Source of the DNA: Enterococcus innesii | GTDB lineage: Bacteria; Bacillota; Bacilli; Lactobacillales; Enterococcaceae | Assembly (NCBI GenBank): GCA_018982785.1 | Contig: JAHHEN010000004.1 | Span: 377,001 to 441,000, forward strand | Direction of reading: 5' to 3' | DNA: 64,000 nt | Part shown: positions 1 through 64,000 of the stretch, in pieces | Layout of the letters: each line of letters begins with the position of its first letter | How positions within the stretch are numbered: the stretch's first letter is position 1 | The notes under the pieces: model-generated | Seen by the model: only the letters and a program-made list of their open reading frames with translations | Told to the model about the DNA's origin: nothing | Database searches by the model: none | Position numbers and translations under genes: made by a program

Positions 1-2
1 GG

Positions 3-218
3 GACAAAGTCTATTATTTAGGCCGTCCTTGGCGCAATGACGCCAAAGTCACCTTTTTATCCTGCTGCTTTGATCAACAGCTCGTCCCTTGCGGCTGGTC
101 TGATTGGGGAAAAGCAGCAAGCCACCAAACGGTCGCGTTCACGGAGCGAATGTGTTGTTACCAAAGAAGTCCCCAACGTCCTGAATGGGTGACTATCGAA
201 GGAGTGATAGAAAAATGA
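3..218 (+). CDS. Pectinesterase, C-terminal part (truncated by window edge)
   Basis: The open frame runs in from the window edge and encodes about 71 residues before TGA. It contains the YYLGRPWR block, the conserved C-terminal motif of pectin methylesterases (carbohydrate esterase family 8), whose Arg and Trp line the active-site cleft. The family de-esterifies pectin so that lyases or hydrolases can act. Only the last quarter is visible, so a signal peptide or catalytic Asp residues cannot be judged. The TGA overlaps the next ATG (ATGA), so it is co-translated with the membrane protein that follows and is probably in one operon with the GH43 enzyme and the sugar-binding lipoprotein. The family call rests on the short motif and its context. 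Confidence 0.75.
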   Translation, partial: DKVYYLGRPWRNDAKVTFLSCCFDQQLVPCGWSDWGKAASHQTVAFTERMCCYQRSPQRPEWVTIEGVIEK

Positions 219-661
219 GCAAGGCAAAATGGTCTGGCTGGATCGGGATGGTTCTCGCTCTGGTGTTGATGGGCGGCTTTTCCTTGGCGATCAATCAAAT
301 GACTGTCCAGCAGTTCGATGAGATCTTTCAACGTGCGTTTCCCACTATACTGAATCAAATGACGGCAGAAGCAGCATTGGCGCAATTTCAAACACTCGGC
401 GCTTGGTTTGGCTTCACGCTGTTGGCACTCCTGATATTGATTTCAGTGGCGACGATGCTTGTTCGCTATCGTAATTATCGAAAGCAATCTTGTGCTATTT
501 ATTTTTTGACTGGTGTCGTAACATTGATTGGTAGTCAAATGATCGCTTTTCCGATTGCCTTTTGTTTCTTTTTAGCGGCGGGTTTTTGTTTTCTCCATCG
601 TGATGACCGACAAAAGAAAAAAACAACGGACGCAGTCAGCAAACAAGGAGGGGTTGCATGA
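215..661 (+). CDS. DUF4064-like small membrane protein
   Basis: This is a 148-residue protein with about three hydrophobic segments (near residues 8-28, 65-85 and 95-130) and a basic C-terminal tail. The layout resembles the DUF4064 family of Firmicutes membrane proteins, whose function is unknown. I chose the ATG at 215, which overlaps the upstream stop and has GGAG 8 bases before it; an upstream in-frame ATG at 185 lies inside the pectinesterase and lacks a site. Its own stop overlaps the GH43 start (ATGA), so the three genes look translationally coupled. Its presence in a polysaccharide-use operon does not by itself show a role. Confidence 0.7.
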   Translation: MSKAKWSGWIGMVLALVLMGGFSLAINQMTVQQFDEIFQRAFPTILNQMTAEAALAQFQTLGAWFGFTLLALLILISVATMLVRYRNYRKQSCAIYFLTGVVTLIGSQMIAFPIAFCFFLAAGFCFLHRDDRQKKKTTDAVSKQGGVA

Positions 662-2250
662 AGGCAATAATCAATAATCCGATTTTAAGAGGGTTTCATC
701 CTGATCCGAGTATTTTAAAAGTCGAGGATACTTATTATTTAGCGGTTTCTTCCTTTGAGTGGTTGCCAGGAATTCGGGTCTACTGTTCTCAAGATCTAGT
801 CAATTGGTCTCATGAAACAGATATTCTGACCAATCAAGTGGATTTATTAGGCAACGCAGCAAATTGCAGCATTTGGGCACCGCAAATCAGTTACGCAAAC
901 GGACAATACTATTGTGTCTATACAAATGTTCGCAACACGACACGTCCCTTCAAAGACTGTCGAAACTATCTCATGACGGCTCCTACCATTCATGGGCCAT
1001 GGAGTGAGCCCGTTTATTTAAATGGTAGTGGCTTTGATTCGTCCTTGTTTCATGATCAAGAGGGGCGTATCTGGTTATTGAATGCGCTTTGGGATTATCG
1101 TAAGGATACACCAAATAAATCGGTGGGGATCGTGCTTCAAGAATACTCTGAAGCACAAGGCCGCTTGATCGGTGACAGAGTGCCAATTTTTTCTGGAACC
1201 CAGCTGGCGAAGACCGAAGCACCGCATCTTTATTACCACAATGAGTTTTATTACTTACTGACGGCAGAAGGAGGAACGGGTGCAGGTCATGCGGTAACGG
1301 TTTGTCGTAGTAAGACCATCACTGGACCTTATGAAGTAGATCCGCATTTTCCCATAATGCGTGCCTATCAGCGCCAAGATTCCCCTTTTCAATGTACAGG
1401 TCATGGCAGTTTGACGATTGCGCCATCAGGAGAATGGGTCATGAGCTATTTGATGACTCGGCCAGTAGCAGGGGCAGCGATTCTTGGACGAGAGACGGCA
1501 CTCCAAACCGTCTATTGGGATCACGAAGGATGGCTGCGTCTTAGCAATGATGATACGATCCCAGATCAAACCATCAGGCTCGCTAGCGAGGTTCAGAAGC
1601 AAGAGACATCACCTGCTGTTTTTGTTGATGATTTTCAAGGATCGTTGCAAAAAGCATGGAACGGTAGACGATTGCTGCCCAATGAACAGTGGTGCAATCT
1701 GACTGAGCGACCAGGGTATTTGCGATTGATCGGTGGAGAATCGATGCAATCGAACTTTCATAAGCACTTATTAGCGATTCGCCAACAAGACTTTTGTTTT
1801 GAAGCTGAAACAGTGATGGAATATCAACCCCAATCGTTTAACCAGATGGCTGGATTGTCGCTTTTCTTAAACGAAGAAAACTATTTGTTTTTCTATGTGA
1901 CCTATGATGAAGAAGCAGGCAAGGTCCTTCGGTTGCTGCGCTGTTGTGAAGGAGAATTTCACTTGTTCCCAGATAAATTGCCCCTCGCTGCTGCAAGTGA
2001 GCCGATCAGATTGAAAGTAGTCGGTTCTTATCTAGAAGCCCAATGGTTCTATCGGCAATCACAAACGTGGCATCCCTTTAAAAAGCAAAACATTCAGTTC
2101 TTGTCTGGTGGTTTTACGGGGAATTTCATAGGAATCAGTGCGCATGATTTAGATCACTTTGCCGGAAGCTATGCCGATTTTGAATATTTTACGTATCAAG
2201 GGAAAGATCAGCGCGATGATGGCTCCCTAAAAATAGAGAAAGAAGGTTAA
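658..2250 (+). CDS. Glycoside hydrolase family 43 (beta-xylosidase/arabinofuranosidase type)
   Basis: A 530-residue protein with an N-terminal five-bladed propeller typical of GH43. The catalytic triad can be placed: base Asp in HPDPS (about D16), pKa-modulating Asp in the GFDSS segment (about D127) and acid Glu in KTEAPHLY (about E187). A C-terminal beta-sandwich (about residues 320-515) fits the XynB-like GH43 subfamilies that cleave xylo- or arabino-oligosaccharides. No signal peptide is visible, so it probably acts in the cytoplasm on imported oligosaccharides. It starts on an ATG overlapping the previous stop, and the solute-binding lipoprotein follows 3 bases after its own stop. Exact substrate is not decidable from sequence; the pectinesterase next door suggests arabinose- or xylose-bearing pectin side chains. 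Confidence 0.9.
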   Translation: MKAIINNPILRGFHPDPSILKVEDTYYLAVSSFEWLPGIRVYCSQDLVNWSHETDILTNQVDLLGNAANCSIWAPQISYANGQYYCVYTNVRNTTRPFKDCRNYLMTAPTIHGPWSEPVYLNGSGFDSSLFHDQEGRIWLLNALWDYRKDTPNKSVGIVLQEYSEAQGRLIGDRVPIFSGTQLAKTEAPHLYYHNEFYYLLTAEGGTGAGHAVTVCRSKTITGPYEVDPHFPIMRAYQRQDSPFQCTGHGSLTIAPSGEWVMSYLMTRPVAGAAILGRETALQTVYWDHEGWLRLSNDDTIPDQTIRLASEVQKQETSPAVFVDDFQGSLQKAWNGRRLLPNEQWCNLTERPGYLRLIGGESMQSNFHKHLLAIRQQDFCFEAETVMEYQPQSFNQMAGLSLFLNEENYLFFYVTYDEEAGKVLRLLRCCEGEFHLFPDKLPLAAASEPIRLKVVGSYLEAQWFYRQSQTWHPFKKQNIQFLSGGFTGNFIGISAHDLDHFAGSYADFEYFTYQGKDQRDDGSLKIEKEG

Positions 2251-2253
2251 CAA

Positions 2254-3747
2254 ATGAAAAAGTTGAAAGTTGCAAGTTTATTATTATGTGCCGGACTGTT
2301 TTTAGCAGGCTGCGGCGATGGCGGAGGTTCATCTGAAGGTACAGAAGGTGAAACAAAATCAAGCATTTCTTGGATGGCGATGTTGCATACCGCTTCGCCT
2401 CCGTCTGGGGATGTGACGCAAAAATTAGAAGAATATACAGGGATCGAGATCGATTTCACTTGGGTGCCGGACGCATCAAAAACAGAACGCTTGAATGCAG
2501 CATTAGCATCAAATTCTTTAGCAGATATCGTTAGTCTGACAGAAATCAATAACACGACCGTCCGGAGCTCGCTAGCGTCCGGGATGTTCTGGGATGTGGA
2601 ACCGTATTTAGAAGAGTTTCCAAATTTGGCAGAAATTTCTGAGGATCGCTTAGAGTCCTCGCGGATCGATGGTCATATCTATGGTGTTCCGTTTTTAAAA
2701 CCGATCGCTCGTTATGGCGTCCTTGTCAGAAAAGATTGGTTGGATAATTTAGGCTTGGACGTGCCATCGACATTAGAAGAATTAGCGGCTGTCGCTCAGG
2801 CCTTTACGGAAGGTGATCCAGATGGCAACGGTGTAGATGATACGGTTGGTTTCGTAGAGCGTGATGAGTCCTTTAACGTTGGTTTCCGTTCACTTTCTGG
2901 TTACTTTGGCGCAGACAATTGGTTTACGATCACGGATGATGATGAAGTGATGCCATCCTTTATGCAACCAGAATACAAAGAAGCAATGGAATGGTTCCGT
3001 AATATCTATGATAACGGCTGGATGAATTCTGATTTTGCGGTAATGGCGAAAAATGACCAGAAGAACTATATCGTTCAAGGTCGTGGTGGGATCGTATTGA
3101 GTGGTTTGCAAGAAGTACGTAACTACATTGATGATGCTGCTGGAACTGCCGAAGAGCATATGGAATGGGTCTTGATCAATGATATCGTCCATGAAAATGT
3201 GGAACGTCGTATCCTTTCTGATACCAATGGTGGAATGGGCGGCTGGTTAGCCATTCCGAAAAACAATGTTGAAACCGAAGAAGACTTACGTGTTGTTTTG
3301 AAATTTATCAATGATTTGATGGACGAAGAGCCGTTTACCTTGATGACGCAAGGGATCGAAGGGGTCCATTATGAAATTGATGATGAGGGTGTCTATGTCC
3401 GTTTAGATGATACGAAGTGGCAACAAGAAGTACAACCATTTTCTTCGTCTCGTCCATCAGAATTAGTAACAGTTTTCCCTTCAAGCAACCCCTATGTCAA
3501 CTTAGCCAATGAAAAGATTCGCGAAAATGAAGAGTTTGCGGTGATCAATCCTGCACAATCGCTGACCTCTGAAACCTATGATCGTTCATGGTCAAGCTTG
3601 ATTGAAGGAATCTCAGACGCTTACTACCAATATATGACTGGGGAAATCGAGATCGATGGGTTTGATACAGCAATCGAAACCTTCTTAAGAAATGGTGGAC
3701 AGCAAATCATTGACGAGTTCACGGAAGACTATCGTTCACAACAATAA
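2254..3747 (+). CDS. Extracellular sugar-binding lipoprotein of an ABC importer
   Basis: A 497-residue protein with a lipoprotein signal peptide ending in LAGC (lipidated Cys about residue 20), then a mature domain of the large family 1 solute-binding proteins (LplA/YtcQ type) used for oligosaccharides. A calcium-loop-like DPDGNGVDDT segment near residue 190 is typical of this subgroup. It should capture sugar outside the membrane and hand it to a permease. No permease or ATPase gene is present downstream, so those genes are probably upstream of the window or elsewhere. It is the last gene of the cluster and is followed by a strong hairpin. Confidence 0.9.
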   Translation: MKKLKVASLLLCAGLFLAGCGDGGGSSEGTEGETKSSISWMAMLHTASPPSGDVTQKLEEYTGIEIDFTWVPDASKTERLNAALASNSLADIVSLTEINNTTVRSSLASGMFWDVEPYLEEFPNLAEISEDRLESSRIDGHIYGVPFLKPIARYGVLVRKDWLDNLGLDVPSTLEELAAVAQAFTEGDPDGNGVDDTVGFVERDESFNVGFRSLSGYFGADNWFTITDDDEVMPSFMQPEYKEAMEWFRNIYDNGWMNSDFAVMAKNDQKNYIVQGRGGIVLSGLQEVRNYIDDAAGTAEEHMEWVLINDIVHENVERRILSDTNGGMGGWLAIPKNNVETEEDLRVVLKFINDLMDEEPFTLMTQGIEGVHYEIDDEGVYVRLDDTKWQQEVQPFSSSRPSELVTVFPSSNPYVNLANEKIRENEEFAVINPAQSLTSETYDRSWSSLIEGISDAYYQYMTGEIEIDGFDTAIETFLRNGGQQIIDEFTEDYRSQQ

Positions 3748-3820
3748 AGGTCACAAAAGGTTCTGATCATCTATTGAGAAGAAATAGATGAAGTGAGGAG
3801 CCGCTACTGCTGAATGATTT

Positions 3821-3866
3821 GAAGACCAAGACCAGTTGAAGTGATTCGCTGCTTGGTCTTCTTTTT
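3821..3866 (+). terminator. Rho-independent terminator after sugar-binding lipoprotein
   Basis: Ten-base arms GAAGACCAAG (3821-3830) and CTTGGTCTTC (3852-3861) are perfectly complementary and are followed by five Ts. The loop is long (21 nt). Confidence 0.75.
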
Positions 3867-3896
3867 GCTTCAAAAGCAGTGAAGAAAGGAGAAGCT

Positions 3897-4730
3897 ATGT
3901 TTCAACTAACTGTTCGGGGGCATGATGTAAAGAATTATGGGTCCCCAGAAGAATTAGCGCAAAAAATTGCCGCCCAAAACATTCATAACATTCAATTTGC
4001 ATTAAATAAATCCTTCCCGCAATGGGCAGAGCCAGAGCAATTAAGCCCTGGTTTAGGCCGCTTTTTCAAACGAGTTTTTTGTCAATCTTATGTTCAGGTC
4101 GCTTTATTAAGTTGTTATTGTAATCTGATCCATCCTGATCTAAAAGAACGGGAAGCGATTTTATCCAGATTCGAGACCTATCTCGCACATGCCAAATATT
4201 TTGATGCAGCTATGGTCGCAAGTGAAACTGGTTCGGTTTTGCAAAATATGGGGTATACCGAGGAAAATTTTAGTGACGTCGTTTTCGATGATTTGGTTCA
4301 GGTGATCAAGCGTTTGGTCCAAGTGGCTAAGAGACATCAAGTGATGCTAGGAATTGAAGCGGGCTTGAATCATCCACTATCATCGATCGACCGAATCGAA
4401 GAATTGCTGGAACGGGTACCCTCTGACTATTTAGGGATCATCTTTGATCCAACCAATCTGATTACTGCGAAGAACTATCAAGAGCAAGTCGCTTTGACAA
4501 GGGAAGCTTTTTCCCGCTTTGGCGATGCCATCGTTTGCTTGCACTTGAAAGACTATCAAGTAATCGATGGGAAAATCAAGGTAGTCCCATTGGGAGAAGG
4601 AATGATTGATTATCAACAACTATTGGCCATCACCGCTGAATACAAGCCATATTGTTATGTGGTGTTAGAAGGGACAACCGAAGAAGCGATGCAGCCAGCC
4701 ATTTCACTGATTGAAGCATTGAAAAAGTGA
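3897..4730 (+). CDS. Sugar phosphate isomerase/epimerase family protein (TIM barrel)
   Basis: A 277-residue protein of the xylose isomerase-like/AP endonuclease 2 TIM-barrel superfamily. Candidate metal-binding and catalytic acids lie in LGIEAGLNHP, IIFDPTNLIT, LHLKDY and the C-terminal VVLEG strand, the usual order for the family. Members isomerise or epimerise sugars and inositols, and the substrate is not predictable. I chose the ATG at 3897 because AAAGGAG lies just before it; a GTG at 3879 is in frame but has no site. It follows the terminator of the polysaccharide cluster and probably has separate or read-through expression. Function in the same sugar pathway is inferred from position only. 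Confidence 0.8.
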   Translation: MFQLTVRGHDVKNYGSPEELAQKIAAQNIHNIQFALNKSFPQWAEPEQLSPGLGRFFKRVFCQSYVQVALLSCYCNLIHPDLKEREAILSRFETYLAHAKYFDAAMVASETGSVLQNMGYTEENFSDVVFDDLVQVIKRLVQVAKRHQVMLGIEAGLNHPLSSIDRIEELLERVPSDYLGIIFDPTNLITAKNYQEQVALTREAFSRFGDAIVCLHLKDYQVIDGKIKVVPLGEGMIDYQQLLAITAEYKPYCYVVLEGTTEEAMQPAISLIEALKK

Positions 4731-4822
4731 GCGAGTTGTCTTTGATTGTGACTGATGAGGAAATGCTTTGTTTCTAGGAATCACGGAAGATCACGGAGTC
4801 CTTTCCTCAACAAGCAGATTTA

Positions 4823-4850
4823 TTTACTTACTAAAAGTTAGTGTTATACT
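4823..4850 (+). promoter_or_regulatory. Promoter with operator-like palindrome for the VOC gene
   Basis: A -10 TATACT (4845-4850) is preceded at 16 bp by a weak -35 TTTACT (4823-4828). The spacer holds the perfect palindrome ACTAA-AAG-TTAGT (4830-4842), placed where a repressor dimer would block RNA polymerase. Known catechol/quinone-responsive regulators of Firmicutes (MarR and HxlR families) bind similar short TTACT/AGTAA repeats. The regulator here is not identified. Confidence 0.5.
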
Positions 4851-4895
4851 TAAAGGTACAAGTGAATTTAACTGTTTAGAAAAGAGGAAATAACG

Positions 4896-5768
4896 ATGAA
4901 AATGATTCAATCAACCTATCAAATCGATGCAGCAGCCGCAATTGGCAAAGTCGTTTTAAAAGTAGCAAACATAGAAAAAATGAGCCAGTTTTATTCGGAC
5001 GTGATCGGCCTGACTTTATTGGAGCAAAGTGTAGATCACGCGCGATTAGGCGTGGGAGCGCAAGAGCTTTTAGTTCTAGAGAAGGTGAGTGATCCGTTGC
5101 CTTTGACACGGAAAACAGGCCTTTTCCATACGGCGTTTCTTTTGCCTAGCCGTAAAGACCTAGGAAATATGCTGATTCATTATTTGGAAGCCAAAGCTCC
5201 CCTCGATGGTGCCAGCGATCATGGATATAGTGAAGCGTTATACCTGACCGACCCAGAAGGAAACGGGATCGAAGTGTATCGTGACAAACCGATGAGTGAA
5301 TGGGATATTCGAGTAGATGGTGAGATCGTAGGCGTTACTATCGAAATGGACGCGCAAGGCGTGCTGGGAGCCGCTGACCGATCTCAAACGACCTTTCCAG
5401 TTGGCACCACGGTGGGGCATGTCCATTTGAAAGTGGCGGACTTGGCAAAAACAGAAAAATTCTACACAGAAGTTTTAGGCATGCGTTTGACCTCAGATTT
5501 TGGTAGCCAAGCAAAGTTTTTTGCTGCTGGTTCGTATCATCACCATATCGGATCGAATATTTGGATGGGAAGAAATGTTCCAGCTATGGAAGAACAGGAT
5601 CTAGGCTTAGCGTACTTTACGATCGTTTTGCCAGCTTTGGCTTTTTCTACGTTTCGAAGTCATCTCAAGGCAAGAGGCGTTTCGTATGAGTTAGAAACAG
5701 ACAGCCGCTTGCATTTGACTGATCCGAATGGGATCAATCTGATCATCGAAAGAAAGAATCAGCCTTAA
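4896..5768 (+). CDS. VOC family (glyoxalase/catechol dioxygenase-like) protein
   Basis: A 290-residue protein with two vicinal-oxygen-chelate modules: residues about 14-130 (starting near IGKVVLKVANIEKM) and about 170-285 (starting GHVHLKVADLAKT). The length and double-module layout resemble the CatE-type ring-cleaving dioxygenases and related glyoxalase-like proteins of Bacillus. Metal-ligand candidates are the His in LFHTAF, Glu in GNGIEVY, His in GHVHLK and a C-terminal Glu. The ATG follows AGAGGAAA. The promoter holds a palindrome, consistent with induction by a reactive aromatic or aldehyde, though that is inference. The substrate is unknown. Confidence 0.85.
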   Translation: MKMIQSTYQIDAAAAIGKVVLKVANIEKMSQFYSDVIGLTLLEQSVDHARLGVGAQELLVLEKVSDPLPLTRKTGLFHTAFLLPSRKDLGNMLIHYLEAKAPLDGASDHGYSEALYLTDPEGNGIEVYRDKPMSEWDIRVDGEIVGVTIEMDAQGVLGAADRSQTTFPVGTTVGHVHLKVADLAKTEKFYTEVLGMRLTSDFGSQAKFFAAGSYHHHIGSNIWMGRNVPAMEEQDLGLAYFTIVLPALAFSTFRSHLKARGVSYELETDSRLHLTDPNGINLIIERKNQP

Positions 5769-5832
5769 GATGGAGGTTTTTTCATTCATGAAATGAGAGA
5801 ATAACCTATAATCGAGTAAAAGGAGAGCAAGC

Positions 5833-6060
5833 ATGAAAAAAAACGGGGCGGGACAATCACTATTTCTAGCATTATTGATCAGCATGGGCTTATTTTTCTT
5901 TGTCCAAGGGAAACAATTAATAGAAAGTGGGGCGTCTCCTGTGATTTTTATTGCTTTTTCGGCTTTTGCAGGAATTATCGGAGTTGGTGTCTATGGTCTT
6001 CAAGCAATAATGAAGCAGCATCGGCGCAAAGCCATGGTACCAATCAAAACCAAAAAATAA
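5833..6060 (+). CDS. Small two-TM membrane protein, unknown function
   Basis: A 75-residue protein with two hydrophobic segments (about residues 9-26 and 36-58) and a very basic tail, which predicts both ends on the cytoplasmic side. The ATG is preceded by AAAGGAGAG at good spacing. I do not recognise a family. It sits 64 bases after the VOC gene and is closed by a strong terminator, so it could be the second gene of that transcript. Confidence 0.65.
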   Translation: MKKNGAGQSLFLALLISMGLFFFVQGKQLIESGASPVIFIAFSAFAGIIGVGVYGLQAIMKQHRRKAMVPIKTKK

Positions 6061-6062
6061 AG

Positions 6063-6102
6063 AAACCGACCAATCTTAAACAGGAAGATTGGTCGGTTTT
6101 TT
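6063..6102 (+). terminator. Rho-independent terminator
   Basis: Fifteen-base perfectly paired arms (6063-6077 and 6085-6099), a 7-nt loop and a T-run to 6102 directly follow the small membrane protein stop. Confidence 0.9.
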
Positions 6103-6148
6103 GTTTAAGCTAAGACAAAATGGGAAATGGGGTCTCGTCCCCTACATA

Positions 6149-7420
6149 TTAATTTTCCATGTTTTCAATCGCAAATTCGATCTCATCAGGTGAGAAGCCG
6201 TTCCCTTCAAGATGAGCAGCCATATTTCTTTGACGGATCCCTAACACCCGACGGGATTGATTGGCGCGTCCTAAAGCATGGCGATACCAATCTACATCTA
6301 GGGTTTCTAGTGCCCGTTGTGTTTCCTCCGCAGTAAAACCTTCTGTTTCTAACAGTTCTGCCATCTCTTGTTTTGAATAAAAGCGACGATTTCCTTGCTC
6401 TCTAACGAGGAAAAAGGCTTCACGTTCTCGTTCTGTCGCATTGTTTTCGCGCTCATAGCGTGCTGCTACAGTCGGGGCGCGATGAAACCCTGCTAATATC
6501 GTTTCCTCGGTCACTTCGTTATCAAACACGTAGGTTCTGAAGTGAAAACGATTGTCGTTTTCCAGTTCAAGCCATAGTGATTCAACCAGAAATAGATAGC
6601 CAGATGGAATCGTTTCATAAACAGCAGCGGCTATTTCGTTAAAATAAGCGGAAACGGCTTCGTATGGAGTCCTTATCTCGGGAACGATTTCCGTCGTTTG
6701 GCCATTAAACAAAGTGATTGCGGAAGGATAGGTCTCGCCAGCATTCGTAAATGTGAGAATCTCCACTGGCTCATGTTTTGTTGAAAAGACATTCATGGTC
6801 ACACCGTTCGCCAAATCAATAGCGGTCTGCCACTCGATTTCTTGGTCTTCGCTTTGTTGGTATAAGTGTTCAAGTGTATCAGGCGTCAAACCAAGCTTTT
6901 CTCGTGAATCTTCATTGATCGCTTCTTCATCGGCAAGTGGATTGTTTGCCCCAACTGTCACTAGTGCCAAATCCTCTTCGTATTCGTTGAATAATTCTTG
7001 CAATTTTGCTCGTCTACTGACGATGATCGGGCTTTCCTCATGGAGAACAAGTAAGGCTTCGATCCGGCCATTGCGAGCGGCAACCCAACTCGGCATATCC
7101 AGATAGCGAGCTTCGATCGCTTCTTGAGCGAGTGCGATCATTGTTTCCGTGTTTTCAATGAATGCTGCCTTGTGTTTTGAGTTGCTATTGACCTGGTCTA
7201 GAAAGGCCAATTCTGCTTCTTTGCCTCGAATCATCAGTTCGAGATTTTCAATACTTAACTCATAAGTAAGAGTTTCTGCATGATAGGTATGTTCCCAACC
7301 GGCATCTAAAGCGGCACCGATGCGCTCAGAAAGTTCCTCAGGACTTGCTGAATTTCTCGCCCCACATCCTGAAATCAGGCATAATAGCAGCAATAAGGGC
7401 AGCAAAACTTGTTTTTTCAT
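6149..7420 (-). CDS. Ltp-family surface lipoprotein
   Basis: A 423-residue lipoprotein. The signal peptide is short and strongly hydrophobic with lipobox ISGC, so the mature protein should be anchored on the outer face of the membrane. The bulk (about residues 20-330) has no family I recognise and is shared with the neighbouring 7915-8772 protein. The C-terminal 80 residues hold two Ltp repeats (Host cell surface-exposed lipoprotein domain), with the hallmark GFTAEETQRALETLDVDWY pattern. Ltp lipoproteins include a prophage superinfection-exclusion factor in Streptococcus thermophilus, but most are uncharacterised. I chose the ATG at 7420, with GGAGGAG before it, rather than the in-frame ATG at 7531. 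Confidence 0.85.
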   Translation of the reverse strand: MKKQVLLPLLLLLCLISGCGARNSASPEELSERIGAALDAGWEHTYHAETLTYELSIENLELMIRGKEAELAFLDQVNSNSKHKAAFIENTETMIALAQEAIEARYLDMPSWVAARNGRIEALLVLHEESPIIVSRRAKLQELFNEYEEDLALVTVGANNPLADEEAINEDSREKLGLTPDTLEHLYQQSEDQEIEWQTAIDLANGVTMNVFSTKHEPVEILTFTNAGETYPSAITLFNGQTTEIVPEIRTPYEAVSAYFNEIAAAVYETIPSGYLFLVESLWLELENDNRFHFRTYVFDNEVTEETILAGFHRAPTVAARYERENNATEREREAFFLVREQGNRRFYSKQEMAELLETEGFTAEETQRALETLDVDWYRHALGRANQSRRVLGIRQRNMAAHLEGNGFSPDEIEFAIENMEN

Positions 7421-7565
7421 TTTTCTCCTCCTCGTGAGTCTCTGGTAAACTTCACTTTTTTGTTCGAATGAACGCATCAAATCGAGACTTTTCTTGGGTA
7501 TAAAAAATAGCAACAATATAAGGGGCAACATAAGGGCATCGCGATGCTCCTTTTTTTGTTAGTTT

Positions 7566-7914
7566 GTAATTATCCATGGTTGTCATCGCAGAGTCGATTT
7601 GTTCTGTTGAAAAGACTTCTGAAGCCAATAAACGACGGATATTGGCATGAGGTAGATTCATCCTGAGACGGTAGCTGTTCGCTTTTTGCAACGCTTGTTC
7701 GTTCCAGTCGATAGTGAGGTGGTCCACTGCCCATTGCGCATCATCATGGGAAACGCCCTCAAATTCTAGTTGTCGTATCATGCGAGTACGGGAAAAGTCA
7801 TCCGTCTAGTATAGGCTTTGGCACGGGCTATCCCTCGTCTTTGTTCTGAAGATTTCTTACTCTCGGTCTGAGTTTGTTCATCATTGTTTTGCTGGCTTTG
7901 CGTTTGGCGCTAGC
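7566..7914 (-). pseudogene. Decayed C-terminal Ltp repeats of the adjacent lipoprotein gene
   Basis: Downstream of the TAA that ends the 7915-8772 gene, other frames still encode a Gln/Ser-rich linker (TQSQQNNDEQTQTES) and then two Ltp repeats, recognisable as GIARAKAYTRR and, in another frame, FEGVSHDDAQWAVDHL and DWNEQALQKANSYR. Three changes separate this from an intact gene: stop codons close together in two frames at 7907-7917, a one-base shift near 7792-7798, and loss of the final stop (TAA of the paralogue reads TAC at 7566-7568). The shift could be the sequencing artefact seen elsewhere, but the stops cannot be repaired by one inserted base, so true decay is more likely. Confidence 0.65.
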
Positions 7915-8772
7915 TTATTGAAGCTGCTGATAAACGGTAGCGACCATTTCTTGGTCAATGTCATAATCAAAGCCATAGGTCATCACCGCCAACTGATGTT
8001 CATCAGAAGATTGATCGAATCGATTCATAAACATCAAGGATTCACGAGGAATATTTATGACCAGCGCTCGTAAAGTCGTTTCATAGAAGGCGGCTTTTTG
8101 CTCGTCGGCAGTTTCCCGATTAAGAACAGTAAACCCAGATGCGTACTCCTCATCGGACTTCGCAAAAACCAAGACGTCAACATTCGTTTCCCTTGTGTGG
8201 TAAACAGTGGCAGTGAGTCCATCGTCAAGTTCGATCCTGCGATGAAGAGTAAGCGTATCTTCTGTGAGCTCTTGAAGCTGTTCGATATCGTCTGCTAAAA
8301 GCCCCAGCTTTTCCCGTGGGTCGGCTTCAGGAATCGTTTCGTTTGCTACCTCCAGTAGACTGTTGAGGTTGTCTTGATTACTGAGAATGATAGGGCTCCG
8401 TTCATGAATCGCAACCAGAGCCTGGCTATAACCAATGCGGGCAGCAAACCAAGCAGGGACATCGATCCGACGCTCCACTAGCGCTCGTTCAGCGGTTGCC
8501 ATCAAATCAACCGTGTGGCTGATCAATTGCTGAAGATCTTCGTCGGAAGAATCAAGTTCTTCCAAAATAGCCAATTCGGCTTGACTGCCGGCAATCAGCA
8601 ATTCTAAGGTCGCTGGTTGATAATAGGCCCAGCCCGTTCCAGACTGGTTTGTATATTCCAGTCGTGCTTCGATGCCAAGCGCAACGGTCTCTGACAGTTC
8701 TTCATCTGCCTTGCCGCAGCCAATAAGCAGAATAACGAATGACAATAGGGCGATCAGTATTCTTTTTTTCAT
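7915..8772 (-). CDS. Lipoprotein related to 6149-7420, lacking the Ltp tail
   Basis: A 285-residue lipoprotein with signal peptide and lipobox LIGC (Cys about residue 19). Its body aligns with the neighbour at 6149-7420: shared blocks include the ELSE...ALGIEAR/ALDAGWE start, LELLIAGSQAELAIL versus LELMIRGKEAELAFL, VPAWFAARIG versus MPSWVAARNG, and the REKLGL segment. It therefore looks like a tandem duplicate. The frame ends where the paralogue continues into Ltp repeats, and remnants of those repeats follow, so the protein is probably truncated. The stub could still be exported and lipidated. AAGGAG lies before the ATG. Confidence 0.75.
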   Translation of the reverse strand: MKKRILIALLSFVILLIGCGKADEELSETVALGIEARLEYTNQSGTGWAYYQPATLELLIAGSQAELAILEELDSSDEDLQQLISHTVDLMATAERALVERRIDVPAWFAARIGYSQALVAIHERSPIILSNQDNLNSLLEVANETIPEADPREKLGLLADDIEQLQELTEDTLTLHRRIELDDGLTATVYHTRETNVDVLVFAKSDEEYASGFTVLNRETADEQKAAFYETTLRALVINIPRESLMFMNRFDQSSDEHQLAVMTYGFDYDIDQEMVATVYQQLQ

Positions 8773-9136
8773 TAGGCTCCTTCTTTCTATCGAAAGTAAC
8801 TGAGAAAACGGTCGGAAGAGGTTTGTTCATCGGGGGAAAGGAGGAGGACAGGTGAATGGAAAAAATGCTGAAAAGATTTTCCATCACTCGTTCATTCAAG
8901 AAACTATTTCTGATACGCTAATAAGAAAAAACGGAACATCGAACTAGCTTTCATCAATACCTGTTATATTATTCATTTTATATGAAAAATAGATTCATAT
9001 GCAATGATAAAAGAATTTTTATCGGACTTTTTGTGTTTGGGGAAAGGAGGGTACTATTAACTTTTTAGGAGTAGGTGCTCAAGATCAAGCGATCGAGAGA
9101 ATTCATTGAAGGATCGCCAGGGGGAATCTTTTGTGC
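8773..9136. other. Intergenic stretch without a recognisable gene
   Basis: This AT-rich gap lies between the divergent lipoprotein gene and the tRNA terminator. It must hold the promoter of the minus-strand lipoprotein gene. A good ribosome-site-like AAAGGAGGG near 9042 on the plus strand is not followed by a start codon or long frame. I see no RNA gene or repeat. Confidence 0.4.
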
Positions 9137-9170
9137 AAAAAAAACAGCTTCCCACAATGGGGAAGCTGTA
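9137..9170 (-). terminator. Terminator of the tRNA-Leu gene
   Basis: On the minus strand, the sequence just after the tRNA forms a hairpin with arms ACAGCTTCCC and GGGAAGCTGT followed by a run of eight Ts. Confidence 0.85.
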
Positions 9171-9174
9171 AGGA

Positions 9175-9257
9175 TGCGGAAAATGGGATTTGAACCCACA
9201 CGAGCGATTGCTCACAAGACCCTCAATCTTGCACGTCTGCCATTCCGTCATTTCCGC
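9175..9257 (-). tRNA. tRNA-Leu, anticodon GAG
   Basis: The 83-nt minus-strand sequence folds as a class II tRNA. It has acceptor arm GCGGAAA pairing with TTTCCGC, the leucine-type D-arm block ACGGAATGGCAGACG, anticodon stem CAAGA/TCTTG with loop TTGAGGG (anticodon GAG, reads CUC/CUU), a long variable arm, and a T-arm ending GTTCAAATCCC. The CCA end is not encoded. It is a solitary gene with its own promoter and terminator. Confidence 0.93.
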
Positions 9258-9315
9258 AGATACTATAGAAGGTAACGCAGGCTGAAGTAGTTCTGTCACA
9301 CCGCGTCTAAAAAAT

Positions 9316-9345
9316 ATCTTACCTGATTTTTGACAGGTTTGTCAA
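9316..9345 (-). promoter_or_regulatory. Promoter of tRNA-Leu
   Basis: On the minus strand TTGACA (9340-9345) is followed after 18 bp by TAAGAT (9316-9321). It lies about 60 bp upstream of the mature tRNA 5' end, leaving a short 5' leader for RNase P. Confidence 0.7.
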
Positions 9346-9449
9346 TAACTTTTCCAAGAGCTATTTAAAAGAATATTCAGACAATGGATTGCAATTTTTG
9401 TCATAAACGGTATGCTAAAAGAATGAATGATTTTTTGAGAGGAGAGCAA

Positions 9450-10561
9450 ATGAATTACTTTAGAAACCAATTAGCCAAATCTGCGAAACAAAGAATATTT
9501 ATCTTCCTACTCATGGGTGCCTTTAGTTTAGGCTGCTGTTTTTCCGTTTATTTGAAACTAATGGAACCCATCAACTTGCCCGCTACGATCACTGCAGAAA
9601 AAGCCGAAGCCTCAAGGCTTGTTGATCGCTACCAAGCCAATCAGTCGGGCTCGCCTGATGAGCAAGAGGTGTATCAACTTTTGCTTGAAAATAATACACT
9701 GACCTCACGGCAGTTATCCAACTTGATTATGGAGGAATACGAACGATTTAATCAAACGAGTATTCAAATTGCAGAACTAAAAAAGCAGATTTGGGCGTCT
9801 GAAGTTGATGACAAAGCCTTTTTACCGCCTATGTGGACGATCGAACAAGAGCAAACGGTCTATCAAGCCTTAGCCGAGCAAGAAAAAGAGCCGGTCCTCA
9901 CGGCTGCCAATACCCAGACCGCTGTCGCTTTGGCAATAACGCTTTTGCTGAATTTTGGGTTCTTCTTTTGGGCTTTTTTGCCAGTGACAATTTGATAGAA
10001 GAAAGAGAACACTTCTCTTTGATTCGCTCGTACCCGCAGATTTTTCCGATTCGGATGTTAAGTAAAATTGTGGTCAAAGGGATTACAAATTTAGGCGTTT
10101 TGGTTGTGTTCTTCTTAGGTGTCTTTCTTTCAATGAGCCTTTTGGGGGAGTTCGGGGATTGGCAGTATCCAGTAGCCGTCTATCTCAGTGGGGATTGGGT
10201 CGCCGTACCTTTTTGGCAAAGCGTTTTATATAGTATGGTTTCTTTTGCCTTGCTGATTGGTTTGATCGAATGCTTAGGTTTTGTTATGAATATGATCGCA
10301 GCCAATCGATATGTCTCTTTCTTTTTGCTAGTGCTTTTTTATGGGTTAGGCTTGATTCCGCTGCTGCAAAAGATCCCACTGTTACCAGTTCATCTAGCTG
10401 CTATGGATAAATTTTATTCGGGCGCCTTTGCTTTGGGTTCTGGTACTTCTTGGGGAGTCTATGCTAGCTGGCTGCTCACGGTGGTGTGGATCTTCCTTTG
10501 TTTAAGCATCATGCTCGTTGCGGATAAACAGAATCGCTTGTTGAAAGGAGGCAAAGGATGA
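9450..10561 (+). CDS. ABC-2 type transporter permease (frame broken at 9974-9979)
   Basis: Two overlapping frames together give one 370-residue membrane protein: an N-terminal TM segment, an extracellular region of about 130 residues, and about five further TM segments. This is the usual form of an ABC-2/YhcI-like export permease. The frames join at GGC-TTTTTT-GCC, where one extra T restores FFFWAFF-ASDNLIEE. The run TTTTTTG is also a possible -1 slippery site, but many other genes here show the same kind of missing base. The ATG at 9450 has GAGAGGAG before it. The stop overlaps the start of the second permease, and an ATPase gene follows, so the three form one exporter operon. The substrate is unknown. 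Confidence 0.75.
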
Positions 10562-11771
10562 AAGACTATTTTTTCTTTGAATTACGTCAACTCTTAAAGA
10601 GCAAGAAAACCATTGGTCTTTTTTGCTTGCTTCTTATCTACAGCGGCGTTTACAGTTTTTGGCAAAGAGACTTTCGCCCGATTGAACGAGTAGATGAAAC
10701 GGAAATGCAACAACGCTATACTGTGCGACAAGATTTTCTTGATCAACAAGCAGCCAATCCTTCTGACCATTGGTCGGCAAGCTTAGCAGTTGAAATGTTT
10801 ACCCCATGGAACGAAGCGGAAAAACAACGATTAGATGCACTAGCTGGTGAAGACTGGCAAGCTTATGCACAAGGAACAAGTACGTGGTACCAATTGGCGT
10901 TGCAGTTTACCGATGAACGAAATGTTTTTTATACACCGGATTATTATACGTTTCAAAATTACTACGCTGCCTATGACGGTCGCTTTGGTTATGCTTCAAC
11001 CGCTAAGCTTATGGAAGCCTTCAGCCAGTTGCCGAATAAGAAACTCTCTCAAGCAGTCATGGAGCAAAAACGGGGATACAGGCATTGCAGCGAAGTTTTA
11101 CTGGATATTTACCGATTCTATTGCTTGCTGTTTCTTTATTTTTGGCGATTGATTGTTTACCAAAAGAACGAAGACATAAATCCCTGTTTCTTTCACTGCC
11201 ATTATCGGCAGAAGAGATTCTTTGGAGCAAAACGGCAGTATTGATGGTCGGTTCTGCAATTGCAACGCTTGGGACCATGTTCTTTCTCTGGTTAGGTTCT
11301 GGTATTCAATTCGGCTTTGGTTCCCTAGAACTGCCGGTCACGATTTTATCATCGACCTTTGATGCCCGCTACCCAATCACCGATTTCAACGCTTTTGAAA
11401 CACAAGCCATCGGTCTTTTTATAGGCCAATGTTTTCTTGCGACGCTTTTCTTGCAGTTTATTTATTGTCGCGGCATCTTGTTGTTCAGTGCCCTGTTTCG
11501 CTCAGAACTGGTTAATTTGCTTGTGGCTGGTTTTTGCTTGCTTTCACCCTATATTTTCCAAAGACGTTGGTTCAGTGCTTACCTTGATAAAACGCTGTAT
11601 GTCTATCTGTATCAAAATGTGGGACAAGTCCTTTCAGGCTGGACACGTTTTTATTTTGGTTCTGCAGGGTTTACGATGGAAAAAGGGTTGCTTTTATTAG
11701 GAGGCGTTTGGCTTCTGATCGAAATATGTTTCTTCGTGACGATCCAACGCAAAAAATTTCATTTGGCATAG
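10558..11771 (+). CDS. ABC-2 type transporter permease, second subunit (frame broken near 11066-11075)
   Basis: Like its neighbour, this is read as two frames that merge into one 404-residue membrane protein: TM1 near residue 20, a large extracellular domain of about 150 residues, then about five TM segments. The break lies in GAGC-AAAAA-C-GGGG; one added A or G rejoins ...AVMEQK to [13 protein letters not shown] and the downstream TM region. The ATG overlaps the preceding stop (ATGA), which indicates tight translational coupling and a heterodimeric permease with the gene at 9450. The ATPase start follows 11 bases after the stop. Confidence 0.75.
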
Positions 11772-11781
11772 GAGGAACGAT

Positions 11782-12657
11782 ATGTTAGAACTGAAAAATG
11801 TGACGGTCACGTATACGAGAAATGTATTGGATCAACTTTCCATCGCCTTTTCTCCCGGTGAGATCGTCGGATTAGTCGCCCCAAACGGTACTGGGAAATC
11901 CACGCTATTAAATGTGGCGATGAATTTCATCCAGCCGAATGAAGGCGCAGTATTTTTGAATGGCAGTCAAGTATATGTGACCAAAAAATCAGAAGTGGCA
12001 GCGCATCAACAAATTTCGTTTTTTCCTGACCAAAATGATTTGTACAATGATTTGAGTGGTTTCGAGCATCTCAAGCTGTATCAGCGAATGTGGCGTTCAG
12101 AGGAACACTTAGTGGACGAAACGATTGAGCGCTTGCGGATGAGTGACTATATCAAACGCCCCGTGGGCACCTATTCACTTGGAATGCGGCAACGTCTTTG
12201 TTTTGCGATGCAGATCGTGACGGATACGCCATATATGCTGATGGATGAAGTCATGAATGGCTTGGATCCAACCAATGTCGAATTGATCTCCAACGTGTTG
12301 AAAGCCTTGCGAGCGCAAAAGAAAGCGATCGTGATTGCTTCGCATATTTTGACGAATTTGGATTCCTACGCGGATCGGGTCTTGTTTTTAAAAGACGGCA
12401 AGATCATTCACGAATACTTTGGTCGCAAGTCGTTAGTCAATGAACCGTTGTACTTAAAAACGGACTCGGCAGATTTTTTGGTGGCTTTTCCAGAATTAAC
12501 GACGGTGACCATCGATCTGCAAGGACGGATCTATCTGGTAGAAATCAGCGATCCTCAGCTACCGCAACGGTTTATCGCTGCAGGGATCACTGATTTTTCT
12601 GTGGGGCACTTGGCACTAAATGAATTGTATTTGACGTATTTTCCTGAAAATCACTGA
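11782..12657 (+). CDS. ABC transporter ATP-binding protein
   Basis: A 291-residue ATPase with all core motifs: Walker [10 protein letters not shown] (about residues 34-42), Q-loop in FFPDQNDLY, signature YSLGMRQR, Walker [14 protein letters not shown], and H-loop in IVIASHI. The signature has SLGM in place of SGGQ, as is common in BcrA/YhcH-type exporters. It partners with the two permeases upstream, 11 bases away. After about residue 215 there is an accessory C-terminal region typical of drug- or lantibiotic-resistance ATPases. Exporter function is likely; the cargo cannot be told. Confidence 0.92.
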
Positions 12658-12740
12658 CTGTCGCACTATTTACGAGATGAGAGCGGGACAAGCACAGATG
12701 AAGGAGAAGCAAAAAAATTTCGCCATAGATAAAATTTTTT

Positions 12741-12749
12741 TGCTATAAT
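12741..12749 (+). promoter_or_regulatory. Extended -10 promoter of alaA
   Basis: TGC-TATAAT (TATAAT at 12744-12749) is a perfect extended -10 element. No convincing -35 is seen at 17 bp, which is normal for extended -10 promoters. Confidence 0.6.
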
Positions 12750-12825
12750 AGGTTCAATCTGAAAAGAGATCAACGACGAGAACCAATAACCTGACGTTGA
12801 CCTATGGTTAAAGGAGAAATGGAAT

Positions 12826-14042
12826 ATGAAGAAATTTTCGAAGTCGTCAAAACTTGAAGGGGTCAGTTATGATGTACGCGGCCCAGTTTTAGAAGAAGCC
12901 GATCGGATGCAAGAAGAAGGCATCAGTATCTTGAAATTAAATACGGGGAATCCAGCGCCTTTTGGGTTCGAAGCCCCAAATGAGATCGTTAGAGACCTGA
13001 TTATGAACGTGCGAGAATCGGAAGGCTATTCTGATTCGAAAGGGATTTTTTCGGCCCGTAAAGCGATCGAACAATATTATCAATTACAGAAATTTCCTGA
13101 TGTGACCATCAATGATATTTATACCGGTAACGGCGTTTCTGAGCTGATCACGATGTGCATGCAAGGTCTTTGCAACAATGGGGATGAAGTGTTAGTGCCG
13201 ATGCCTGACTATCCCTTATGGACAGCGTCGATCTCGTTAGCTGGCGGAAAGCCCGTCCATTATATTTGTGATGAGCAAGCAGATTGGAATCCTGATATCG
13301 AGGACATCAAAGCTAAGGTCACCAGCAAAACCAAGGCGATCGTTATTATTAATCCAAATAATCCCACCGGCGCCGTTTATCAAAAGAAGTTTTGCAACAA
13401 ATCGTCGAGGTTGCCCGTGAGCATGACTTGATCATTTTTTCTGATGAGATCTACGACCGTTTAGTCATGGATGATTATGTCCATGTGCCGATTGCTACAT
13501 TAGCGCCAGATCGATTCGTTGTGACGTTAGGTGGCTTGTCTAAGTCTCATCGAGTGGCAGGTTTCCGTGTGGGCTGGATGGTCCTAAGTGGCGACAAGTC
13601 CAATGTGAAAGACTATATCGAAGGCTTGAATATGTTGTCTTCAATGCGGCTGTGTTCCAATGTTTTATCGCAACAAATCGTCCAGACCGCACTTGGCGGC
13701 TATCAAAGTTCCGATGAGTTGCTACTACCAGGTGGTCGTATCTACGAACAAAGAGAGTTTATCTACAAGGCAATCAATGACATTCCGGGATTGTCAGCGG
13801 TGAAACCGAAAGCCGCCTTTTATATTTTCCCTAAAATTGATATTCAACGCTTTAATATCACCAATGATGAACAATTTGTTTTAGACTTTTTACACGAGCA
13901 CCACATCTTGCTGGTTCACGGCGGTGGGTTCAACTGGCAACAGCCAGATCATTTCCGAATCGTTTATCTTCCTAACATGGAAGACTTAAAAACGACTGCT
14001 GAGAAAATGACAGAATTTTTGGCGTCCTATCGTCAGAAATAA
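12826..14042 (+). CDS. alaA: Alanine aminotransferase AlaA (frame broken at 13382-13385)
   Basis: Fold-type I PLP aminotransferase that matches E. coli AlaA closely from its start (KSSKLEGVSYDVRGPVLEEA) through GNPAPFGFEAP, MPDYPLWTA and IINPNNPTGAVY to the PLP-lysine segment GLSKSHRVAGFR and GGYQS. It should interconvert pyruvate plus glutamate with alanine plus 2-oxoglutarate. The sequence is split after GAVYQK: one added A in the AAAA run at 13382-13385 restores KEVLQQIVEVA, giving 405 residues, the same length as E. coli AlaA. I therefore treat it as one intact gene. AAAGGAG precedes the ATG, and the gene is monocistronic with its own promoter and terminator. Confidence 0.88.
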
Positions 14043-14052
14043 AAATATAAAA

Positions 14053-14091
14053 AAGCACCGCTCCTTCAACAACCGTGAGGGAGCGGTGCTT
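14053..14091. terminator. Bidirectional terminator between alaA and the DUF2187 gene
   Basis: Twelve-base perfect arms (14053-14064 and 14080-14091) lie between the convergent genes. On the minus strand the hairpin is followed by a six-T run, and on the plus strand by a shorter T-rich tract. Confidence 0.85.
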
Positions 14092-14097
14092 ATGTTT

Positions 14098-14277
14098 TTA
14101 TTCGGCAACTGGTTGACAAATTTTTTTGCTGACAATCATTCGATTGGTAAACTTATCCAGCATTTCAGCACTAGGATCGGTGACTTGAACGAGGACCGAA
14201 TTTTCATATTCCCGTTCGATGATCCCTTGGTATTTTTTGCCTTCCCATGTAAAAAAGATCGTACTGTCGATCGTCAT
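14098..14277 (-). CDS. DUF2187 family small protein
   Basis: A 59-residue protein on the minus strand starting MTIDSTIFFTWEGKKYQG and containing EREYENSVLVQV and NRMIVSKK. This is the pattern of the DUF2187 (YkvS-like) family of small Firmicutes proteins, of unknown function. ATG at 14277 is preceded by GAGGTG at proper spacing, and the TAA runs straight into the shared terminator. It is divergent from the XRE regulator gene at 14438, so a common control region is possible. Confidence 0.8.
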   Translation of the reverse strand: MTIDSTIFFTWEGKKYQGIIEREYENSVLVQVTDPSAEMLDKFTNRMIVSKKICQPVAE

Positions 14278-14349
14278 CTTAACACCTCATTTGAAATTGT
14301 GGAAAAATAACAAGACATTCTTGAAATTGCTTTCCTTTTTGTCATTATG

Positions 14350-14390
14350 TGCTAAAATAAAGAAAATTAAAAATGCGAATTCGCATTTTT
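14350..14390 (+). promoter_or_regulatory. Extended -10 promoter and 22-bp palindrome upstream of the XRE regulator
   Basis: TGC-TAAAAT (TAAAAT at 14353-14358) is an extended -10. About 11 bp downstream lies a perfect palindrome of two 11-base arms, AAAAATGCGAA (14369-14379) and its complement (14380-14390), covering the expected transcription start and early leader. This is a suitable site for autoregulation by the downstream regulator. It could instead be an RNA hairpin. Confidence 0.55.
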
Positions 14391-14437
14391 GACAAGAAAC
14401 GTTCGGTTCTTATAAGAATTTCCCATGGAGGACGATC

Positions 14438-15283
14438 ATGAAGAAAAAAGAAGAATCTTTTGGTCAAATCATCCGTACTATTCGTCTAAAACGAAAGATG
14501 ACACAGAAGATGTTAGCGGAAGATATTTGTTCGCAAAGTGTTTTAAGCCGTATTGAAAACAATGAAGAGCTGCCCAATGTCTGGGTGATGTATCAAATCT
14601 GTCAACGTTTAGGTGTCACCTTGGATCAAGTGATGATGCTTCATTCGGAAGAGATCAACAAAACCAATCAAATTTTTGCGGAAATCGAATCGCATTTTGT
14701 CCATAAACAGTTTCGAGAAATGCGGGAAAAAATGGAAGACAAGGCAATCAAAGAGTATCTGTATTTAGATTCGGATATGCAAATGTATTACTACTACTTA
14801 GGAAGTTGCGATTATTTTCTCGATCAAAACTATGATACCGCCCTCGAGGCATTAAAAAAAGGATTGGCCTATTCCTATCAACAGGATAAAACCAATGTTT
14901 CCGTGATGGAAATTCGCATTCTTAGTTGCATGGGGCGCGTCTACAGTGACTTGCTGCAATTGGGTGAAGCACGCTTTTATCTAGAAAAAGCTTATGATGC
15001 CATGCATGCTTTGCCACCGGAACGTCTTTCTACGGCGTTGACCAAAATTTATTACAATTATGCGGTCTTTCTGAAGGAACAACAGGAAGACTGTCTCGCA
15101 CTAAAAGTAACCAACGAAGGCATTGCCCTAGCGAGAGAGAAAAATAGCTTGTATTTTCTAGAAGAATTGTTTGAACTAAAAGGACAATTGCTTCAAAGAC
15201 TAAAAGAAGAAAAAGCAGCTGAAAAAAGTTTTCAACTGTATCGTGCCGTCATGGATATTCGCCAATCTGATAAAGTGGTGTAG
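14438..15283 (+). CDS. XRE-type regulator with TPR-like C-terminal domain (Rgg/PlcR-like)
   Basis: A 281-residue protein with an N-terminal helix-turn-helix (about residues 8-62; QKMLAEDICSQSVLSRIENNEELP) and a helical C-terminal region (about residues 85-270) that looks like tetratricopeptide repeats. This is the architecture of Rgg, PlcR and related peptide-responsive regulators of Firmicutes. No pheromone-like short ORF was recognised beside it. The palindrome just upstream suggests self-regulation. Whether it senses a peptide and what it controls are unknown; the neighbours are nagA and the DUF2187 gene. Confidence 0.82.
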   Translation: MKKKEESFGQIIRTIRLKRKMTQKMLAEDICSQSVLSRIENNEELPNVWVMYQICQRLGVTLDQVMMLHSEEINKTNQIFAEIESHFVHKQFREMREKMEDKAIKEYLYLDSDMQMYYYYLGSCDYFLDQNYDTALEALKKGLAYSYQQDKTNVSVMEIRILSCMGRVYSDLLQLGEARFYLEKAYDAMHALPPERLSTALTKIYYNYAVFLKEQQEDCLALKVTNEGIALAREKNSLYFLEELFELKGQLLQRLKEEKAAEKSFQLYRAVMDIRQSDKVV

Positions 15284-15351
15284 ACCTTTCTTGACTTCTG
15301 CTGCAAATAAGAGTACTTTTAAGGAAGAAAAGAAATAGAGGAGCGATCAAG

Positions 15352-16497
15352 ATGAATAAATATATTTACGCAGACAAATTCTTTCTGAAATCAGCGGTTC
15401 ATGGCCCTGGTTACTTGGAGGTCAAGGAGGGAAAATTCGGCGCGATCGTCGATGAAGTCCCTGCTGATGCAGACGTAGAAGATTATTCAGGCAAATGGGT
15501 AGCACCGGGTCTTGTGGATACTCATATCCACGGGTTTATGAACCATGATGTGATGGACAACGATGCAGAGGGCATCAAAGCCATGTCAGAAGCTCTTTTG
15601 TCTTGCGGTGTGACATCTTTCTTACCAACAACCTTAACATCAAGCAAAGAACGGTTGCGTGATGTAGCAGAAACCGTTGGGAAAGTCAAAGACGAAGTTA
15701 CAGGAGCAAAAATCCAAGGAATCTATTTTGAAGGCCCATTCTTTACTGAGGAACACAAAGGTGCACAAAATCCGATTTATTTTGGTGATCCTGATATCGA
15801 TACCTTCCATGAATGGCAAGAAGCTTCTGGTGGAATTATCAAGAAAATCGCCTTGGCTCCTGAGCGCGAAGGTGTGAATGAATTTGTTTCGCAAGTGACG
15901 GAAGAAGGCGTAGTGGTTGCTCTAGGCCATAGTAACGGTACATTACAAGAAGCGCAAACAGCAGTTGAAGCGGGGGCTAGCGTTTTTGTTCATGCCTTCA
16001 ACGGAATGCGCGGATTAAACCATCGCGAGCCTGGAATGGTTGGTGCCCTACTTTCATTAAAAGAAGTTTTTTCAGAGTTGATTTGTGATGGCCACCATGT
16101 GCATCCTCAAGCAGCTGAGATTTTGATGGAAAAAGCTGGTCACGACCATGTTGCCTTGATCACTGACTGTATGATGGCTGGCGGCATGCCAGACGGTGAT
16201 TACATTTTAGGTGAATTTCCAGTAGTGGTGAAAGATGGAACGGCTCGCATGGAAACTGGCAATCTTGCCGGCAGCATTTTGAAACTAAAAGAAGCTGTGA
16301 AAAATGTAGTAGACTGGGGAATCGCTACCCCTCAAGAAGCGGTTATGATGGCCAGCTTGATTCCAGCAATTAGTTGCAAAATAGACCATGCTTGCGGCAT
16401 GATCAAAGAAGGTCGCCCAGCTGACTTTATCGTTTTGGATCAAGAAATGAATGTAACAGCCACCTATTTAGATGGTGTCTGCCGCTACCAAGCGTAA
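15352..16497 (+). CDS. nagA: N-acetylglucosamine-6-phosphate deacetylase
   Basis: A 381-residue amidohydrolase that removes acetate from GlcNAc-6-P to give glucosamine-6-P, linking amino-sugar catabolism and cell-wall recycling. Landmarks are DTHIHG, the metal-binding Glu in IYFEGPFF, ALGHSNGT, VHAFNGM and the catalytic Asp in LITDCMMAGG. Length fits the family. AGAGGAG precedes the ATG. It stands alone; nagB is not beside it. A terminator follows. Confidence 0.95.
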   Translation: MNKYIYADKFFLKSAVHGPGYLEVKEGKFGAIVDEVPADADVEDYSGKWVAPGLVDTHIHGFMNHDVMDNDAEGIKAMSEALLSCGVTSFLPTTLTSSKERLRDVAETVGKVKDEVTGAKIQGIYFEGPFFTEEHKGAQNPIYFGDPDIDTFHEWQEASGGIIKKIALAPEREGVNEFVSQVTEEGVVVALGHSNGTLQEAQTAVEAGASVFVHAFNGMRGLNHREPGMVGALLSLKEVFSELICDGHHVHPQAAEILMEKAGHDHVALITDCMMAGGMPDGDYILGEFPVVVKDGTARMETGNLAGSILKLKEAVKNVVDWGIATPQEAVMMASLIPAISCKIDHACGMIKEGRPADFIVLDQEMNVTATYLDGVCRYQA

Positions 16498-16505
16498 AAT
16501 GAAAC

Positions 16506-16566
16506 AATCTGCTTCAAGAAACAAGAAGAGAGCTTCTCTTGATCTGTTTTTTAAGCAGATTTTTTT
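16506..16566 (+). terminator. Terminator of nagA
   Basis: Arms AATCTGCTT (16506-16514) and AAGCAGATT (16553-16561) enclose an inner hairpin and are followed by a T-run. Confidence 0.75.
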
Positions 16567-16619
16567 GTTTTCAGTTATGATGAAAGAAAACGACATCCTA
16601 TGAAGGAGGTGATTGGGAT

Positions 16620-17459
16620 TTGAAGACGATTTTAGTAACCGGCGCCAATGCCGGCATGGGCTTTGCAACAGCCAAAGAGTTAGCAAAAGCAGGGATGCAT
16701 GTGATTTTGTATTGCCGTTCTGCCGAACGAGGACAGGCAGCACAGCAACGTTTGAAGGAAGAGACAGGAAATTCAGCGATCGATCTAGTGATTGGTGATC
16801 TGGGGTCACTGGCTAGTGTGCGCAAGTCAGCCGCCGAAATCAACGCCCGCTTTAAGAAATTGGATGTACTGATCAATAATGCAGGCATCGTGAACCTAAA
16901 AAAAGAACAAACGACCGATGGATTCGAGCAAATGCTGGGAGTGAATTACGTGGGTCACTTTGAACTGACCCGCCAGTTACTACCTCTATTGAAGCGTGCC
17001 GATGCCGGCAGGATCGTCAATGTGGCATCCGGTGCCTACAAATTTGTAAAGAAAAAGGATCAGCGCTTTTTCGATGTACCGGATTTTTTCCCTTGGCGGG
17101 AATATGGCCGCTCAAAAAAAGCCCTGATTTTATTTACAGATGCGCTTGCGTTTCAGCTACGCAATACGACCGTTACTGCCAATGCCTTGCATCCGGGAGC
17201 TGTGGCGACGAGCTTAGGGGTCAGCCGACAAACAGGATTTGGTCAATCTATTTATAAAATGTTGACGCCTTTTTTTAAAACAGCCGAAGAAGGGGCAGAT
17301 ACAGCGATTTACTTAGCGCTAAGTCCAGACGTTGCGGGGATCAGTGGCCACTACTTTGTTGATCGTCAAGCAGTCCCAACCGAGATCCCGAAGGAGCAGC
17401 AACAAGCACAGAAACTTTGGCAAGAAACGCAACAAAGAATTGCGGACCACACAAAATGA
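16620..17459 (+). CDS. Short-chain dehydrogenase/reductase
   Basis: A 279-residue classical SDR resembling retinol dehydrogenase-type members. It has the cofactor motif TGANAGMG near residue 7, NNAG, the catalytic Ser in NVASGAY and YxxxK in YGRSKKA. An Arg after the second strand (YCRSAER) suggests NADP(H) preference. It starts on TTG, supported by AAGGAGGTG just upstream. The substrate is unknown, and it appears monocistronic. Confidence 0.88.
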   Translation: MKTILVTGANAGMGFATAKELAKAGMHVILYCRSAERGQAAQQRLKEETGNSAIDLVIGDLGSLASVRKSAAEINARFKKLDVLINNAGIVNLKKEQTTDGFEQMLGVNYVGHFELTRQLLPLLKRADAGRIVNVASGAYKFVKKKDQRFFDVPDFFPWREYGRSKKALILFTDALAFQLRNTTVTANALHPGAVATSLGVSRQTGFGQSIYKMLTPFFKTAEEGADTAIYLALSPDVAGISGHYFVDRQAVPTEIPKEQQQAQKLWQETQQRIADHTK

Positions 17460-17510
17460 TTTGTTTTGCCTTTGCCAATCTGGATCACTTTGAATAAATG
17501 TCTTGTTTTT

Positions 17511-17537
17511 AGCAGCACGACCTTGTGCTGCTTTTTT
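17511..17537 (+). terminator. Terminator of the SDR gene
   Basis: Perfect arms AGCAGCAC (17511-17518) and GTGCTGCT (17525-17532) with a six-base loop and a T-run. Confidence 0.88.
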
Positions 17538-17618
17538 GCGGTTTCTTTCAAGGGAAAAAATGTGATACACTGATAAGCGAGAAAGCGCATGCGGCGCTGG
17601 AATTCTTGGAGGAATAAA

Positions 17619-18320
17619 ATGAGTTATATTGATGTAGTGAAAGAAGTGAAGAAATACACAATGGGCGATACGGTGATTGCTGCCAATGATGGCGTTTCTT
17701 TTTCCGTAGAGAAAGGTGAGATCGCGCTGATCCTTGGACCTAGTGGTGCCGGTAAATCCACCGTATTGAACATACTAGGCGGGATGGATCAATGCGACAG
17801 CGGCCAAGTGATTGTCGATGGAACCGATATTGCTAGCTTTGATGCTAAACAACTAACGACCTATCGTCGCAAAGACGTCGGATTTGTCTTTCAATTTTAT
17901 AATTTGGTGCCGAATTTGACGGCTAGAGAAAATGTGGAACTATCGGCACAAAGCGTACCCGAAGCACTTGATGCAGCTGAGATCTTGACTCAAGTTGGAC
18001 TTGGTGATCGCTTGGATCACTTTCCTGCACAATTGTCTGGCGGTGAACAGCAAAGGGTCACGATCGCTCGTGCCATAGCCAAGAAGCCCAAACTGCTGCT
18101 TTGTGATGAACCAACTGGGGCACTTGACTATGAAACAGGAAAACAGATTTTGGCTATTTTAGAAAAAACAGCTCGCGAGACCGGGACGACCGTTTTGATC
18201 ATTACACATAACAGTGCATTGGCTCCCATGGCGGATCGCGTGATCCATATCAATGACGCAAAGGTTCGCAAGATGGAAAAAAATACTCATCCGATTCCAA
18301 TTGCCTCTATTTCTTGGTAA
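17619..18320 (+). CDS. ABC transporter ATP-binding protein (MacB/LolD type)
   Basis: A 233-residue ATPase with Walker [11 protein letters not shown]-loop in [14 protein letters not shown], signature LSGGEQQRV, Walker [13 protein letters not shown] and H-loop in LIITHN. The GFVFQ...[11 protein letters not shown] pattern is that of MacB/LolD/YknY ATPases, which drive mechanotransmission rather than simple transport. I chose the ATG at 17619 with TTGGAGGA before it. The stop is directly followed by the ATG of the large FtsX-type permease, so the two form one system. Confidence 0.93.
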
Positions 18321-21300
18321 ATGCCTATGAAAAAAACATTATTACGTTCCAGTTTACGTGAAATTAGACAAGCACCCGGGCGGTTTCTGTCCATTTTAGG
18401 CATTATCTTTTTAGGAGTCGCTTTTTTGTCGGGATCAGCGCCACCGGCCCTAATATGAAACAAGCTGCTGAAGATTACTTTTCTCGCCAACAATTAGCCG
18501 ACCTCACGATTGCTTCAACTTTGGGGTTGTCGGATACGGATCGCCAAATCATTGAGGAAATGCCTGGTGTTAAGGCGGTTGAGGCGGAGCAGATCGCCGA
18601 TATCAATTCCGAAAATCATCGTGCTGTGATTCGTGTCTTCTCTCTTTCAACTGAACGACCTGTCAATCAATATGAGGTGACTTCTGGTCGATTGCCACAA
18701 AAATCAGGGGAAATCGCCTTAGATCAAGCGGCGCAAAATAGTGGTAGTTTCGAATTAGATGAATCCTTTGAGTTACCAGAAAGTGGCGAAAATCAATTAA
18801 AAACCCATACCTTCACGATCGTGGGCTTTGTCAATAGTCCTGAATATATTGAGAACTTTCATCGGGGGAACAGTACCGTTGGTAATGGAACCGTGGATTA
18901 CTTTGCGGTGATTCCTGAGGAGGATTTTAAAGAAAGTGCGTACGCCCGATTTTTAGTTCGCTTTGATGACTTATCTCAAATGGAAAGCTATTCAGTAGCG
19001 TATCAGACGAAAAGAGATCAAATAAGTGATGAAGTTGAGAAAAAGTTGGCTCCTCGGGCGCAAGGACGCAGGCAAGAGCTGATCGATGAAGCGCAACCAG
19101 CCATTGACGAAGCCAAAGAACAGATCCGCGACGGAGAAAAGGCTCTGCAAGAAGCACAAAGGGAACTCAACGACGCACAAGAAAAATTAGCACAGGCGCA
19201 CCGGGAACTGACGGAACAAGAAGCAGCCTTCCAGACAAAAATTCAAGCTGCCCAAGAGCAGTTGACTAGTGAAGCACAAAAAATAGCTGAGGGCAAGCAA
19301 GAATTGGCGGAAAACCAACGACTGCTGGATCAAAGCGAACAAGCGTTGCTTCAGCAAGAAGCCCAAATAAAATCGGCCCAAAACCAATTAGCGCCTATTT
19401 CAGCACAAAAAACCGAACTACAAAATGGCGTCCAACAAGTGGAGGAGCAACTTGCTCTGGCATACCAAGGCATGGATCAAATCAAAAGTGTGGGTCAACT
19501 TTCTGCAGAGGAGCAAATGGCCCAGCTGCCTACCGTCTATGCACAAGTAACGGCCGCTCTGGCACAGTTGAACCTGCCGACAGATGTCATTGGTCCGATT
19601 CCTGACCTGGAGGAAATCGATGAAACGATGATTGCCACTATGCTGACGGCAGCTGAAGATGCATTAAATCCACTCATTACCGAAGGTGAGCAACAACGTG
19701 CCCAATTAAGCGCACAACTGGCTGCAATCAATGAACAAGAAGCGCAACTTCAGCAGGCACAGCAGCAAGTCAGCGCTGGTTGGGGCCAAATCAGTGCCGG
19801 ACGCCAAGAATTGGCACAGGCACAGAACCAGATCACTCAAGGAGAATCGCAGCTGAGTGTTGCTCGGGAGACTTTAGCTTCTGAGCAAGCCAATGGTCGG
19901 TCTTTGCTAGACAAGGGCTGGCTGGAATACCAAGAAAACGAAGCAACCCTTCAAGAAAAGCTTGCTGAATTTAAAGAAAGAGCGCCCAAAGAGCGCGAAA
20001 AACTTGAAAATGCCAAAAAAGAAGTTGCGGAAAAAGAGCAAGAATTGTTGGAGCTAAAACCGGCAGTTTATCGTGTAGCAAATCGGGATGCCAATCCTGG
20101 TTATTCAGAGTATCAAGACAATGCGGAACGCGTTTCGTCTTTAGCCACGATTTTTCCTGTCATTTTCTTTTTGATCGCAGCCTTAGTGAGTCTAACCACT
20201 ATGACGCGGATGATCGATGAAAAACGCAGTGAGATCGGAACGTTGAAAGCACTAGGCTATCGTAACTGGGAAATTGGCCAGAAGTTCTTACTATATTCCT
20301 CTGCAGCAGGCATCACAGGTGCTGTATTGGGTCTAGCAGTAGGCTTTTTCCTTTTTCCAGCAATCATCATTCAAGCTTATGGACCGCTATACAATCTCAC
20401 GGAGTATGACACCCCATGGTATTTGCGGCTTTCATTGATTGCTGTGGGAGTCAGCTTGCTTTGTACCATCGGTATCGCGCTACTGGTTTTACGTTTTGAT
20501 TTAAGACAGTCATCGGCTTCCTTGCTAAGACCCAAGGCTCCAAAAACAGGGAAACGAATTCTCTTAGAAAGAATCACCGTTATATGGCGTCACTTAAGTT
20601 TTATTCAAAAAGTTACAATGCGAAACTTGTTTCGCTACAAGTCAAGAATGCTCATGACCATCTTAGGGATCGCCGGATGTACCTCCATGATCTTGACTGG
20701 ATTTGGCTTAAGAGATTCCATCAGCAATATCATTCCTTTACAGTTTGAGAAAATATGGCAATATCAGGCAGTGATCACCTTTGATGACGAGGACTCCCAG
20801 GCAATGAATGAAACAAAAGCGGCTGCAGAAGAAATCGACGGTTTTGACGAAGGATTGTTCTTGCATACCGAAAGCCTGACGTTGGCTCAACCGGGGGTGA
20901 CGCATCAAGAAGTGACCGTAACCGTGCCAGAAGATCCTGCGGCTCTATCGAGATTTGTCCACTTGAATGATCGGGTTTCAGGAGAAGCTTACGAACTAGG
21001 AAAAGATGGTGCGATCATCAATGAAAAACTTGCTAAGTTGTTTGGTTTATCAGTGGGGGACACCCTGACGTTAACGAATGAAAGCGGCGAAGAATTTCAA
21101 CTAGAGGTAGCTGCCATCGCAGAAAACTACACGGGGCATTTTGCGTATTTGACACCTGAAATGTACGAAAAAGTCTTTCAGGAAACGCCTTCTTACAACA
21201 GTGAATTATTGAAATTCAATCAGCACTTAAGTAAAACGGAAGAAGAAACGATCGCAGCTGACCTGATGGCACAAGACAATATCATCAATGTTTCCTTCCT

Positions 21301-21742
21301 TTCAGCTTCAGCAGATGCCTTGGATGACACGACAGCAACCTTGAACATCGTTATTTGGATCTTGATCTCGTCAGCAGGAGCATTAGCCTTTATCGTGTTG
21401 TATAACTTGAACAACATCAATATAGCGGAACGAATTCGAGAGTTGTCGACCATCAAAGTGTTAGGCTTCTATGATCGGGAAGTGACGATGTACGTCTTTC
21501 GAGAAAATATCTTCTTAACGATCTTCGGTATTGGATTTGGCTTGTTGTTAGGGGTGCTTCAGCATCAATTTGTTTTACAGACCATTGAAGTCGATATCGC
21601 AATGTTTTCACCGACAGTCGAACCAATGAGTTATGTGTATGCCGCTGGATTGACCTGCTTGTTTTCAGGCGTGGTAGGGATCGCGATGTATTTCAAGTTG
21701 AAAAATGTCAATATGATTGATGCCTTGAAAGCCAATGAGTAA
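18321..21742 (+). CDS. Large FtsX-type ABC permease with extracellular coiled coil (frame broken at 18422-18427)
   Basis: Once one T is restored in the run at 18422-18427 (AFF-VGISATGPNM), this reads as a 1140-residue permease. Order: TM1 (about residues 20-38), an external domain, a long Gln/Ala/Glu-rich coiled coil (about residues 250-580), a three-TM FtsX domain (about 610-730), TM near 770, a second external domain, and a final three-TM FtsX domain. This is a two-FtsX-domain MacB-like permease working with the ATPase just upstream (TAA immediately followed by ATG). Such systems export peptides, resist antimicrobials or act on the cell wall. The start could be ATG 18321 or 18327. The function is not assignable further. 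Confidence 0.82.
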
Positions 21743-21744
21743 CA

Positions 21745-21788
21745 AAAACAGCCTTTTTTCAGAAGCATTCTGGAAAAAGGCTGTTTTT
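21745..21788. terminator. Bidirectional terminator
   Basis: A long hairpin with arms built on AAAAACAGCC and GGCTGTTTTT lies between convergent genes and overlaps the stop of the minus-strand gene. Confidence 0.85.
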
Positions 21789-22386
21789 ATTTGTCTTGTT
21801 TTTCTTGTTCAGAGATTTCCCCTTGGACTTCTTCTAGCATGGCTTTTAGTTCAAGTTCTTTTTGCCTTAGAACGACCAGATCTTCTTGGATCTCATCCTT
21901 TTTCTCTTCCTCAGGCGGTCGAATAACGAAATTGATCGACAAGGCTACTAAGGTGCCGATAAAAGTATCAAGTACACGGTCCAATGCAAAGATGATCGAT
22001 TCCCCTTGAGGGACACTGGAAGTGATCAAAAGCATCGTCGCAATGGCAGAGATAATGCCAGAATTGTTATTGATGCCATCTGAAAAAACGATAACAAAAA
22101 TTACCAGTGCGGGCAGGACAAACAATTCAATCAGAAAGTCATTTTGAAAATATTGCTTGGTTAAAAAATAAAAAATAGCTGTACCGCCACCGATCGTATT
22201 TCCTAACACCCGTGATTTCCCAAAAGAGATCGTTGTGGTCAGGTCTTGCCGCAATGAAAAGACAGCAGATAAGGCAGCAATCAAAGGCTGGCCGCGATCA
22301 AGGAAATGAAAGAGCAGGATACAAAGCATGACAGCGATGGCTGTTTTTATCGTTCGCATACCTAAGCGAAAACGCCCCAGTTTCAT
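21787..22386 (-). CDS. Aromatic acid exporter (ArAE/FUSC) family membrane protein
   Basis: A 199-residue protein with about five TM segments starting GMRTIKTAIAVMLCILLF, the N-terminal signature of the ArAE_1 family, and a charged coiled-coil tail (after about residue 160). It resembles the neighbouring divergent protein at 22485, so the pair probably arose by duplication. Family members are linked to export of aromatic acids, but direct evidence in Firmicutes is thin. Start ATG 22386. Confidence 0.8.
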   Translation of the reverse strand: MKLGRFRLGMRTIKTAIAVMLCILLFHFLDRGQPLIAALSAVFSLRQDLTTTISFGKSRVLGNTIGGGTAIFYFLTKQYFQNDFLIELFVLPALVIFVIVFSDGINNNSGIISAIATMLLITSSVPQGESIIFALDRVLDTFIGTLVALSINFVIRPPEEEKKDEIQEDLVVLRQKELELKAMLEEVQGEISEQEKQDK

Positions 22387-22484
22387 GGTGGAATGCCCCC
22401 TTTACTTAATCATACCCAAAGCGGTTGAGAAATTCTAGTCTTATTCCTCACAATTTAGTATACTTTTCAAAGGAGGTGACAAAA

Positions 22485-23447
22485 ATGAAAATTGGATTGA
22501 GAACAGTCAAGACGGCAATTGCTGCGGGTTTCTCCATGTTTCTGGCACAGCAGATCGGTCTATTGTATGCACCAGCAGCAGGGATCATCGCAATTTTGAG
22601 TGTTGGAAACACAAAGAAAACCTCGCTCTTTACGGGGATCGGTCGTTTGGTCTCCTTGGCGATTGCGACGCTCTTGGCATTTGTCAGCTTCCATCTTTTA
22701 GGCTTTGGTCCGCTGGGCTTTGTTCTTTTTCTCTTCCTATTTATTCCGACGGCAGTCTCTTTCAAATTAACTGATGGGATCGTGGTCAATTCGGTCTTAG
22801 TAACCCATTATATGATGGAACGTTCGTTTGCTTGGCCGCTGATAGGGAATGCCTTTTTATTGATGAGTATTGGCATTGGTTTTGCGCTTTTATTTAACTT
22901 GTATATGCCAGACGGCGAACGGGCGTTGAAAGAAAAACAGCAGTTGGTGGAAGAAACGTTTAAAAGTCTTTTAAAAGACATGTCGATCGCGTTAACAGAA
23001 AAAGAAAAAGCGACGCTTCCCCATGTCTGTCAAGCACTGTTAGGAGAGATCAAACAGGGCAAGCAGCAAGCAATGGTTCATAGCGAAAATCAATGGCGAG
23101 GAGAAGGCTCCTATTATGAAGAGTACTTTACTATGCGGCAAAGCCAAGCCCGCTTACTCTTGGAAATGGTTGATCTGTTACAATTATTCTGGGTAGAAGA
23201 AGCCTATACAAATGCGTTTCAAGAGCTACTATCCTTTACCGCTGAGTCCTTTCATGAAAACAACAATGGCAAAGAAATCTTGGCAAAAATCGCTGCGCTT
23301 TATGAAGATTATCGACAAAAGCCATTGCCCCAAACAAGAGCAGAGTTTGAAAATCGGGCTCAGTTGTTTCAGTTTCTGCAAACTTTTAAAAGTTTTATTG
23401 AAATCAAAGCCGACTTTTCTGAACAGATTGAAACTATGGAACGTTAA
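22485..23447 (+). CDS. Aromatic acid exporter family protein, full-length form
   Basis: A 320-residue protein. The N-terminal 140 residues hold about four to five TM segments (start MKIGLRTVKTAIAAGFSMFLA), and residues about 145-320 form a soluble helical domain like the C-terminal domain of YgaE-type ArAE proteins. AAAGGAGGTG precedes the ATG at 22485, which I prefer to an upstream in-frame ATG. It is divergent from the shorter relative at 21787-22386 with a 98-bp gap. Transport substrate is unknown. Confidence 0.82.
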   Translation: MKIGLRTVKTAIAAGFSMFLAQQIGLLYAPAAGIIAILSVGNTKKTSLFTGIGRLVSLAIATLLAFVSFHLLGFGPLGFVLFLFLFIPTAVSFKLTDGIVVNSVLVTHYMMERSFAWPLIGNAFLLMSIGIGFALLFNLYMPDGERALKEKQQLVEETFKSLLKDMSIALTEKEKATLPHVCQALLGEIKQGKQQAMVHSENQWRGEGSYYEEYFTMRQSQARLLLEMVDLLQLFWVEEAYTNAFQELLSFTAESFHENNNGKEILAKIAALYEDYRQKPLPQTRAEFENRAQLFQFLQTFKSFIEIKADFSEQIETMER

Positions 23448-23473
23448 AAAAGACTCCCGCAAAGGAGTCTTTT
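23448..23473. terminator. Bidirectional terminator
   Basis: Arms AAAGACTCC and GGAGTCTTT with a short loop lie between convergent genes, with A and T runs on either side. Confidence 0.85.
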
Positions 23474-23478
23474 CATTT

Positions 23479-24434
23479 TTACTGCTGTTCCCAAAAAGCT
23501 TGCATTTGATCCAAAACATCAATGACATCAGTGGTCAAGTGGATCGATCCTTTGATTTCGCCATCGATGGCTTTGATCATATTGGCAATTTCATAATTAA
23601 GGGCTTGACTGCTGTCACCATCTTCAATCACTTCATTTGTTCCATCCCGGAAATGAATCACGGCTTTGTCCGCACGAGGGTATTCATCTACGGTAATGTA
23701 TCCTTCTTCGAAAGCGACGATACCGGTTTTAGGCATTTTCGCTTGGAAAGTCAGCGTGACACTAGCCATTTCATCGGCTGGATTTTGTAGGATCGTGACT
23801 GATTGTTCATCCACACCTGTAGAGAAGGGCTTCATGCTGCTAAACGTCACTTCTGGTGTATCCGTCATGAAAAAGCGGGCAAATGAAACAGCATACGTAC
23901 CAATATCCAACAAAGCACCGCCGCCTAAATCTGGATTAAAGAAACGATTGCTTGGATCTGGATCTTTGTAGCTGCCAAATGGCGCTTGGATCATTTTTAA
24001 TTTTCCTAAGCGTCCGGCATCGATCTCTTCTTTCAACCGGGCGTAAACCGGCATATTGAAAATCGTCATTGCTTCTTCTAAGACTAGATTTTTTCTTTGG
24101 CTAAAGCTAGTTCTTCCGCCAGCTCATCGGCACTGGTGGTGATGGCTTTTTCGCAGAGGACATGCTTTCCTGCCATTAGAGCTTTCATAATAAATTCATG
24201 ATGAAGATCATTAGGTACAGCAATGTAAACAATGTCGATCTGTGGATCTTCCAACATGGCATCTGTGCTTTCATAAGCATGGGGAATAGCATATTTTTCG
24301 GCAAAGGCTTGGACTTTAGCGAGACTGCGGGCACTGACCCCATACAGTTCACTTGCTTCATTAGAAAAGCCAGCAGCAAATTGCGTTGCGATATCTCCAA
24401 GGCCAATCATTCCCCAACGGTATTTTTTCATCAT
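23479..24434 (-). CDS. Gfo/Idh/MocA family oxidoreductase (frame broken at 24089-24094)
   Basis: A NAD(P)-dependent sugar/polyol dehydrogenase of the Gfo/Idh/MocA family. It has the Rossmann start WGMIGLGDIATQF and the conserved catalytic segment HVLCEKAI (EKP-like motif). The frame breaks in a six-base A-run on the minus strand; one more A restores AKEKNLVLEEAMTIF, giving 318 residues, the usual length. The second half supplies the substrate-binding beta-sheet domain (DLGGGALLDIGTYAV). AAGGAG lies before ATG 24434. The substrate is unknown, and it looks monocistronic. Confidence 0.85.
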
Positions 24435-24557
24435 TGATCATCTCCTTCGTATTTAGTATAACAAAAGAAATCAATTCTTTAAAATAATCAAAAACAATCG
24501 CAAAAAGTTTCCATTATGACAGACTTTCAGTAAAATATAGAAGAGGAGGGATAACAT

Positions 24558-25061
24558 ATGCATAATGTATCAATTGCCATTATTTTAAATACGATCATTG
24601 AGCAATACACATCAGAAAAACAGTTTTATGAGACGCATTTAGGTATCACCGAGGAACAGTGGGAAGCATGGAAAAACGGCACAATGAGTCTGTCACCTGC
24701 TGAAAATCAGAAAGTAAAGCTGTTGTTTTCGGATTATGAATGGATGCTGATCCAAAAAATCATTCGACAGACTGTGATTTATCCAGAAAAACGCAATCAA
24801 GCGGTCGTCGAGTTCAAAAAAATGAAGACGCAAATCGCCAGAACGTGGTTAGCTAGTGATTTAGCGAAAGTTGAATTGTTAACAGAATCTGAAGAAACAG
24901 CCCAATACCTTGATTTGAGAGTCAGTATTACGTATGATGAATGGGGTTATGATGATATATTAAACTTCCGTTTGCCAGCTATTGTTCAACAGCAAATTCG
25001 CAATGAAAAAATCGAACTGTTAGAGTGGGTCAAAGAGAATTTGGAAGAAACTTATAATTAA
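24558..25061 (+). CDS. Hypothetical protein
   Basis: A 167-residue soluble, mostly helical and acidic protein. GAGGAGGG at good spacing before the ATG supports expression. I do not recognise the family. It lies 13 bases upstream of the VanY-type carboxypeptidase gene and may share its transcript; it has no signal peptide, so it should act in the cytoplasm. Confidence 0.7.
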   Translation: MHNVSIAIILNTIIEQYTSEKQFYETHLGITEEQWEAWKNGTMSLSPAENQKVKLLFSDYEWMLIQKIIRQTVIYPEKRNQAVVEFKKMKTQIARTWLASDLAKVELLTESEETAQYLDLRVSITYDEWGYDDILNFRLPAIVQQQIRNEKIELLEWVKENLEETYN

Positions 25062-25074
25062 AGGTAGGGGTTTT

Positions 25075-26103
25075 TTGAAAAAGTATTATGGAATGGCTGC
25101 GGCGGCGGGCTTCTTGTTCTTGGTTCTTTTAACCATTCAAGTGAACCGGGTGACCGCAGTCACCCCAACTAAGAATGGAAACATCGCTCGTTCTACCGAT
25201 CAAACGGTGACGAGCGCAACAACAGAATCCAGCAGTCAAGCTTCTAGGGAAAACGCAGAAGATGCCCAAGAGCAGGCAGCTGTTAGTGATGAAGTGAACG
25301 AAGAGAATTTCCCAACCGTTTCATTGGATGATTGGTCATTGGTTTTGGTAGGACCAAGCAATAAAATCGAAAAGGAAATTGCCCAAAAAGATTTGGGGAA
25401 GTTGTCGAATGGCTATCTCGTCGATCAACGCATCGTATCAGCATATGAAAAGCTGGCAGACGCTGCAAAAGCTGCAGGACATCCTTTGGCGATGGTCTCT
25501 GCCTACCGTTCAGTAGCGTATCAAGAGGAGATATTCAATGCCAATGTCAACACCCTAATGAGTCAAGGTCATACAAAAGAAGAAGCAATTCGTATCACGA
25601 AACTGACCTTTACTGAACCCGGGTATAGCGAACACCATACTGGGCTTGCTGTTGATGTTGTCGATCAGGACTGGTATCAAAATCATACAGGTGAACTGCT
25701 CAATGAGGGGTTCGGTGATACTGATGGGGGAAAATGGTTACAAGCTCATGCAAGGGAGTATGGGTTTATCATCCGTTATCCGAAAGGAAAACATGATATA
25801 ACCCAAATCGATTATGAGCCATGGCATCTAAGATATGTAGGAGTCGAAGTGGCGACATACATTGAGGAACATGAGATGACCTTTGAAGAGTTTCTCGAAG
25901 AAGCAAAAGAACACATCGCTAAAAAAGAAGCAGAACTGTCATACTATGAATTGGAAAATCCTTTGGAAGAAAACTGGATCTATGAGGATTCTCTTGCTAA
26001 AAGCCAGAAAAGTAGTGATCGTCCACAAGATGAGTTGTTGCTGAATGGAGGCAATTTATTCGCCAAGAATGCGTTTAGTCAGACAAAGGAAGTGAAAAAA
26101 TGA
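25075..26103 (+). CDS. D-alanyl-D-alanine carboxypeptidase, VanY family
   Basis: A 342-residue secreted or membrane-anchored zinc peptidase. A hydrophobic N-terminal segment (about residues 6-24) is followed by a Ser/Thr/Gln-rich linker and the VanY domain (about residues 75-265). Catalytic landmarks are SAYRSVAYQ, the zinc site SEHHTGLAVDV (SxHxxGxAxD) and EPWHLRYVG. It trims the last D-Ala from peptidoglycan stem peptides. It starts on TTG with a weak site (AAGGTAGGGG). No van resistance genes are nearby, so this is a housekeeping homologue rather than VanY of glycopeptide resistance. Its stop overlaps the next start (ATGA). Confidence 0.9.
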   Translation: MKKYYGMAAAAGFLFLVLLTIQVNRVTAVTPTKNGNIARSTDQTVTSATTESSSQASRENAEDAQEQAAVSDEVNEENFPTVSLDDWSLVLVGPSNKIEKEIAQKDLGKLSNGYLVDQRIVSAYEKLADAAKAAGHPLAMVSAYRSVAYQEEIFNANVNTLMSQGHTKEEAIRITKLTFTEPGYSEHHTGLAVDVVDQDWYQNHTGELLNEGFGDTDGGKWLQAHAREYGFIIRYPKGKHDITQIDYEPWHLRYVGVEVATYIEEHEMTFEEFLEEAKEHIAKKEAELSYYELENPLEENWIYEDSLAKSQKSSDRPQDELLLNGGNLFAKNAFSQTKEVKK

Positions 26104-26705
26104 GTGCAAGACGAAAAAAACAGAAGACCCGCTTCCCGCTAGTTTTTCTAGGGCTATTCTTAATTGGGATTGCCTTTATTTTTTCCTTGAATAGTTTGGC
26201 AGACCCTCTTCCAAAAGAGGAGGAAACAAACACGGAAGCACTGTCTCACGAAGAATTTATTGATCGCATCGCTCCTTACGCACAAGAATTGCAAAAGGGC
26301 TATGGGATTTTACCAAGTATCATAATCGGGCAGGCGATCCTTGAATCAGATTGGGGTCAGAGTTCTCTAGCCAGTGAATACAATAATTTATTTGGCATCA
26401 AGTCGTTTGGTCATTCAAAAAAGGTGACATTAGATACCCAAGAGTTTTATAATGGAGAATGGGTCACGATTCAGGGAGATTTTCGTGTCTATGACACTTG
26501 GGAAGAATCAATGGATGATCATACGATGTTATTTGTAAATGGTGTGGATTGGAATCCTGCACTTTATGTAAATGTCTTGACAGCAAACGACTACCGCAGT
26601 GCCGCACAAGCCTTACAAGATGCAGGGTATGCAACGGATCCAGATTATGCCAGCAAAATCATTCAAGTCATTGAAACCTACCAATTGAATCGATTTGATC
26701 AATAA
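26100..26705 (+). CDS. Membrane-anchored glucosaminidase-domain protein
   Basis: A 201-residue protein with an N-terminal TM/signal anchor (about residues 13-33) and a glucosaminidase domain (mannosyl-glycoprotein endo-beta-N-acetylglucosaminidase family). It has PSIIIGQAILESDWGQS with the catalytic Glu, YNNLFGIK and the FRVYDTWEESMDDH segment. It cleaves peptidoglycan glycan strands. ATG overlap with the VanY gene points to coordinated wall remodelling. There is no separate cell-wall-binding domain, unlike large autolysins. Confidence 0.9.
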   Translation: MSARRKKQKTRFPLVFLGLFLIGIAFIFSLNSLADPLPKEEETNTEALSHEEFIDRIAPYAQELQKGYGILPSIIIGQAILESDWGQSSLASEYNNLFGIKSFGHSKKVTLDTQEFYNGEWVTIQGDFRVYDTWEESMDDHTMLFVNGVDWNPALYVNVLTANDYRSAAQALQDAGYATDPDYASKIIQVIETYQLNRFDQ

Positions 26706-26725
26706 GAAAAGAGAGTTGGCTGCTT

Positions 26726-27403
26726 ATGGAAGAAAAATATATGCCAAAAATCACCACTGATTTACGCAAAGATATCGTGAAAGTGCCTAAAGTTATTCGA
26801 GAGGCTAGCGGTATTCAAATATTTGGCAAACAAATCCGCTCCATTATTTTCACTACGGATATTGCGATCATCCGTAATACAAATGCGGATGCTGTGATTG
26901 CGGTTTATCCCTTTACACCACACCCAGCAATTACGAAAGCAATCATCGAAGCAGCAGACATTCCAGTGTTTTCTGGTGTCGGCGGGGGCTTGACCCAAGG
27001 ATTTCGCTCGTCTTATATGAGCATGTTTGCTGAAGCCCAAGGATCGATCGGAGTCGTTTTAAACGGACCGACGCCACTGAAAACTGTGGAGCAAGTCTGT
27101 AAAGTTGTAGATATTCCCGTTATCAGTACCGTAACGAGTAAGTATACCGAAATTGATGCCAAGCTTGAAGCTGGTGTGAAGGTCATCAATATCAGTGCTG
27201 GCAAGGACACAGCAGATACCGTGGCTTTCTTCCGTAAAAAATATCCGAAGCTGCCGATCATTGCAACCGGTGGACCAACCGATGAAAGCATAGTAGAAAC
27301 GATCGAAGCAGGCGCAAATGCCATCACCTACACGCCACCTTCCAATGGGGAGCTTTTCAGTAAAAAGATGGAGCACTATCGTGATATGGAGAAGCCAGAG
27401 TAG
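26726..27403 (+). CDS. Beta/alpha-barrel protein, often annotated as hydrolase
   Basis: A 225-residue protein with a TIM-barrel-like pattern: successive AVIAVYPFTPHPA, IPVFSGVGGGL, IPVISTVTS, VKVINISAG, PIIATGGP and AGANAITYTPPS strands. It resembles a conserved Lactobacillales family usually labelled hydrolase without biochemical support. Start is ATG 26726 or 26741; the second has GGAAG in front. It is 20 bases after the glucosaminidase gene and could be in that transcript. Confidence 0.65.
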   Translation: MEEKYMPKITTDLRKDIVKVPKVIREASGIQIFGKQIRSIIFTTDIAIIRNTNADAVIAVYPFTPHPAITKAIIEAADIPVFSGVGGGLTQGFRSSYMSMFAEAQGSIGVVLNGPTPLKTVEQVCKVVDIPVISTVTSKYTEIDAKLEAGVKVINISAGKDTADTVAFFRKKYPKLPIIATGGPTDESIVETIEAGANAITYTPPSNGELFSKKMEHYRDMEKPE

Positions 27404-27453
27404 GAAATGATCCACAAATGAGAATATTTTTATTTATAAAGGGCATTCCATGC

Positions 27454-27482
27454 TTGTGTTTTTAATCAAAGACAGGCATAAT
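27454..27482 (+). promoter_or_regulatory. Promoter of xpt-pbuX
   Basis: TTGTGT (27454-27459) and CATAAT (27477-27482) are separated by 17 bp, about 20 bp upstream of the riboswitch aptamer. Confidence 0.65.
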
Positions 27483-27502
27483 CGAATCTATCATTTAAAA
27501 AT

Positions 27503-27571
27503 TACTTGTATATCGTCGAAATATGGTCGACAGTCTCTACCCGATACCGTAAATATCGGACTATAAGTAAA
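27503..27571 (+). ncRNA. Purine (guanine-type) riboswitch aptamer
   Basis: P1 pairs TTACTTGTATA with TATAAGTAA. Core blocks of the purine class are present: AAATATGG in P2/L2, the junction TCTCTACC, and L3 ATACCGTAAATAT. The residue that reads the ligand is C in GGACTAT (equivalent to C74 of the B. subtilis xpt aptamer), which pairs with guanine or hypoxanthine rather than adenine. It controls the xpt-pbuX genes. Confidence 0.92.
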
Positions 27572-27584
27572 AATCGTGCCTGTT

Positions 27585-27627
27585 AGACACTTTTTTTGCT
27601 TTGGCAAAAAGAGTGTCTTTTTTTTCA
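27585..27627 (+). terminator. Riboswitch-controlled terminator
   Basis: AGACACTTTTTTTGC pairs with GCAAAAAGAGTGTCT, followed by a T-run. It sits between the aptamer and xpt, where ligand binding would favour termination. Confidence 0.85.
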
Positions 27628-27638
27628 GGATGGAATAG

Positions 27639-28240
<602 letters not shown>

Positions 28241-28241
<1 letters not shown>

Positions 28242-29544
28242 TGAAAGAAACGAATAGCCGTTCAGCAGTTTTAGGCTTGCAGCATTTGCTAGCGATGTAT
28301 GCAGGAGCTGTTGCCGTTCCTTTGTTGATTGGAACAGGTCTGGGCTTCAATGAAGCACAAATGACGTATTTGATCTCGATCGATATTTTCATGTGCGGAA
28401 TCGCTACGCTTTTGCAACTAGTCGTTACCCGCTTTTTCGGGATCGGCCTACCAGTCGTTTTAGGCTGTGCCATCCAAGCTGTCTCCCCATTGATTTTGAT
28501 CGGTACTAAATCGGGGATCAGTGCGATTTACGGAGCGATCATTGCCGCTGGGATTTTCATTGTTCTGATCGCTGGCATTTTTTCGAAAATCAAAGTCTTG
28601 TTTCCCCCATTGGTGACGGGAACGGTGATTACTGTCATTGGCTTGACCTTGATTCCAGTTGCCATCACTAAAATCGGTGGGGGGATGCCGCAGCTGCTAA
28701 CTTTGGTGATCCCACGAATTTATTGTTAGGTTTTGTGACGATTGCCTTGATCATTGGCGTGCAGGTGTTTGGCAAAGGCTTTATTCGCTCGATTGCCGTT
28801 TTGATCGGTTTGATCGGTGGGACTATTCTAGCAGCGCTCTTAGGATTGGTGGATCTTTCTGCCATTGCCCATGCGCCTGTCTTTCATTTGCCTCAGCCTT
28901 TTTATTTCGGTTTACCAACCTTTGATCTGTGGTCGATCGTCTTGATGATCATTATTTCTATCGTTAGCTTGGTAGAATCAACCGGCGTTTATTTTGCATT
29001 GGGAGACATCACTGAGAGACCGATCACAGGCAATGACTTAAAGCGCGGCTATCGTGCGGAAGGCTTAGCAGTGATTCTTGGTGGGATTTTCAATACGTTT
29101 CCTTATACTGGGTTTTCACAAAACGTAGGGTTGGTTCAACTTTCAGGTATTAAGACGCGACGCCCGATTTTCTTTTCAGCTATCTTTTTGATCGTATTAG
29201 GGTTATTTCCAAAAGTCGGTGCCATTGCGCAAATCATTCCAGAAGCAGTACTGGGGGGCGGCATGTTAGTGATGTTTGGCATGGTCGCTGTTCAAGGGAT
29301 GCGAATGCTGAGCAAAGTTGATTTTATGAATGACAAGAACTTGTTAGTGATTGCAGTATCGATCGGTTTTGGCTTAGGGTTCAATATGATGCCCACCTTA
29401 TTCAGTCAAATGCCTGAAACCGTTCAAATGTTTACAGGCAATGGGATCGTCATGAGTAGTTTGACTGCCATTGTTTTGAATCTGTTCTTCAATGGATTGC
29501 CGAAAGAAACAGACGAAGTGACGGAATTGAGCTTGCAACAGTAA
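28241..29544 (+). CDS. pbuX: Xanthine permease (frame broken at 28679-28684)
   Basis: A nucleobase:cation symporter of the NCS2 family with about 12-14 TM segments. It starts LGLQHLLAMYAGAVAVPLLIG and has the family motif region around GFSQNVGLVQLSGIKTR. The frame stops after KIGGG in a six-G run; a seventh G restores GGGDAAAANFGDPTNLLLGF and gives 434 residues, the normal length. With xpt it forms a xanthine uptake and salvage pair under riboswitch control. Confidence 0.9.
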
Positions 29545-29553
29545 GTTGATTTG

Positions 29554-29582
29554 ATCCAGACGAGGATTCGTCTGGATTTTTT
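29554..29582 (+). terminator. Terminator of xpt-pbuX
   Basis: Ten-base arms ATCCAGACGA and TCGTCTGGAT (29554-29563, 29568-29577) with a tight loop and T-run. Confidence 0.9.
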
Positions 29583-29643
29583 GCATTGTTCCTTTATTTT
29601 TCTTATTATCGGTTATCTGACTTGATGAATACGTATCATTGAG

Positions 29644-29721
29644 AAAAAAACGAACAATGGGAAGTAAATTTCGTTGATAGTTCGAAAATATTTTGACAAT
29701 GCACGGGCTACTCGTTACTAT
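29644..29721 (+). promoter_or_regulatory. purE promoter with PurBox
   Basis: TTGACA (29693-29698), a 17-bp spacer and TACTAT (29716-29721) form a strong promoter. CGAACAAT (29651-29658), preceded by A-rich sequence, matches the PurBox consensus AWWWCCGAACWWT with one mismatch. Its start is 42 bp upstream of the -35, i.e. near -75. An inverted core ATAGTTCG lies at 29677-29684. Activation by PurR, as in Lactococcus, is the likely reading. Confidence 0.75.
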
Positions 29722-29737
29722 TTAGAGGTGAAAGTGA

Positions 29738-29840
29738 TTGTTAGCAGAGCCGTGTGGCTTCGGGATATCTCAGACGCAGCGACAAAAGGTTGCTAACAAA
29801 AGGATTTTCGTAAAATATACTTCTGAGGTTTATTCAGAAG
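29738..29840 (+). ncRNA. Structured leader RNA of purE, class unknown
   Basis: Within the leader, TTGTTAGCA (29738-29746) and TGCTAACAA (29791-29799) form a perfect 9-bp stem closing a 44-nt region. That region contains a hairpin AGCC-GTGT-GGCT (29748-29759). A second hairpin CTTCTGA/TCAGAAG (29820-29840) follows. Neither is followed by a T-run. It does not match the purine, ZTP or PRPP riboswitch cores that I know. Expression control is inferred only from position. Confidence 0.45.
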
Positions 29841-29873
29841 AAAATAGTAAAAAATCGTTGGAGGGAAAATCGA

Positions 29874-30362
29874 ATGAAACCAGCAGTTGCAGTGATTATG
29901 GGAAGTCAATCAGATTGGGAAACAATGAAGGAGTGCTGCTTGATTTTAGATGAGTTAGCGATACCTTATCAGAAAAAAGTCGTTTCGGCACATCGTACAC
30001 CAGATTTGATGTTCGAATTTGCAGAAACAGCCCGTGCAGAAGGAATCAAAGTCATTGTTGCAGGAGCAGGGGGAGCAGCCCATTTGCCGGGAATGGTGGC
30101 AGCTAAAACAACATTGCCGGTCATTGGTGTACCCGTGCAATCCCGCGCGTTAAATGGTTTGGATTCCCTTTTATCGATCGTGCAAATGCCAGGTGGTGTA
30201 CCAGTAGCAACAACGGCGATCGGAAAAGCTGGCGCAACTAACGCAGGACTACTTGCAGCCCAGATGCTTTCCATGTATGATTTAGAGATAGCGGAGAAAT
30301 TAGACGCACGAAGAAATACATTAAAAGAAATCGTATTGGAAAGTAGTGATCAACTTGATTAA
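29874..30362 (+). CDS. purE: N5-carboxyaminoimidazole ribonucleotide mutase
   Basis: A 162-residue class I PurE that converts N5-CAIR to CAIR in de novo purine synthesis. It has GSQSDWETM near the start, SAHRTPD and [12 protein letters not shown], and forms an octamer in known members. GGAGGG precedes the ATG. It is the first gene of purE-purK-purB, under a PurBox promoter. Confidence 0.97.
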
Positions 30363-31473
30363 ACCTTTAATGCCCAACGCAACGATCGGAATCGTTGGCG
30401 GAGGACAGCTAGGTCGTATGATGGCAATGAGTGCCAAAGAAATGGGCTTTCGGGTTGGCGTTTTAGACCCTACTGCCAATTGTCCAACAGCCCAAGTCGC
30501 TGATTGGCATATTGTTGCTGCTTATGATGATGTGTTTGCTTTAGAAGAAATGGCTCGACGTGCTGATGTAATCACCTATGAATTCGAAAATGTCAGCGTT
30601 GAAGCATTGAACTCTATTTTGCCTTATTCCCATATCCCTCAAGGCACCGATCTGTTAGCAATCACCCAAGATCGTTTATTAGAGAAGTCCTTTTTAGAGG
30701 CAAACAATATCGTGATTGCACCTTATGCCACCATCATCAGCCCGACCGACATCCAAGATGCCATCGACAGCATTGGTTACCCTTGTGTATTAAAAACCAC
30801 CAGAGGCGGCTATGACGGAAAAGGACAGCACGTGCTTTACAGTACGGCTGATTTGGCGCCTTCCATGAATTTGCTTCGCGAAGGAACTTGCGAATTAGAA
30901 GCATGGATTCCTTTTGAAAAAGAATTATCGATTTTAGTTGCCGGCAATGGAGAAACCTTTACCACTTTCCCAGTGGTAGAAAACATCCATCGCAACAATA
31001 TTTTGCATCAAACGATCGCTCCTGCGCACATTGATCCAGAAGTCGCGGAAGAAGCCAAACGGATCGCTCACATTATTGCAAAAGCTTTGGATCTACAAGG
31101 CGTTTTAGCCATCGAAATGTTCCTAACCAAAAGCGGCGGCTTGTATGTCAATGAATTGGCGCCACGCCCGCACAATTCGGGTCACTATTCGATCGAAGCT
31201 TGTTCCATGAGTCAGTTTGACGCTCATATCCGCGGTATCTGTGGCTGGCCGTTGCCGGAAGTTTCTTTGCTTTCACCTGCAGTCATGGTCAATGTCTTAG
31301 GCGATGAATTGACAGAAACCTATGAGTTGATTGCCACAAAACCAGCTTGGCAATTTCATTACTATGGCAAAGAAGAAGCAAAAACCGGTCGCAAAATGGG
31401 ACATATCACTATTTTGACGGAAGACATTGCAGAAACCACTGAAGAAATCTATCAAACCAATATTTGGGATTAA
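30355..31473 (+). CDS. purK: N5-carboxyaminoimidazole ribonucleotide synthase
   Basis: An ATP-grasp enzyme of about 372 residues that makes N5-CAIR from AIR, bicarbonate and ATP. It has [14 protein letters not shown] at the start, the ATP-grasp loop [11 protein letters not shown] and [14 protein letters not shown]. The start is uncertain: TTG 30355 gives a typical PurK N-terminus and places GGAAAG about 11 bases upstream, while GTG 30346 is too close to that site and ATG 30370 would shorten it. It overlaps purE by a few codons, so the two are coupled. Confidence 0.93.
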
Positions 31474-31486
31474 AGGAGATAAAAAC

Positions 31487-32785
31487 ATGTTAGAGCGTTA
31501 TACAAGACCAGAAATGGGTGCTATTTGGACCGATCAAAATCGCTACCAAGCGTGGCTAGAAGTCGAGATTTTAGCTGACGAAGCTTGGGCGGAATTAGGA
31601 GAGATACCGAAAGAGGATGTTGCATTGATTCGTGAAAAAGCATCCTTTGATATCGACCGTATCTTAGAGATCGAAGCGCAAACGCGACATGATGTGGTTG
31701 CTTTTACCCGAGCAGTCTCTGAATCTTTGGGTGATGAAAGTAAGTGGGTCCACTACGGCTTGACGTCGACGGATGTTGTTGATACGGCGTATGGCTACTT
31801 GATGAAACAAGCCAACGATTTGATTCGGGAAGATTTGAACCGTTTCGTGACGATCATTGGTGAAAAAGCCAAAGAATACAAGCATACCGTGATGATGGGA
31901 CGTACCCATGGTGTTCATGCGGAACCAACGACCTTCGGCTTGAAATTAGCCTTGTGGTATTCAGAAATGAAACGCAATGTCGAACGTTTTGAGTGTGCTG
32001 CAAAAGGGGTCGAAGCGGGCAAGATCAGTGGTGCCGTTGGAACCTTTGCAAATATCCCTCCGTTTGTCGAAGAGTATGTCTGTGAAAAACTAGGGATTCG
32101 TGCGCAAGATATTTCCACGCAAGTATTACCTCGTGACCTACATGCAGAATATTTTTCAGCAATGGCATTGATCGCAACCAGCATTGAGAAATTTGCCACC
32201 GAGATCCGTGGACTACAAAAATCAGAAACGCGGGAAGTCGAAGAATTCTTCGCCAAAGGACAAAAAGGTTCTTCTGCTATGCCCCATAAGCGTAATCCAA
32301 TCGGTTCTGAAAATATGGCCGGACTTGCAAGAGTCGTTCGCGGTCATATGGTGACGGCTTATGAAAATGTCTCCCTTTGGCATGAACGGGATATCTCACA
32401 TTCATCGGCAGAACGGATCATTATTCCGGATACGACGATTTTGATCGATTACATGCTGAATCGCTTTGGCAATATCGTCAAAAATCTGACCGTTTTCCCA
32501 GAGAATATGAAGCGCAATATGAATGCGACCTTTGGATTGATCTACAGCCAACGAGTGATGTTGAAATTGATCGATCACGGAATGACAAGAGAGCAAGCCT
32601 ATGACTTGGTTCAGCCAAAAACAGCGCAAGCTTGGGATGAACAAATGGATTTCCGTCCATTGTTAGAAGCTGATCCAGCAATCACGGATGTTTTGACCAA
32701 AGCCGACTTGGACGATGCGTTTGATTACAACCATCATTTAAAACAAGTTGACACGATTTTTGAACGTGTCGGTTTAGCCGAATAA
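31487..32785 (+). CDS. purB: Adenylosuccinate lyase
   Basis: A 432-residue fumarase/aspartase-superfamily lyase that splits SAICAR in IMP synthesis and adenylosuccinate in AMP synthesis. The signature [16 protein letters not shown] holds the catalytic Ser, and [14 protein letters not shown] is the second conserved region. ATG 31487 follows AAAGGAGA; an in-frame upstream ATG lies inside purK. It is the last gene of this block. Confidence 0.97.
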
Positions 32786-32835
32786 AAAAAGCCGCAACCT
32801 TGAGACATACGTCTTAAGGTTGCGGCTTTTTTTTT
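32785..32835. terminator. Bidirectional terminator between purB and pbp5
   Basis: AAAAAGCCGCAACCTT and AAGGTTGCGGCTTTTT pair fully and serve both convergent genes, with T-runs on both strands. Confidence 0.92.
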
Positions 32836-34882
32836 AATAATGTTCAGCTAAATAGGTCAATAGATCAGGGGCTAAACCAGTTGCTGATTGGTTATCCTGG
32901 CGATCTTCTAACATGGAAACCATCAGAAATCCTTGATCTTGCGAATCGAAGGCGAATAAGAAGCTGTTTTCTTGGCCTTTTTCATCTTGCTTTTCTTTGA
33001 TTTCAGCAGTTCCTGTTTTGGCAGCTAGTGGAATGTTCAGCGCTGCCAAAGAGTGTGCCGTTCCGTTGGCATCTGAGACAACCGCCGTCAAATCATGATT
33101 GATTTGCTCAATCGTCTCTGCTTTAAAGACTTCTTTGTCCTTTTGTTCTGTCTCTTTCAATAAACGAGGATAAACCAGTTTTCCTTGATTGGCAAAGACC
33201 GAATAAGCAGCAGCTTGCTGAATGGGATTCAGTAACAGTTCTCCTTGTCCATAGCCGGTATCTGCCAGTAAAATCTCTGAGTTGAAGGAGTCTTCATTGG
33301 AAATTTGAGCAGGATTCATCGCAATCGGTAAATCCAACGTTTCACCAAAAATCAATTTCGACAAACCGTTACGAAAAGCATCTTCACCCATAGCTAAGGT
33401 TTGTTGTGCCATATAGATGTTATCAGAGTAAACCAGTGCATCTTTTAGATTGACAGAAGCTACGTCGCTGACTCTGGTGACAAAATAGTCCCCCCATGAG
33501 CTGTCTTTTTGCCACTTCAATCCATCGATCGCAATACTTTGGGTAGGGTCGATCGTACCGTTTTCTAAGCCAATCGCTGCCGTGATGGTCTTAAAGGTCG
33601 AACCTGGCGCATAGGCCGTAGCAAAGCGGCTGATGAAAGGCAAGTCTTCGTTTTGTTCATACGCATCGTAGTCTTCTTGGGAGATCCCTTGGGTCATTTT
33701 ATTGGGATCATAACTCGGTGAGCTGGCTAATACCAGCAGATCACCGGTTTTTGGTTCTGTGACGACCGTGGACCCCGCCTGATTTTGTAAGGCGTCAAAA
33801 GCTGTCTTTTGGGCTTGTGCGTCAATGGTCAGTTGGATATCTTTACCATCTGCGCGTTCTTTTTCTAAAAGAACCGATTTTTCAGCACCGTCTTCATCTG
33901 TGATGGCGATTTTTCCGCCATTTTCGCCCCGCAACTCTTTGTCAAAGGCAGCTTCCAGACCACTACGACCAATTTGTCCGTTGCTTGCTAGCGTTTCATC
34001 CTTTTCGATATCTTCTGCAGTCACGTTCCCTAGATAACCAATCAACTGGGCAGCGGCTTCTCCAAGAGGATAAGTCCGTCCCGTCGTTTCTTTTAAACTT
34101 GTTCCAGTTGGCATTTCATCGGTTGGTTCGATAATTTTTAAGGGAACGAACAACTCATCTTGGACCCACGATTGCGCCAATGCTTGATCGATCGCATCTT
34201 CTGTTAGGTCAAAACGTTCCGCGATTGCTTTGATATTGGCGGTTTTTTCGTCTCCCGTACCCAGCTGCCCCGGAATGACGCCTAGTTGATAGAGCGTGCC
34301 ATTTTCTGCTAGCGGTTCATTATTTCGGTCGAGGATTTCTCCACGTGTGGCATTATCTACCGAGATACTGATTTTGTCTTGGCCTTCCATTCCCGGAAAA
34401 ATCAATTGAGGCGACCAATCGATCTTGGCTTGGTCATCAGTCAGAGTAATCGTGCCACTATAAGACAGCTCTGTTAATTCACCTAACGAGGTGGTTAAGG
34501 AACCGTTGTATTGGAAATTGAATTGATCGGAATCCTTATCATCGGGCGTTACCTCAATTCCTGAAGCTTTAAATGATTCGGCACCGATACCAGTGAAAAT
34601 CGCTTCGTATTTTGCTGAGACCTCGTCTGCGGTAAAGCCGTTTGATTCCAAACTTTCTTCGGTCAGTAAAGCAGATAAATCGCTGTACTTCTGATCAGAT
34701 ATAGCATCGATAAAGGAATTGAGGACTTTTTTTGCTGCTGCTTCTTCTTGTCGATTTTGATAGACTGTATAGCCATAATAACCGCCACCAAGTACTAATA
34801 AGGCGGCAGGGAGTGCCAGCCAGACGAAACGCTTAGGTTTTTTCGCTGGTTTTTCGTTGCGAGAGCGCCGGTTTTCTGACAT
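32834..34882 (-). CDS. pbp5: Penicillin-binding protein 5 (class B3, low-affinity type)
   Basis: A 682-residue class B transpeptidase that cross-links peptidoglycan. Order: cytoplasmic basic tail, TM (about residues 19-38), NTF2-like MecA_N domain (about 45-155), dimerisation domain (about 170-330), transpeptidase domain (about 350-680) with STFK in APGSTFKT, YSDN and AAKTGTAE. It matches Enterococcus faecium PBP5 along its whole length, including SWVQ.., PLGEAAAQLIGY, SSPSYDPNKMT.GIS and GLKWQKDSSWG. PBP5 underlies intrinsic beta-lactam tolerance in enterococci. Whether this allele has low affinity cannot be judged here. No psr gene is seen; a DUF1054 gene lies immediately upstream and carries the ribosome site. 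Confidence 0.95.
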   Translation of the reverse strand: MSENRRSRNEKPAKKPKRFVWLALPAALLVLGGGYYGYTVYQNRQEEAAAKKVLNSFIDAISDQKYSDLSALLTEESLESNGFTADEVSAKYEAIFTGIGAESFKASGIEVTPDDKDSDQFNFQYNGSLTTSLGELTELSYSGTITLTDDQAKIDWSPQLIFPGMEGQDKISISVDNATRGEILDRNNEPLAENGTLYQLGVIPGQLGTGDEKTANIKAIAERFDLTEDAIDQALAQSWVQDELFVPLKIIEPTDEMPTGTSLKETTGRTYPLGEAAAQLIGYLGNVTAEDIEKDETLASNGQIGRSGLEAAFDKELRGENGGKIAITDEDGAEKSVLLEKERADGKDIQLTIDAQAQKTAFDALQNQAGSTVVTEPKTGDLLVLASSPSYDPNKMTQGISQEDYDAYEQNEDLPFISRFATAYAPGSTFKTITAAIGLENGTIDPTQSIAIDGLKWQKDSSWGDYFVTRVSDVASVNLKDALVYSDNIYMAQQTLAMGEDAFRNGLSKLIFGETLDLPIAMNPAQISNEDSFNSEILLADTGYGQGELLLNPIQQAAAYSVFANQGKLVYPRLLKETEQKDKEVFKAETIEQINHDLTAVVSDANGTAHSLAALNIPLAAKTGTAEIKEKQDEKGQENSFLFAFDSQDQGFLMVSMLEDRQDNQSATGLAPDLLTYLAEHY

Positions 34883-34883
34883 A

Positions 34884-35488
34884 TTATTGTTCCTCCTTTA
34901 GTGCCGACAAACGGGCGTGATAAAGCGGCAACAGCGTTTGATAAACTGCTAAAATATCCGCCACCTCAACGTCTTCGATCATTTCTTTTGGAAAGATCTT
35001 ACCAATCTGAAGTTCACTTTTTTTGACTTTCTGTAATCGTTCTAAGTAGGTTGGCCACATAGCGATAGGAAGTGATCGTATTTGGTATGATCAGGAGATA
35101 GCGTAAAGTCTGCTGGCAATTGATCAAGTAATTCTTTTTGAGCCAGCCAAGATTCCGCGATCGTTGCTTGATTTTTCGGTTGATCGATCACACTGAGCCA
35201 AACAAAAACATACGCTTGATTGATCCCAATTTGAAAGTGGGCATCCATTTTATAACCACGCTTGTTAGGGCCGATCCCCGCCCACGTTTCGGCAGGAGGG
35301 TAGACGGTTCTACGCCGATGCTGAGCAATATGCAAATAAAAAGGTTCGTGACAGCTTTCTTCAAATAATGGGATCGCTGCCTCGCCGATGGTTTGGAAAA
35401 TTGGCTGGATCTCTGAACGGATTTTTTCCATTCTTTCTTCTAATGTTTCTAAAGCAAAAGCATCAAATGACTGTTTTGTAAATAGCAT
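34884..35488 (-). CDS. DUF1054 (YktB-like) protein (frame broken near 35058)
   Basis: Read with one base restored near 35055-35066, this is a 201-residue protein of the DUF1054/YktB family. It has LFTKQSFDAFALETLEERM, the HRRRTVYPPAETWAGIGPNKRGYKMDAHFQIG block and a C-terminal helical part YLERLQKVKKSEL, which lies in another frame. The function of the family is unknown. AAAGGA precedes ATG 35488. The gene ends 1 base before the PBP5 start, and the AAAGGAGG used by PBP5 is inside its last codons, so the two are co-transcribed. Confidence 0.78.
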
Positions 35489-35527
35489 AATCGTGTCCTT
35501 TCTTTTGTCTGAAAACAGTATAACAAA

Positions 35528-35556
35528 AAAAGCCCGTAAAATTTCGGGCTTTTGTT
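35528..35556. terminator. Bidirectional-looking terminator
   Basis: AAAAGCCCG and CGGGCTTTT (35528-35536, 35545-35553) form a hairpin. On the minus strand a T-run follows, closing the 35589-35974 gene. Confidence 0.8.
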
Positions 35557-35588
35557 TTTTTTATCTTTTTTTATTTAGTGATCACTAG

Positions 35589-35974
35589 CTAATTCGCAGC
35601 GGGACTTAAGTTAAAGGTAGGGGCTAGGCTTTGTTCCTTCAAAAGATGCAGAAGATCATCCAAGAAAGAAAAATCCATTTCTTCTAAGTTAAAATAAATA
35701 CGGAAAGAATACGTATGTTTAAATAAGCTTTGACGATGAATCTGGTGAATGATCAATTCGTCATTGCGGCCATTTTGAAATTGTAAGACTCTTTTTTGTT
35801 CTTCCGCATAGTGAGGACGTGCCCCTTTTTTGAAGGGACTGAATACATAGAAACTTGTTTGTTGGTTGATGGAAAGGATTTGTTGCACGGCCAATAATTC
35901 GTTATGGAGCTGTTGTTTTTCTTTGTCTGATAAATGAGCTAAAAAAGTTCAGCACGATTCTTTAGCGACCACAT
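35589..35974 (-). CDS. Hypothetical protein (frame broken at 35941-35946)
   Basis: One extra base in the six-A run at 35941-35946 joins an N-terminal MWSLKNRAELF to LAHLSDKEKQQLHNE and the rest, giving a 128-residue soluble protein. I do not recognise a family. AAGGAGGAG before ATG 35974 and a good promoter support it as a gene. It is convergent with nothing and divergent from purC. Confidence 0.6.
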
Positions 35975-36012
35975 ATAGTACTCCTCCTTGAATGTAGCTA
36001 CAATACGACCTA

Positions 36013-36049
36013 AATATAGCATGAAAAAAGAATATTGTAAACGCTTTAT
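36013..36049 (-). promoter_or_regulatory. Promoter and cre-like site for the 35974 gene
   Basis: On the minus strand TTTACA (36036-36041) and TATATT (36013-36018) are 17 bp apart. The -35 overlaps TGTAAACGCTTTAT (36036-36049, plus strand), which matches the CcpA cre consensus TGWAANCGNTNWCA at 12 of 14 positions. Carbon-catabolite control of this gene is possible but unproven. Confidence 0.5.
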
Positions 36050-36103
36050 AAATTCTTCGCTGCTTCTAAAGAGGAATCTGCTTTCAATCAACTAGTTAAA
36101 AGG

Positions 36104-36174
36104 CGAACATTCGTGTTTATTAATGTATAAATGTACAGATAATCGTTGACCCGCTTTTTCAGCGTTGTTAGAAT
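36104..36174 (+). promoter_or_regulatory. purC operon promoter with PurBox
   Basis: TTGACC (36146-36151), a 17-bp spacer and TAGAAT (36169-36174) form the promoter. The PurBox core CGAACATT starts at 36104, again exactly 42 bp before the -35, the same geometry as at purE. Confidence 0.75.
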
Positions 36175-36236
36175 AATAAGCAAATAAAGATGTGTGTCAT
36201 CGCTATGTGAAAAATAATACTTAACTGAGGTGGAAT

Positions 36237-36962
36237 ATGGAATCAGAAGTGCTTCTTTATGAAGGAAAAGCCAAGAAATTGTTTAAAACCAACGAAGAAG
36301 ATGTGTTGAGAGTCCTTTATCTGGACCAAGCAACTGCGCTGAACGGTTTAAAGAAAGATGCCGTTGTAGGAAAGGGTGCCTTGAACAATCAGATCACTGC
36401 GCATCTTTTTCAGCGCTTAGCGGATAAAAATGTGCCAAGTCACTTTCTTCAATTAGTGTCTAAACACGAACAATTAATTCGAGCTGTCACCATGATTCCT
36501 TTAGAAGTCGTTGTTCGCAATACGGCTGCTGGTAGTTTTTCAAAGCGCTTGGGCATCGAAGAAGGAACCAAACTGCCAAAGCCGATCGTGGAGTTTTACT
36601 ACAAAGAGGATCGCTTAGATGATCCGTTTATCAATGATGATCATGTGTTCTATCTGGGTCTTGCCACAAAAGAGGAACTGGACCAGATCAAAAAACTGGC
36701 GCTACAAGTCAACGCTGCGTTACTGGAAATCTTTGCAAGTATCAACATTCGATTGATCGATTTTAAAATCGAGATCGGCAAAACCAAGAAGGGCGAGTTG
36801 CTCCTGGCTGATGAGATTTCACCAGATACTTGCCGCTTATGGGATATGGGTACAAATGAACATCTTGATAAAGATGTCTATCGTCGTGATTTAGGGGATA
36901 TCGTTCCTGTTTATGAAGAAGTTTTAAATCGTTTAGAAAAGGAGAATTCAACATGTATTTAG
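36237..36962 (+). CDS. purC: SAICAR synthase
   Basis: A 241-residue phosphoribosylaminoimidazole-succinocarboxamide synthase joining aspartate to CAIR with ATP. It has LLYEGKAKKLF at the start, the VVRNTAAGSFSKRLG block and ADEISPDTCRLWD. GAGGTGG precedes the ATG. First gene of the purCSQLFMNHD operon; it overlaps purS by 10 bases. Confidence 0.97.
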   Translation: MESEVLLYEGKAKKLFKTNEEDVLRVLYLDQATALNGLKKDAVVGKGALNNQITAHLFQRLADKNVPSHFLQLVSKHEQLIRAVTMIPLEVVVRNTAAGSFSKRLGIEEGTKLPKPIVEFYYKEDRLDDPFINDDHVFYLGLATKEELDQIKKLALQVNAALLEIFASINIRLIDFKIEIGKTKKGELLLADEISPDTCRLWDMGTNEHLDKDVYRRDLGDIVPVYEEVLNRLEKENSTCI

Positions 36963-37225
36963 TCAAAGTTTACGTCACTTATAAGGAATCTGTCTTGGAC
37001 CCTCAAGGAGAAGCCGTTAAAGGAGCTGTTCATCGCTTAGGGTATCAAGATGTCAGTGATATTCGCATCGGGAAATACTTTGAAATCAAAGTGACACCTT
37101 CCAACAATCAAACACAAGCAGCAGTAGCAGAGGAGATTGAAGCGATCTGTGACAAACTTTTAGCAAACGTCAATATGGAAACCTACCGTTATGAAATGGT
37201 TCAAATGGAGGAAGCAGCCCTATGA
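36953..37225 (+). CDS. purS: FGAM synthase, PurS subunit
   Basis: A 90-residue PurS, the small bridging subunit of the three-part FGAM synthase of Gram-positives (with PurQ and PurL). It has [27 protein letters not shown]. It overlaps purC upstream and purQ downstream (ATGA), supporting stoichiometric translation. Confidence 0.95.
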
Positions 37226-37899
37226 AATTTGCAGTGATCGTCTTTCCTGGATCAAATTGTGCTGTTGATTTGATGTGGGCAATCAAAGATATTATGGGTG
37301 CAGAAGCAGAATATGTGCGCCATGATGCAGAAAGCTTAGCCGGTTTTGACGGTGTTTTGCTCCCAGGAGGATTTTCCTATGGTGACTATTTGAGATGCGG
37401 TGCAATTGCTCGTTTTTCAGCGATCATGTCAGAAGTCATTCGTTTAGCAAATGAAGGCAAACCTGTCTTTGGTACCTGCAATGGGTTCCAAATTTTAACG
37501 GAAGCGGGCTTGTTACCGGGAGTTTTACAAAGAAATGAATCATTGCATTTTATTTGCAAGCCGGTCCGTCTGCAAGTGAATAATCAAACAGCTTTTACTT
37601 CTGAATATGAAACGGATCAAGTCATTACGCTTCCTGTCGCTCATGGTGAGGGCAATTATTATTGTGATGAAACGACTTATCAGGAATTGGTTGCCAACAA
37701 TCAAATCGTTTTCCGTTATGAAGATAACGTCAACGGCAGTCTACACAATATCGCTGGTATCTGCAACAAAGCAGGCAATGTTCTAGGCATGATGCCTCAT
37801 CCAGAACGAGCGATGGAAAGTTTATTAGGCTCAGAAGATGGCAAGAAGTTTTTTGCTTCATTATTGAAAAATTTTGGGAAGGTGCCGGTAAATGGATAA
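37222..37899 (+). CDS. purQ: FGAM synthase, glutaminase subunit PurQ
   Basis: A 225-residue class I glutamine amidotransferase that supplies ammonia to PurL. The nucleophile is the Cys in FGTCNGFQ, and the His/Glu pair is in [10 protein letters not shown]. The start has the usual [14 protein letters not shown]. It overlaps purS by 4 and purL by 8 bases. Confidence 0.97.
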
Positions 37900-40120
37900 A
37901 ATGATCGTAAAAGAACCTACACCACAAGAAATCAAAGACACGAAATTATACGAGCAATGGGGATTGACCCAAGAAGAATATCGGATGATCTCAGAAGGTA
38001 TTTTGGGACGTTTACCAAACTATACCGAAACTGGACTGTTTTCAGTGATGTGGAGTGAACATTGTTCTTACAAAAATTCCAAACCTGTTTTGCGGAAATT
38101 CCCGACAGAAGGGCCGCAAGTGCTGCAAGGACCAGGAGAAGGTGCGGGTATCGTGGATATCGGCGATGATCTAGCCGTCGTTTTCAAAGCGGAAAGCCAT
38201 AATCATCCTTCTGCGGTGGAACCTTATGAAGGAGCAGCAACTGGTGTTGGTGGGATCATCCGCGACATCTTCAGTATGGGAGCAAGACCAATCGCTGTTT
38301 TAGACTCCTTACGATTTGGTGAGTTAGATAATCCAAGAACGAAATATCTTTTGGAAGAAGTCGTTGCTGGGATCAGTGGCTATGGCAACTGTATCGGGAT
38401 TCCGACCGTCGGTGGTGAAGTGGCATTTGATCCTTGTTATGAAGGCAATCCATTAGTCAATGCCATGTGTGTAGGGATCATTGCCCACAAGGATATTCAA
38501 AAAGGGCAAGCCAAAGGTGTTGGGAACACCATCATGTATGTCGGCGCAAAAACAGGACGCGACGGGATACATGGGGCGACTTTTGCATCGGAAGAATTTG
38601 TCGAAGGAGAAGAACAACAACGTTCCGCCGTACAAGTCGGTGATCCTTTTATGGAAAAACTCTTGTTGGAAGCTTGTTTGGAATTGATCGTGGATCATTC
38701 GGACATTTTAGTCGGGATTCAAGATATGGGCGCTGCTGGATTGGTTTCTTCGAGTGCCGAGATGGCATCAAAAGCCGGATCAGGTTTGCGCTTAACGTTA
38801 GATGATGTCCCACAGCGAGAAACCAATATGACGCCTTATGAAATGATGTTGTCAGAATCCCAAGAGCGGATGCTGATCTGTGTCAAAAAAGGGCATGAAG
38901 CTGAAGTGGAAGCCCTCTTTAAGAAATACGATCTAGAAGCAGTCGTGATTGGTGAAGTGACGGATGATGGCAACTATCGTTTGTTCCATCATGGACAGGA
39001 AGTCGCTAATTTACCAGTGGATGCTTTAGCTGAAGATGCACCGACTTACTACAAAGAGATGGCAGAACCAGCACGGATCAAAGTGTTTAAGGAAACACCG
39101 GACTTTGTTCCAGTGATTCATTCAGCAACGTCTGTATTTGAGGATCTGCTGCAGCAGCCGACGATCGCTTCGAAACGCTCGATTTTTGAAACCTACGATT
39201 CGCAAGTTCGTACCAATACCGTGGTAGGCCCCGGCAGTGATGCCGCTGTTTTACGAATCAAGGGAACCAATAAAGCCTTGGCGATGACGACTGACTGTAA
39301 TGCTCGTTACCTCTACTTAGATCCAGAAGTCGGCGGACAGATCGCAGTTGCAGAAGCAGCTCGAAATATCGTCGCTTCCGGTGGGCGTCCATTGGCGATC
39401 ACTGACTGCCTTAACTTCGGCTCGCCAGATAAACCAGAAGGATTCTGGGAGTTATCTACGGCTGCTGACGGGATCTCAGAAGCTTGTCGTGTGTTAGAGA
39501 CGCCAGTCATTTCTGGAAACGTCTCGTTATACAACGAAACAGACGGACAATCGGTCTATCCAACGCCTGTTATTGGGATGGTCGGATTGATTGAAGAGCT
39601 GGCGCATATCACGACGCAGCATTTCCAAGCAGCAGGGGATGTAATCTATGTCCTAGGGGAAACCCATGCTGATTTCAATGGGTCTGAATTGCAAAAACTG
39701 CAGACAGGAAAAATCGCTGGGCGTTTAATGTCCTTTGATCTTGAAACAGAAAAAACGAACCAACATTTGGTTACCGCAGCGATCCAAGCAGGTCTTGTTC
39801 AAAGTGCCCATGACTGTGCCGAAGGTGGTTTAGCGATCGCTTTAGCCGAATCCGCCTTTGACAAGGGCTTTGGTCTAAATGTGACCGTATCATTGCCAGC
39901 AGCACAATTGTTTTCAGAAACCCAATCCCGTTTTGTGCTTTCAGTCGCACCTGATAAGCAAGCGGCTTTTGAAGCACTGGTAGGCGCTGCGGCAACAGCG
40001 ATCGGCGAAGTGACTGCTGATGGCCAGATTCGCATGCAGGCACAAGATGATGCGATCGAGATGCCCCTTGCTGAGGCGAAATTGAAATGGGAGGAAGCCA
40101 TTCCATGTTTAATGAAGTAA
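37892..40120 (+). CDS. purL: FGAM synthase, PurL subunit
   Basis: A 742-residue small-type PurL, the ATP-dependent synthetase of the PurSQL complex. Landmarks: [39 protein letters not shown] and the second half starting near [17 protein letters not shown]. It is the internally duplicated AIRS-like fold and lacks the fused glutaminase of E. coli PurL, consistent with the separate purQ. Its end overlaps the purF start by 16 bases. Confidence 0.97.
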
Positions 40121-41529
40121 AGAGCCTCAACGAGGAATGTGGGGTTTTTGGTGTTTGGGGTCATCCAGATGCCGCTCGTGTCACCTACTTCGGACTACAC
40201 AGTTTGCAACATCGCGGCCAAGAAGGTGCAGGGATCGTCACGAATGATGCCGGGAAACTCAATGGCCACCGTGATTTAGGGTTACTAGCGGAAGTGTTTT
40301 CGGATGAACGTGTCCTCCAGCGTCTGACAGGAGATGCTGCCATTGGTCATGTTCGCTACGCAACTGCTGGTAATGGTAGCGTTGATAATATTCAACCATT
40401 TTTATTCAAATTTTTTGATCAGCAGATTGGCTTAGCTCATAACGGCAACTTGACGAATGCGAAAAGTCTACGGAAATCCTTAGAAAAGGCTGGTGCGATT
40501 TTCCACTCGAATTCCGATACAGAGATTCTCATGCACTTGATCCGCCGCAGTGAAGAACCGCTTTTTATGGATCGGGTCAAGGAGGCATTGAATCAAGTTA
40601 AAGGTGGATTTGCGTACCTTTTACTGACCGAAAATGCCATGATCGCAGCACTAGACCCCAATGGCTTTCGGCCATTGTCAATCGGGAAAATGGTCAATGG
40701 TGCCTATGTGGTAGCTTCAGAAACCTGTGCGTTGGAAGTCATCGGTGCGGAATTTATTCGTGATGTCCGACCGGGCGAAGTCGTGATCATTGATGATGCA
40801 GGCATTCAAATCGAGCAGTATACCCAAGAAGTACAGCCGGCGATTTGCTCGATGGAGTTTATTTATTTTGCCCGTCCTGATTCCAACATCGCTGGCGTCA
40901 ATGTCCATCGTGCCCGTAAAAATATGGGCCGTCGCTTAGCACAAGAGGCGCCGATCGAAGCGGATATGGTCATTGGTGTACCGAATTCATCCTTATCTGC
41001 TGCCAGCGGCTATGCCGAAGCTTCAGGTATTCCTTATGAATTGGGCTTAGTAAAAAATCAATACATTGCACGAACGTTTATTCAACCGACGCAGGAGTTA
41101 AGGGAACAAGGCGTGCGGATGAAGCTCTCAGCTGTTCGTGGCGTAGTCGAAGGCAAACGAGTGATTCTAGTCGACGATTCGATCGTCCGAGGAACCACCA
41201 GCCGCCGTATCGTGCAACTGCTAAAAGAGGCAGGTGCGAAAGAAGTTCATGTGCGTATCGGTTCGCCGCCTTTGCGCTATCCATGTTTTTACGGGATCGA
41301 CATTCAAACGAGAAAAGAATTGATCGCAGCCAAATATACGGAAGCTGAGATTTGTGAAAAAATCGAAGCAGATTCTTTGGCCTTTTTAAGTGAAGACGGG
41401 TTGATCGAAGCGATCGGTTTAGATTTTGACGCACCTTACTCAGGCTTGTGTATGGCCTATTTCAATGGCGATTATCCAACCCCTTTGTATGATTATGAAG
41501 AAAACTATCTCGCGTCTTTAGCTGAATAA
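40105..41529 (+). CDS. purF: Amidophosphoribosyltransferase
   Basis: A 474-residue Ntn-hydrolase and PRPP transferase, the first committed step of purine synthesis. I chose ATG 40105 (GGGAGG upstream) because [12 protein letters not shown] matches the B. subtilis start: the propeptide is removed to expose catalytic Cys12. The PRPP loop is [14 protein letters not shown]. Four Cys positions expected for the Fe-S cluster in B. subtilis-type enzymes appear plausible (for example PAICSMEF and GLCMAYF). Confidence 0.96.
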
Positions 41530-41644
41530 AAAGTAGGCAAGAATGGTTTTTCAAGCGCAGCAGTGAAGGACTGATGGTTTGCTTACGTTAACGACGAGTG
41601 AGCTGAATGAAGAAAAGCGGATGAATGATTGAGGAGGAACGAAC

Positions 41645-42690
41645 GTGGCAAATGCATATGCAAAAGCCGGTGTCGATGTCGAGGCCGGTTATGAAGTAGT
41701 CGAACGGATCAAAAAGCATGTGAAACGAACAGAACGGCTAGGCGTGATGGGGGCAATCGGGGGCTTTGGTGGCTGTTTTGACTTATCATCGTACCAATTA
41801 AAAGAACCCGTACTTGTTTCTGGAACTGATGGTGTAGGAACCAAGCTTTTGTTGGCGATCCAACAAGAACAGCACGCAACGATCGGCATTGATTGCGTCG
41901 CGATGTGCGTGAATGATATCGTCGCTCAAGGGGCAGAACCTATCTACTTCCTTGACTATGTTGCAGTTGGTAAAAACGATCCGGCAAAGATCGAACAAAT
42001 CATTGCTGGTGTCGCGGAGGGCTGTGTGCAAGCGGGTGCTGCCCTGATTGGTGGGGAAACCGCTGAAATGCCGGGGATATATCAGCCAGAAGAATATGAT
42101 CTTGCTGGCTTTGCCGTAGGGATCGTCGAAAAAAGTCGCTTGATCACTGGAGAAACCATCAAAGAAGGCGATGAGCTGATTGGTTTGCCTTCATCAGGCA
42201 TTCACTCCAATGGGTACTCTTTAGTCAGAAAAGTCTTTTTGAACAGCATGGCTATACAGGAGCAGAAACGTTTGCGGAACTTGGCAACCAAACACTTGCA
42301 GAAAGTTTATTGACGCCAACGAGAATTTACGTTGATGCATTGAAACCTTTATTGACAGAAGGATTGCTCGCTGGAATTTCTCATATCACTGGTGGCGGCT
42401 TTGTTGAAAATATCCCGCGGATGCTGCCGGAAGGTCTGGCGGCAGAAATCGCCTTAGGCACTTGGCCGCAGTTGCCGATATTTGATCTGATCGCTGCTCA
42501 TGGCGCGATTCCTCACCAAGAAATGTTCGAGATTTTCAATATGGGTATCGGTATGGTCTTAGCCGTTGCGCCAGAAAATGTTGCGGCAGTGATGGCACTT
42601 CTATCCGCCAATGAAGAACAAGCATACCGGATCGGGAAAGTGACCAAACGTAACAACGAAGCCGTTTGCTTCAAAGAGGCAGTCCGATGA
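41645..42690 (+). CDS. purM: AIR synthase PurM (frame broken at 42236-42240)
   Basis: Phosphoribosylformylglycinamidine cyclo-ligase. It has [29 protein letters not shown] and [11 protein letters not shown]. The frame breaks in the T5 run after SLVRKVF; a sixth T gives [21 protein letters not shown] and continues to the end, 348 residues, the normal size. The gene is needed for growth without purines, so an artefact is likely. It starts on GTG with GAGGAGG before it, after a 115-bp gap from purF in which I see no terminator. Its stop overlaps purN. Confidence 0.93.
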
Positions 42691-43271
42691 GGATCGCCGT
42701 CTTTGCTTCTGGAACGGGCAGCAATTTTACCGCGATCGCCGATGCGATCCAAGCAAATAAAATCAAAGGAGCGCAGATCGGGTTGGTCTTTTCCGATAAA
42801 CCTACAGCGCCAGTAATAGAAAAAGCCCGCGCGAGAGACTATGAAACGCTTGTCTTGGAGCCAGCGGCATTTGCGTCAAAAGCAGCTTTTGAAAGTAAAT
42901 TGATCGAAGAATTGCAGGATCATGCCATCGATTTTATTGTTTTAGCAGGGTACATGCGGATCATCGGCAACACCTTATTATCCGCTTATGAAGGACGAGT
43001 CATCAATATCCATCCCTCCTTGTTGCCAAGCTTCCCAGGTAAGTCTGGGATTGCCGATGCCTTCGCTTATGGCGTGAAAGTGACGGGGGTGACGGTTCAT
43101 TATGTCGATGCTGGCATTGACACAGGGCCAATCATTGCCCAAGAAATCGTTCGGATCGACACCGACGATACATTAACAAGTGTGACAGAGAAAATTCATC
43201 AAGTGGAACACCAAATCTATCCAGCTGTTTTAGCTGAAATTGTGGAAAAGGGGCTATCAAATCGTGAATAA
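42687..43271 (+). CDS. purN: Phosphoribosylglycinamide formyltransferase
   Basis: A 194-residue formyl-THF-dependent GAR transformylase. It starts [17 protein letters not shown] and has the folate-site segment [13 protein letters not shown] and the catalytic Asp region [13 protein letters not shown] 42687 overlaps the purM stop (ATGA). It overlaps purH by 8 bases. Confidence 0.96.
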
Positions 43272-44798
43272 ACGTGCATTAATCAGTGTGTCTGACAAAG
43301 AAGGACTGGTACCATTTGTCCAAGAATTGACCAATTTAGGATTTGAGATCATTTCAACTGGCGGGACCAAAACCGTCTTAGAGAAAGCAGGGCTTCAACC
43401 GATCGGCATCGAAGCGATCACAGAATTTCCTGAAATGATGGACGGTAGGGTCAAGACGCTACATCCGCGGGTGCATGGGGGTCTGTTAGGGCGACGTGAT
43501 CTGCCTTCTCATATGGAGGCAATGGCTGAGCACGGTATTTTACCAATCGACCTCGTTGTCGTCAATCTTTATCCATTTAAAGAAACGATCAGTAAGCCTG
43601 AGGTCACAGAAGCCGACGCAATCGAAAATATCGACATCGGCGGACCAAGCATGCTGCGTTCTGCGGCGAAAAACCATGCCTCATTAACTGTTGTCGTTGA
43701 TCCCAAGGATTACGACTGGGTTTTAGCTGAGCTGAAGGAAGGCAATACGACGTTGGCATCAAGAAAGAAATTAGCTGCCAAAGTCTTCCGCCATACCGCA
43801 GCCTACGATGCCTTGATTGGTGAATACTTGACCAAAGCGGTGGCTGAAACAGAAACGGAGACCTTGACGAAAACCTATGTTTTGAAACAAACATTGCGTT
43901 ATGGTGAAAATAGCCATCAGAAAGCTTCCTTCTATCAAGACGCACTACCCGTGCCATATTCGATTGCCAGCGCAAAACAAATCCACGGCAAAGAATTGTC
44001 TTACAACAACATTAAAGATGCTGATGCTGCCTTGCGGATCGCAGAAGAATTTACAGAGCCAACTGCGGTAGCCCTCAAGCACATGAATCCATGTGGGATC
44101 GGAAGTGGAGAAACGATTGCTGAAGCTTTCCAAGAAGCTTACGAAGCAGACCCAGTGTCGATTTTTGGCGGGATCATCGTCTTGAATCGTCCAGTTGATG
44201 TGGCAACTGCGGAGCAACTGCAGCGGATTTTTCTTGAGATCATTATTGCACCTGCATTTGAAGAAGAAGCACTAGAAATTTTAACGAAGAAAAAAATCTG
44301 CGCCTGCTGGTTGTTGATTTCCAAAAAGCAGCCAAACAGCCAGAAGTTGTCTCTGTCCTTGGGGGCTTATTGGTGCAAGAACCAGATGATCAAATAGAAA
44401 CACCAGAAGATTGGACCGTGGTGACAAAGAGAAAGCCAACAACAGAAGAAATCGCAGCTTTGGCTTTTGCTTGGAAAGCGGTGAAACACGTGAAATCTAA
44501 TGCCATCGTTTTAGCCAATCAACAGCAAACCGTCGGGATCGGCGCTGGTCAAATGAACCGCGTGGGTTCAGTGAAAATCGCTGTGGAACAAGCCCGTGAA
44601 AACAATAAATTGGCTGGTTCAGTGCTGGCAAGCGACGCCTTTTTCCCAATGGATGACAGTGTTGAATATGCAGCGCAACAAGGAATCAAAGCGATTATTC
44701 AACCTGGTGGCAGTATCAAAGATCAAGAGTCGATCGACATGGCAGATAAATACGGTGTGGCGATGGTCTTTACTGGTGTTCGTCATTTTAAACACTAA
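43264..44798 (+). CDS. purH: Bifunctional AICAR transformylase/IMP cyclohydrolase (frame broken at 44290-44296)
   Basis: The enzyme of the last two steps to IMP. The N-terminal cyclohydrolase (MGS-like fold) starts [17 protein letters not shown] with [14 protein letters not shown]. The C-terminal transformylase has KHMNPCGIG and [14 protein letters not shown]. The frame breaks in a seven-A run after EILTKKK; an eighth A gives [17 protein letters not shown] and a total of 511 residues, the usual length. It starts on GTG 43264, overlapping purN. Confidence 0.93.
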
Positions 44799-44814
44799 GA
44801 AATAGGAGAAGACG

Positions 44815-46101
44815 ATGAAAATACTTGTTATTGGTAGTGGCGGTAGAGAGCATGCCGTCGCAAAAAAGTTTCTGCAGGATCCTCAAGTGGAAACAGTCTT
44901 TTGTGCGAAGGGCAATCCCGGTATGCGAAAAGACGGGATCAAGACAGTCGCAATTGAAGAGTCCGATCATGAAAGCCTAATTGCTTTTGCTCAAGAGCAG
45001 GAGGTTGATTGGACCTTCGTTGGTCCGGAAGTTCCGTTACTAAATGGCATCGTAGATGATTTTCAGGCGGCGGGCTTGGCAATTTTTGGCCCCAATCGAC
45101 AAGCAGCGATGATCGAAGGATCAAAAGAGTTTGCCAAAGAATTGATGCGGGACAATCAGATTCCGACAGCAGACTACCAAAGTTTTACAGATAGTGCGCA
45201 AGCAAAAGCATATATCCAGCTTAAAGGTGCACCAATCGTTATCAAAGCGGATGGCTTAGCTGCGGGCAAAGGCGTAGTCGTCGCTGAAACCGTTGATGAG
45301 GCGAATGCGGCTGTCGAAGCGATGCTAGAGCAAAATGCTTTCGGTGAAAGTGGTGCAAAAGTGGTGATCGAAGAGTTTTTGGCTGGCGAAGAGTTTTCGC
45401 TCTTGGCGTTTGTTAAGGACGAAGCCGTCTATCCAATGGTCATTGCTCAAGACCATAAACGTGCCTTTGATGGCGATTTAGGGCCGAATACAGGAGGTAT
45501 GGGGGCATACACACCGGTACCGCAGATTCCGCAAGAAATGGTCGATCAAGCAGTAGCAGAAGTTTTACTTCCTGCAGCAAAAGGGATGATTCGTAATAAG
45601 ACACCGTTTACGGGGATTCTCTATGCAGGTCTGATTGCTACCAATGATGGACCGAAAGTCATCGAATTCAATGCGCGTTTCGGCGATCCAGAAACACAAG
45701 TCGTGTTAAGTCGTTTAGATAGCAGTTTAGCCCAGATCATTGATGATCTATTGCAGGATCGAGTGCCCGCGATCCGATGGAATCAATCGGCTTCGATCGG
45801 TGTCGTGATTGCATCGCAAGGATATCCGGGCAAGTATCAGCAAGGAATGCCTGTCCCAAGCCCTCAAGGAGAAGGGATTCAATTCTTTTATGCAGGAGTT
45901 AAGGAAGCTACCGACCAAGATGGTTTGACGGCAGCTGGTGGGCGCGTTTTTCTTGTAGAAGCGTCAGCTGAGGATTTAGCTACTGCGCAAAAGAACGTCT
46001 ATGAAGCAATCAGCAAGTTGTCTTTATCTGGCTTGTATTATCGAAACGATATCGGCGATAAAGCCTTGCAATATAGCAACTCATCAAAGGCGATGAAGTA
46101 A
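44815..46101 (+). CDS. purD: Phosphoribosylamine-glycine ligase
   Basis: A 428-residue ATP-grasp GAR synthetase. It starts MKILVIGSGGREHAV and has the FVGPEVPL, KADGLAAGKGVVVAET and EFNARFGDPETQ blocks. AGGAGA precedes the ATG. It is the last gene of the purine operon. Confidence 0.96.
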   Translation: MKILVIGSGGREHAVAKKFLQDPQVETVFCAKGNPGMRKDGIKTVAIEESDHESLIAFAQEQEVDWTFVGPEVPLLNGIVDDFQAAGLAIFGPNRQAAMIEGSKEFAKELMRDNQIPTADYQSFTDSAQAKAYIQLKGAPIVIKADGLAAGKGVVVAETVDEANAAVEAMLEQNAFGESGAKVVIEEFLAGEEFSLLAFVKDEAVYPMVIAQDHKRAFDGDLGPNTGGMGAYTPVPQIPQEMVDQAVAEVLLPAAKGMIRNKTPFTGILYAGLIATNDGPKVIEFNARFGDPETQVVLSRLDSSLAQIIDDLLQDRVPAIRWNQSASIGVVIASQGYPGKYQQGMPVPSPQGEGIQFFYAGVKEATDQDGLTAAGGRVFLVEASAEDLATAQKNVYEAISKLSLSGLYYRNDIGDKALQYSNSSKAMK

Positions 46102-46146
46102 AGAACGTTTCTATGCGTAAGGAAAATTGAAAGTAAAAGAGGACTG

Positions 46147-46186
46147 CCAGTAGAACCGATCGGTTGTGCTGGTGGTTTTCGTTTTA
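46147..46186 (+). terminator. Terminator-like hairpin after purD
   Basis: CCAG-TAG-AACCGATCGGTT-GTG-CTGG forms a stem with a small internal loop followed by a T-rich tract. It is weaker than most others in the window. Confidence 0.55.
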
Positions 46187-46229
46187 TGGGAGGTTTTTTT
46201 GACGTTGGTATAGCGTTTTCATCTTGTTG

Positions 46230-46238
46230 TGCTAAAAT
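46230..46238 (+). promoter_or_regulatory. Extended -10 of the aldo/keto reductase gene
   Basis: TGC-TAAAAT, with TAAAAT at 46233-46238, has the same TGTGCTAAAAT context as the element before the XRE gene. Confidence 0.5.
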
Positions 46239-46270
46239 AGGAGTGTAGTTTAAATAAGGAGGAACTTTAC

Positions 46271-47185
46271 GTGAAAAATATTAAATTCGGTCCTACTGAT
46301 TTAGAAGTATCTAGTGTGATTTTAGGCTTGATGCGAATCAACAATGCCAAAGATCCTGTGAAGGTCTTGACGACTGCGATTGAAAATGACATTACCTTCT
46401 TTGACCATGCGGATATTTATGGTCGCGGGGAGTGTGAAACGATTTTTGCGGAAGCGTTAGCAAAAACGGATGCCAAAAGAGAAGATTTGTTCATTCAATC
46501 AAAATGTGGCATCGTTCCAGGTGAAATGTTTGATTTTTCGAAAGAGCATATCATTTCTTCTGTGGAAGGTAGTTTGCAACGATTGAAAACCGATCATTTG
46601 GATGCGCTATTGCTGCATCGCCCTGATACTTTGTTTGAACCAGAAGAAGTGGCAGCTGCCTTTGATCAATTAGAAAAAGACGGCAAAGTGAAATACTTCG
46701 GTGTCAGCAATCAAAAACCTGGTCAAATCGAGCTATTGAAAAAATATGTTTCCCAACCTTTAGTAGCGAATCAACTGCAATTCGGGATCATGCATACGGG
46801 AATGATCGATCAAGGAATTCATGTCAACATGACGGATGCTGGTAGTGTCGATCATGATGGAGAAATTTTGGAATATTCTCGCTTGCATGAGATGACGATC
46901 CAAGCTTGGTCTCCGTATCAGTATGGTTTCTTCGAAGGGGTCTTTATCGGTAACGAGAAATTCCCAGAGTTAAACGAAAAATTGACCGAACTAGCGGACA
47001 AGTATCAAACGACACCGACAGGTATTGCCTCTGCGTGGATCTTACGTCATCCAGCAAATATGCAAGTGATTGCCGGAACAATGACCCCGCATCGAATCGA
47101 AGAAATCGCGCAAGCTTCTTCGATCGTATTGACCCGCCATGAATGGTATGAAGTGTATAAAGCAGCAGGGAACATCTTGCCTTAA
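46271..47185 (+). CDS. Aldo/keto reductase (YdhF-like)
   Basis: A 304-residue NADPH-dependent oxidoreductase. It has the catalytic Asp/Tyr segment FFDHADIYG, the His in LLLHRPD, a GVSNQ strand and a cofactor-binding C-terminus (VIAGTMTPHRIEE). It resembles E. coli YdhF. It starts on GTG with AAGGAGGA upstream. The substrate is unknown, and it is monocistronic. Confidence 0.9.
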   Translation: MKNIKFGPTDLEVSSVILGLMRINNAKDPVKVLTTAIENDITFFDHADIYGRGECETIFAEALAKTDAKREDLFIQSKCGIVPGEMFDFSKEHIISSVEGSLQRLKTDHLDALLLHRPDTLFEPEEVAAAFDQLEKDGKVKYFGVSNQKPGQIELLKKYVSQPLVANQLQFGIMHTGMIDQGIHVNMTDAGSVDHDGEILEYSRLHEMTIQAWSPYQYGFFEGVFIGNEKFPELNEKLTELADKYQTTPTGIASAWILRHPANMQVIAGTMTPHRIEEIAQASSIVLTRHEWYEVYKAAGNILP

Positions 47186-47219
47186 TTTATCCGTAAACTC
47201 CGTTTTATTCAGTAGTTGT

Positions 47220-47262
47220 AAGGATGAATGTTCGTCAAACACGAACATTCATCCTTTTTTTT
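47220..47262 (+). terminator. Terminator that also holds a PurBox core
   Basis: Sixteen-base perfect arms (47220-47235 and 47241-47256) with a 5-nt loop and a T-run. The right arm contains CGAACATT (47242-47249), which is also positioned as the PurBox for guaC. Confidence 0.9.
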
Positions 47263-47312
47263 GGAAAAGTATTTCTAAAAAGCTTGTATTTCATTTCCAG
47301 GTGGTTTAAATT
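47242..47312 (+). promoter_or_regulatory. Putative guaC promoter with PurBox
   Basis: CGAAC starts at 47242. TTGTAT (47284-47289) lies exactly 42 bp downstream, followed after 17 bp by TAAATT (47307-47312). The hexamers are weaker than at purE and purC, fitting activator dependence, but the spacing is identical. Confidence 0.55.
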
Positions 47313-47386
47313 GTTGTGGGCGTTAAAAATAGGCTGATGCCATTTGATGCTTGCTTCACTCTTAGTAAGATTTGGAGGATATTTTT

Positions 47387-48373
47387 ATGTTTGACATGAA
47401 AGTTTTTGATTACGAAGATATACAACTGATTCCTAATAAGTGTATCGTGAACAGCCGTTCAGAATGTGATACAACGGTGACATTAGGCGGACACTCGTTT
47501 AAAATGCCTGTTGTTCCTGCAAATATGCAAACAATTATTGATGATTCAATCGCAGAATTTTTAGCTGAAAATGGCTATTTTTATATTATGCACCGCTTTG
47601 ATGAAGAGGCACGGATTCCATTTATCAAAAAAATGAAAAGCCGCGGCTTGATTGCTTCTATCAGTGTGGGTGTCAAAGAAAATGAATATGCCTTTGTGGA
47701 AGAACTAGCTGACAAAGAGCTTGTTCCTGATTTTATTACGATAGATATTGCTCATGGCCACTCAAACGCCGTGATCAATATGATTCAACACATCAAGAAG
47801 CATTTGCCAGCAACGTTTGTGATCGCTGGAAATGTTGGAACACCAGAAGCAGTTCGTGAATTGGAAAACGCTGGCGCAGATGCAACGAAAGTCGGCATTG
47901 GACCTGGGAAAGTTTGTATCACAAAAATCAAAACTGGTTTCGGAACTGGCGGATGGCAATTGGCAGCATTACGCTGGTGTGCCAAAGCTGCTCGCAAACC
48001 AATCATTGCAGATGGTGGCATTCGGACACACGGCGATATCGCTAAATCTGTCCGCTTTGGTGCAACCATGGTCATGATCGGTTCATTGTTTGCTGGGCAT
48101 GAAGAATCACCAGGAGAAACCAAGGTAGAAAATGGTGTTGTGATGAAAGAATACTTTGGTTCTGCATCAGAATTTCAAAAAGGTGAAAAGAAAAACGTAG
48201 AAGGAAAGAAAATTTGGATTCAATACAAAGGTTCTTTAAAAGATACGTTAGTTGAGATGCAGCAAGACTTGCAGTCATCGATCTCTTATGCAGGTGGAAA
48301 AGATTTAGAATCGATTCGTAAAGTGGATTACGTAATCGTGAAAAATTCGATTTTCAATGGAGATACTATTTAA
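47387..48373 (+). CDS. guaC: GMP reductase
   Basis: A 328-residue IMPDH/GMPR-family TIM barrel that converts GMP to IMP with NADPH. It starts [16 protein letters not shown] and has the catalytic Cys loop [20 protein letters not shown] and [17 protein letters not shown]. It lacks CBS domains, as expected for GuaC type 2. TTGGAGG precedes ATG 47387. The gene is alone between terminators. Confidence 0.95.
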
Positions 48374-48386
48374 GCTGGATACGGAA

Positions 48387-48419
48387 GAAACGGCCTTTTA
48401 GTGGTCGTTTCTTTTTTTT
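48387..48419 (+). terminator. Terminator of guaC
   Basis: GAAACGGCC and GGTCGTTTC arms (one G-T pair), a short loop and a T-run of eight. Confidence 0.85.
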
Positions 48420-48495
48420 GTTGAAACAACCATTTTGTTTTTCTGTTTTCTTCGTTATAATAGAAGCAATGAGAAGTAGAGGAGCGGGTGACCAA

Positions 48496-49595
48496 ATGAC
48501 AATCAAAGTGATGTCTGTGTTCGGTACCAGACCGGAAGCCATCAAAATGGCGCCACTAGTAAAGGAATGGAAAACGACCCGCGTTTTGAATCGATCGTTG
48601 TGGTGACGGCGCAGCATCGAGAAATGTTGGATCAAGTTTTAACGGTTTTTGAAATCATACCAGACTATGATCTGGATATTATGACTTTAGGGCAAACCTT
48701 GACAGGGATCACCACCAAAGTTTTGCTGGATCTGGAACCAATCTTGCAAAAAGAAACTCCTGATATCGTGCTGGTTCATGGGGATACAACCACAGCATAC
48801 GCCGCCGCGACGGCAGCTTTCTATCAGCAGATTCCTGTGGGGCATGTGGAAGCCGGTTTGCGCACATGGAACAAAAAATCTCCTTATCCGGAGGAAGCCA
48901 ATCGTCAGCTGATCGATGTATTAGCGGATTTTTATTTTGCGCCAACTGCCCAAAGTAAAGAAAATTTATTAGCGGAAAATCGCAATAAAGATGCAATTTT
49001 TGTAACAGGTAATACCGCCATTGATGCGATGCGTTATACGATCTCAGAGGACTATCAGCATCCAGAACTTTCTGCAGCAGATCAAACCATGATTCTTCTG
49101 ACAATGCACCGTCGCGAGAACTTAGGTGTTCCGATGCAGCAAGTCTTCCGCGCTTTAGCGAAGATCGCTAAGGAGAAACCAACCATCAAAGTGGTTTTTC
49201 CTATGCACAAGAATCCTCAAGTCCGAGGGATTGCTATGGAGATACTTGGGGAACTAGAAAATGTCACGCTGATTGAGCCTTTAGATGTCATTGATTTTCA
49301 CAATGTTGCCAATCAAAGTACCTTGATTTTAACGGATTCTGGTGGTGTCCAAGAAGAAGCACCGTCGTTAGGCGTTCCTGTTTTGGTCCTGAGAGATACA
49401 ACAGAGCGTCCGGAAGGAATTGCTGCAGGTACGTTAAAACTGATCGGTACGTCTGAAGTTGCGGTTTATCAAGAAACAAAGCGACTGCTAGAAGATCCAG
49501 AAGCTTACAATGCCATGGCACATGCAGAAAATCCCTATGGCGATGGGAAAGCAAGCCAGCGAATCCTGCAGATTTTAGTTGAACATTTTTCGTGA
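48496..49595 (+). CDS. mnaA: UDP-N-acetylglucosamine 2-epimerase (frame broken near 48561-48570)
   Basis: A GT-B-fold non-hydrolysing epimerase (MnaA/WecB) that converts UDP-GlcNAc to UDP-ManNAc for wall teichoic acid or surface polysaccharide. It starts TIKVMSVFGTRPEAIKMAPL and has HGDTTTAYAAA, HVEAGLRTWN and TDSGGVQEEAPSLG. The frame breaks after PLVKE; one extra A restores KEMENDPRFESIVVVTAQHREML, giving 366 residues, the normal length. GAGGAG lies somewhat far upstream of the ATG. Confidence 0.9.
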
Positions 49596-49639
49596 GAGTT
49601 AGAAAGAACAATCTCTCAGTATGAAAAACAATAGATGAT

Positions 49640-49675
49640 TAGACAGCTATTTGATAAATGGCTGTCTATTTTTTT
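49640..49675 (+). terminator. Terminator of mnaA
   Basis: TAGACAGC and GCTGTCTA arms with a partly paired loop and a seven-T run. Confidence 0.85.
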
Positions 49676-49912
49676 GTGCAAGTTTAAGGAATGTACTGTA
49701 TCATCTTTTTCATTTTCTCGTTTAAGGGGATAGACGAACGGCTTGTTGTGCTATGGCTTTTGTTAGGAGAAACTTTCTATCTATTCATGAAAAAAGTTTT
49801 ATCACGTATAAAATCACAACAGTTCTTTAATATTGTTATTTTATTGTAAGACCTTTCATTTAAAAACGAACGAAAATCTAAGAAAAAAGGGTGCTTTTTC
49901 CCATTGTTGCGG

Positions 49913-49941
49913 TTGACATTGGCTAGGATAGCAGTTATTAT
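49913..49941 (+). promoter_or_regulatory. Promoter of the M-box/mgtA transcript
   Basis: TTGACA (49913-49918), a 17-bp spacer and TATTAT (49936-49941). The stretch 49676-49912 before it shows no gene. Confidence 0.8.
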
Positions 49942-49989
49942 GTGGGTAGTTGGAAGGAAGACTTCCGACGAACTGACATTTTATACAAA

Positions 49990-50150
49990 TAATTGTTAGG
50001 TGAGGCTCCTATATGGACACAAGCTGCTGCCGCAAAAGTATCGAGAGATACTTAGTTGGTAGGACAGGTCTAATCGTGAAGGTTAAACCCAAAGTAGCTG
50101 ATAGCAGATTTGCTATCTACGCCCTATAGTGCTAAAGCTCTACAATGATC
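49990..50150 (+). ncRNA. M-box (Mg2+) riboswitch
   Basis: The blocks GTTAGGTGAGGCTCCTATAT and GCTGCTGCCGC, and the 3' block TAGTGCTAAAGCTCTAC, are the conserved core of the ykoK/mgtE-type M-box of B. subtilis. A terminator follows. High Mg2+ should compact the aptamer and favour termination, lowering mgtA expression. Confidence 0.95.
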
Positions 50151-50161
50151 ATGAGTTTTTT

Positions 50162-50192
50162 ACGCATGCTTATTGGGAGCGTGCGTTTTTTT
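50162..50192 (+). terminator. M-box expression-platform terminator
   Basis: ACGCATGCT and AGCGTGCGT arms (one G-T pair), a 7-nt loop and a T-run. Confidence 0.88.
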
Positions 50193-50249
50193 GTGTCTTT
50201 TACGCGCGTTCCACAGTGACTTACCTAATAAAAAGAAAGGAAGATTCAC

Positions 50250-50324
50250 ATGGAATACCCCAGTCCCCAGATGAAACAGCGGAGTAGTTATCGAATCGCT
50301 AGGGGTGGCGTAAGCAACTCCTAA
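50250..50324 (+). CDS. Candidate 24-residue leader peptide upstream of mgtA
   Basis: ATG at 50250 has GGAAG six bases before it, a strong site. The frame encodes 24 residues starting MEYPSPQMKQ and ends in TAA at 50322-50324, 18 bases before the mgtA ATG. The TAA lies in the left arm of a hairpin (CTCCTA 50318-50323, TAGGAG 50329-50334) that covers the mgtA GGAGG. CTCCTA can also pair with TAGGGG at 50300-50305 inside the ORF. This suggests that translation of the ORF influences mgtA translation. The peptide resembles nothing I know; it contains a PSP segment, which recalls proline-linked control of Salmonella mgtL, but there is no sequence similarity. Expression is unproven. Confidence 0.5.
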   Translation: MEYPSPQMKQRSSYRIARGGVSNS

Positions 50325-50335
50325 GTGCTAGGAGG
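50318..50335 (+). promoter_or_regulatory. Hairpin sequestering the mgtA ribosome binding site
   Basis: CTCCTA-AGTGC-TAGGAG is a perfect 6-bp stem with a 5-nt loop, and its right arm includes the GGAGG (50331-50335) used by mgtA. Confidence 0.55.
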
Positions 50336-50342
50336 AAAAAAG

Positions 50343-52934
50343 ATGTTAAAAAAACTATCGAAAGATCAAGAATTAAAATTACTGGCAAAATTGACCGAAA
50401 GAGAATTGCTGATGGAAATGCGGACATCTTTCCAAGGGTTATCGGAAGAAGATGCTGCAGAACGTTTGGCAGAGTATGGTCCAAACAAAGTGGATGCGCA
50501 AAAACCAACACCTGCTTGGTTGATGATCCTAGGTGCTTTCAAAGATCCTTTTGTGTTAGTTTTGGCATTATTAATGGTTATTTCTTTTGTAACAGGCGAT
50601 ATTGAAGCAGTGATCGTGATGGGAATCATGATTTTGGCAAGTGTCATGATTACTTTCGTCCAAGAATACCGTTCCCAAAAAGCAAGCTTAGCGTTAAAAG
50701 AACTTATTGAAAATACTTGTTCCGTCACTCGAGATGGAATCACGAGAGAAATTCCAATGGATGAAGTCGTTCCAGGAGACATCGTCACCTTAGCAACCGG
50801 CGATATGATCCCTGCTGATGCCATCTTGATTTGGACCAAAGATTTATTTATCAATCAATCATCATTAACTGGCGAGTCAATGCCAGTTGAAAAATTTGTG
50901 GATGCTGGGATCAAAGAAAGTGATGCCCAAATTTCAGCTTTAGACATGCAAGATCTTGTTTTCATGGGTACCGATGTCTTAAGTGGTCAAGGAAAAGCGA
51001 TTATTTTGAAAACCGGTCAAAGTACTTTCTTCGGTGATATTGCCAAAAATGCGACGACGAAACGCGGCAAAACAACTTTTGAAGATGGCTTAACGAAAGT
51101 CAGCAAACTATTGTTGCGAATGGTCATGGTTCTTTTCCCGATCGTATTACTGATCAACGGATTGACCAAGGGCGATTGGGGCGAAGCGTTGTTCTTCGCG
51201 ATAGCAGTAGCAGTTGGTTTGACGCCAGAAATGCTACCAATGATCGTCACCAGCAACTTAGCCAAAGGGGCGATCTCTTTATCAAAAGAAAAAGTGATCG
51301 TCAAAGAATTGCCTTCTATACAAAACTTAGGCGCAATGGATGTTTTATGTACCGATAAAACGGGTACGATCACCGAAGATCGTGTTGTACTGGTACAGCA
51401 TTTAAACCCATTTGGCGTAGAAGATAAACAAGTCCTTGATATGACGTATTTAAATTCTTACTATCAAACAGGGTGGAAAAACCTGATGGATATTGCTGTC
51501 TTAAACTACTATGAAGAAGAAGGCTTGTCAGCGCCATTTAACGATGTGACAAAAATCGATGAGATTCCGTTTGACTTCTCACGTCGCCGCTTGACGGTTG
51601 TTGTCAATGCAGATGGTCATCAACTGATGGTCACTAAAGGGGCAGCCGAGGAAATGGAACAAGTCTGCAAGTATGTAGAAGTTGATGGCAAAGTGATGGA
51701 ATTGACTCCTCAATTGAGAGAACAATTGCGTCAAGTGAATTTGCGCTTGAACAAACAAGGAATGCGCGTGTTGACTGTTGCTGTAAAACGGGATGCCCAC
51801 GCAGATGCCGTTTATTCTGTAGAAGATGAACAAGACATGATCATGATTGGCTTTATGGGCTTCTTAGATCCAGCAAAAGAAACAGCAAAAACAGCGATTG
51901 CTTCTTTACATGGCCATGGCATCAATGTCAAAGTGCTGACGGGAGATAATGCGATCGTTGCGCAAAAAGTTTGTCGAGATGTTGGGATCGATGCTGATGA
52001 ATACTTGCTAGGAACCGATATAGATCATCTGTCAGATGAAGAGTTAGCAGAGAAAGCTGCAAAAACCAATCTGTTTGCAAAATTAAATCCAATGCAAAAA
52101 TCCCGAATCATTGAAACCATTCAAGCGGCAGGCCATACGGTTGGCTTTATGGGAGATGGCATTAACGATGCGCCTGCTTTGCGCACGGCAGATGTAGGTA
52201 TCTCGGTTGATACCGCAGCAGATATCACCAAAGATGCCAGCTCGATCATTTTATTAGAAAAAAGTTTGAATGTCCTTGATAAAGGAGTCATCGAAGGCCG
52301 CAAAGTATTTACCAATATGATGAAGTACATCAAAATGACTTTGAGTTCGAATTTCGGGAATGTGTTCTCGATTTTAGTTGCTAGTGCCTTTTTACCTTTC
52401 TTACCAATGTTGTCCATTCAACTGTTGGTTCAAAACTTGGTGTATGATATGGCCCAATTGACGATCCCATGGGACAACGTAGATAAAGAAGAGTTAGAAA
52501 AACCAGTTAAATGGCAAGTGGGTGGACTATTGAAGTTTACCGTCGGCATTGGACCTGTTAGCAGCATCTTCGATATTTTGACCTTCTTTATGATGTGGCA
52601 TGTCTTTAGTGCAAATACCATCCAAGAGCAAGCCTTGTTCCAAGCAGGATGGTTTATGATTGGCTTAACGACACAAACCTTAGTCGTTCACATGATCAGA
52701 ACGAGAAAATTACCATTTATCAAAAGTATCGCATCACCTGCAGTTTTGATTTCAAGTGTTCTAGCGATTGCAGTTGGCTTCTTGGTCATCTTGACGCCAT
52801 TGCATACCGTCTTTGATTTTGCAGCACTGCCATCAAGTTACTGGCCATGGTATGTCGGTATCAATCTAGCTTATTTAGTAACAGTTGAGTTTGCGAAACG
52901 CATTTACATTCATGTCACGAGAGAATGGATTTAA
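50343..52934 (+). CDS. mgtA: Magnesium-translocating P-type ATPase
   Basis: An 863-residue type IIIB P-type ATPase importing Mg2+. It has about ten TM segments, the actuator TGES, the phosphorylation motif DKTGTIT, MVTKGA in the nucleotide domain and GDGINDAPAL in the hinge. The end is the expected TM bundle (about residues 680-860). I chose ATG 50343, seven bases after GGAGG; the frame also opens at 50325 inside the leader. It is controlled by the M-box riboswitch. A terminator follows. Confidence 0.96.
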   Translation: MLKKLSKDQELKLLAKLTERELLMEMRTSFQGLSEEDAAERLAEYGPNKVDAQKPTPAWLMILGAFKDPFVLVLALLMVISFVTGDIEAVIVMGIMILASVMITFVQEYRSQKASLALKELIENTCSVTRDGITREIPMDEVVPGDIVTLATGDMIPADAILIWTKDLFINQSSLTGESMPVEKFVDAGIKESDAQISALDMQDLVFMGTDVLSGQGKAIILKTGQSTFFGDIAKNATTKRGKTTFEDGLTKVSKLLLRMVMVLFPIVLLINGLTKGDWGEALFFAIAVAVGLTPEMLPMIVTSNLAKGAISLSKEKVIVKELPSIQNLGAMDVLCTDKTGTITEDRVVLVQHLNPFGVEDKQVLDMTYLNSYYQTGWKNLMDIAVLNYYEEEGLSAPFNDVTKIDEIPFDFSRRRLTVVVNADGHQLMVTKGAAEEMEQVCKYVEVDGKVMELTPQLREQLRQVNLRLNKQGMRVLTVAVKRDAHADAVYSVEDEQDMIMIGFMGFLDPAKETAKTAIASLHGHGINVKVLTGDNAIVAQKVCRDVGIDADEYLLGTDIDHLSDEELAEKAAKTNLFAKLNPMQKSRIIETIQAAGHTVGFMGDGINDAPALRTADVGISVDTAADITKDASSIILLEKSLNVLDKGVIEGRKVFTNMMKYIKMTLSSNFGNVFSILVASAFLPFLPMLSIQLLVQNLVYDMAQLTIPWDNVDKEELEKPVKWQVGGLLKFTVGIGPVSSIFDILTFFMMWHVFSANTIQEQALFQAGWFMIGLTTQTLVVHMIRTRKLPFIKSIASPAVLISSVLAIAVGFLVILTPLHTVFDFAALPSSYWPWYVGINLAYLVTVEFAKRIYIHVTREWI

Positions 52935-52938
52935 AAAA

Positions 52939-52990
52939 AACAGGTCGGCGTTCTTCCTAACAGGGGGAGAATCGCCGATCTGTTTCTTTT
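52939..52990 (+). terminator. Terminator of mgtA
   Basis: AACAGGTCGGCG (52939-52950) pairs with CGCCGATCTGTT (52973-52984) with one mismatch-tolerant position, followed by a T-rich tract. Confidence 0.8.
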
Positions 52991-54479
<1,489 letters not shown>

Positions 54480-54481
54480 TC

Positions 54482-55459
54482 ATGGCACAAAAAACAATGA
54501 TTCAAGCAATTACAGATGCCTTAGCTGTTGAAATGGAAAATGACAAAGAGATTTTAGTCTTTGGTGAAGATGTCGGTAAAAACGGCGGGGTTTTCCGTGC
54601 AACAGAAGGTTTACAAGAAAAATTCGGCGAAGATCGTGTCTTCGATACCCCTCTTGCTGAATCTGGTATCGGCGGCTTGGCTTTCGGTTTAGCATTAGAA
54701 GGTTTCCGTCCAGTTCCAGAAATCCAATTCTTTGGTTTCGTATTTGAAACATTTGACGAAATCGTTGGTCAAATGGCGCGTACTCGTTACCGTATGGGTG
54801 GTACACGTAATTTACCAATCACTATTCGCTCACCATTTGGTGGCGGTGTGCACACACCAGAATTACACTCAGATAACTTGGAAGGATTGATCGCTCAATC
54901 ACCTGGTATCCGTGTCGTTATTCCATCAAACCCATATGATGCAAAAGGATTATTGATTGCTTCTATCCGCAGCAATGACCCAGTTGTTTTCTTAGAGCAC
55001 ATGAAACTTTACCGTTCATTCCGTGAAGAAGTGCCAGAAGAAGCATACGAAGTTCCTTTAGACAAAGCAGCAGTCACTCGTGAAGGTTCTGATGTTTCAA
55101 TCATCACTTATGGTGCGATGGTTCGTGAAGCAATCAAAGCTGCTGACAACTTAGCAAAAGAAAACATCAACGCTGAAATCATCGACTTGCGTACAGTTGC
55201 TCCTCTTGATGTTGAAACAATCATCAAATCAGTTGAAAAAACTGGTCGTGTAGTTGTCGTTCAAGAAGCACAAAAACAAGCAGGTGTTGGCGCTCAAGTC
55301 GTTTCTGAAATTTCTGAACGTGCGGTTCTATCACTAGAAGCTCCAATCGGACGCGTGTCTGCACCAGATACGATCTTCCCATTCGGTCAAGCTGAAAACA
55401 TTTGGTTGCCAAATGCAAAAGACATCGAAGACAAAGTGAAAGAAATCGTGAACTTTTAA
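54482..55459 (+). CDS. pdhB: Pyruvate dehydrogenase E1 beta
   Basis: A 325-residue transketolase-like subunit that completes the E1 active site. It has [17 protein letters not shown], the [19 protein letters not shown] block and the C-terminal [12 protein letters not shown] strand. Ribosome site AAGGAG overlaps the end of pdhA. Confidence 0.97.
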
Positions 55460-55484
55460 TAGTTGAAGAAGGGAAGAATAGAAA

Positions 55485-57131
55485 ATGGCATTTCAATTTA
55501 AATTACCGGATATCGGTGAAGGAATTGCAGAAGGCGAAATCGTAAAATGGTTCGTCAAAGCAGGGGATACCATCAATGAAGATGATACCTTACTAGAAGT
55601 TCAAAATGATAAATCAGTGGAAGAAATTCCATCTCCAGTAACAGGAACAGTGAAAAACATCGTTGTCCCTGAAGGTACAGTCGCAAACGTTGGGGATGTC
55701 CTTGTTGAGATCGATGCACCAGGACATGAAGACAACGAAGGCGATGCAGGTGTAGCAGCAGAGTCTCAAACCCCAGCAAAACCAGCGGCAGAACCTACAA
55801 CGGAAACGGCTGAAGCATCAGCTGGTTCTTCTGAAGGCGCAGGCGTTTTCCAATTCAAATTACCAGATATCGGTGAAGGGATTGCAGAAGGCGAAATCGT
55901 AAAATGGTTCGTTAAAGCAGGAGATACCATCAATGAAGATGATACGTTGCTTGAAGTTCAAAACGACAAATCAGTGGAAGAAATTCCATCTCCAGTAACA
56001 GGAACAGTGAAAAACATCGTTGTTGCTGAAGGAACAGTCGCAAATGTTGGGGATGTTTTAGTTGAAATCGACGCACCTGGTCACAACAGTGCGCCTGCTT
56101 CATCAAGCACATCTGGAGAAGCACCAAAAGAAAAAGTGGAAACTTCTGGTTCGGCAAGTGTTGTTGAAGCAGCAGATCCTAACAAACGCGTCTTGGCTAT
56201 GCCTTCTGTCCGTCAATTTGCTCGTGAAAAAGATGTGGATATTTCTCAAGTATCAGCAACAGGTAAAGGCGGCCGTGTAACAAAAGAAGACATCGAAAAC
56301 TTCCTATCAGGTGGCGGACAAGCTGCAAAAGCTGAAACTCAAGCTCCTGCGAAAGAAGAAACAAAAGCTGCAGCAACTGAAAGCAAACCAGCAGCTCCAG
56401 CAAAAGCCTTCAAATCAAACTTAGGTGATTTAGAAGAACGTGTGGCCTTAACACCTACACGTAAAGCAATCGCTAAAGCGATGGTAAACAGCAAACAAAC
56501 AGCTCCTCATGTAACCTTGCATGATGAAGTTGAAGTAACAAACCTATGGGATAACCGTAAGAAATTCAAAGAAGTTGCTGCTGCAAACGGCACAAAACTT
56601 ACTTTCTTACCATATGTTGTAAAAGCATTGACTGCAACAGTGAAAAAATTCCCTATCTTGAATGCGTCAATCGATGATGCAAAACAAGAGATCGTATACA
56701 AAAACTATTACAACATCGGTATCGCAACAGATACTGACCATGGGTTGTATGTACCAAACGTAAAAGATGCAGATCGTAAAGGCATGTTTGCTATCGCTGA
56801 TGAAATCAACGAAAAAGCAAAACTTGCTCATGACGGCAAATTGGCTGCAGATGATATGCGTAATGGTACCATCACAATCAGTAACATCGGTTCAGTTGGT
56901 GGCGGCTGGTTCACACCAGTAATCAACTACCCTGAAGTAGCTATTTTGGGTGTAGGTACGATCGCGCAACAACCAATCGTAAACGCTGAAGGCGAAATCG
57001 TTGTCGGACGTGTGATGAAACTTTCCTTAAGCTTCGACCACCGTATCGTTGATGGCGCAACAGCGCAACAAGCAATGAATAATATCAAACGTCTATTAGC
57101 TGATCCAGAGCTATTAATGATGGAAGGATGA
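55485..57131 (+). CDS. pdhC: Pyruvate dehydrogenase E2, dihydrolipoamide acetyltransferase with two lipoyl domains
   Basis: A 548-residue E2 core. Lipoyl domains lie at about residues 2-80 and 121-200, each with the lipoylated Lys in the QNDKSVEE motif. Ala/Pro/Glu-rich linkers follow, then a peripheral-subunit-binding domain (about 235-272; [14 protein letters not shown]) and the acetyltransferase domain (about 325-548) with the active-site His in [10 protein letters not shown]. The two lipoyl domains are almost identical even in DNA. Confidence 0.97.
55494..55730 (+). repeat. Lipoyl-domain repeat, copy 1
   Basis: This 237-bp stretch of pdhC is nearly identical to 55851-56087, exactly 357 bp (119 codons) downstream; differences are mostly third-codon changes. 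Confidence 0.9.
55851..56087 (+). repeat. Lipoyl-domain repeat, copy 2
   Basis: Second copy of the pdhC lipoyl coding repeat; see 55494-55730. Confidence 0.9.
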
Positions 57132-57138
57132 TTAACAA

Positions 57139-58545
57139 ATGGTAGTTGGAGATTTTGCTGTTGAATTAGATACAGTTGTAATCGGTGCGGGACCTGGCGG
57201 CTATGTAGCTGCCATCCGCGCTGCTGAAATGGGACAAAAAGTAGCAATCATTGAAAGAGAATATATCGGCGGCGTTTGTTTGAACGTTGGTTGTATCCCT
57301 TCAAAAGCCTTGATCGCTGCAGGTCATCATTACCAAGAATCTTTGGATTCAACAATGTTTGGTGTAACAAGTGAAAATGTTTCCCTTGATTTTACCAAAA
57401 CTCAAGAATGGAAAGACAACAAAGTCGTTAAAACATTAACTTCAGGTGTTGGTTTCCTATTGAAAAAACACAAAGTAGAAACGATTGAAGGAGAAGCTTT
57501 CTTCGTTGATGATCACACATTGCGTGTCATCCACCCAGATTCAGTACAAACATACTCTTTCAACAATGCAATCATCGCAACAGGTTCTCGTCCAATTGAA
57601 ATCCCTGGTTTCAAATTCGGCGGACGTGTTCTTGATTCAACTGGCGGATTGGCATTAAAAGAAGTTCCTAAAAAATTCGTTGTTATCGGTGGCGGTGTCA
57701 TCGGTTCTGAACTAGGTGCAGCTTATGCAAACCTAGGGGCAGAAGTAACGATCCTTGAAGGCTCTCCTCAAATCTTGCCAACCTATGAAAAAGACATGGT
57801 CAAATTGGTTGAAGAAGACTTTGCGAAAAAAGGTGTAACAGTCGTTACCAACGCAATGGCGAAAGAAGCAATTGACAATGGCGATAGCGTAACTGTGAAA
57901 TATGCCGTAGATGGTAAAGAAGAATCAGTTACTGCTGATTACGTAATGGTTACTGTTGGTCGTCGTCCAAATACTGATGACATGGGCTTAGAACAAGCAG
58001 GTGTTGAAGTAGGCGAACGCGGATTGATCACGGTTGACAAACAAGGCCGTACCAACGTATCAAACATCTACGCAATTGGTGATATCGTACCTGGTGCTGC
58101 ATTAGCACATAAAGCTAGCTACGAAGCAAAAATCGCTGCTGAAGCAATCTCTGGTAAAAAAGTTGCCGTTGATTACAAAGCGATGCCAGCAGTTGCCTTT
58201 ACTGACCCAGAATTGGCTTCTGTCGGTATGACGATCAAAGATGCCAAAGATGCTGGAATTGAAGCAAAAGCATTCAAATTCCCATTCTCAGGTAACGGTC
58301 GTGCGTTATCTCTAGGGAAAACTGAAGGATTCATCCGCTTAGTAACAACGGTTGAAGACAATGTGATCATCGGTGCGCAAATTGCTGGTCTAGGAGCAAG
58401 CGATATGGTTTCAGAACTTGCTCTTGCTATTGAATCTGGCATGAACGCAGAAGATATCGCGTTAACGATCCATCCACATCCATCTCTAGGTGAGATCACA
58501 ATGGATGCTGCTGAGTTAGCTCTAGGATTACCAATCCACATTTAA
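57139..58545 (+). CDS. lpdA: Dihydrolipoamide dehydrogenase (E3)
   Basis: A 468-residue FAD flavoprotein that reoxidises dihydrolipoamide. FAD motif [10 protein letters not shown], redox disulfide [16 protein letters not shown] motif [12 protein letters not shown] and C-terminal His-Glu in HPHPSLGE are all present. It is the last gene of the pdh operon, 7 bases after pdhC. Confidence 0.97.
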
Positions 58546-58553
58546 GCTTTGTG

Positions 58554-58587
58554 AAACTCGTTCATCATTTGGTGAACGAGTTTTTTT
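58554..58587 (+). terminator. Terminator of the pdh operon
   Basis: AAACTCGTTCA and TGAACGAGTTT arms (58554-58564, 58573-58583), an 8-nt loop and a seven-T run. Confidence 0.92.
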
Positions 58588-58616
58588 ATCACCAAAAATA
58601 AAGCGATCCTAAGCTA

Positions 58617-58645
58617 TTGACAGAATCTTCTGGAAATGATACGAT
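58617..58645 (+). promoter_or_regulatory. Promoter of the metY T-box leader
   Basis: TTGACA (58617-58622), a 17-bp spacer and TACGAT (58640-58645). Confidence 0.75.
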
Positions 58646-58651
58646 GCTCTT

Positions 58652-58936
58652 AATATTTCAACCGTTGATGAGGAAAGTACATTGATTTGGCAAGCCTAGA
58701 GAGTCTTCGTAAGGTGCAAGAAGAACTTGTAGAATCAATCGAAAATGGCCTCAGAGGTGATCTTCTGAACTTGTACGAAAGATAAGGAGATCCGGGTGCG
58801 CCCGCTATCGCGTCAAAGTATAACGACGTTTATTTGTCGCGTACTTGCTGAGAAGCATGCTGAAAAGTCTGCTTGAATAAAGGTGGTAACATGTAAACAC
58901 GTCCTTTGATATTTCGATATCAGAGGGCTTTTTTAT
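58652..58936 (+). ncRNA. Methionine T-box riboswitch
   Basis: Stem I can be traced: TGAGG (58669-58673) pairs with CCTCA (58749-58753), and ATTGATT (58681-58687) pairs with AATCAAT (58733-58739). The AGTA motif is at 58677 and GGTGCAAG in the distal loop. The specifier loop GAAA-ATG-G places AUG at 58745-58747, i.e. methionine. The T-box AAGGTGGTAACATG (from 58880) pairs with ACGTCCTT as antiterminator, and a competing terminator with T-run ends near 58935. Uncharged tRNA-Met should allow read-through into metY. Confidence 0.9.
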
Positions 58937-58959
58937 TTGCATTATTAAGGAGGAATAGT

Positions 58960-60231
58960 ATGACAGAACGATTTGAGACGATTCAATTACACGGAGGACA
59001 AACACCAGATCCTACCACAGGAAGTCGCGCCGTACCCATTTATCAAACCACATCCTATGTGTTTGATGATGCTGACCAAGCGGCAGCGAGATTTAGTCTT
59101 GGTGAGAGCGGCAATATCTATACCCGTATTACCAATCCGACGACCGCGGTTCTAGAAGAACGATTAGCCCTTTTAGAAGGCGGTGTCGGTGCGTTAGCAA
59201 CGGCTTCTGGCTCAGCAGCAATCACCTATGCGATTTTAAATCTTGCACAAGCAGGAGATCATATCGTTTCTGCTGCTTCAATTTATGGGGGGACCTATAA
59301 TTTATTCGCTCATACGTTGCCAGATTTTGGCATTACCACAAGCTTTGTCGATAGTGAAGATCTACTAGCACTAAAAGCAGCCATCCAGGAAAATACCAAA
59401 GCAGTTTTTCTAGAGTCTTTAGGCAATCCAGATATTGATATTGCCGACTTTAAAAAGATTGCAGCGATCGCTCATGAAGCCGGGATTCCCCTGATCATTG
59501 ACAACACCTTTGCGACTCCCTATCTGTTTCGAGGGTTTGAGCATGGGGCGGACATCATCGTTTATTCCACGACAAAATACCTCGGTGGTCACGGGGCTGC
59601 TTTAGGAGGGGCTATTATTGATAGTGGCAACTTTGATTGGACAAACGGCAAATTTCCCAAGCTGGTCGATCCCGATCATAGTTACCATGGAATCTCATGG
59701 GTAGAAGCCGCTGGTAACGCTGCCTATATCACTCGGGCCCGAACGATTCTTTTACGGGATACAGGTGCTGCGATTTCTCCCTTCAATTCATGGGTGTTGC
59801 TTTTAGGCATCGAAACGCTTTCGTTGCGGATGGAACGTCATGTAGAAAATGCGCAACAAGTTGCTGAATTTTTAGCCAAGCACTCGGAAGTTTCTTGGGT
59901 TCATTTCCCAACCCTGCCGGACAGTCCTTATTTTAAGCGGGCGCAGGAGTATTTCCCCAAAGGGACCAGTTCGGTCTTTTCCTTCGGATTAAAGGGTGGG
60001 GCAGAAGCAAGCAAAACCTTTTGTGGCGCAACCAAGCTCTTCTCTTTGCTGGCAAATGTCGGGGATGCAAAGTCCTTGATCATCCATCCAGCTTCGACGA
60101 CCCATTCCCAGCTTAGCGTAGAAGAACTTGCAGCAGCCAAAATTCGTCCAGAGACGATTCGCCTATCCGTTGGATTGGAAAACATTAACGATCTCTTGGA
60201 AGATCTCACGCAAGCCTTCCAACAGCTCTAA
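58960..60231 (+). CDS. metY: O-acetylhomoserine sulfhydrylase / aminocarboxypropyltransferase
   Basis: A 423-residue PLP enzyme of the Cys/Met metabolism family that makes homocysteine from O-acetylhomoserine and sulfide. It has ETIQLHGGQTPDPTTGSRAVPIYQT and the PLP lysine in VYSTTKYLGGHGA. The longer length and the GGQ.PDP start favour MetY over MetB/MetC. ATG 58960 follows AAGGAGGA; an in-frame upstream ATG lies in the terminator. A methionine T-box controls it. Confidence 0.9.
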   Translation: MTERFETIQLHGGQTPDPTTGSRAVPIYQTTSYVFDDADQAAARFSLGESGNIYTRITNPTTAVLEERLALLEGGVGALATASGSAAITYAILNLAQAGDHIVSAASIYGGTYNLFAHTLPDFGITTSFVDSEDLLALKAAIQENTKAVFLESLGNPDIDIADFKKIAAIAHEAGIPLIIDNTFATPYLFRGFEHGADIIVYSTTKYLGGHGAALGGAIIDSGNFDWTNGKFPKLVDPDHSYHGISWVEAAGNAAYITRARTILLRDTGAAISPFNSWVLLLGIETLSLRMERHVENAQQVAEFLAKHSEVSWVHFPTLPDSPYFKRAQEYFPKGTSSVFSFGLKGGAEASKTFCGATKLFSLLANVGDAKSLIIHPASTTHSQLSVEELAAAKIRPETIRLSVGLENINDLLEDLTQAFQQL

Positions 60232-60250
60232 ATAGTTGAAGCAGTAGGAA

Positions 60251-60279
60251 AAGCGCAGGATACTATGCTGCGCTTTTTT
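60251..60279 (+). terminator. Terminator of metY
   Basis: AAGCGCAG and CTGCGCTT arms with a 9-nt loop and T-run. Confidence 0.9.
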
Positions 60280-60393
60280 GTTGTCGGTTAGTGTTTCAAA
60301 TAAAACTGCGGTTTCTGTTGTTAGAAGGATAGTAAATCCATCGGTTCTATGCTATATTTAGTTGCTAAGGAATATGGATAAGGTGGGGGATGT

Positions 60394-61593
60394 ATGCGTA
60401 ATCATGCGAGTGACAAGAGGATTCGGTTTTACTACACAAGTTTGCAATTTCTTTATTGGATGATGTTTTGCTCAATCTATGGCTTTGCGACCCTTTTTTT
60501 GATTTATTTCAAGGTCGATCCAGCAAAAATTGGCGGTATTTTAGCCTTAGTCAATATTGCGTCTACGATTTTGCAGCCCTTCATCAGTCAAGTCATTATC
60601 AAAAAAAGCAAAGTACCGCTGATCGTTGTATTGAAAACGATGACAATCGGCGTGGTCACGGTGCTCTTAGCAGGTGTGATTTTCCCTGCATTATCGATAC
60701 TGACTTATGTTTTAGGAGGGATTTTGCTCGTTTCCATGCAGTCCTTTCTCAACGCCTTGGCATTTGAATACACGAATAGCGGCAACAAAATCAATTTTGG
60801 CTTTTCGCGTGCGGGTGGATCACTAGGATTTGCGGGGACCTCCTTTTTACTGGGGCAGCTCTTGGAGGAGTTTTCGGCAGCCCTTTTGCCAATGATTGCT
60901 ATCGGGCAGGCCGTTTTGTTTCTCATTATTTTGCTTTTGCTGCCAGCGATCAAGAAGCCAGAAATGCCCGTGATGCTTACAGAACAAAGGCATTCAGGTG
61001 CCTTTTTGAAAAAATATCCTTTTTTACTCTTTCTCTTTGTCGGGTTTAGCTTTCTCTTCAGCTTCCACACGATGATCAACAGTTTTTTGGCACAAATTTT
61101 TGCCGATATTGGCGGTGGCAGTAAGGAAGTTGGCATCGCCCTGATGGTTGCGGCGTTATGCGAACTGCCAGGCATGATTTTCTTTGAACAGTTAGTGAGG
61201 ATACGGTCTAGCCGTTTTTGGCTGTTGTTTTCCAGTGTTGCCTTTGCCATTCGTGGGGTGCTGATGCTGTTGATCAGCTCCATCATCCTGATGGAAATGA
61301 GCCATTTGATGCAAGGGGTTAGTTTTGCTTTGTTTATTCCAGCTTCGGCTTATTTGTTCAACCATAGTTTGGCAGATGAAGACCGGGTTTTTGGACAAAC
61401 GATCATCATTATTGCTACCACGATCGGTGGCGTGATCGGCAATCTTTTAGGGGGGATGCTGATCCAAAGCTTCGGTGTCTGGGAAATGCTTTTGATTGGG
61501 ACTGGGTTTGCCGTTTTGGGTGCTGCATTGACCTTTATCGGTGTGAAAAAAATCCCTAAAAGCGACAAGAAATTAGCGATCGTAAGCGAATGA
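60394..61593 (+). CDS. MFS transporter (LacY/MFS_1-like group)
   Basis: A 399-residue protein with about twelve TM segments. The start RFYYTSLQFLYWMMFCSIYGFATLFL and the fold resemble the MFS_1-like/oligosaccharide:H+ symporter group. AAGGTGGGGG precedes the ATG. The substrate is unknown; no sugar gene is adjacent. Convergent with the PfpI gene. Confidence 0.82.
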   Translation: MRNHASDKRIRFYYTSLQFLYWMMFCSIYGFATLFLIYFKVDPAKIGGILALVNIASTILQPFISQVIIKKSKVPLIVVLKTMTIGVVTVLLAGVIFPALSILTYVLGGILLVSMQSFLNALAFEYTNSGNKINFGFSRAGGSLGFAGTSFLLGQLLEEFSAALLPMIAIGQAVLFLIILLLLPAIKKPEMPVMLTEQRHSGAFLKKYPFLLFLFVGFSFLFSFHTMINSFLAQIFADIGGGSKEVGIALMVAALCELPGMIFFEQLVRIRSSRFWLLFSSVAFAIRGVLMLLISSIILMEMSHLMQGVSFALFIPASAYLFNHSLADEDRVFGQTIIIIATTIGGVIGNLLGGMLIQSFGVWEMLLIGTGFAVLGAALTFIGVKKIPKSDKKLAIVSE

Positions 61594-61604
61594 TCGATAG
61601 GTAA

Positions 61605-61646
61605 AAAAAGAGTTGCGGCCGTATTTGCTTCGGTCGCAACTCTTTT
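61605..61646. terminator. Bidirectional terminator
   Basis: AAAAAGAGTTGCGGCC and GGTCGCAACTCTTTT arms between convergent genes, with A and T runs on the two sides. Confidence 0.9.
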
Positions 61647-61664
61647 GAATCTGATCAACGGGTA

Positions 61665-62189
61665 CTATTTCTTTTCTAATACAGCGATAAATTCCCGCAT
61701 ATAGTCTGGTAGATCTGGGGGACGGCGGCTGGAAACGATATGTCCATCCGTAACAACAGGTGTATCGACCCATGTGGCTCCAGCATTTGTCATATCATCT
61801 TTGATGCCTGGTGTACTGGTGACCGTCTTGCCTTGCAGGATATTCGCAGAAATCAAGACCCAGCCTGCATGACAGATTTGACCAATGATTTTTTGGTCTT
61901 TGTCCATCGTTTGCACGAAAGAGATGACCTCTGGGAAACGTCGCAATTTATCAGGCGCCCAACCACCTGGAACTAAGATGGCATCGTAGTCATCGGCATG
62001 AATATCAGAAAAAGCAAAGGCTGATTCTGCGGGTACGCCGTATTTGCCAATATACGTTTTATGCGCTTCTTCACCGACTAAATCGACTTGTGCGCCTTCT
62101 TCCCGTAACCGATGGACCGGATACCACAGTTCTAAATCTTCGAAATCATTGTCGACTAAGGCAATGATTTTTTTGTTTTCTAAACGCAA
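61665..62189 (-). CDS. DJ-1/PfpI family protein
   Basis: A 174-residue protein of the class I glutamine amidotransferase-like DJ-1/PfpI family, with the nucleophile Cys in GQICHAGWVL and a GGWAPDKLR segment. Members act as proteases, glyoxalase/deglycase-type or general stress proteins; the exact activity is unknown. It starts on TTG (62189) with AGGAGG upstream. Confidence 0.85.
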   Translation of the reverse strand: MRLENKKIIALVDNDFEDLELWYPVHRLREEGAQVDLVGEEAHKTYIGKYGVPAESAFAFSDIHADDYDAILVPGGWAPDKLRRFPEVISFVQTMDKDQKIIGQICHAGWVLISANILQGKTVTSTPGIKDDMTNAGATWVDTPVVTDGHIVSSRRPPDLPDYMREFIAVLEKK

Positions 62190-62377
62190 GAGAATTCCTC
62201 CTTTTTCTTGTTATTCTTACTGTAACATCATGCAAAGAGAAACACCAAAAGTATGCTTCTTAAAAAATGCCAAGGAGCTATTTTGAGAATGGTCATTCAG
62301 AGCAATGGTATTGATGTAAGCGTTGTAATCATTAGGAAAGTGAGCGATAATAAAAGAAAGCCAAAGGAGACGAAGAT

Positions 62378-63283
62378 GTGGAAGCATTCGAAAAAGCTCG
62401 AAAATTTATTTACAAAAACGCGCGCCCTGTAGACCTTGCTCGTTGGCAGTACCATTTTGAAAATGGATCTCGCGAGGCTGTCTTACAGGCGTTACAAGTC
62501 TACCAAAATGAAGATGGGGGGTATGGGCATGGTTTGGAACCTGATCATTGGAATCCCAACAGTACACCAATTGCAGTGTGGGAGGCATGTCGAATTTTAA
62601 GAGAGCTTGAATGCCTTCATTCGACAAATCCACAAGTCCAAGGGATTCTAAGGTATTTAGCTAGTGGAAAAGAATTTTCTGAAGGGAAATGGTTCAACCA
62701 AGTGCCGTCAACGGTATCCTATCCGCATGCGATTTGGTGGGAGAGTCCTGTGGGCGTGCCAGCAGACAACCCAACGGTCAGTCTAGCTGGTACGATCTTA
62801 AGGACAGGGGAAACGACCCTCTATCAAAAAGCACAAGCAATCGCCGAAACAGCGGTTGCAAGTTTTCTTAATGAGCCAACCAGTGAAATGCACACATTAG
62901 TCGTCTATCTAGAATTATTACAAGACTGTGAAGAAATCCAGTATCAGCCTGTTTTAGCAAATGAACGCTTTCGCGAGATCTTATTTCAGCAAATTCGCCA
63001 TACAGTCTCAAACGAGCCAGAAGAGTGGTTCACATCTTATGTCAGTAAACCTTCAAATTTTTTCTTTACAAGAGAGCAGCTGCTTGGGATTTTTAGTGAA
63101 GAATTATGTAAAAAAGAAGCCGAAAAAATTTTAGAACACCAACAAGCAGACGGATCATTTGTCATTCCATGGCAATGGGGAACGGATTACCCAGAGTTTT
63201 TCATTAGTAAACAGTGGTGGAAATCAATTGCTATCATTAAAAATATTTTGTTTTTGCGGGCTTTTCTAGACGAGCCTTTTTGA
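62378..63283 (+). CDS. Hypothetical protein with alpha/alpha-toroid (prenyltransferase-like) features
   Basis: A 301-residue soluble protein. The segment YQNEDGGYGHGLEPDHWNP near residue 46 and HQQADGSFVIPWQW near residue 265 resemble the QxxDGGW-like repeats of the squalene-cyclase/prenyltransferase toroid fold. No DxDD catalytic motif is seen, so cyclase activity is not claimed. It starts on GTG 62378 with AAGGAG about 9 bases upstream; the ATG two bases earlier is in another frame and soon stops. It stands alone. Confidence 0.7.
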   Translation: MEAFEKARKFIYKNARPVDLARWQYHFENGSREAVLQALQVYQNEDGGYGHGLEPDHWNPNSTPIAVWEACRILRELECLHSTNPQVQGILRYLASGKEFSEGKWFNQVPSTVSYPHAIWWESPVGVPADNPTVSLAGTILRTGETTLYQKAQAIAETAVASFLNEPTSEMHTLVVYLELLQDCEEIQYQPVLANERFREILFQQIRHTVSNEPEEWFTSYVSKPSNFFFTREQLLGIFSEELCKKEAEKILEHQQADGSFVIPWQWGTDYPEFFISKQWWKSIAIIKNILFLRAFLDEPF

Positions 63284-63392
63284 AATCGGTCATTTTTTAA
63301 TCAGCGATCTCGTTGAAAGAACAAAGGAATTTCCTTCTTATTTGAGATTCATGGAGTTCAGCTTCTAGAAATCCCAATAGTTTGTAAACCAG

Positions 63393-63424
63393 AGGTACAT
63401 TCATTGCCAGAATGTACCTTTTTT
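63393..63424 (+). terminator. Rho-independent terminator
   Basis: AGGTACATTC and GAATGTACCT arms (63393-63402, 63410-63419) with a 7-nt loop and T-run. Confidence 0.9.
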
Positions 63425-63490
63425 GCAGTAGAGGCTCTGACCTATTTTCAATTTTGTGGTACACTGAATAAGATGAATAGGAGTGGTAAT

Positions 63491-63763
63491 ATGCGGGATT
63501 ATCAATATCCTCTGGACTTAGATTGGTCGACGGATGAAATGGTCGTCGTCATGAAGATGTGGGAACGGTTAGAACAAGCCTATGAAAAAGGCCTTCCTAG
63601 TAGTACGTTTCTTGAGGCGTATCAAGCCTTTAAAAAAGTCGTTCCCAGCATTGGCGAGGAACGCCGTTTAGGTAGAGAATTTGAAGAACTATCAGGCTAT
63701 TCGTTATACCATGCCGTGCAGGCAGCGAAAAAGACTGAGGGAAAACTAAAAATGAAAGGATAG
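63491..63763 (+). CDS. UPF0223 (YktA-like) protein
   Basis: A 90-residue protein that matches the UPF0223/YktA family: DYQYPLDLDWSTDEMVVV at the start, KKVVPSIGEER in the middle. The function is unknown. I chose ATG 63491 with AGGAGTGG upstream. The next gene starts 8 bases after the stop, and the same pair (yktA, yktC) occurs in B. subtilis. Confidence 0.85.
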   Translation: MRDYQYPLDLDWSTDEMVVVMKMWERLEQAYEKGLPSSTFLEAYQAFKKVVPSIGEERRLGREFEELSGYSLYHAVQAAKKTEGKLKMKG

Positions 63764-63771
63764 ATCAACGA

Positions 63772-64000
63772 ATGCATGAAATCGTTAATGAAGTTCGCCA
63801 GTGGATGATCGCTGCAGGCGAAAGGATCAAAGACAATTTAAATAAAGAAGACTTGGTGGTCGAGACAAAATCAGGACGGAAAGACTTAGTGACAGAATTG
63901 GATAAAGCCACGCAAGATTTTCTGATTGGTAAGATCCAATCCTATAATCCGGATGCCAAAATTTTAGGGGAAGAAAACGGACTGGACACACTTGCCGACA
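63772..64000 (+). CDS. Inositol monophosphatase family protein, N-terminal part
   Basis: The frame runs off the window end after about 76 residues. It contains TKSGRKDLVTELDKATQDFL and KILGEENG, the first metal-site Glu region of the SuhB/YktC inositol monophosphatase family. AAAGGA precedes the ATG. It is probably co-transcribed with the UPF0223 gene. Confidence 0.85.
   Translation, partial: MHEIVNEVRQWMIAAGERIKDNLNKEDLVVETKSGRKDLVTELDKATQDFLIGKIQSYNPDAKILGEENGLDTLAD

Follow-up and report, generated by a model that had tools for sequence, protein, structure and literature searches.

Leader-peptide control of Mg2+ transporter genes

Mg2+ sensing by leader peptides through destabilisation of the ribosome is described for enterobacteria in the literature that we searched. 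The closest mechanism is that of MgtQ, an 8-codon upstream open reading frame (uORF) before Salmonella mgtB (PMC8092293), in which acidic residues (Asp2 and Glu5) are encoded in a tiny uORF, stem-loops 1:2 and 3:4 alternate with 2:3, and the ribosome-binding site of the transporter gene is released, giving a translational output. A MgtQ-like ORF has been noted in Brucella in the same paper. MgtL, which precedes mgtA in E. coli and Salmonella (PMC11282234), likewise combines a short uORF with alternative RNA folds, and its full translation means OFF, but it acts through Rho-dependent termination. Translation of CorL, the corA leader of E. coli (PMC11552253), is also inverse to expression of the Mg2+ transporter; CorL is Rho-dependent and has fewer acidic or proline residues. 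In M. tuberculosis, an M-box is followed by a conserved small uORF, rv1805A, before the main gene (PMC12810186).

Here we describe a leader in Enterococcus innesii in which such a uORF stands between an M-box and mgtA. As with MgtL, the Lactobacillales peptides carry an acidic and proline-containing N-terminus followed by basic residues (MEPDPTPLPRRR compared with MEDPHQRR and EPGSSRRR), although homology between them is not established. Unlike MgtL, the folds in Lactobacillales are predicted to govern the Shine-Dalgarno (SD) sequence of mgtA, with the M-box and an intrinsic terminator upstream. MgtQ differs in lying between the genes of an operon and in belonging to a different phylum, and no M-box is mentioned in the relevant sections of that paper. 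The M. tuberculosis switch directly controls its uORF via a translational platform and Rho-dependent termination, with PE/PPE genes downstream; the role of rv1805A is unclear, whereas the Enterococcus uORF is proposed to gate mgtA. We found no report of an acidic leader-peptide gate behind an M-box in Bacillota in the open-licence literature searched; MgtL, MgtQ and the M. tuberculosis uORF are the known precedents. This agrees with a first-pass annotation of the same DNA, which knew of no M-box combined with a leader ORF in Firmicutes.

Layout of the mgtA leader

The analysed DNA, hereafter the window, is a 64,000-nt stretch of assembly GCA_018982785.1 (contig JAHHEN010000004.1, positions 377,001-441,000, forward strand). 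All features below lie on its plus strand and are numbered from its first nucleotide. The M-box Mg2+ riboswitch aptamer (49985-50156) matched RF00380 over model positions 1-169 of 169 with 123.4 bits against a gathering cut-off of 44; with a Mg2+ gene downstream, membership in this class is met. The pattern scan and the sequence place an intrinsic terminator after it (50162-50193; stem-loop 50162-50186 and a T run). Then come an SD sequence, GGAAG (50239-50243; 4.8 on our own SD score, leader L134), and a leader ORF of 24 aa, MEYPSPQMKQRSSYRIARGGVSNS (50250-50324; ATG at 50250, TAA at 50322-50324). These elements had been claimed in the first-pass annotation, and they held. The gene mgtA follows at 50343-52934, encoding a Mg2+-translocating P-type ATPase of 863 aa from the ATG at 50343 (TIGR01524, 1201.6 bits, and orthologues). 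No intrinsic terminator-like site was found between the uORF and mgtA by the pattern scan. A GlmZ match was weak (17.2 bits against a cut-off of 60) and was put down to chance.

Alternative folds around the mgtA Shine-Dalgarno sequence

Folding located arm 1, CGCTAGGGGT (50297-50306, including TAGGGGT at 50300-50306), in the 3' portion of the leader ORF, and an anti-SD arm 2 (50317-50327, including ACTCCTA at 50317-50323), which holds the stop codon; both are also supported by comparison among leaders. Arm 3 is the mgtA SD itself, TAGGAGG (50329-50335). Arm 2 is predicted to pair either with arm 1, leaving the SD free, or with arm 3, hiding it. The SD-freeing fold (50297-50327) reached -13.6 kcal/mol, which 1 of 200 shuffles matched, and the SD-hiding fold (50318-50334) reached -7.6 kcal/mol (7/200). 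The claim of two mutually exclusive folds, one hiding and one freeing the SD, thus held, and it recurs in the comparison below. In addition to the three arms already annotated, a possible fourth, arm 0 (codons 3-5, 50256-50264), is predicted to pair with arm 1 when the ribosome is absent and to keep the SD closed. Taken alone, the arm 0:arm 1 fold was unexceptional (z -0.54, 63/200 shuffles as good), with modest support across leaders. The whole 168-nt leader was only mildly more stable than its shuffles (z -1.70, 15/200); the case therefore rests on comparison rather than on the energy of a single sequence.

We computed the openness of the SD with a modelled ribosome at successive codons. In the window, a ribosome on codons 1-9 gave 0.66-0.73, one on codons 12-18 gave 0.16-0.18, and the ribosome-free RNA gave 0.20; positions over the last codons opened the SD as well (0.49-0.89).

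An acidic leader peptide recurs before mgtA

The informative part of the peptide, omitted from the first-pass annotation, is its acidic, proline- and serine-rich N-terminus; codons 2-6 of the window's ORF (50253-50267) encode Glu-Tyr-Pro-Ser-Pro, the proposed ribosome-destabilising motif identified by comparing N-termini among leaders. That this peptide motif recurs is shown by computation. Variants include EYPSP, EDPSHS, DHPSPQ, EPGSSRRR and DDSSQS, and the Lactobacillales mgtA leader peptides resemble E. coli MgtL. A [DE]x0-2P uORF preceded mgtA in 90 of 114 distinct Lactobacillales leaders, where ten shuffled-spacer sets averaged 9.0 and never exceeded 15; for an ATG-initiated M[DE]x?P uORF the count was 53/114 against 0.3 (maximum 1). 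Residue 2 was E or D in 83 of the 98 uORFs finally chosen, the commonest feature of these peptides. The motif reappears in unrelated letters and its offset from the start varies, as with EPGSS near residues 8-14 or EEEVEEPD in a family (f7) of the same order. Certain peptides have a single acidic residue near the start (MDTGSS, MDPSS), weaker than classical acidic runs, and many lack Pro-Pro or any early proline (MDDSSQ, MDTGSS). Short acidic and/or proline-containing uORFs with an SD ahead of a Mg2+ transporter gene meet two marks of the MgtL/MgtQ type. The pattern does not qualify as a trp-type attenuator: the window has two separated proline codons, and many relatives have no early proline.

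Other parts of the uORF are less constant. A comparison with relatives, as proposed in the first-pass annotation, showed that the SD, start, N-terminal residues and arm topology recur among Enterococcaceae relatives, and that the stop position and C-terminal residues are not conserved; the TAA inside the left arm of the SD hairpin is thus present in the window but is not the conserved feature. Across leaders, uORFs were as short as 13 aa and as long as 54 aa or more, the C-terminal part differed between clades, and 24/98 uORFs overlapped the mgtA start out of frame. At codons 2-8, five of seven clades had no synonymous excess, giving no clear coding constraint there: synonymous to non-synonymous differences were 3 to 17 in the window's clade, and another four clades gave 0 to 54, 5 to 261, 9 to 31 and 7 to 75. 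The remaining two leaned towards synonymous change, at 79 to 49 and 4 to 3. CCC made up 79 of 140 proline codons at uORF codons 2-14, against 0/29 in the window's mgtA. A nucleotide search recovered the true spacer only in six of 59 genomes, all of the window's genus and including its own; the other matches were short and look like chance purine-rich matches.

Several features of the samples bear on these counts. Sixteen matches at >=53% identity were not fetched (G144, G158, G172, G192, G206, G213, G220, G227, G240, G252, G270, G283, G291, G296, G300 and G311), mostly close kin of fetched g23/g44 genomes, and only some of the paralogues at ~49% identity were included. Fifteen of 151 loci had no tblastn match (short coding ends) and were excluded from the leader comparison and from the fold and switch counts; read by eye, 14 of them had an acidic uORF, which was absent in L254. 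The content rule was passed by 104 leaders, from which six off-pattern ones (L233, L236, L238, L239, L241, L248) were dropped, leaving 98 for the fold tests; the polarity test lost one more, leaving 97. Choosing uORFs by acidic or proline content is circular for composition, and the shuffled-spacer control uses the identical rule. The rule mis-picked at least L219 and L220, where a GTG ORF was taken over a better-placed ATG ORF with ENSDPGSQ. Moreover, leaders within a clade are related and some are nearly identical, so the counts are not independent events.

A single predicted polarity of the switch across leaders

Modelled-ribosome folding gave one polarity: the SD is open while the ribosome occupies roughly the first 9 codons and closed once it has passed codon 11. 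The mean difference in openness, early minus late, was +0.212; shuffled sets gave -0.047, with a standard deviation of 0.016 among set means. It exceeded 0.1 in 56/97 leaders (11.3 in shuffles, maximum 19) and fell below -0.1 in only four (L054, L075, L152, L177; 29.0 in shuffles). The 41 leaders without a difference above 0.1 thus comprise these four and 37 unclear ones; in the window's clade, the prediction shows no opening for two of the six leaders (L031, 0.02; L034, 0.05). Exclusive folds and a single polarity are shown in the computational sense only. For the MgtL/MgtQ mark that inefficient translation of the leader switches the transporter ON, the predicted polarity agrees in the 56 leaders, disagrees in the four and is undecided in the 37. 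An exclusive three-arm switch was predicted in 46/98 leaders (the window and 45 more) against 9.0 in shuffles (maximum 14), with arm letters unrelated between clades; on this prediction alone, a further mark of the MgtL/MgtQ type, mutually exclusive folds overlapping the uORF, is met. Counted from the AUG of the uORF, arm 1 begins at +38 to +61 nt in 44 of these 46 leaders, and the stop falls anywhere between +39 and +162. The lower bound of the arm 1 distance is partly built in, because arm 1 cannot underlie the early footprint (to ~+25).

Changes on both sides of a pair occurred in the ON helix at 3/8 pairs (14 rows, genus g10), 3/9 (4 rows) and 2/6 (5 rows). Covariation, a check also suggested in the first-pass annotation, was uninformative both in the window's clade of six and in the MEDPSHS clade of 15 rows. 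In the clade of six, the sole both-side change is not in the arm 1:arm 2 helix, and the SD hairpin persists in the consensus fold even when its first 28 columns are blocked. The earlier proposal of a second, translational layer under the riboswitch is thus supported by comparison but not by covariation in the window's clade.

A probable second gate behind the M-box and its rivals

Similar tiny genes stand before the same pump in many relatives, suggesting that the ribosome is probably a second Mg2+ sensor. We consider it likely, with a probability of roughly 0.68, that the leader is a MgtL/MgtQ-like attenuator forming a second gate on mgtA behind the M-box. Translation of the uORF, its Mg2+ dependence and early pausing or drop-off are inferred, without expression data. 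At low Mg2+, the M-box would first permit transcription onward. The acidic, proline- and serine-containing N-terminus (Glu2-Tyr-Pro-Ser-Pro6) may then make the ribosome pause or drop off when Mg2+ is scarce, as with MgtL and MgtQ. If detained anywhere from the AUG to about codon 9, the ribosome would mask arm 0, allowing arms 1 and 2 to pair and exposing the mgtA SD (ON). A ribosome passing through would mask arm 1 and free arm 2, and the SD hairpin would close (OFF). Without a ribosome, arm 0:arm 1 and arm 2:arm 3 are predicted to form, and mgtA would likewise be OFF. Drop-off alone would restore the ribosome-free OFF fold; for the model to work, the ribosome must dwell or initiate repeatedly.

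Translational coupling or reinitiation, an unlikely alternative, holds that a ribosome reaching the end of the uORF unwinds the SD hairpin and moves on to mgtA, so that leader translation simply promotes mgtA. In its favour, the stop lies within arm 2, 18 nt ahead of the mgtA ATG, and the modelled ribosome opens the window's SD when placed over the last codons. Against it, the out-of-frame overlaps of the mgtA start in about a quarter of leaders fit full translation meaning OFF rather than reinitiation, the stop varies widely while arm 1 stays near one distance from the start, and the acidic N-terminus is left unexplained. We also doubt that the same attenuator senses another signal by stalling, such as limitation of prolyl-tRNA or EF-P or amino-acid starvation. 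The CCC-rich proline codons speak for this, as do the published roles of proline codons in Salmonella MgtL (Gall et al. 2016, cited in PMC11552253) and of EF-P in Salmonella mgtA translation (PMC6460261). However, many leaders lack Pro-Pro or early proline while an acidic residue 2 is the commonest feature, and CCC is also explained by pairing of arm 0 with GGGG.

Very unlikely, in our view, is an RNA-only switch, whose arms would sense Mg2+ or another factor directly, with the ORF arising incidentally from C-rich and A-rich stretches that pair. The lack of a synonymous excess in most clades would be expected if nucleotides were kept for pairing, and arm 0 overlaps the peptide motif. Nevertheless, the acidic motif recurs in unrelated letters at differing start offsets, two clades lean synonymous, an SD precedes the ORF, and shuffled spacers seldom yield such an ORF. 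A functional micropeptide, for example a modulator of the pump, with ordinary hairpins, can be all but excluded: its N-terminus is conserved, but the C-terminal part and the length vary between clades, the window's peptide has no hydrophobic stretch, and the uORF is linked to SD folds across leaders.

Gene specificity and spread

At M-box loci whose next gene was a recognised second mgtA paralogue, 14/15 had the acidic uORF, compared with 3/34 other M-box loci. The latter became 1/31 after removal of L256 and L259 (with the uORF) and L258 (without it at threshold), where the mgtA fetches were too short for recognition. Of the 51 loci in this set, L127 and L255 were left out of the counts for want of an M-box pattern match. 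At seven of the other M-box loci (L104, L107-L110, L122, L124) an mgtA relative lies ~1 kb further on.

Across Lactobacillales, and in part of the other Bacillota, this pump gene is preceded by the same kind of peptide, in most cases downstream of an M-box. If the attenuator reading is true, the M-box is not the sole control of mgtA, sensing of ions by the ribosome is widespread, and one transcript carries two independent Mg2+ sensors separable by simple mutations. The many natural motif variants would provide a ready-made collection in which to find out what kinds of nascent sequence destabilise ribosomes. In a bolder reading, which we hold to be slightly less likely than not, '[DE]-x-[P/G]-S-S' leader peptides across Bacillota would make the ribosome a built-in Mg2+ sensor for a P-type pump. 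The M-box would be optional, and M-box plus peptide would form a serial AND gate of RNA aptamer and then ribosome stability, with MgtL a branch of, or a convergent match to, a much wider strategy.

As a positive control, the acidic-uORF scan recovered MgtL upstream of E. coli mgtA. Acidic uORFs before mgtA were also found in some Clostridia and other Bacillota, in a set of 56 loci that includes an already-used Enterococcus locus (L075), two from the window's own order (L262 and L272) and several genomes of one genus. The leader motif was fixed after inspection of the data, and its count therefore overstates significance; it occurred at 27/56 loci, against 0.4 (maximum 2) in 30 shuffled sets.

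Layout and predicted folds of the mgtA leader

The leader of mgtA, the gene for a Mg2+-translocating P-type ATPase, reads on the forward strand as an M-box (RF00380; 49985-50156), an intrinsic terminator with a T run (50162-50186), a 24-codon leader ORF (50250-50324) with GGAAG 6 bases 5' of its ATG, a hairpin holding the Shine-Dalgarno (SD) sequence, and mgtA itself from 50343. The first-pass annotation had proposed a small ORF and mutually exclusive folds between the M-box and mgtA; both held, the folds as predictions, and both recur in relatives. A pattern scan found no terminator-like site between the leader ORF and mgtA, so the second switch most likely acts on translation. The window belongs to an Enterococcus closely related to E. 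casseliflavus. Its spacer is 99% identical (nucleotide search) to that of genome G001, whose leader is identical to that of E. casseliflavus NBRC 100478 (locus L035), and its MgtA is 98% identical to the match.

In the predicted fold without a ribosome, arm 0 (50256-50264, codons 3-5) pairs with arm 1 (50298-50307), and the anti-SD arm 2 (50318-50323) pairs with the SD arm (50329-50334), which hides the SD. A ribosome placed on the start codon or on codon 4 is predicted to let arm 1 (50297-50306) pair with arm 2 (50317-50327), leaving the SD mostly free; once it sits at codon 13, the predicted fold again contains the SD hairpin. Predicted SD openness was 0.20 without a ribosome, 0.66-0.73 for codons 1-9 and 0.16-0.18 for codons 12-18, and it rose again to 0.49-0.89 for codons 19-22. 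Taken alone, the arm 1:arm 2 hairpin (-13.6 kcal/mol) was matched in stability by 1/200 shuffles, the SD hairpin (-7.6 kcal/mol) by 7/200 and the arm 0:arm 1 fold (-14.3 kcal/mol) by 63/200.

A predicted acidic leader peptide across Lactobacillales

We gathered mgtA orthologues from named genomes, 105 family genomes and 246 order genomes, with an mgtA match at E<=1e-250 in 76 and 89 of the latter two sets, respectively. Together with the loci from searches, 80 additionally fetched upstream stretches yielded 114 distinct leaders upon scanning. An upstream ORF (uORF) with an SD and a [DE]x0-2P start was present in 90 of them, versus a mean of 9.0 (maximum 15) in ten shuffled-spacer sets. For an ATG uORF of the form M[DE]x?P the count was 53/114 versus 0.3 (maximum 1), and for a looser content rule 103/114 versus 36.1 (maximum 44). 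Of the 98 chosen uORFs, 47 encode Glu and 36 encode Asp at residue 2. Typical peptide starts in the window's genus are MEYPSPQ and MDNPSPQ; other typical starts are MEDPSHS, MEDPHQRR, MEHPSPS, MDHPSPQ and MDHEDSRPK, and named species gave MEDPQSK (Tetragenococcus solitarius), EPGSSRRR (Vagococcus humatus) and NDSPGDDFW (Carnobacterium jeotgali). By hand count, 13 of the 14 family genera having an mgtA match carry an acidic leader, the exception being genome G011 (locus L215).

Synonymous to non-synonymous changes in codons 2-8 numbered 3:17 in the window's clade and 0:54, 5:261, 4:3, 79:49, 9:31 and 7:75 in six others. These ratios are not clean; therefore nucleotides as well as residues seem to be constrained. 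This fits an RNA arm lying over the motif, without proving coding. The leader Pro codons (within 50253-50267 in the window, and at homologous codons in relatives) are mostly CCC (79/140 in codons 2-14), a codon unused in the window's mgtA (0/29 Pro codons). The preference might reflect slow decoding, or base pairing of these codons with arm 1.

Conservation of the predicted RNA switch

We placed a 29-nt ribosome footprint on 97 leaders, either early (codons 3, 5 and 7) or late (from codon 10 on, without touching the SD hairpin), and read out SD openness; in the control, everything between codon 10 and the SD was shuffled. Kinetics, tertiary contacts and Mg2+ play no part in the RNA model. Early minus late openness averaged +0.212, versus -0.047 for shuffles (sd of set means 0.016). 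The difference exceeded 0.1 in 56/97 leaders versus 11.3 (maximum 19), exceeded 0.2 in 42/97 versus 5.4 (maximum 9), and fell below -0.1 in 4/97 versus 29.0. No clear switch was predicted in 41/97 leaders, including L031 and L034, both closely related to the window, and the four wrong-way leaders (L054, L075, L152, L177).

An explicit, exclusive three-arm switch was found in 46/98 leaders versus 9.0 (maximum 14) in shuffles. The arm letters are unrelated between clades (CTAGGGGT/ACTCCTA, TAGGGAAG/CTTTCCTA, TAGGGGGAT/CTTCCTCCTA, CCTGGGAGG/CCTCCTAGG and GGGCGGC/TTGCCTT). The covariation check proposed by the first-pass annotation supported the ON helix (arm 1:arm 2) in three clades, with pairs changed on both sides in 3/8 (genus g10, 14 rows), 3/9 (4 rows) and 2/6 (5 rows), and gave no support in two others. 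In the window's own clade the consensus fold under an early block retains the SD hairpin, and the arm 1:arm 2 helix does not include the sole both-side change. The MEDPSHS clade (15 rows) has zero both-side changes.

In 44/46 switch leaders, the first base of arm 1 is at +38 to +61 nt relative to the uORF start, although the position of the uORF stop varies between +39 and +162. Both outliers (L219, L220) are mis-picked ORFs, and the lower limit of the spacing is in part a product of the search design. Under the model, the switch is thus keyed to the start instead of the stop, as an early pause or abort requires. In 24/98 leaders, the uORF extends across the mgtA start in a different reading frame. 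Such overlap is seen in genus g10, which we take, as a guess, to be the E. avium group (L167-L170, L192-L195, L197-L208); there the uORF stops 41-77 nt past the mgtA start, where its end is seen.

SD openness without a ribosome was 0.397, versus 0.457 with the 5' part shuffled (sd 0.015; 98 leaders), being lower in 40/98 and higher in 19/98. A fourth arm, arm 0, is thus a possibility with modest model support across leaders.

Breadth beyond Lactobacillales

We scanned 56 loci, mostly from other Bacillota (31 from the named-genome search, 25 from a phylum sample in which only 24/299 genomes had mgtA at E<=1e-150). A strong-SD ATG uORF with an acidic motif, fixed post hoc, occurred in 27/56, versus 0.4 (maximum 2) in 30 shuffled sets; examples are MDTGSSTSATTKRRRR, MDPSSRPTRADRRR, MVDDGSSS, MLEDGSSRS and MEPESSN. 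The share is uneven under the same rule, with 21/31 named-genome loci versus only 6/25 phylum-sample loci (about 11/25 by eye). Within the window's order, genomes of family f7 have the leaders MAHHQEEEVEEPDSYD, MPQFLEDDPAEPESS and MPSLFAESDPDSS. An Rfam scan of two locus sets gave an M-box in 13/19 and 8/20. Five acidic leaders (L273, L278, L279, L280, L281) had no Rfam M-box match, and the uORF scan found no acidic uORF at three M-box loci (L264, L269, L284); therefore, the link between peptide and M-box is not a strict one.

The uORF accompanies mgtA

Among the 91 leaders with a pattern-recognised M-box in the stretch taken, 88 met the content rule (all but L227, L238 and L242) and 80 the [DE]x0-2P rule. 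Of the 23 without one, ten have MEDPS, MDHPS, MDYED, NPDPS or DMDPD peptides. Eight mgtA copies of genus g29 without an M-box (L224, L228, L231, L233, L234, L236, L237, L241) lack this leader type; some of these do meet the loose content rule.

A second mgtA paralogue, ~44-50% identical, likewise lies behind M-boxes, and 14/15 of its recognised M-box loci have an acidic uORF (MDDSSQ, MDESPV, MEDSEPQ, MGDDPQ and others). The remaining M-box loci have one in 3/34. Two of these three (L256, L259) are mgtA copies whose fetched stretch was too short for recognition, as is L258, whose MEDSEQKK ORF fell below the SD threshold and was counted as lacking a uORF. Excluding them leaves 1/31 non-mgtA M-box loci, a TTG/GTG candidate in L113; in 7/31 an mgtA relative lies ~1 kb downstream, behind another gene. 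As a positive control, the same scan found MgtL in E. coli.

Proposed function and known leaders

Selection on the leader ORF as a regulatory element is very likely. Its most likely function would be to gate mgtA translation through the ribosome in response to Mg2+, acting in series with the M-box. We consider this Mg2+/early-abort mechanism likely (probability about 0.68); translation of the ORF and its Mg2+ dependence are inferred, without measurements.

Known leader uORFs allow a comparison. At MgtL, low Mg2+ causes ribosome drop-off at EPDP, which EttA counters; access to a Rho-dependent terminator is lost, and this permits mgtA transcription (PMC11282234). In the 8-codon MgtQ, Asp2 and Glu5 free the mgtB ribosome-binding site via alternative stem-loops, and start-codon loss lowers mgtB (PMC8092293). 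In topology, the window's arms 0-3 match the published MgtQ stems 1-4. The leader is predicted to work like MgtQ and MgtL; membership by descent is not shown. CorL has an inverse relation with corA (PMC11552253), and in M. tuberculosis a conserved uORF, whose role is unclear, lies after an M-box (PMC12810186). Searches of the open-licence PMC literature, PMC9495176 included, showed no description of an M-box combined with a leader uORF in Bacillota or Enterococcus, in agreement with the first-pass annotation, which knew of no M-box plus leader ORF in Firmicutes.

Other M-box loci

The only other M-box match in the window's own genome (L260, G000:C8:575529-575704, minus strand) precedes a gene of the FtsW/RodA family (PF01098, E 9.7e-74), whose 5' end appears by eye to be out of frame from the apparent ATG. 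Mg2+-controlled cell-wall growth is conceivable here, as is a broken or different start. In genus g8, an M-box without an acidic uORF precedes a gene like L089:1869-3167 (also L091-L100), whose product is a PAP2 + LytR_CpsA_Psr protein (Pfam; only L089 searched). At L113, L125, L126 and L130, an M-box is followed by genes with MgtC-like starts (by eye only), with no convincing acidic uORF. Genome G241 has tandem M-boxes (C16:177527-177699 and 177862-178040) with ~160 nt between them. Finally, a 33-aa ORF resembling a single membrane helix lies between the M-box and the second mgtA paralogue at L119:1127-1225 (minus strand), with a similar one in L121 and an in-frame fusion to the pump in L129:1924-3168; it could be an MgtS-like partner.
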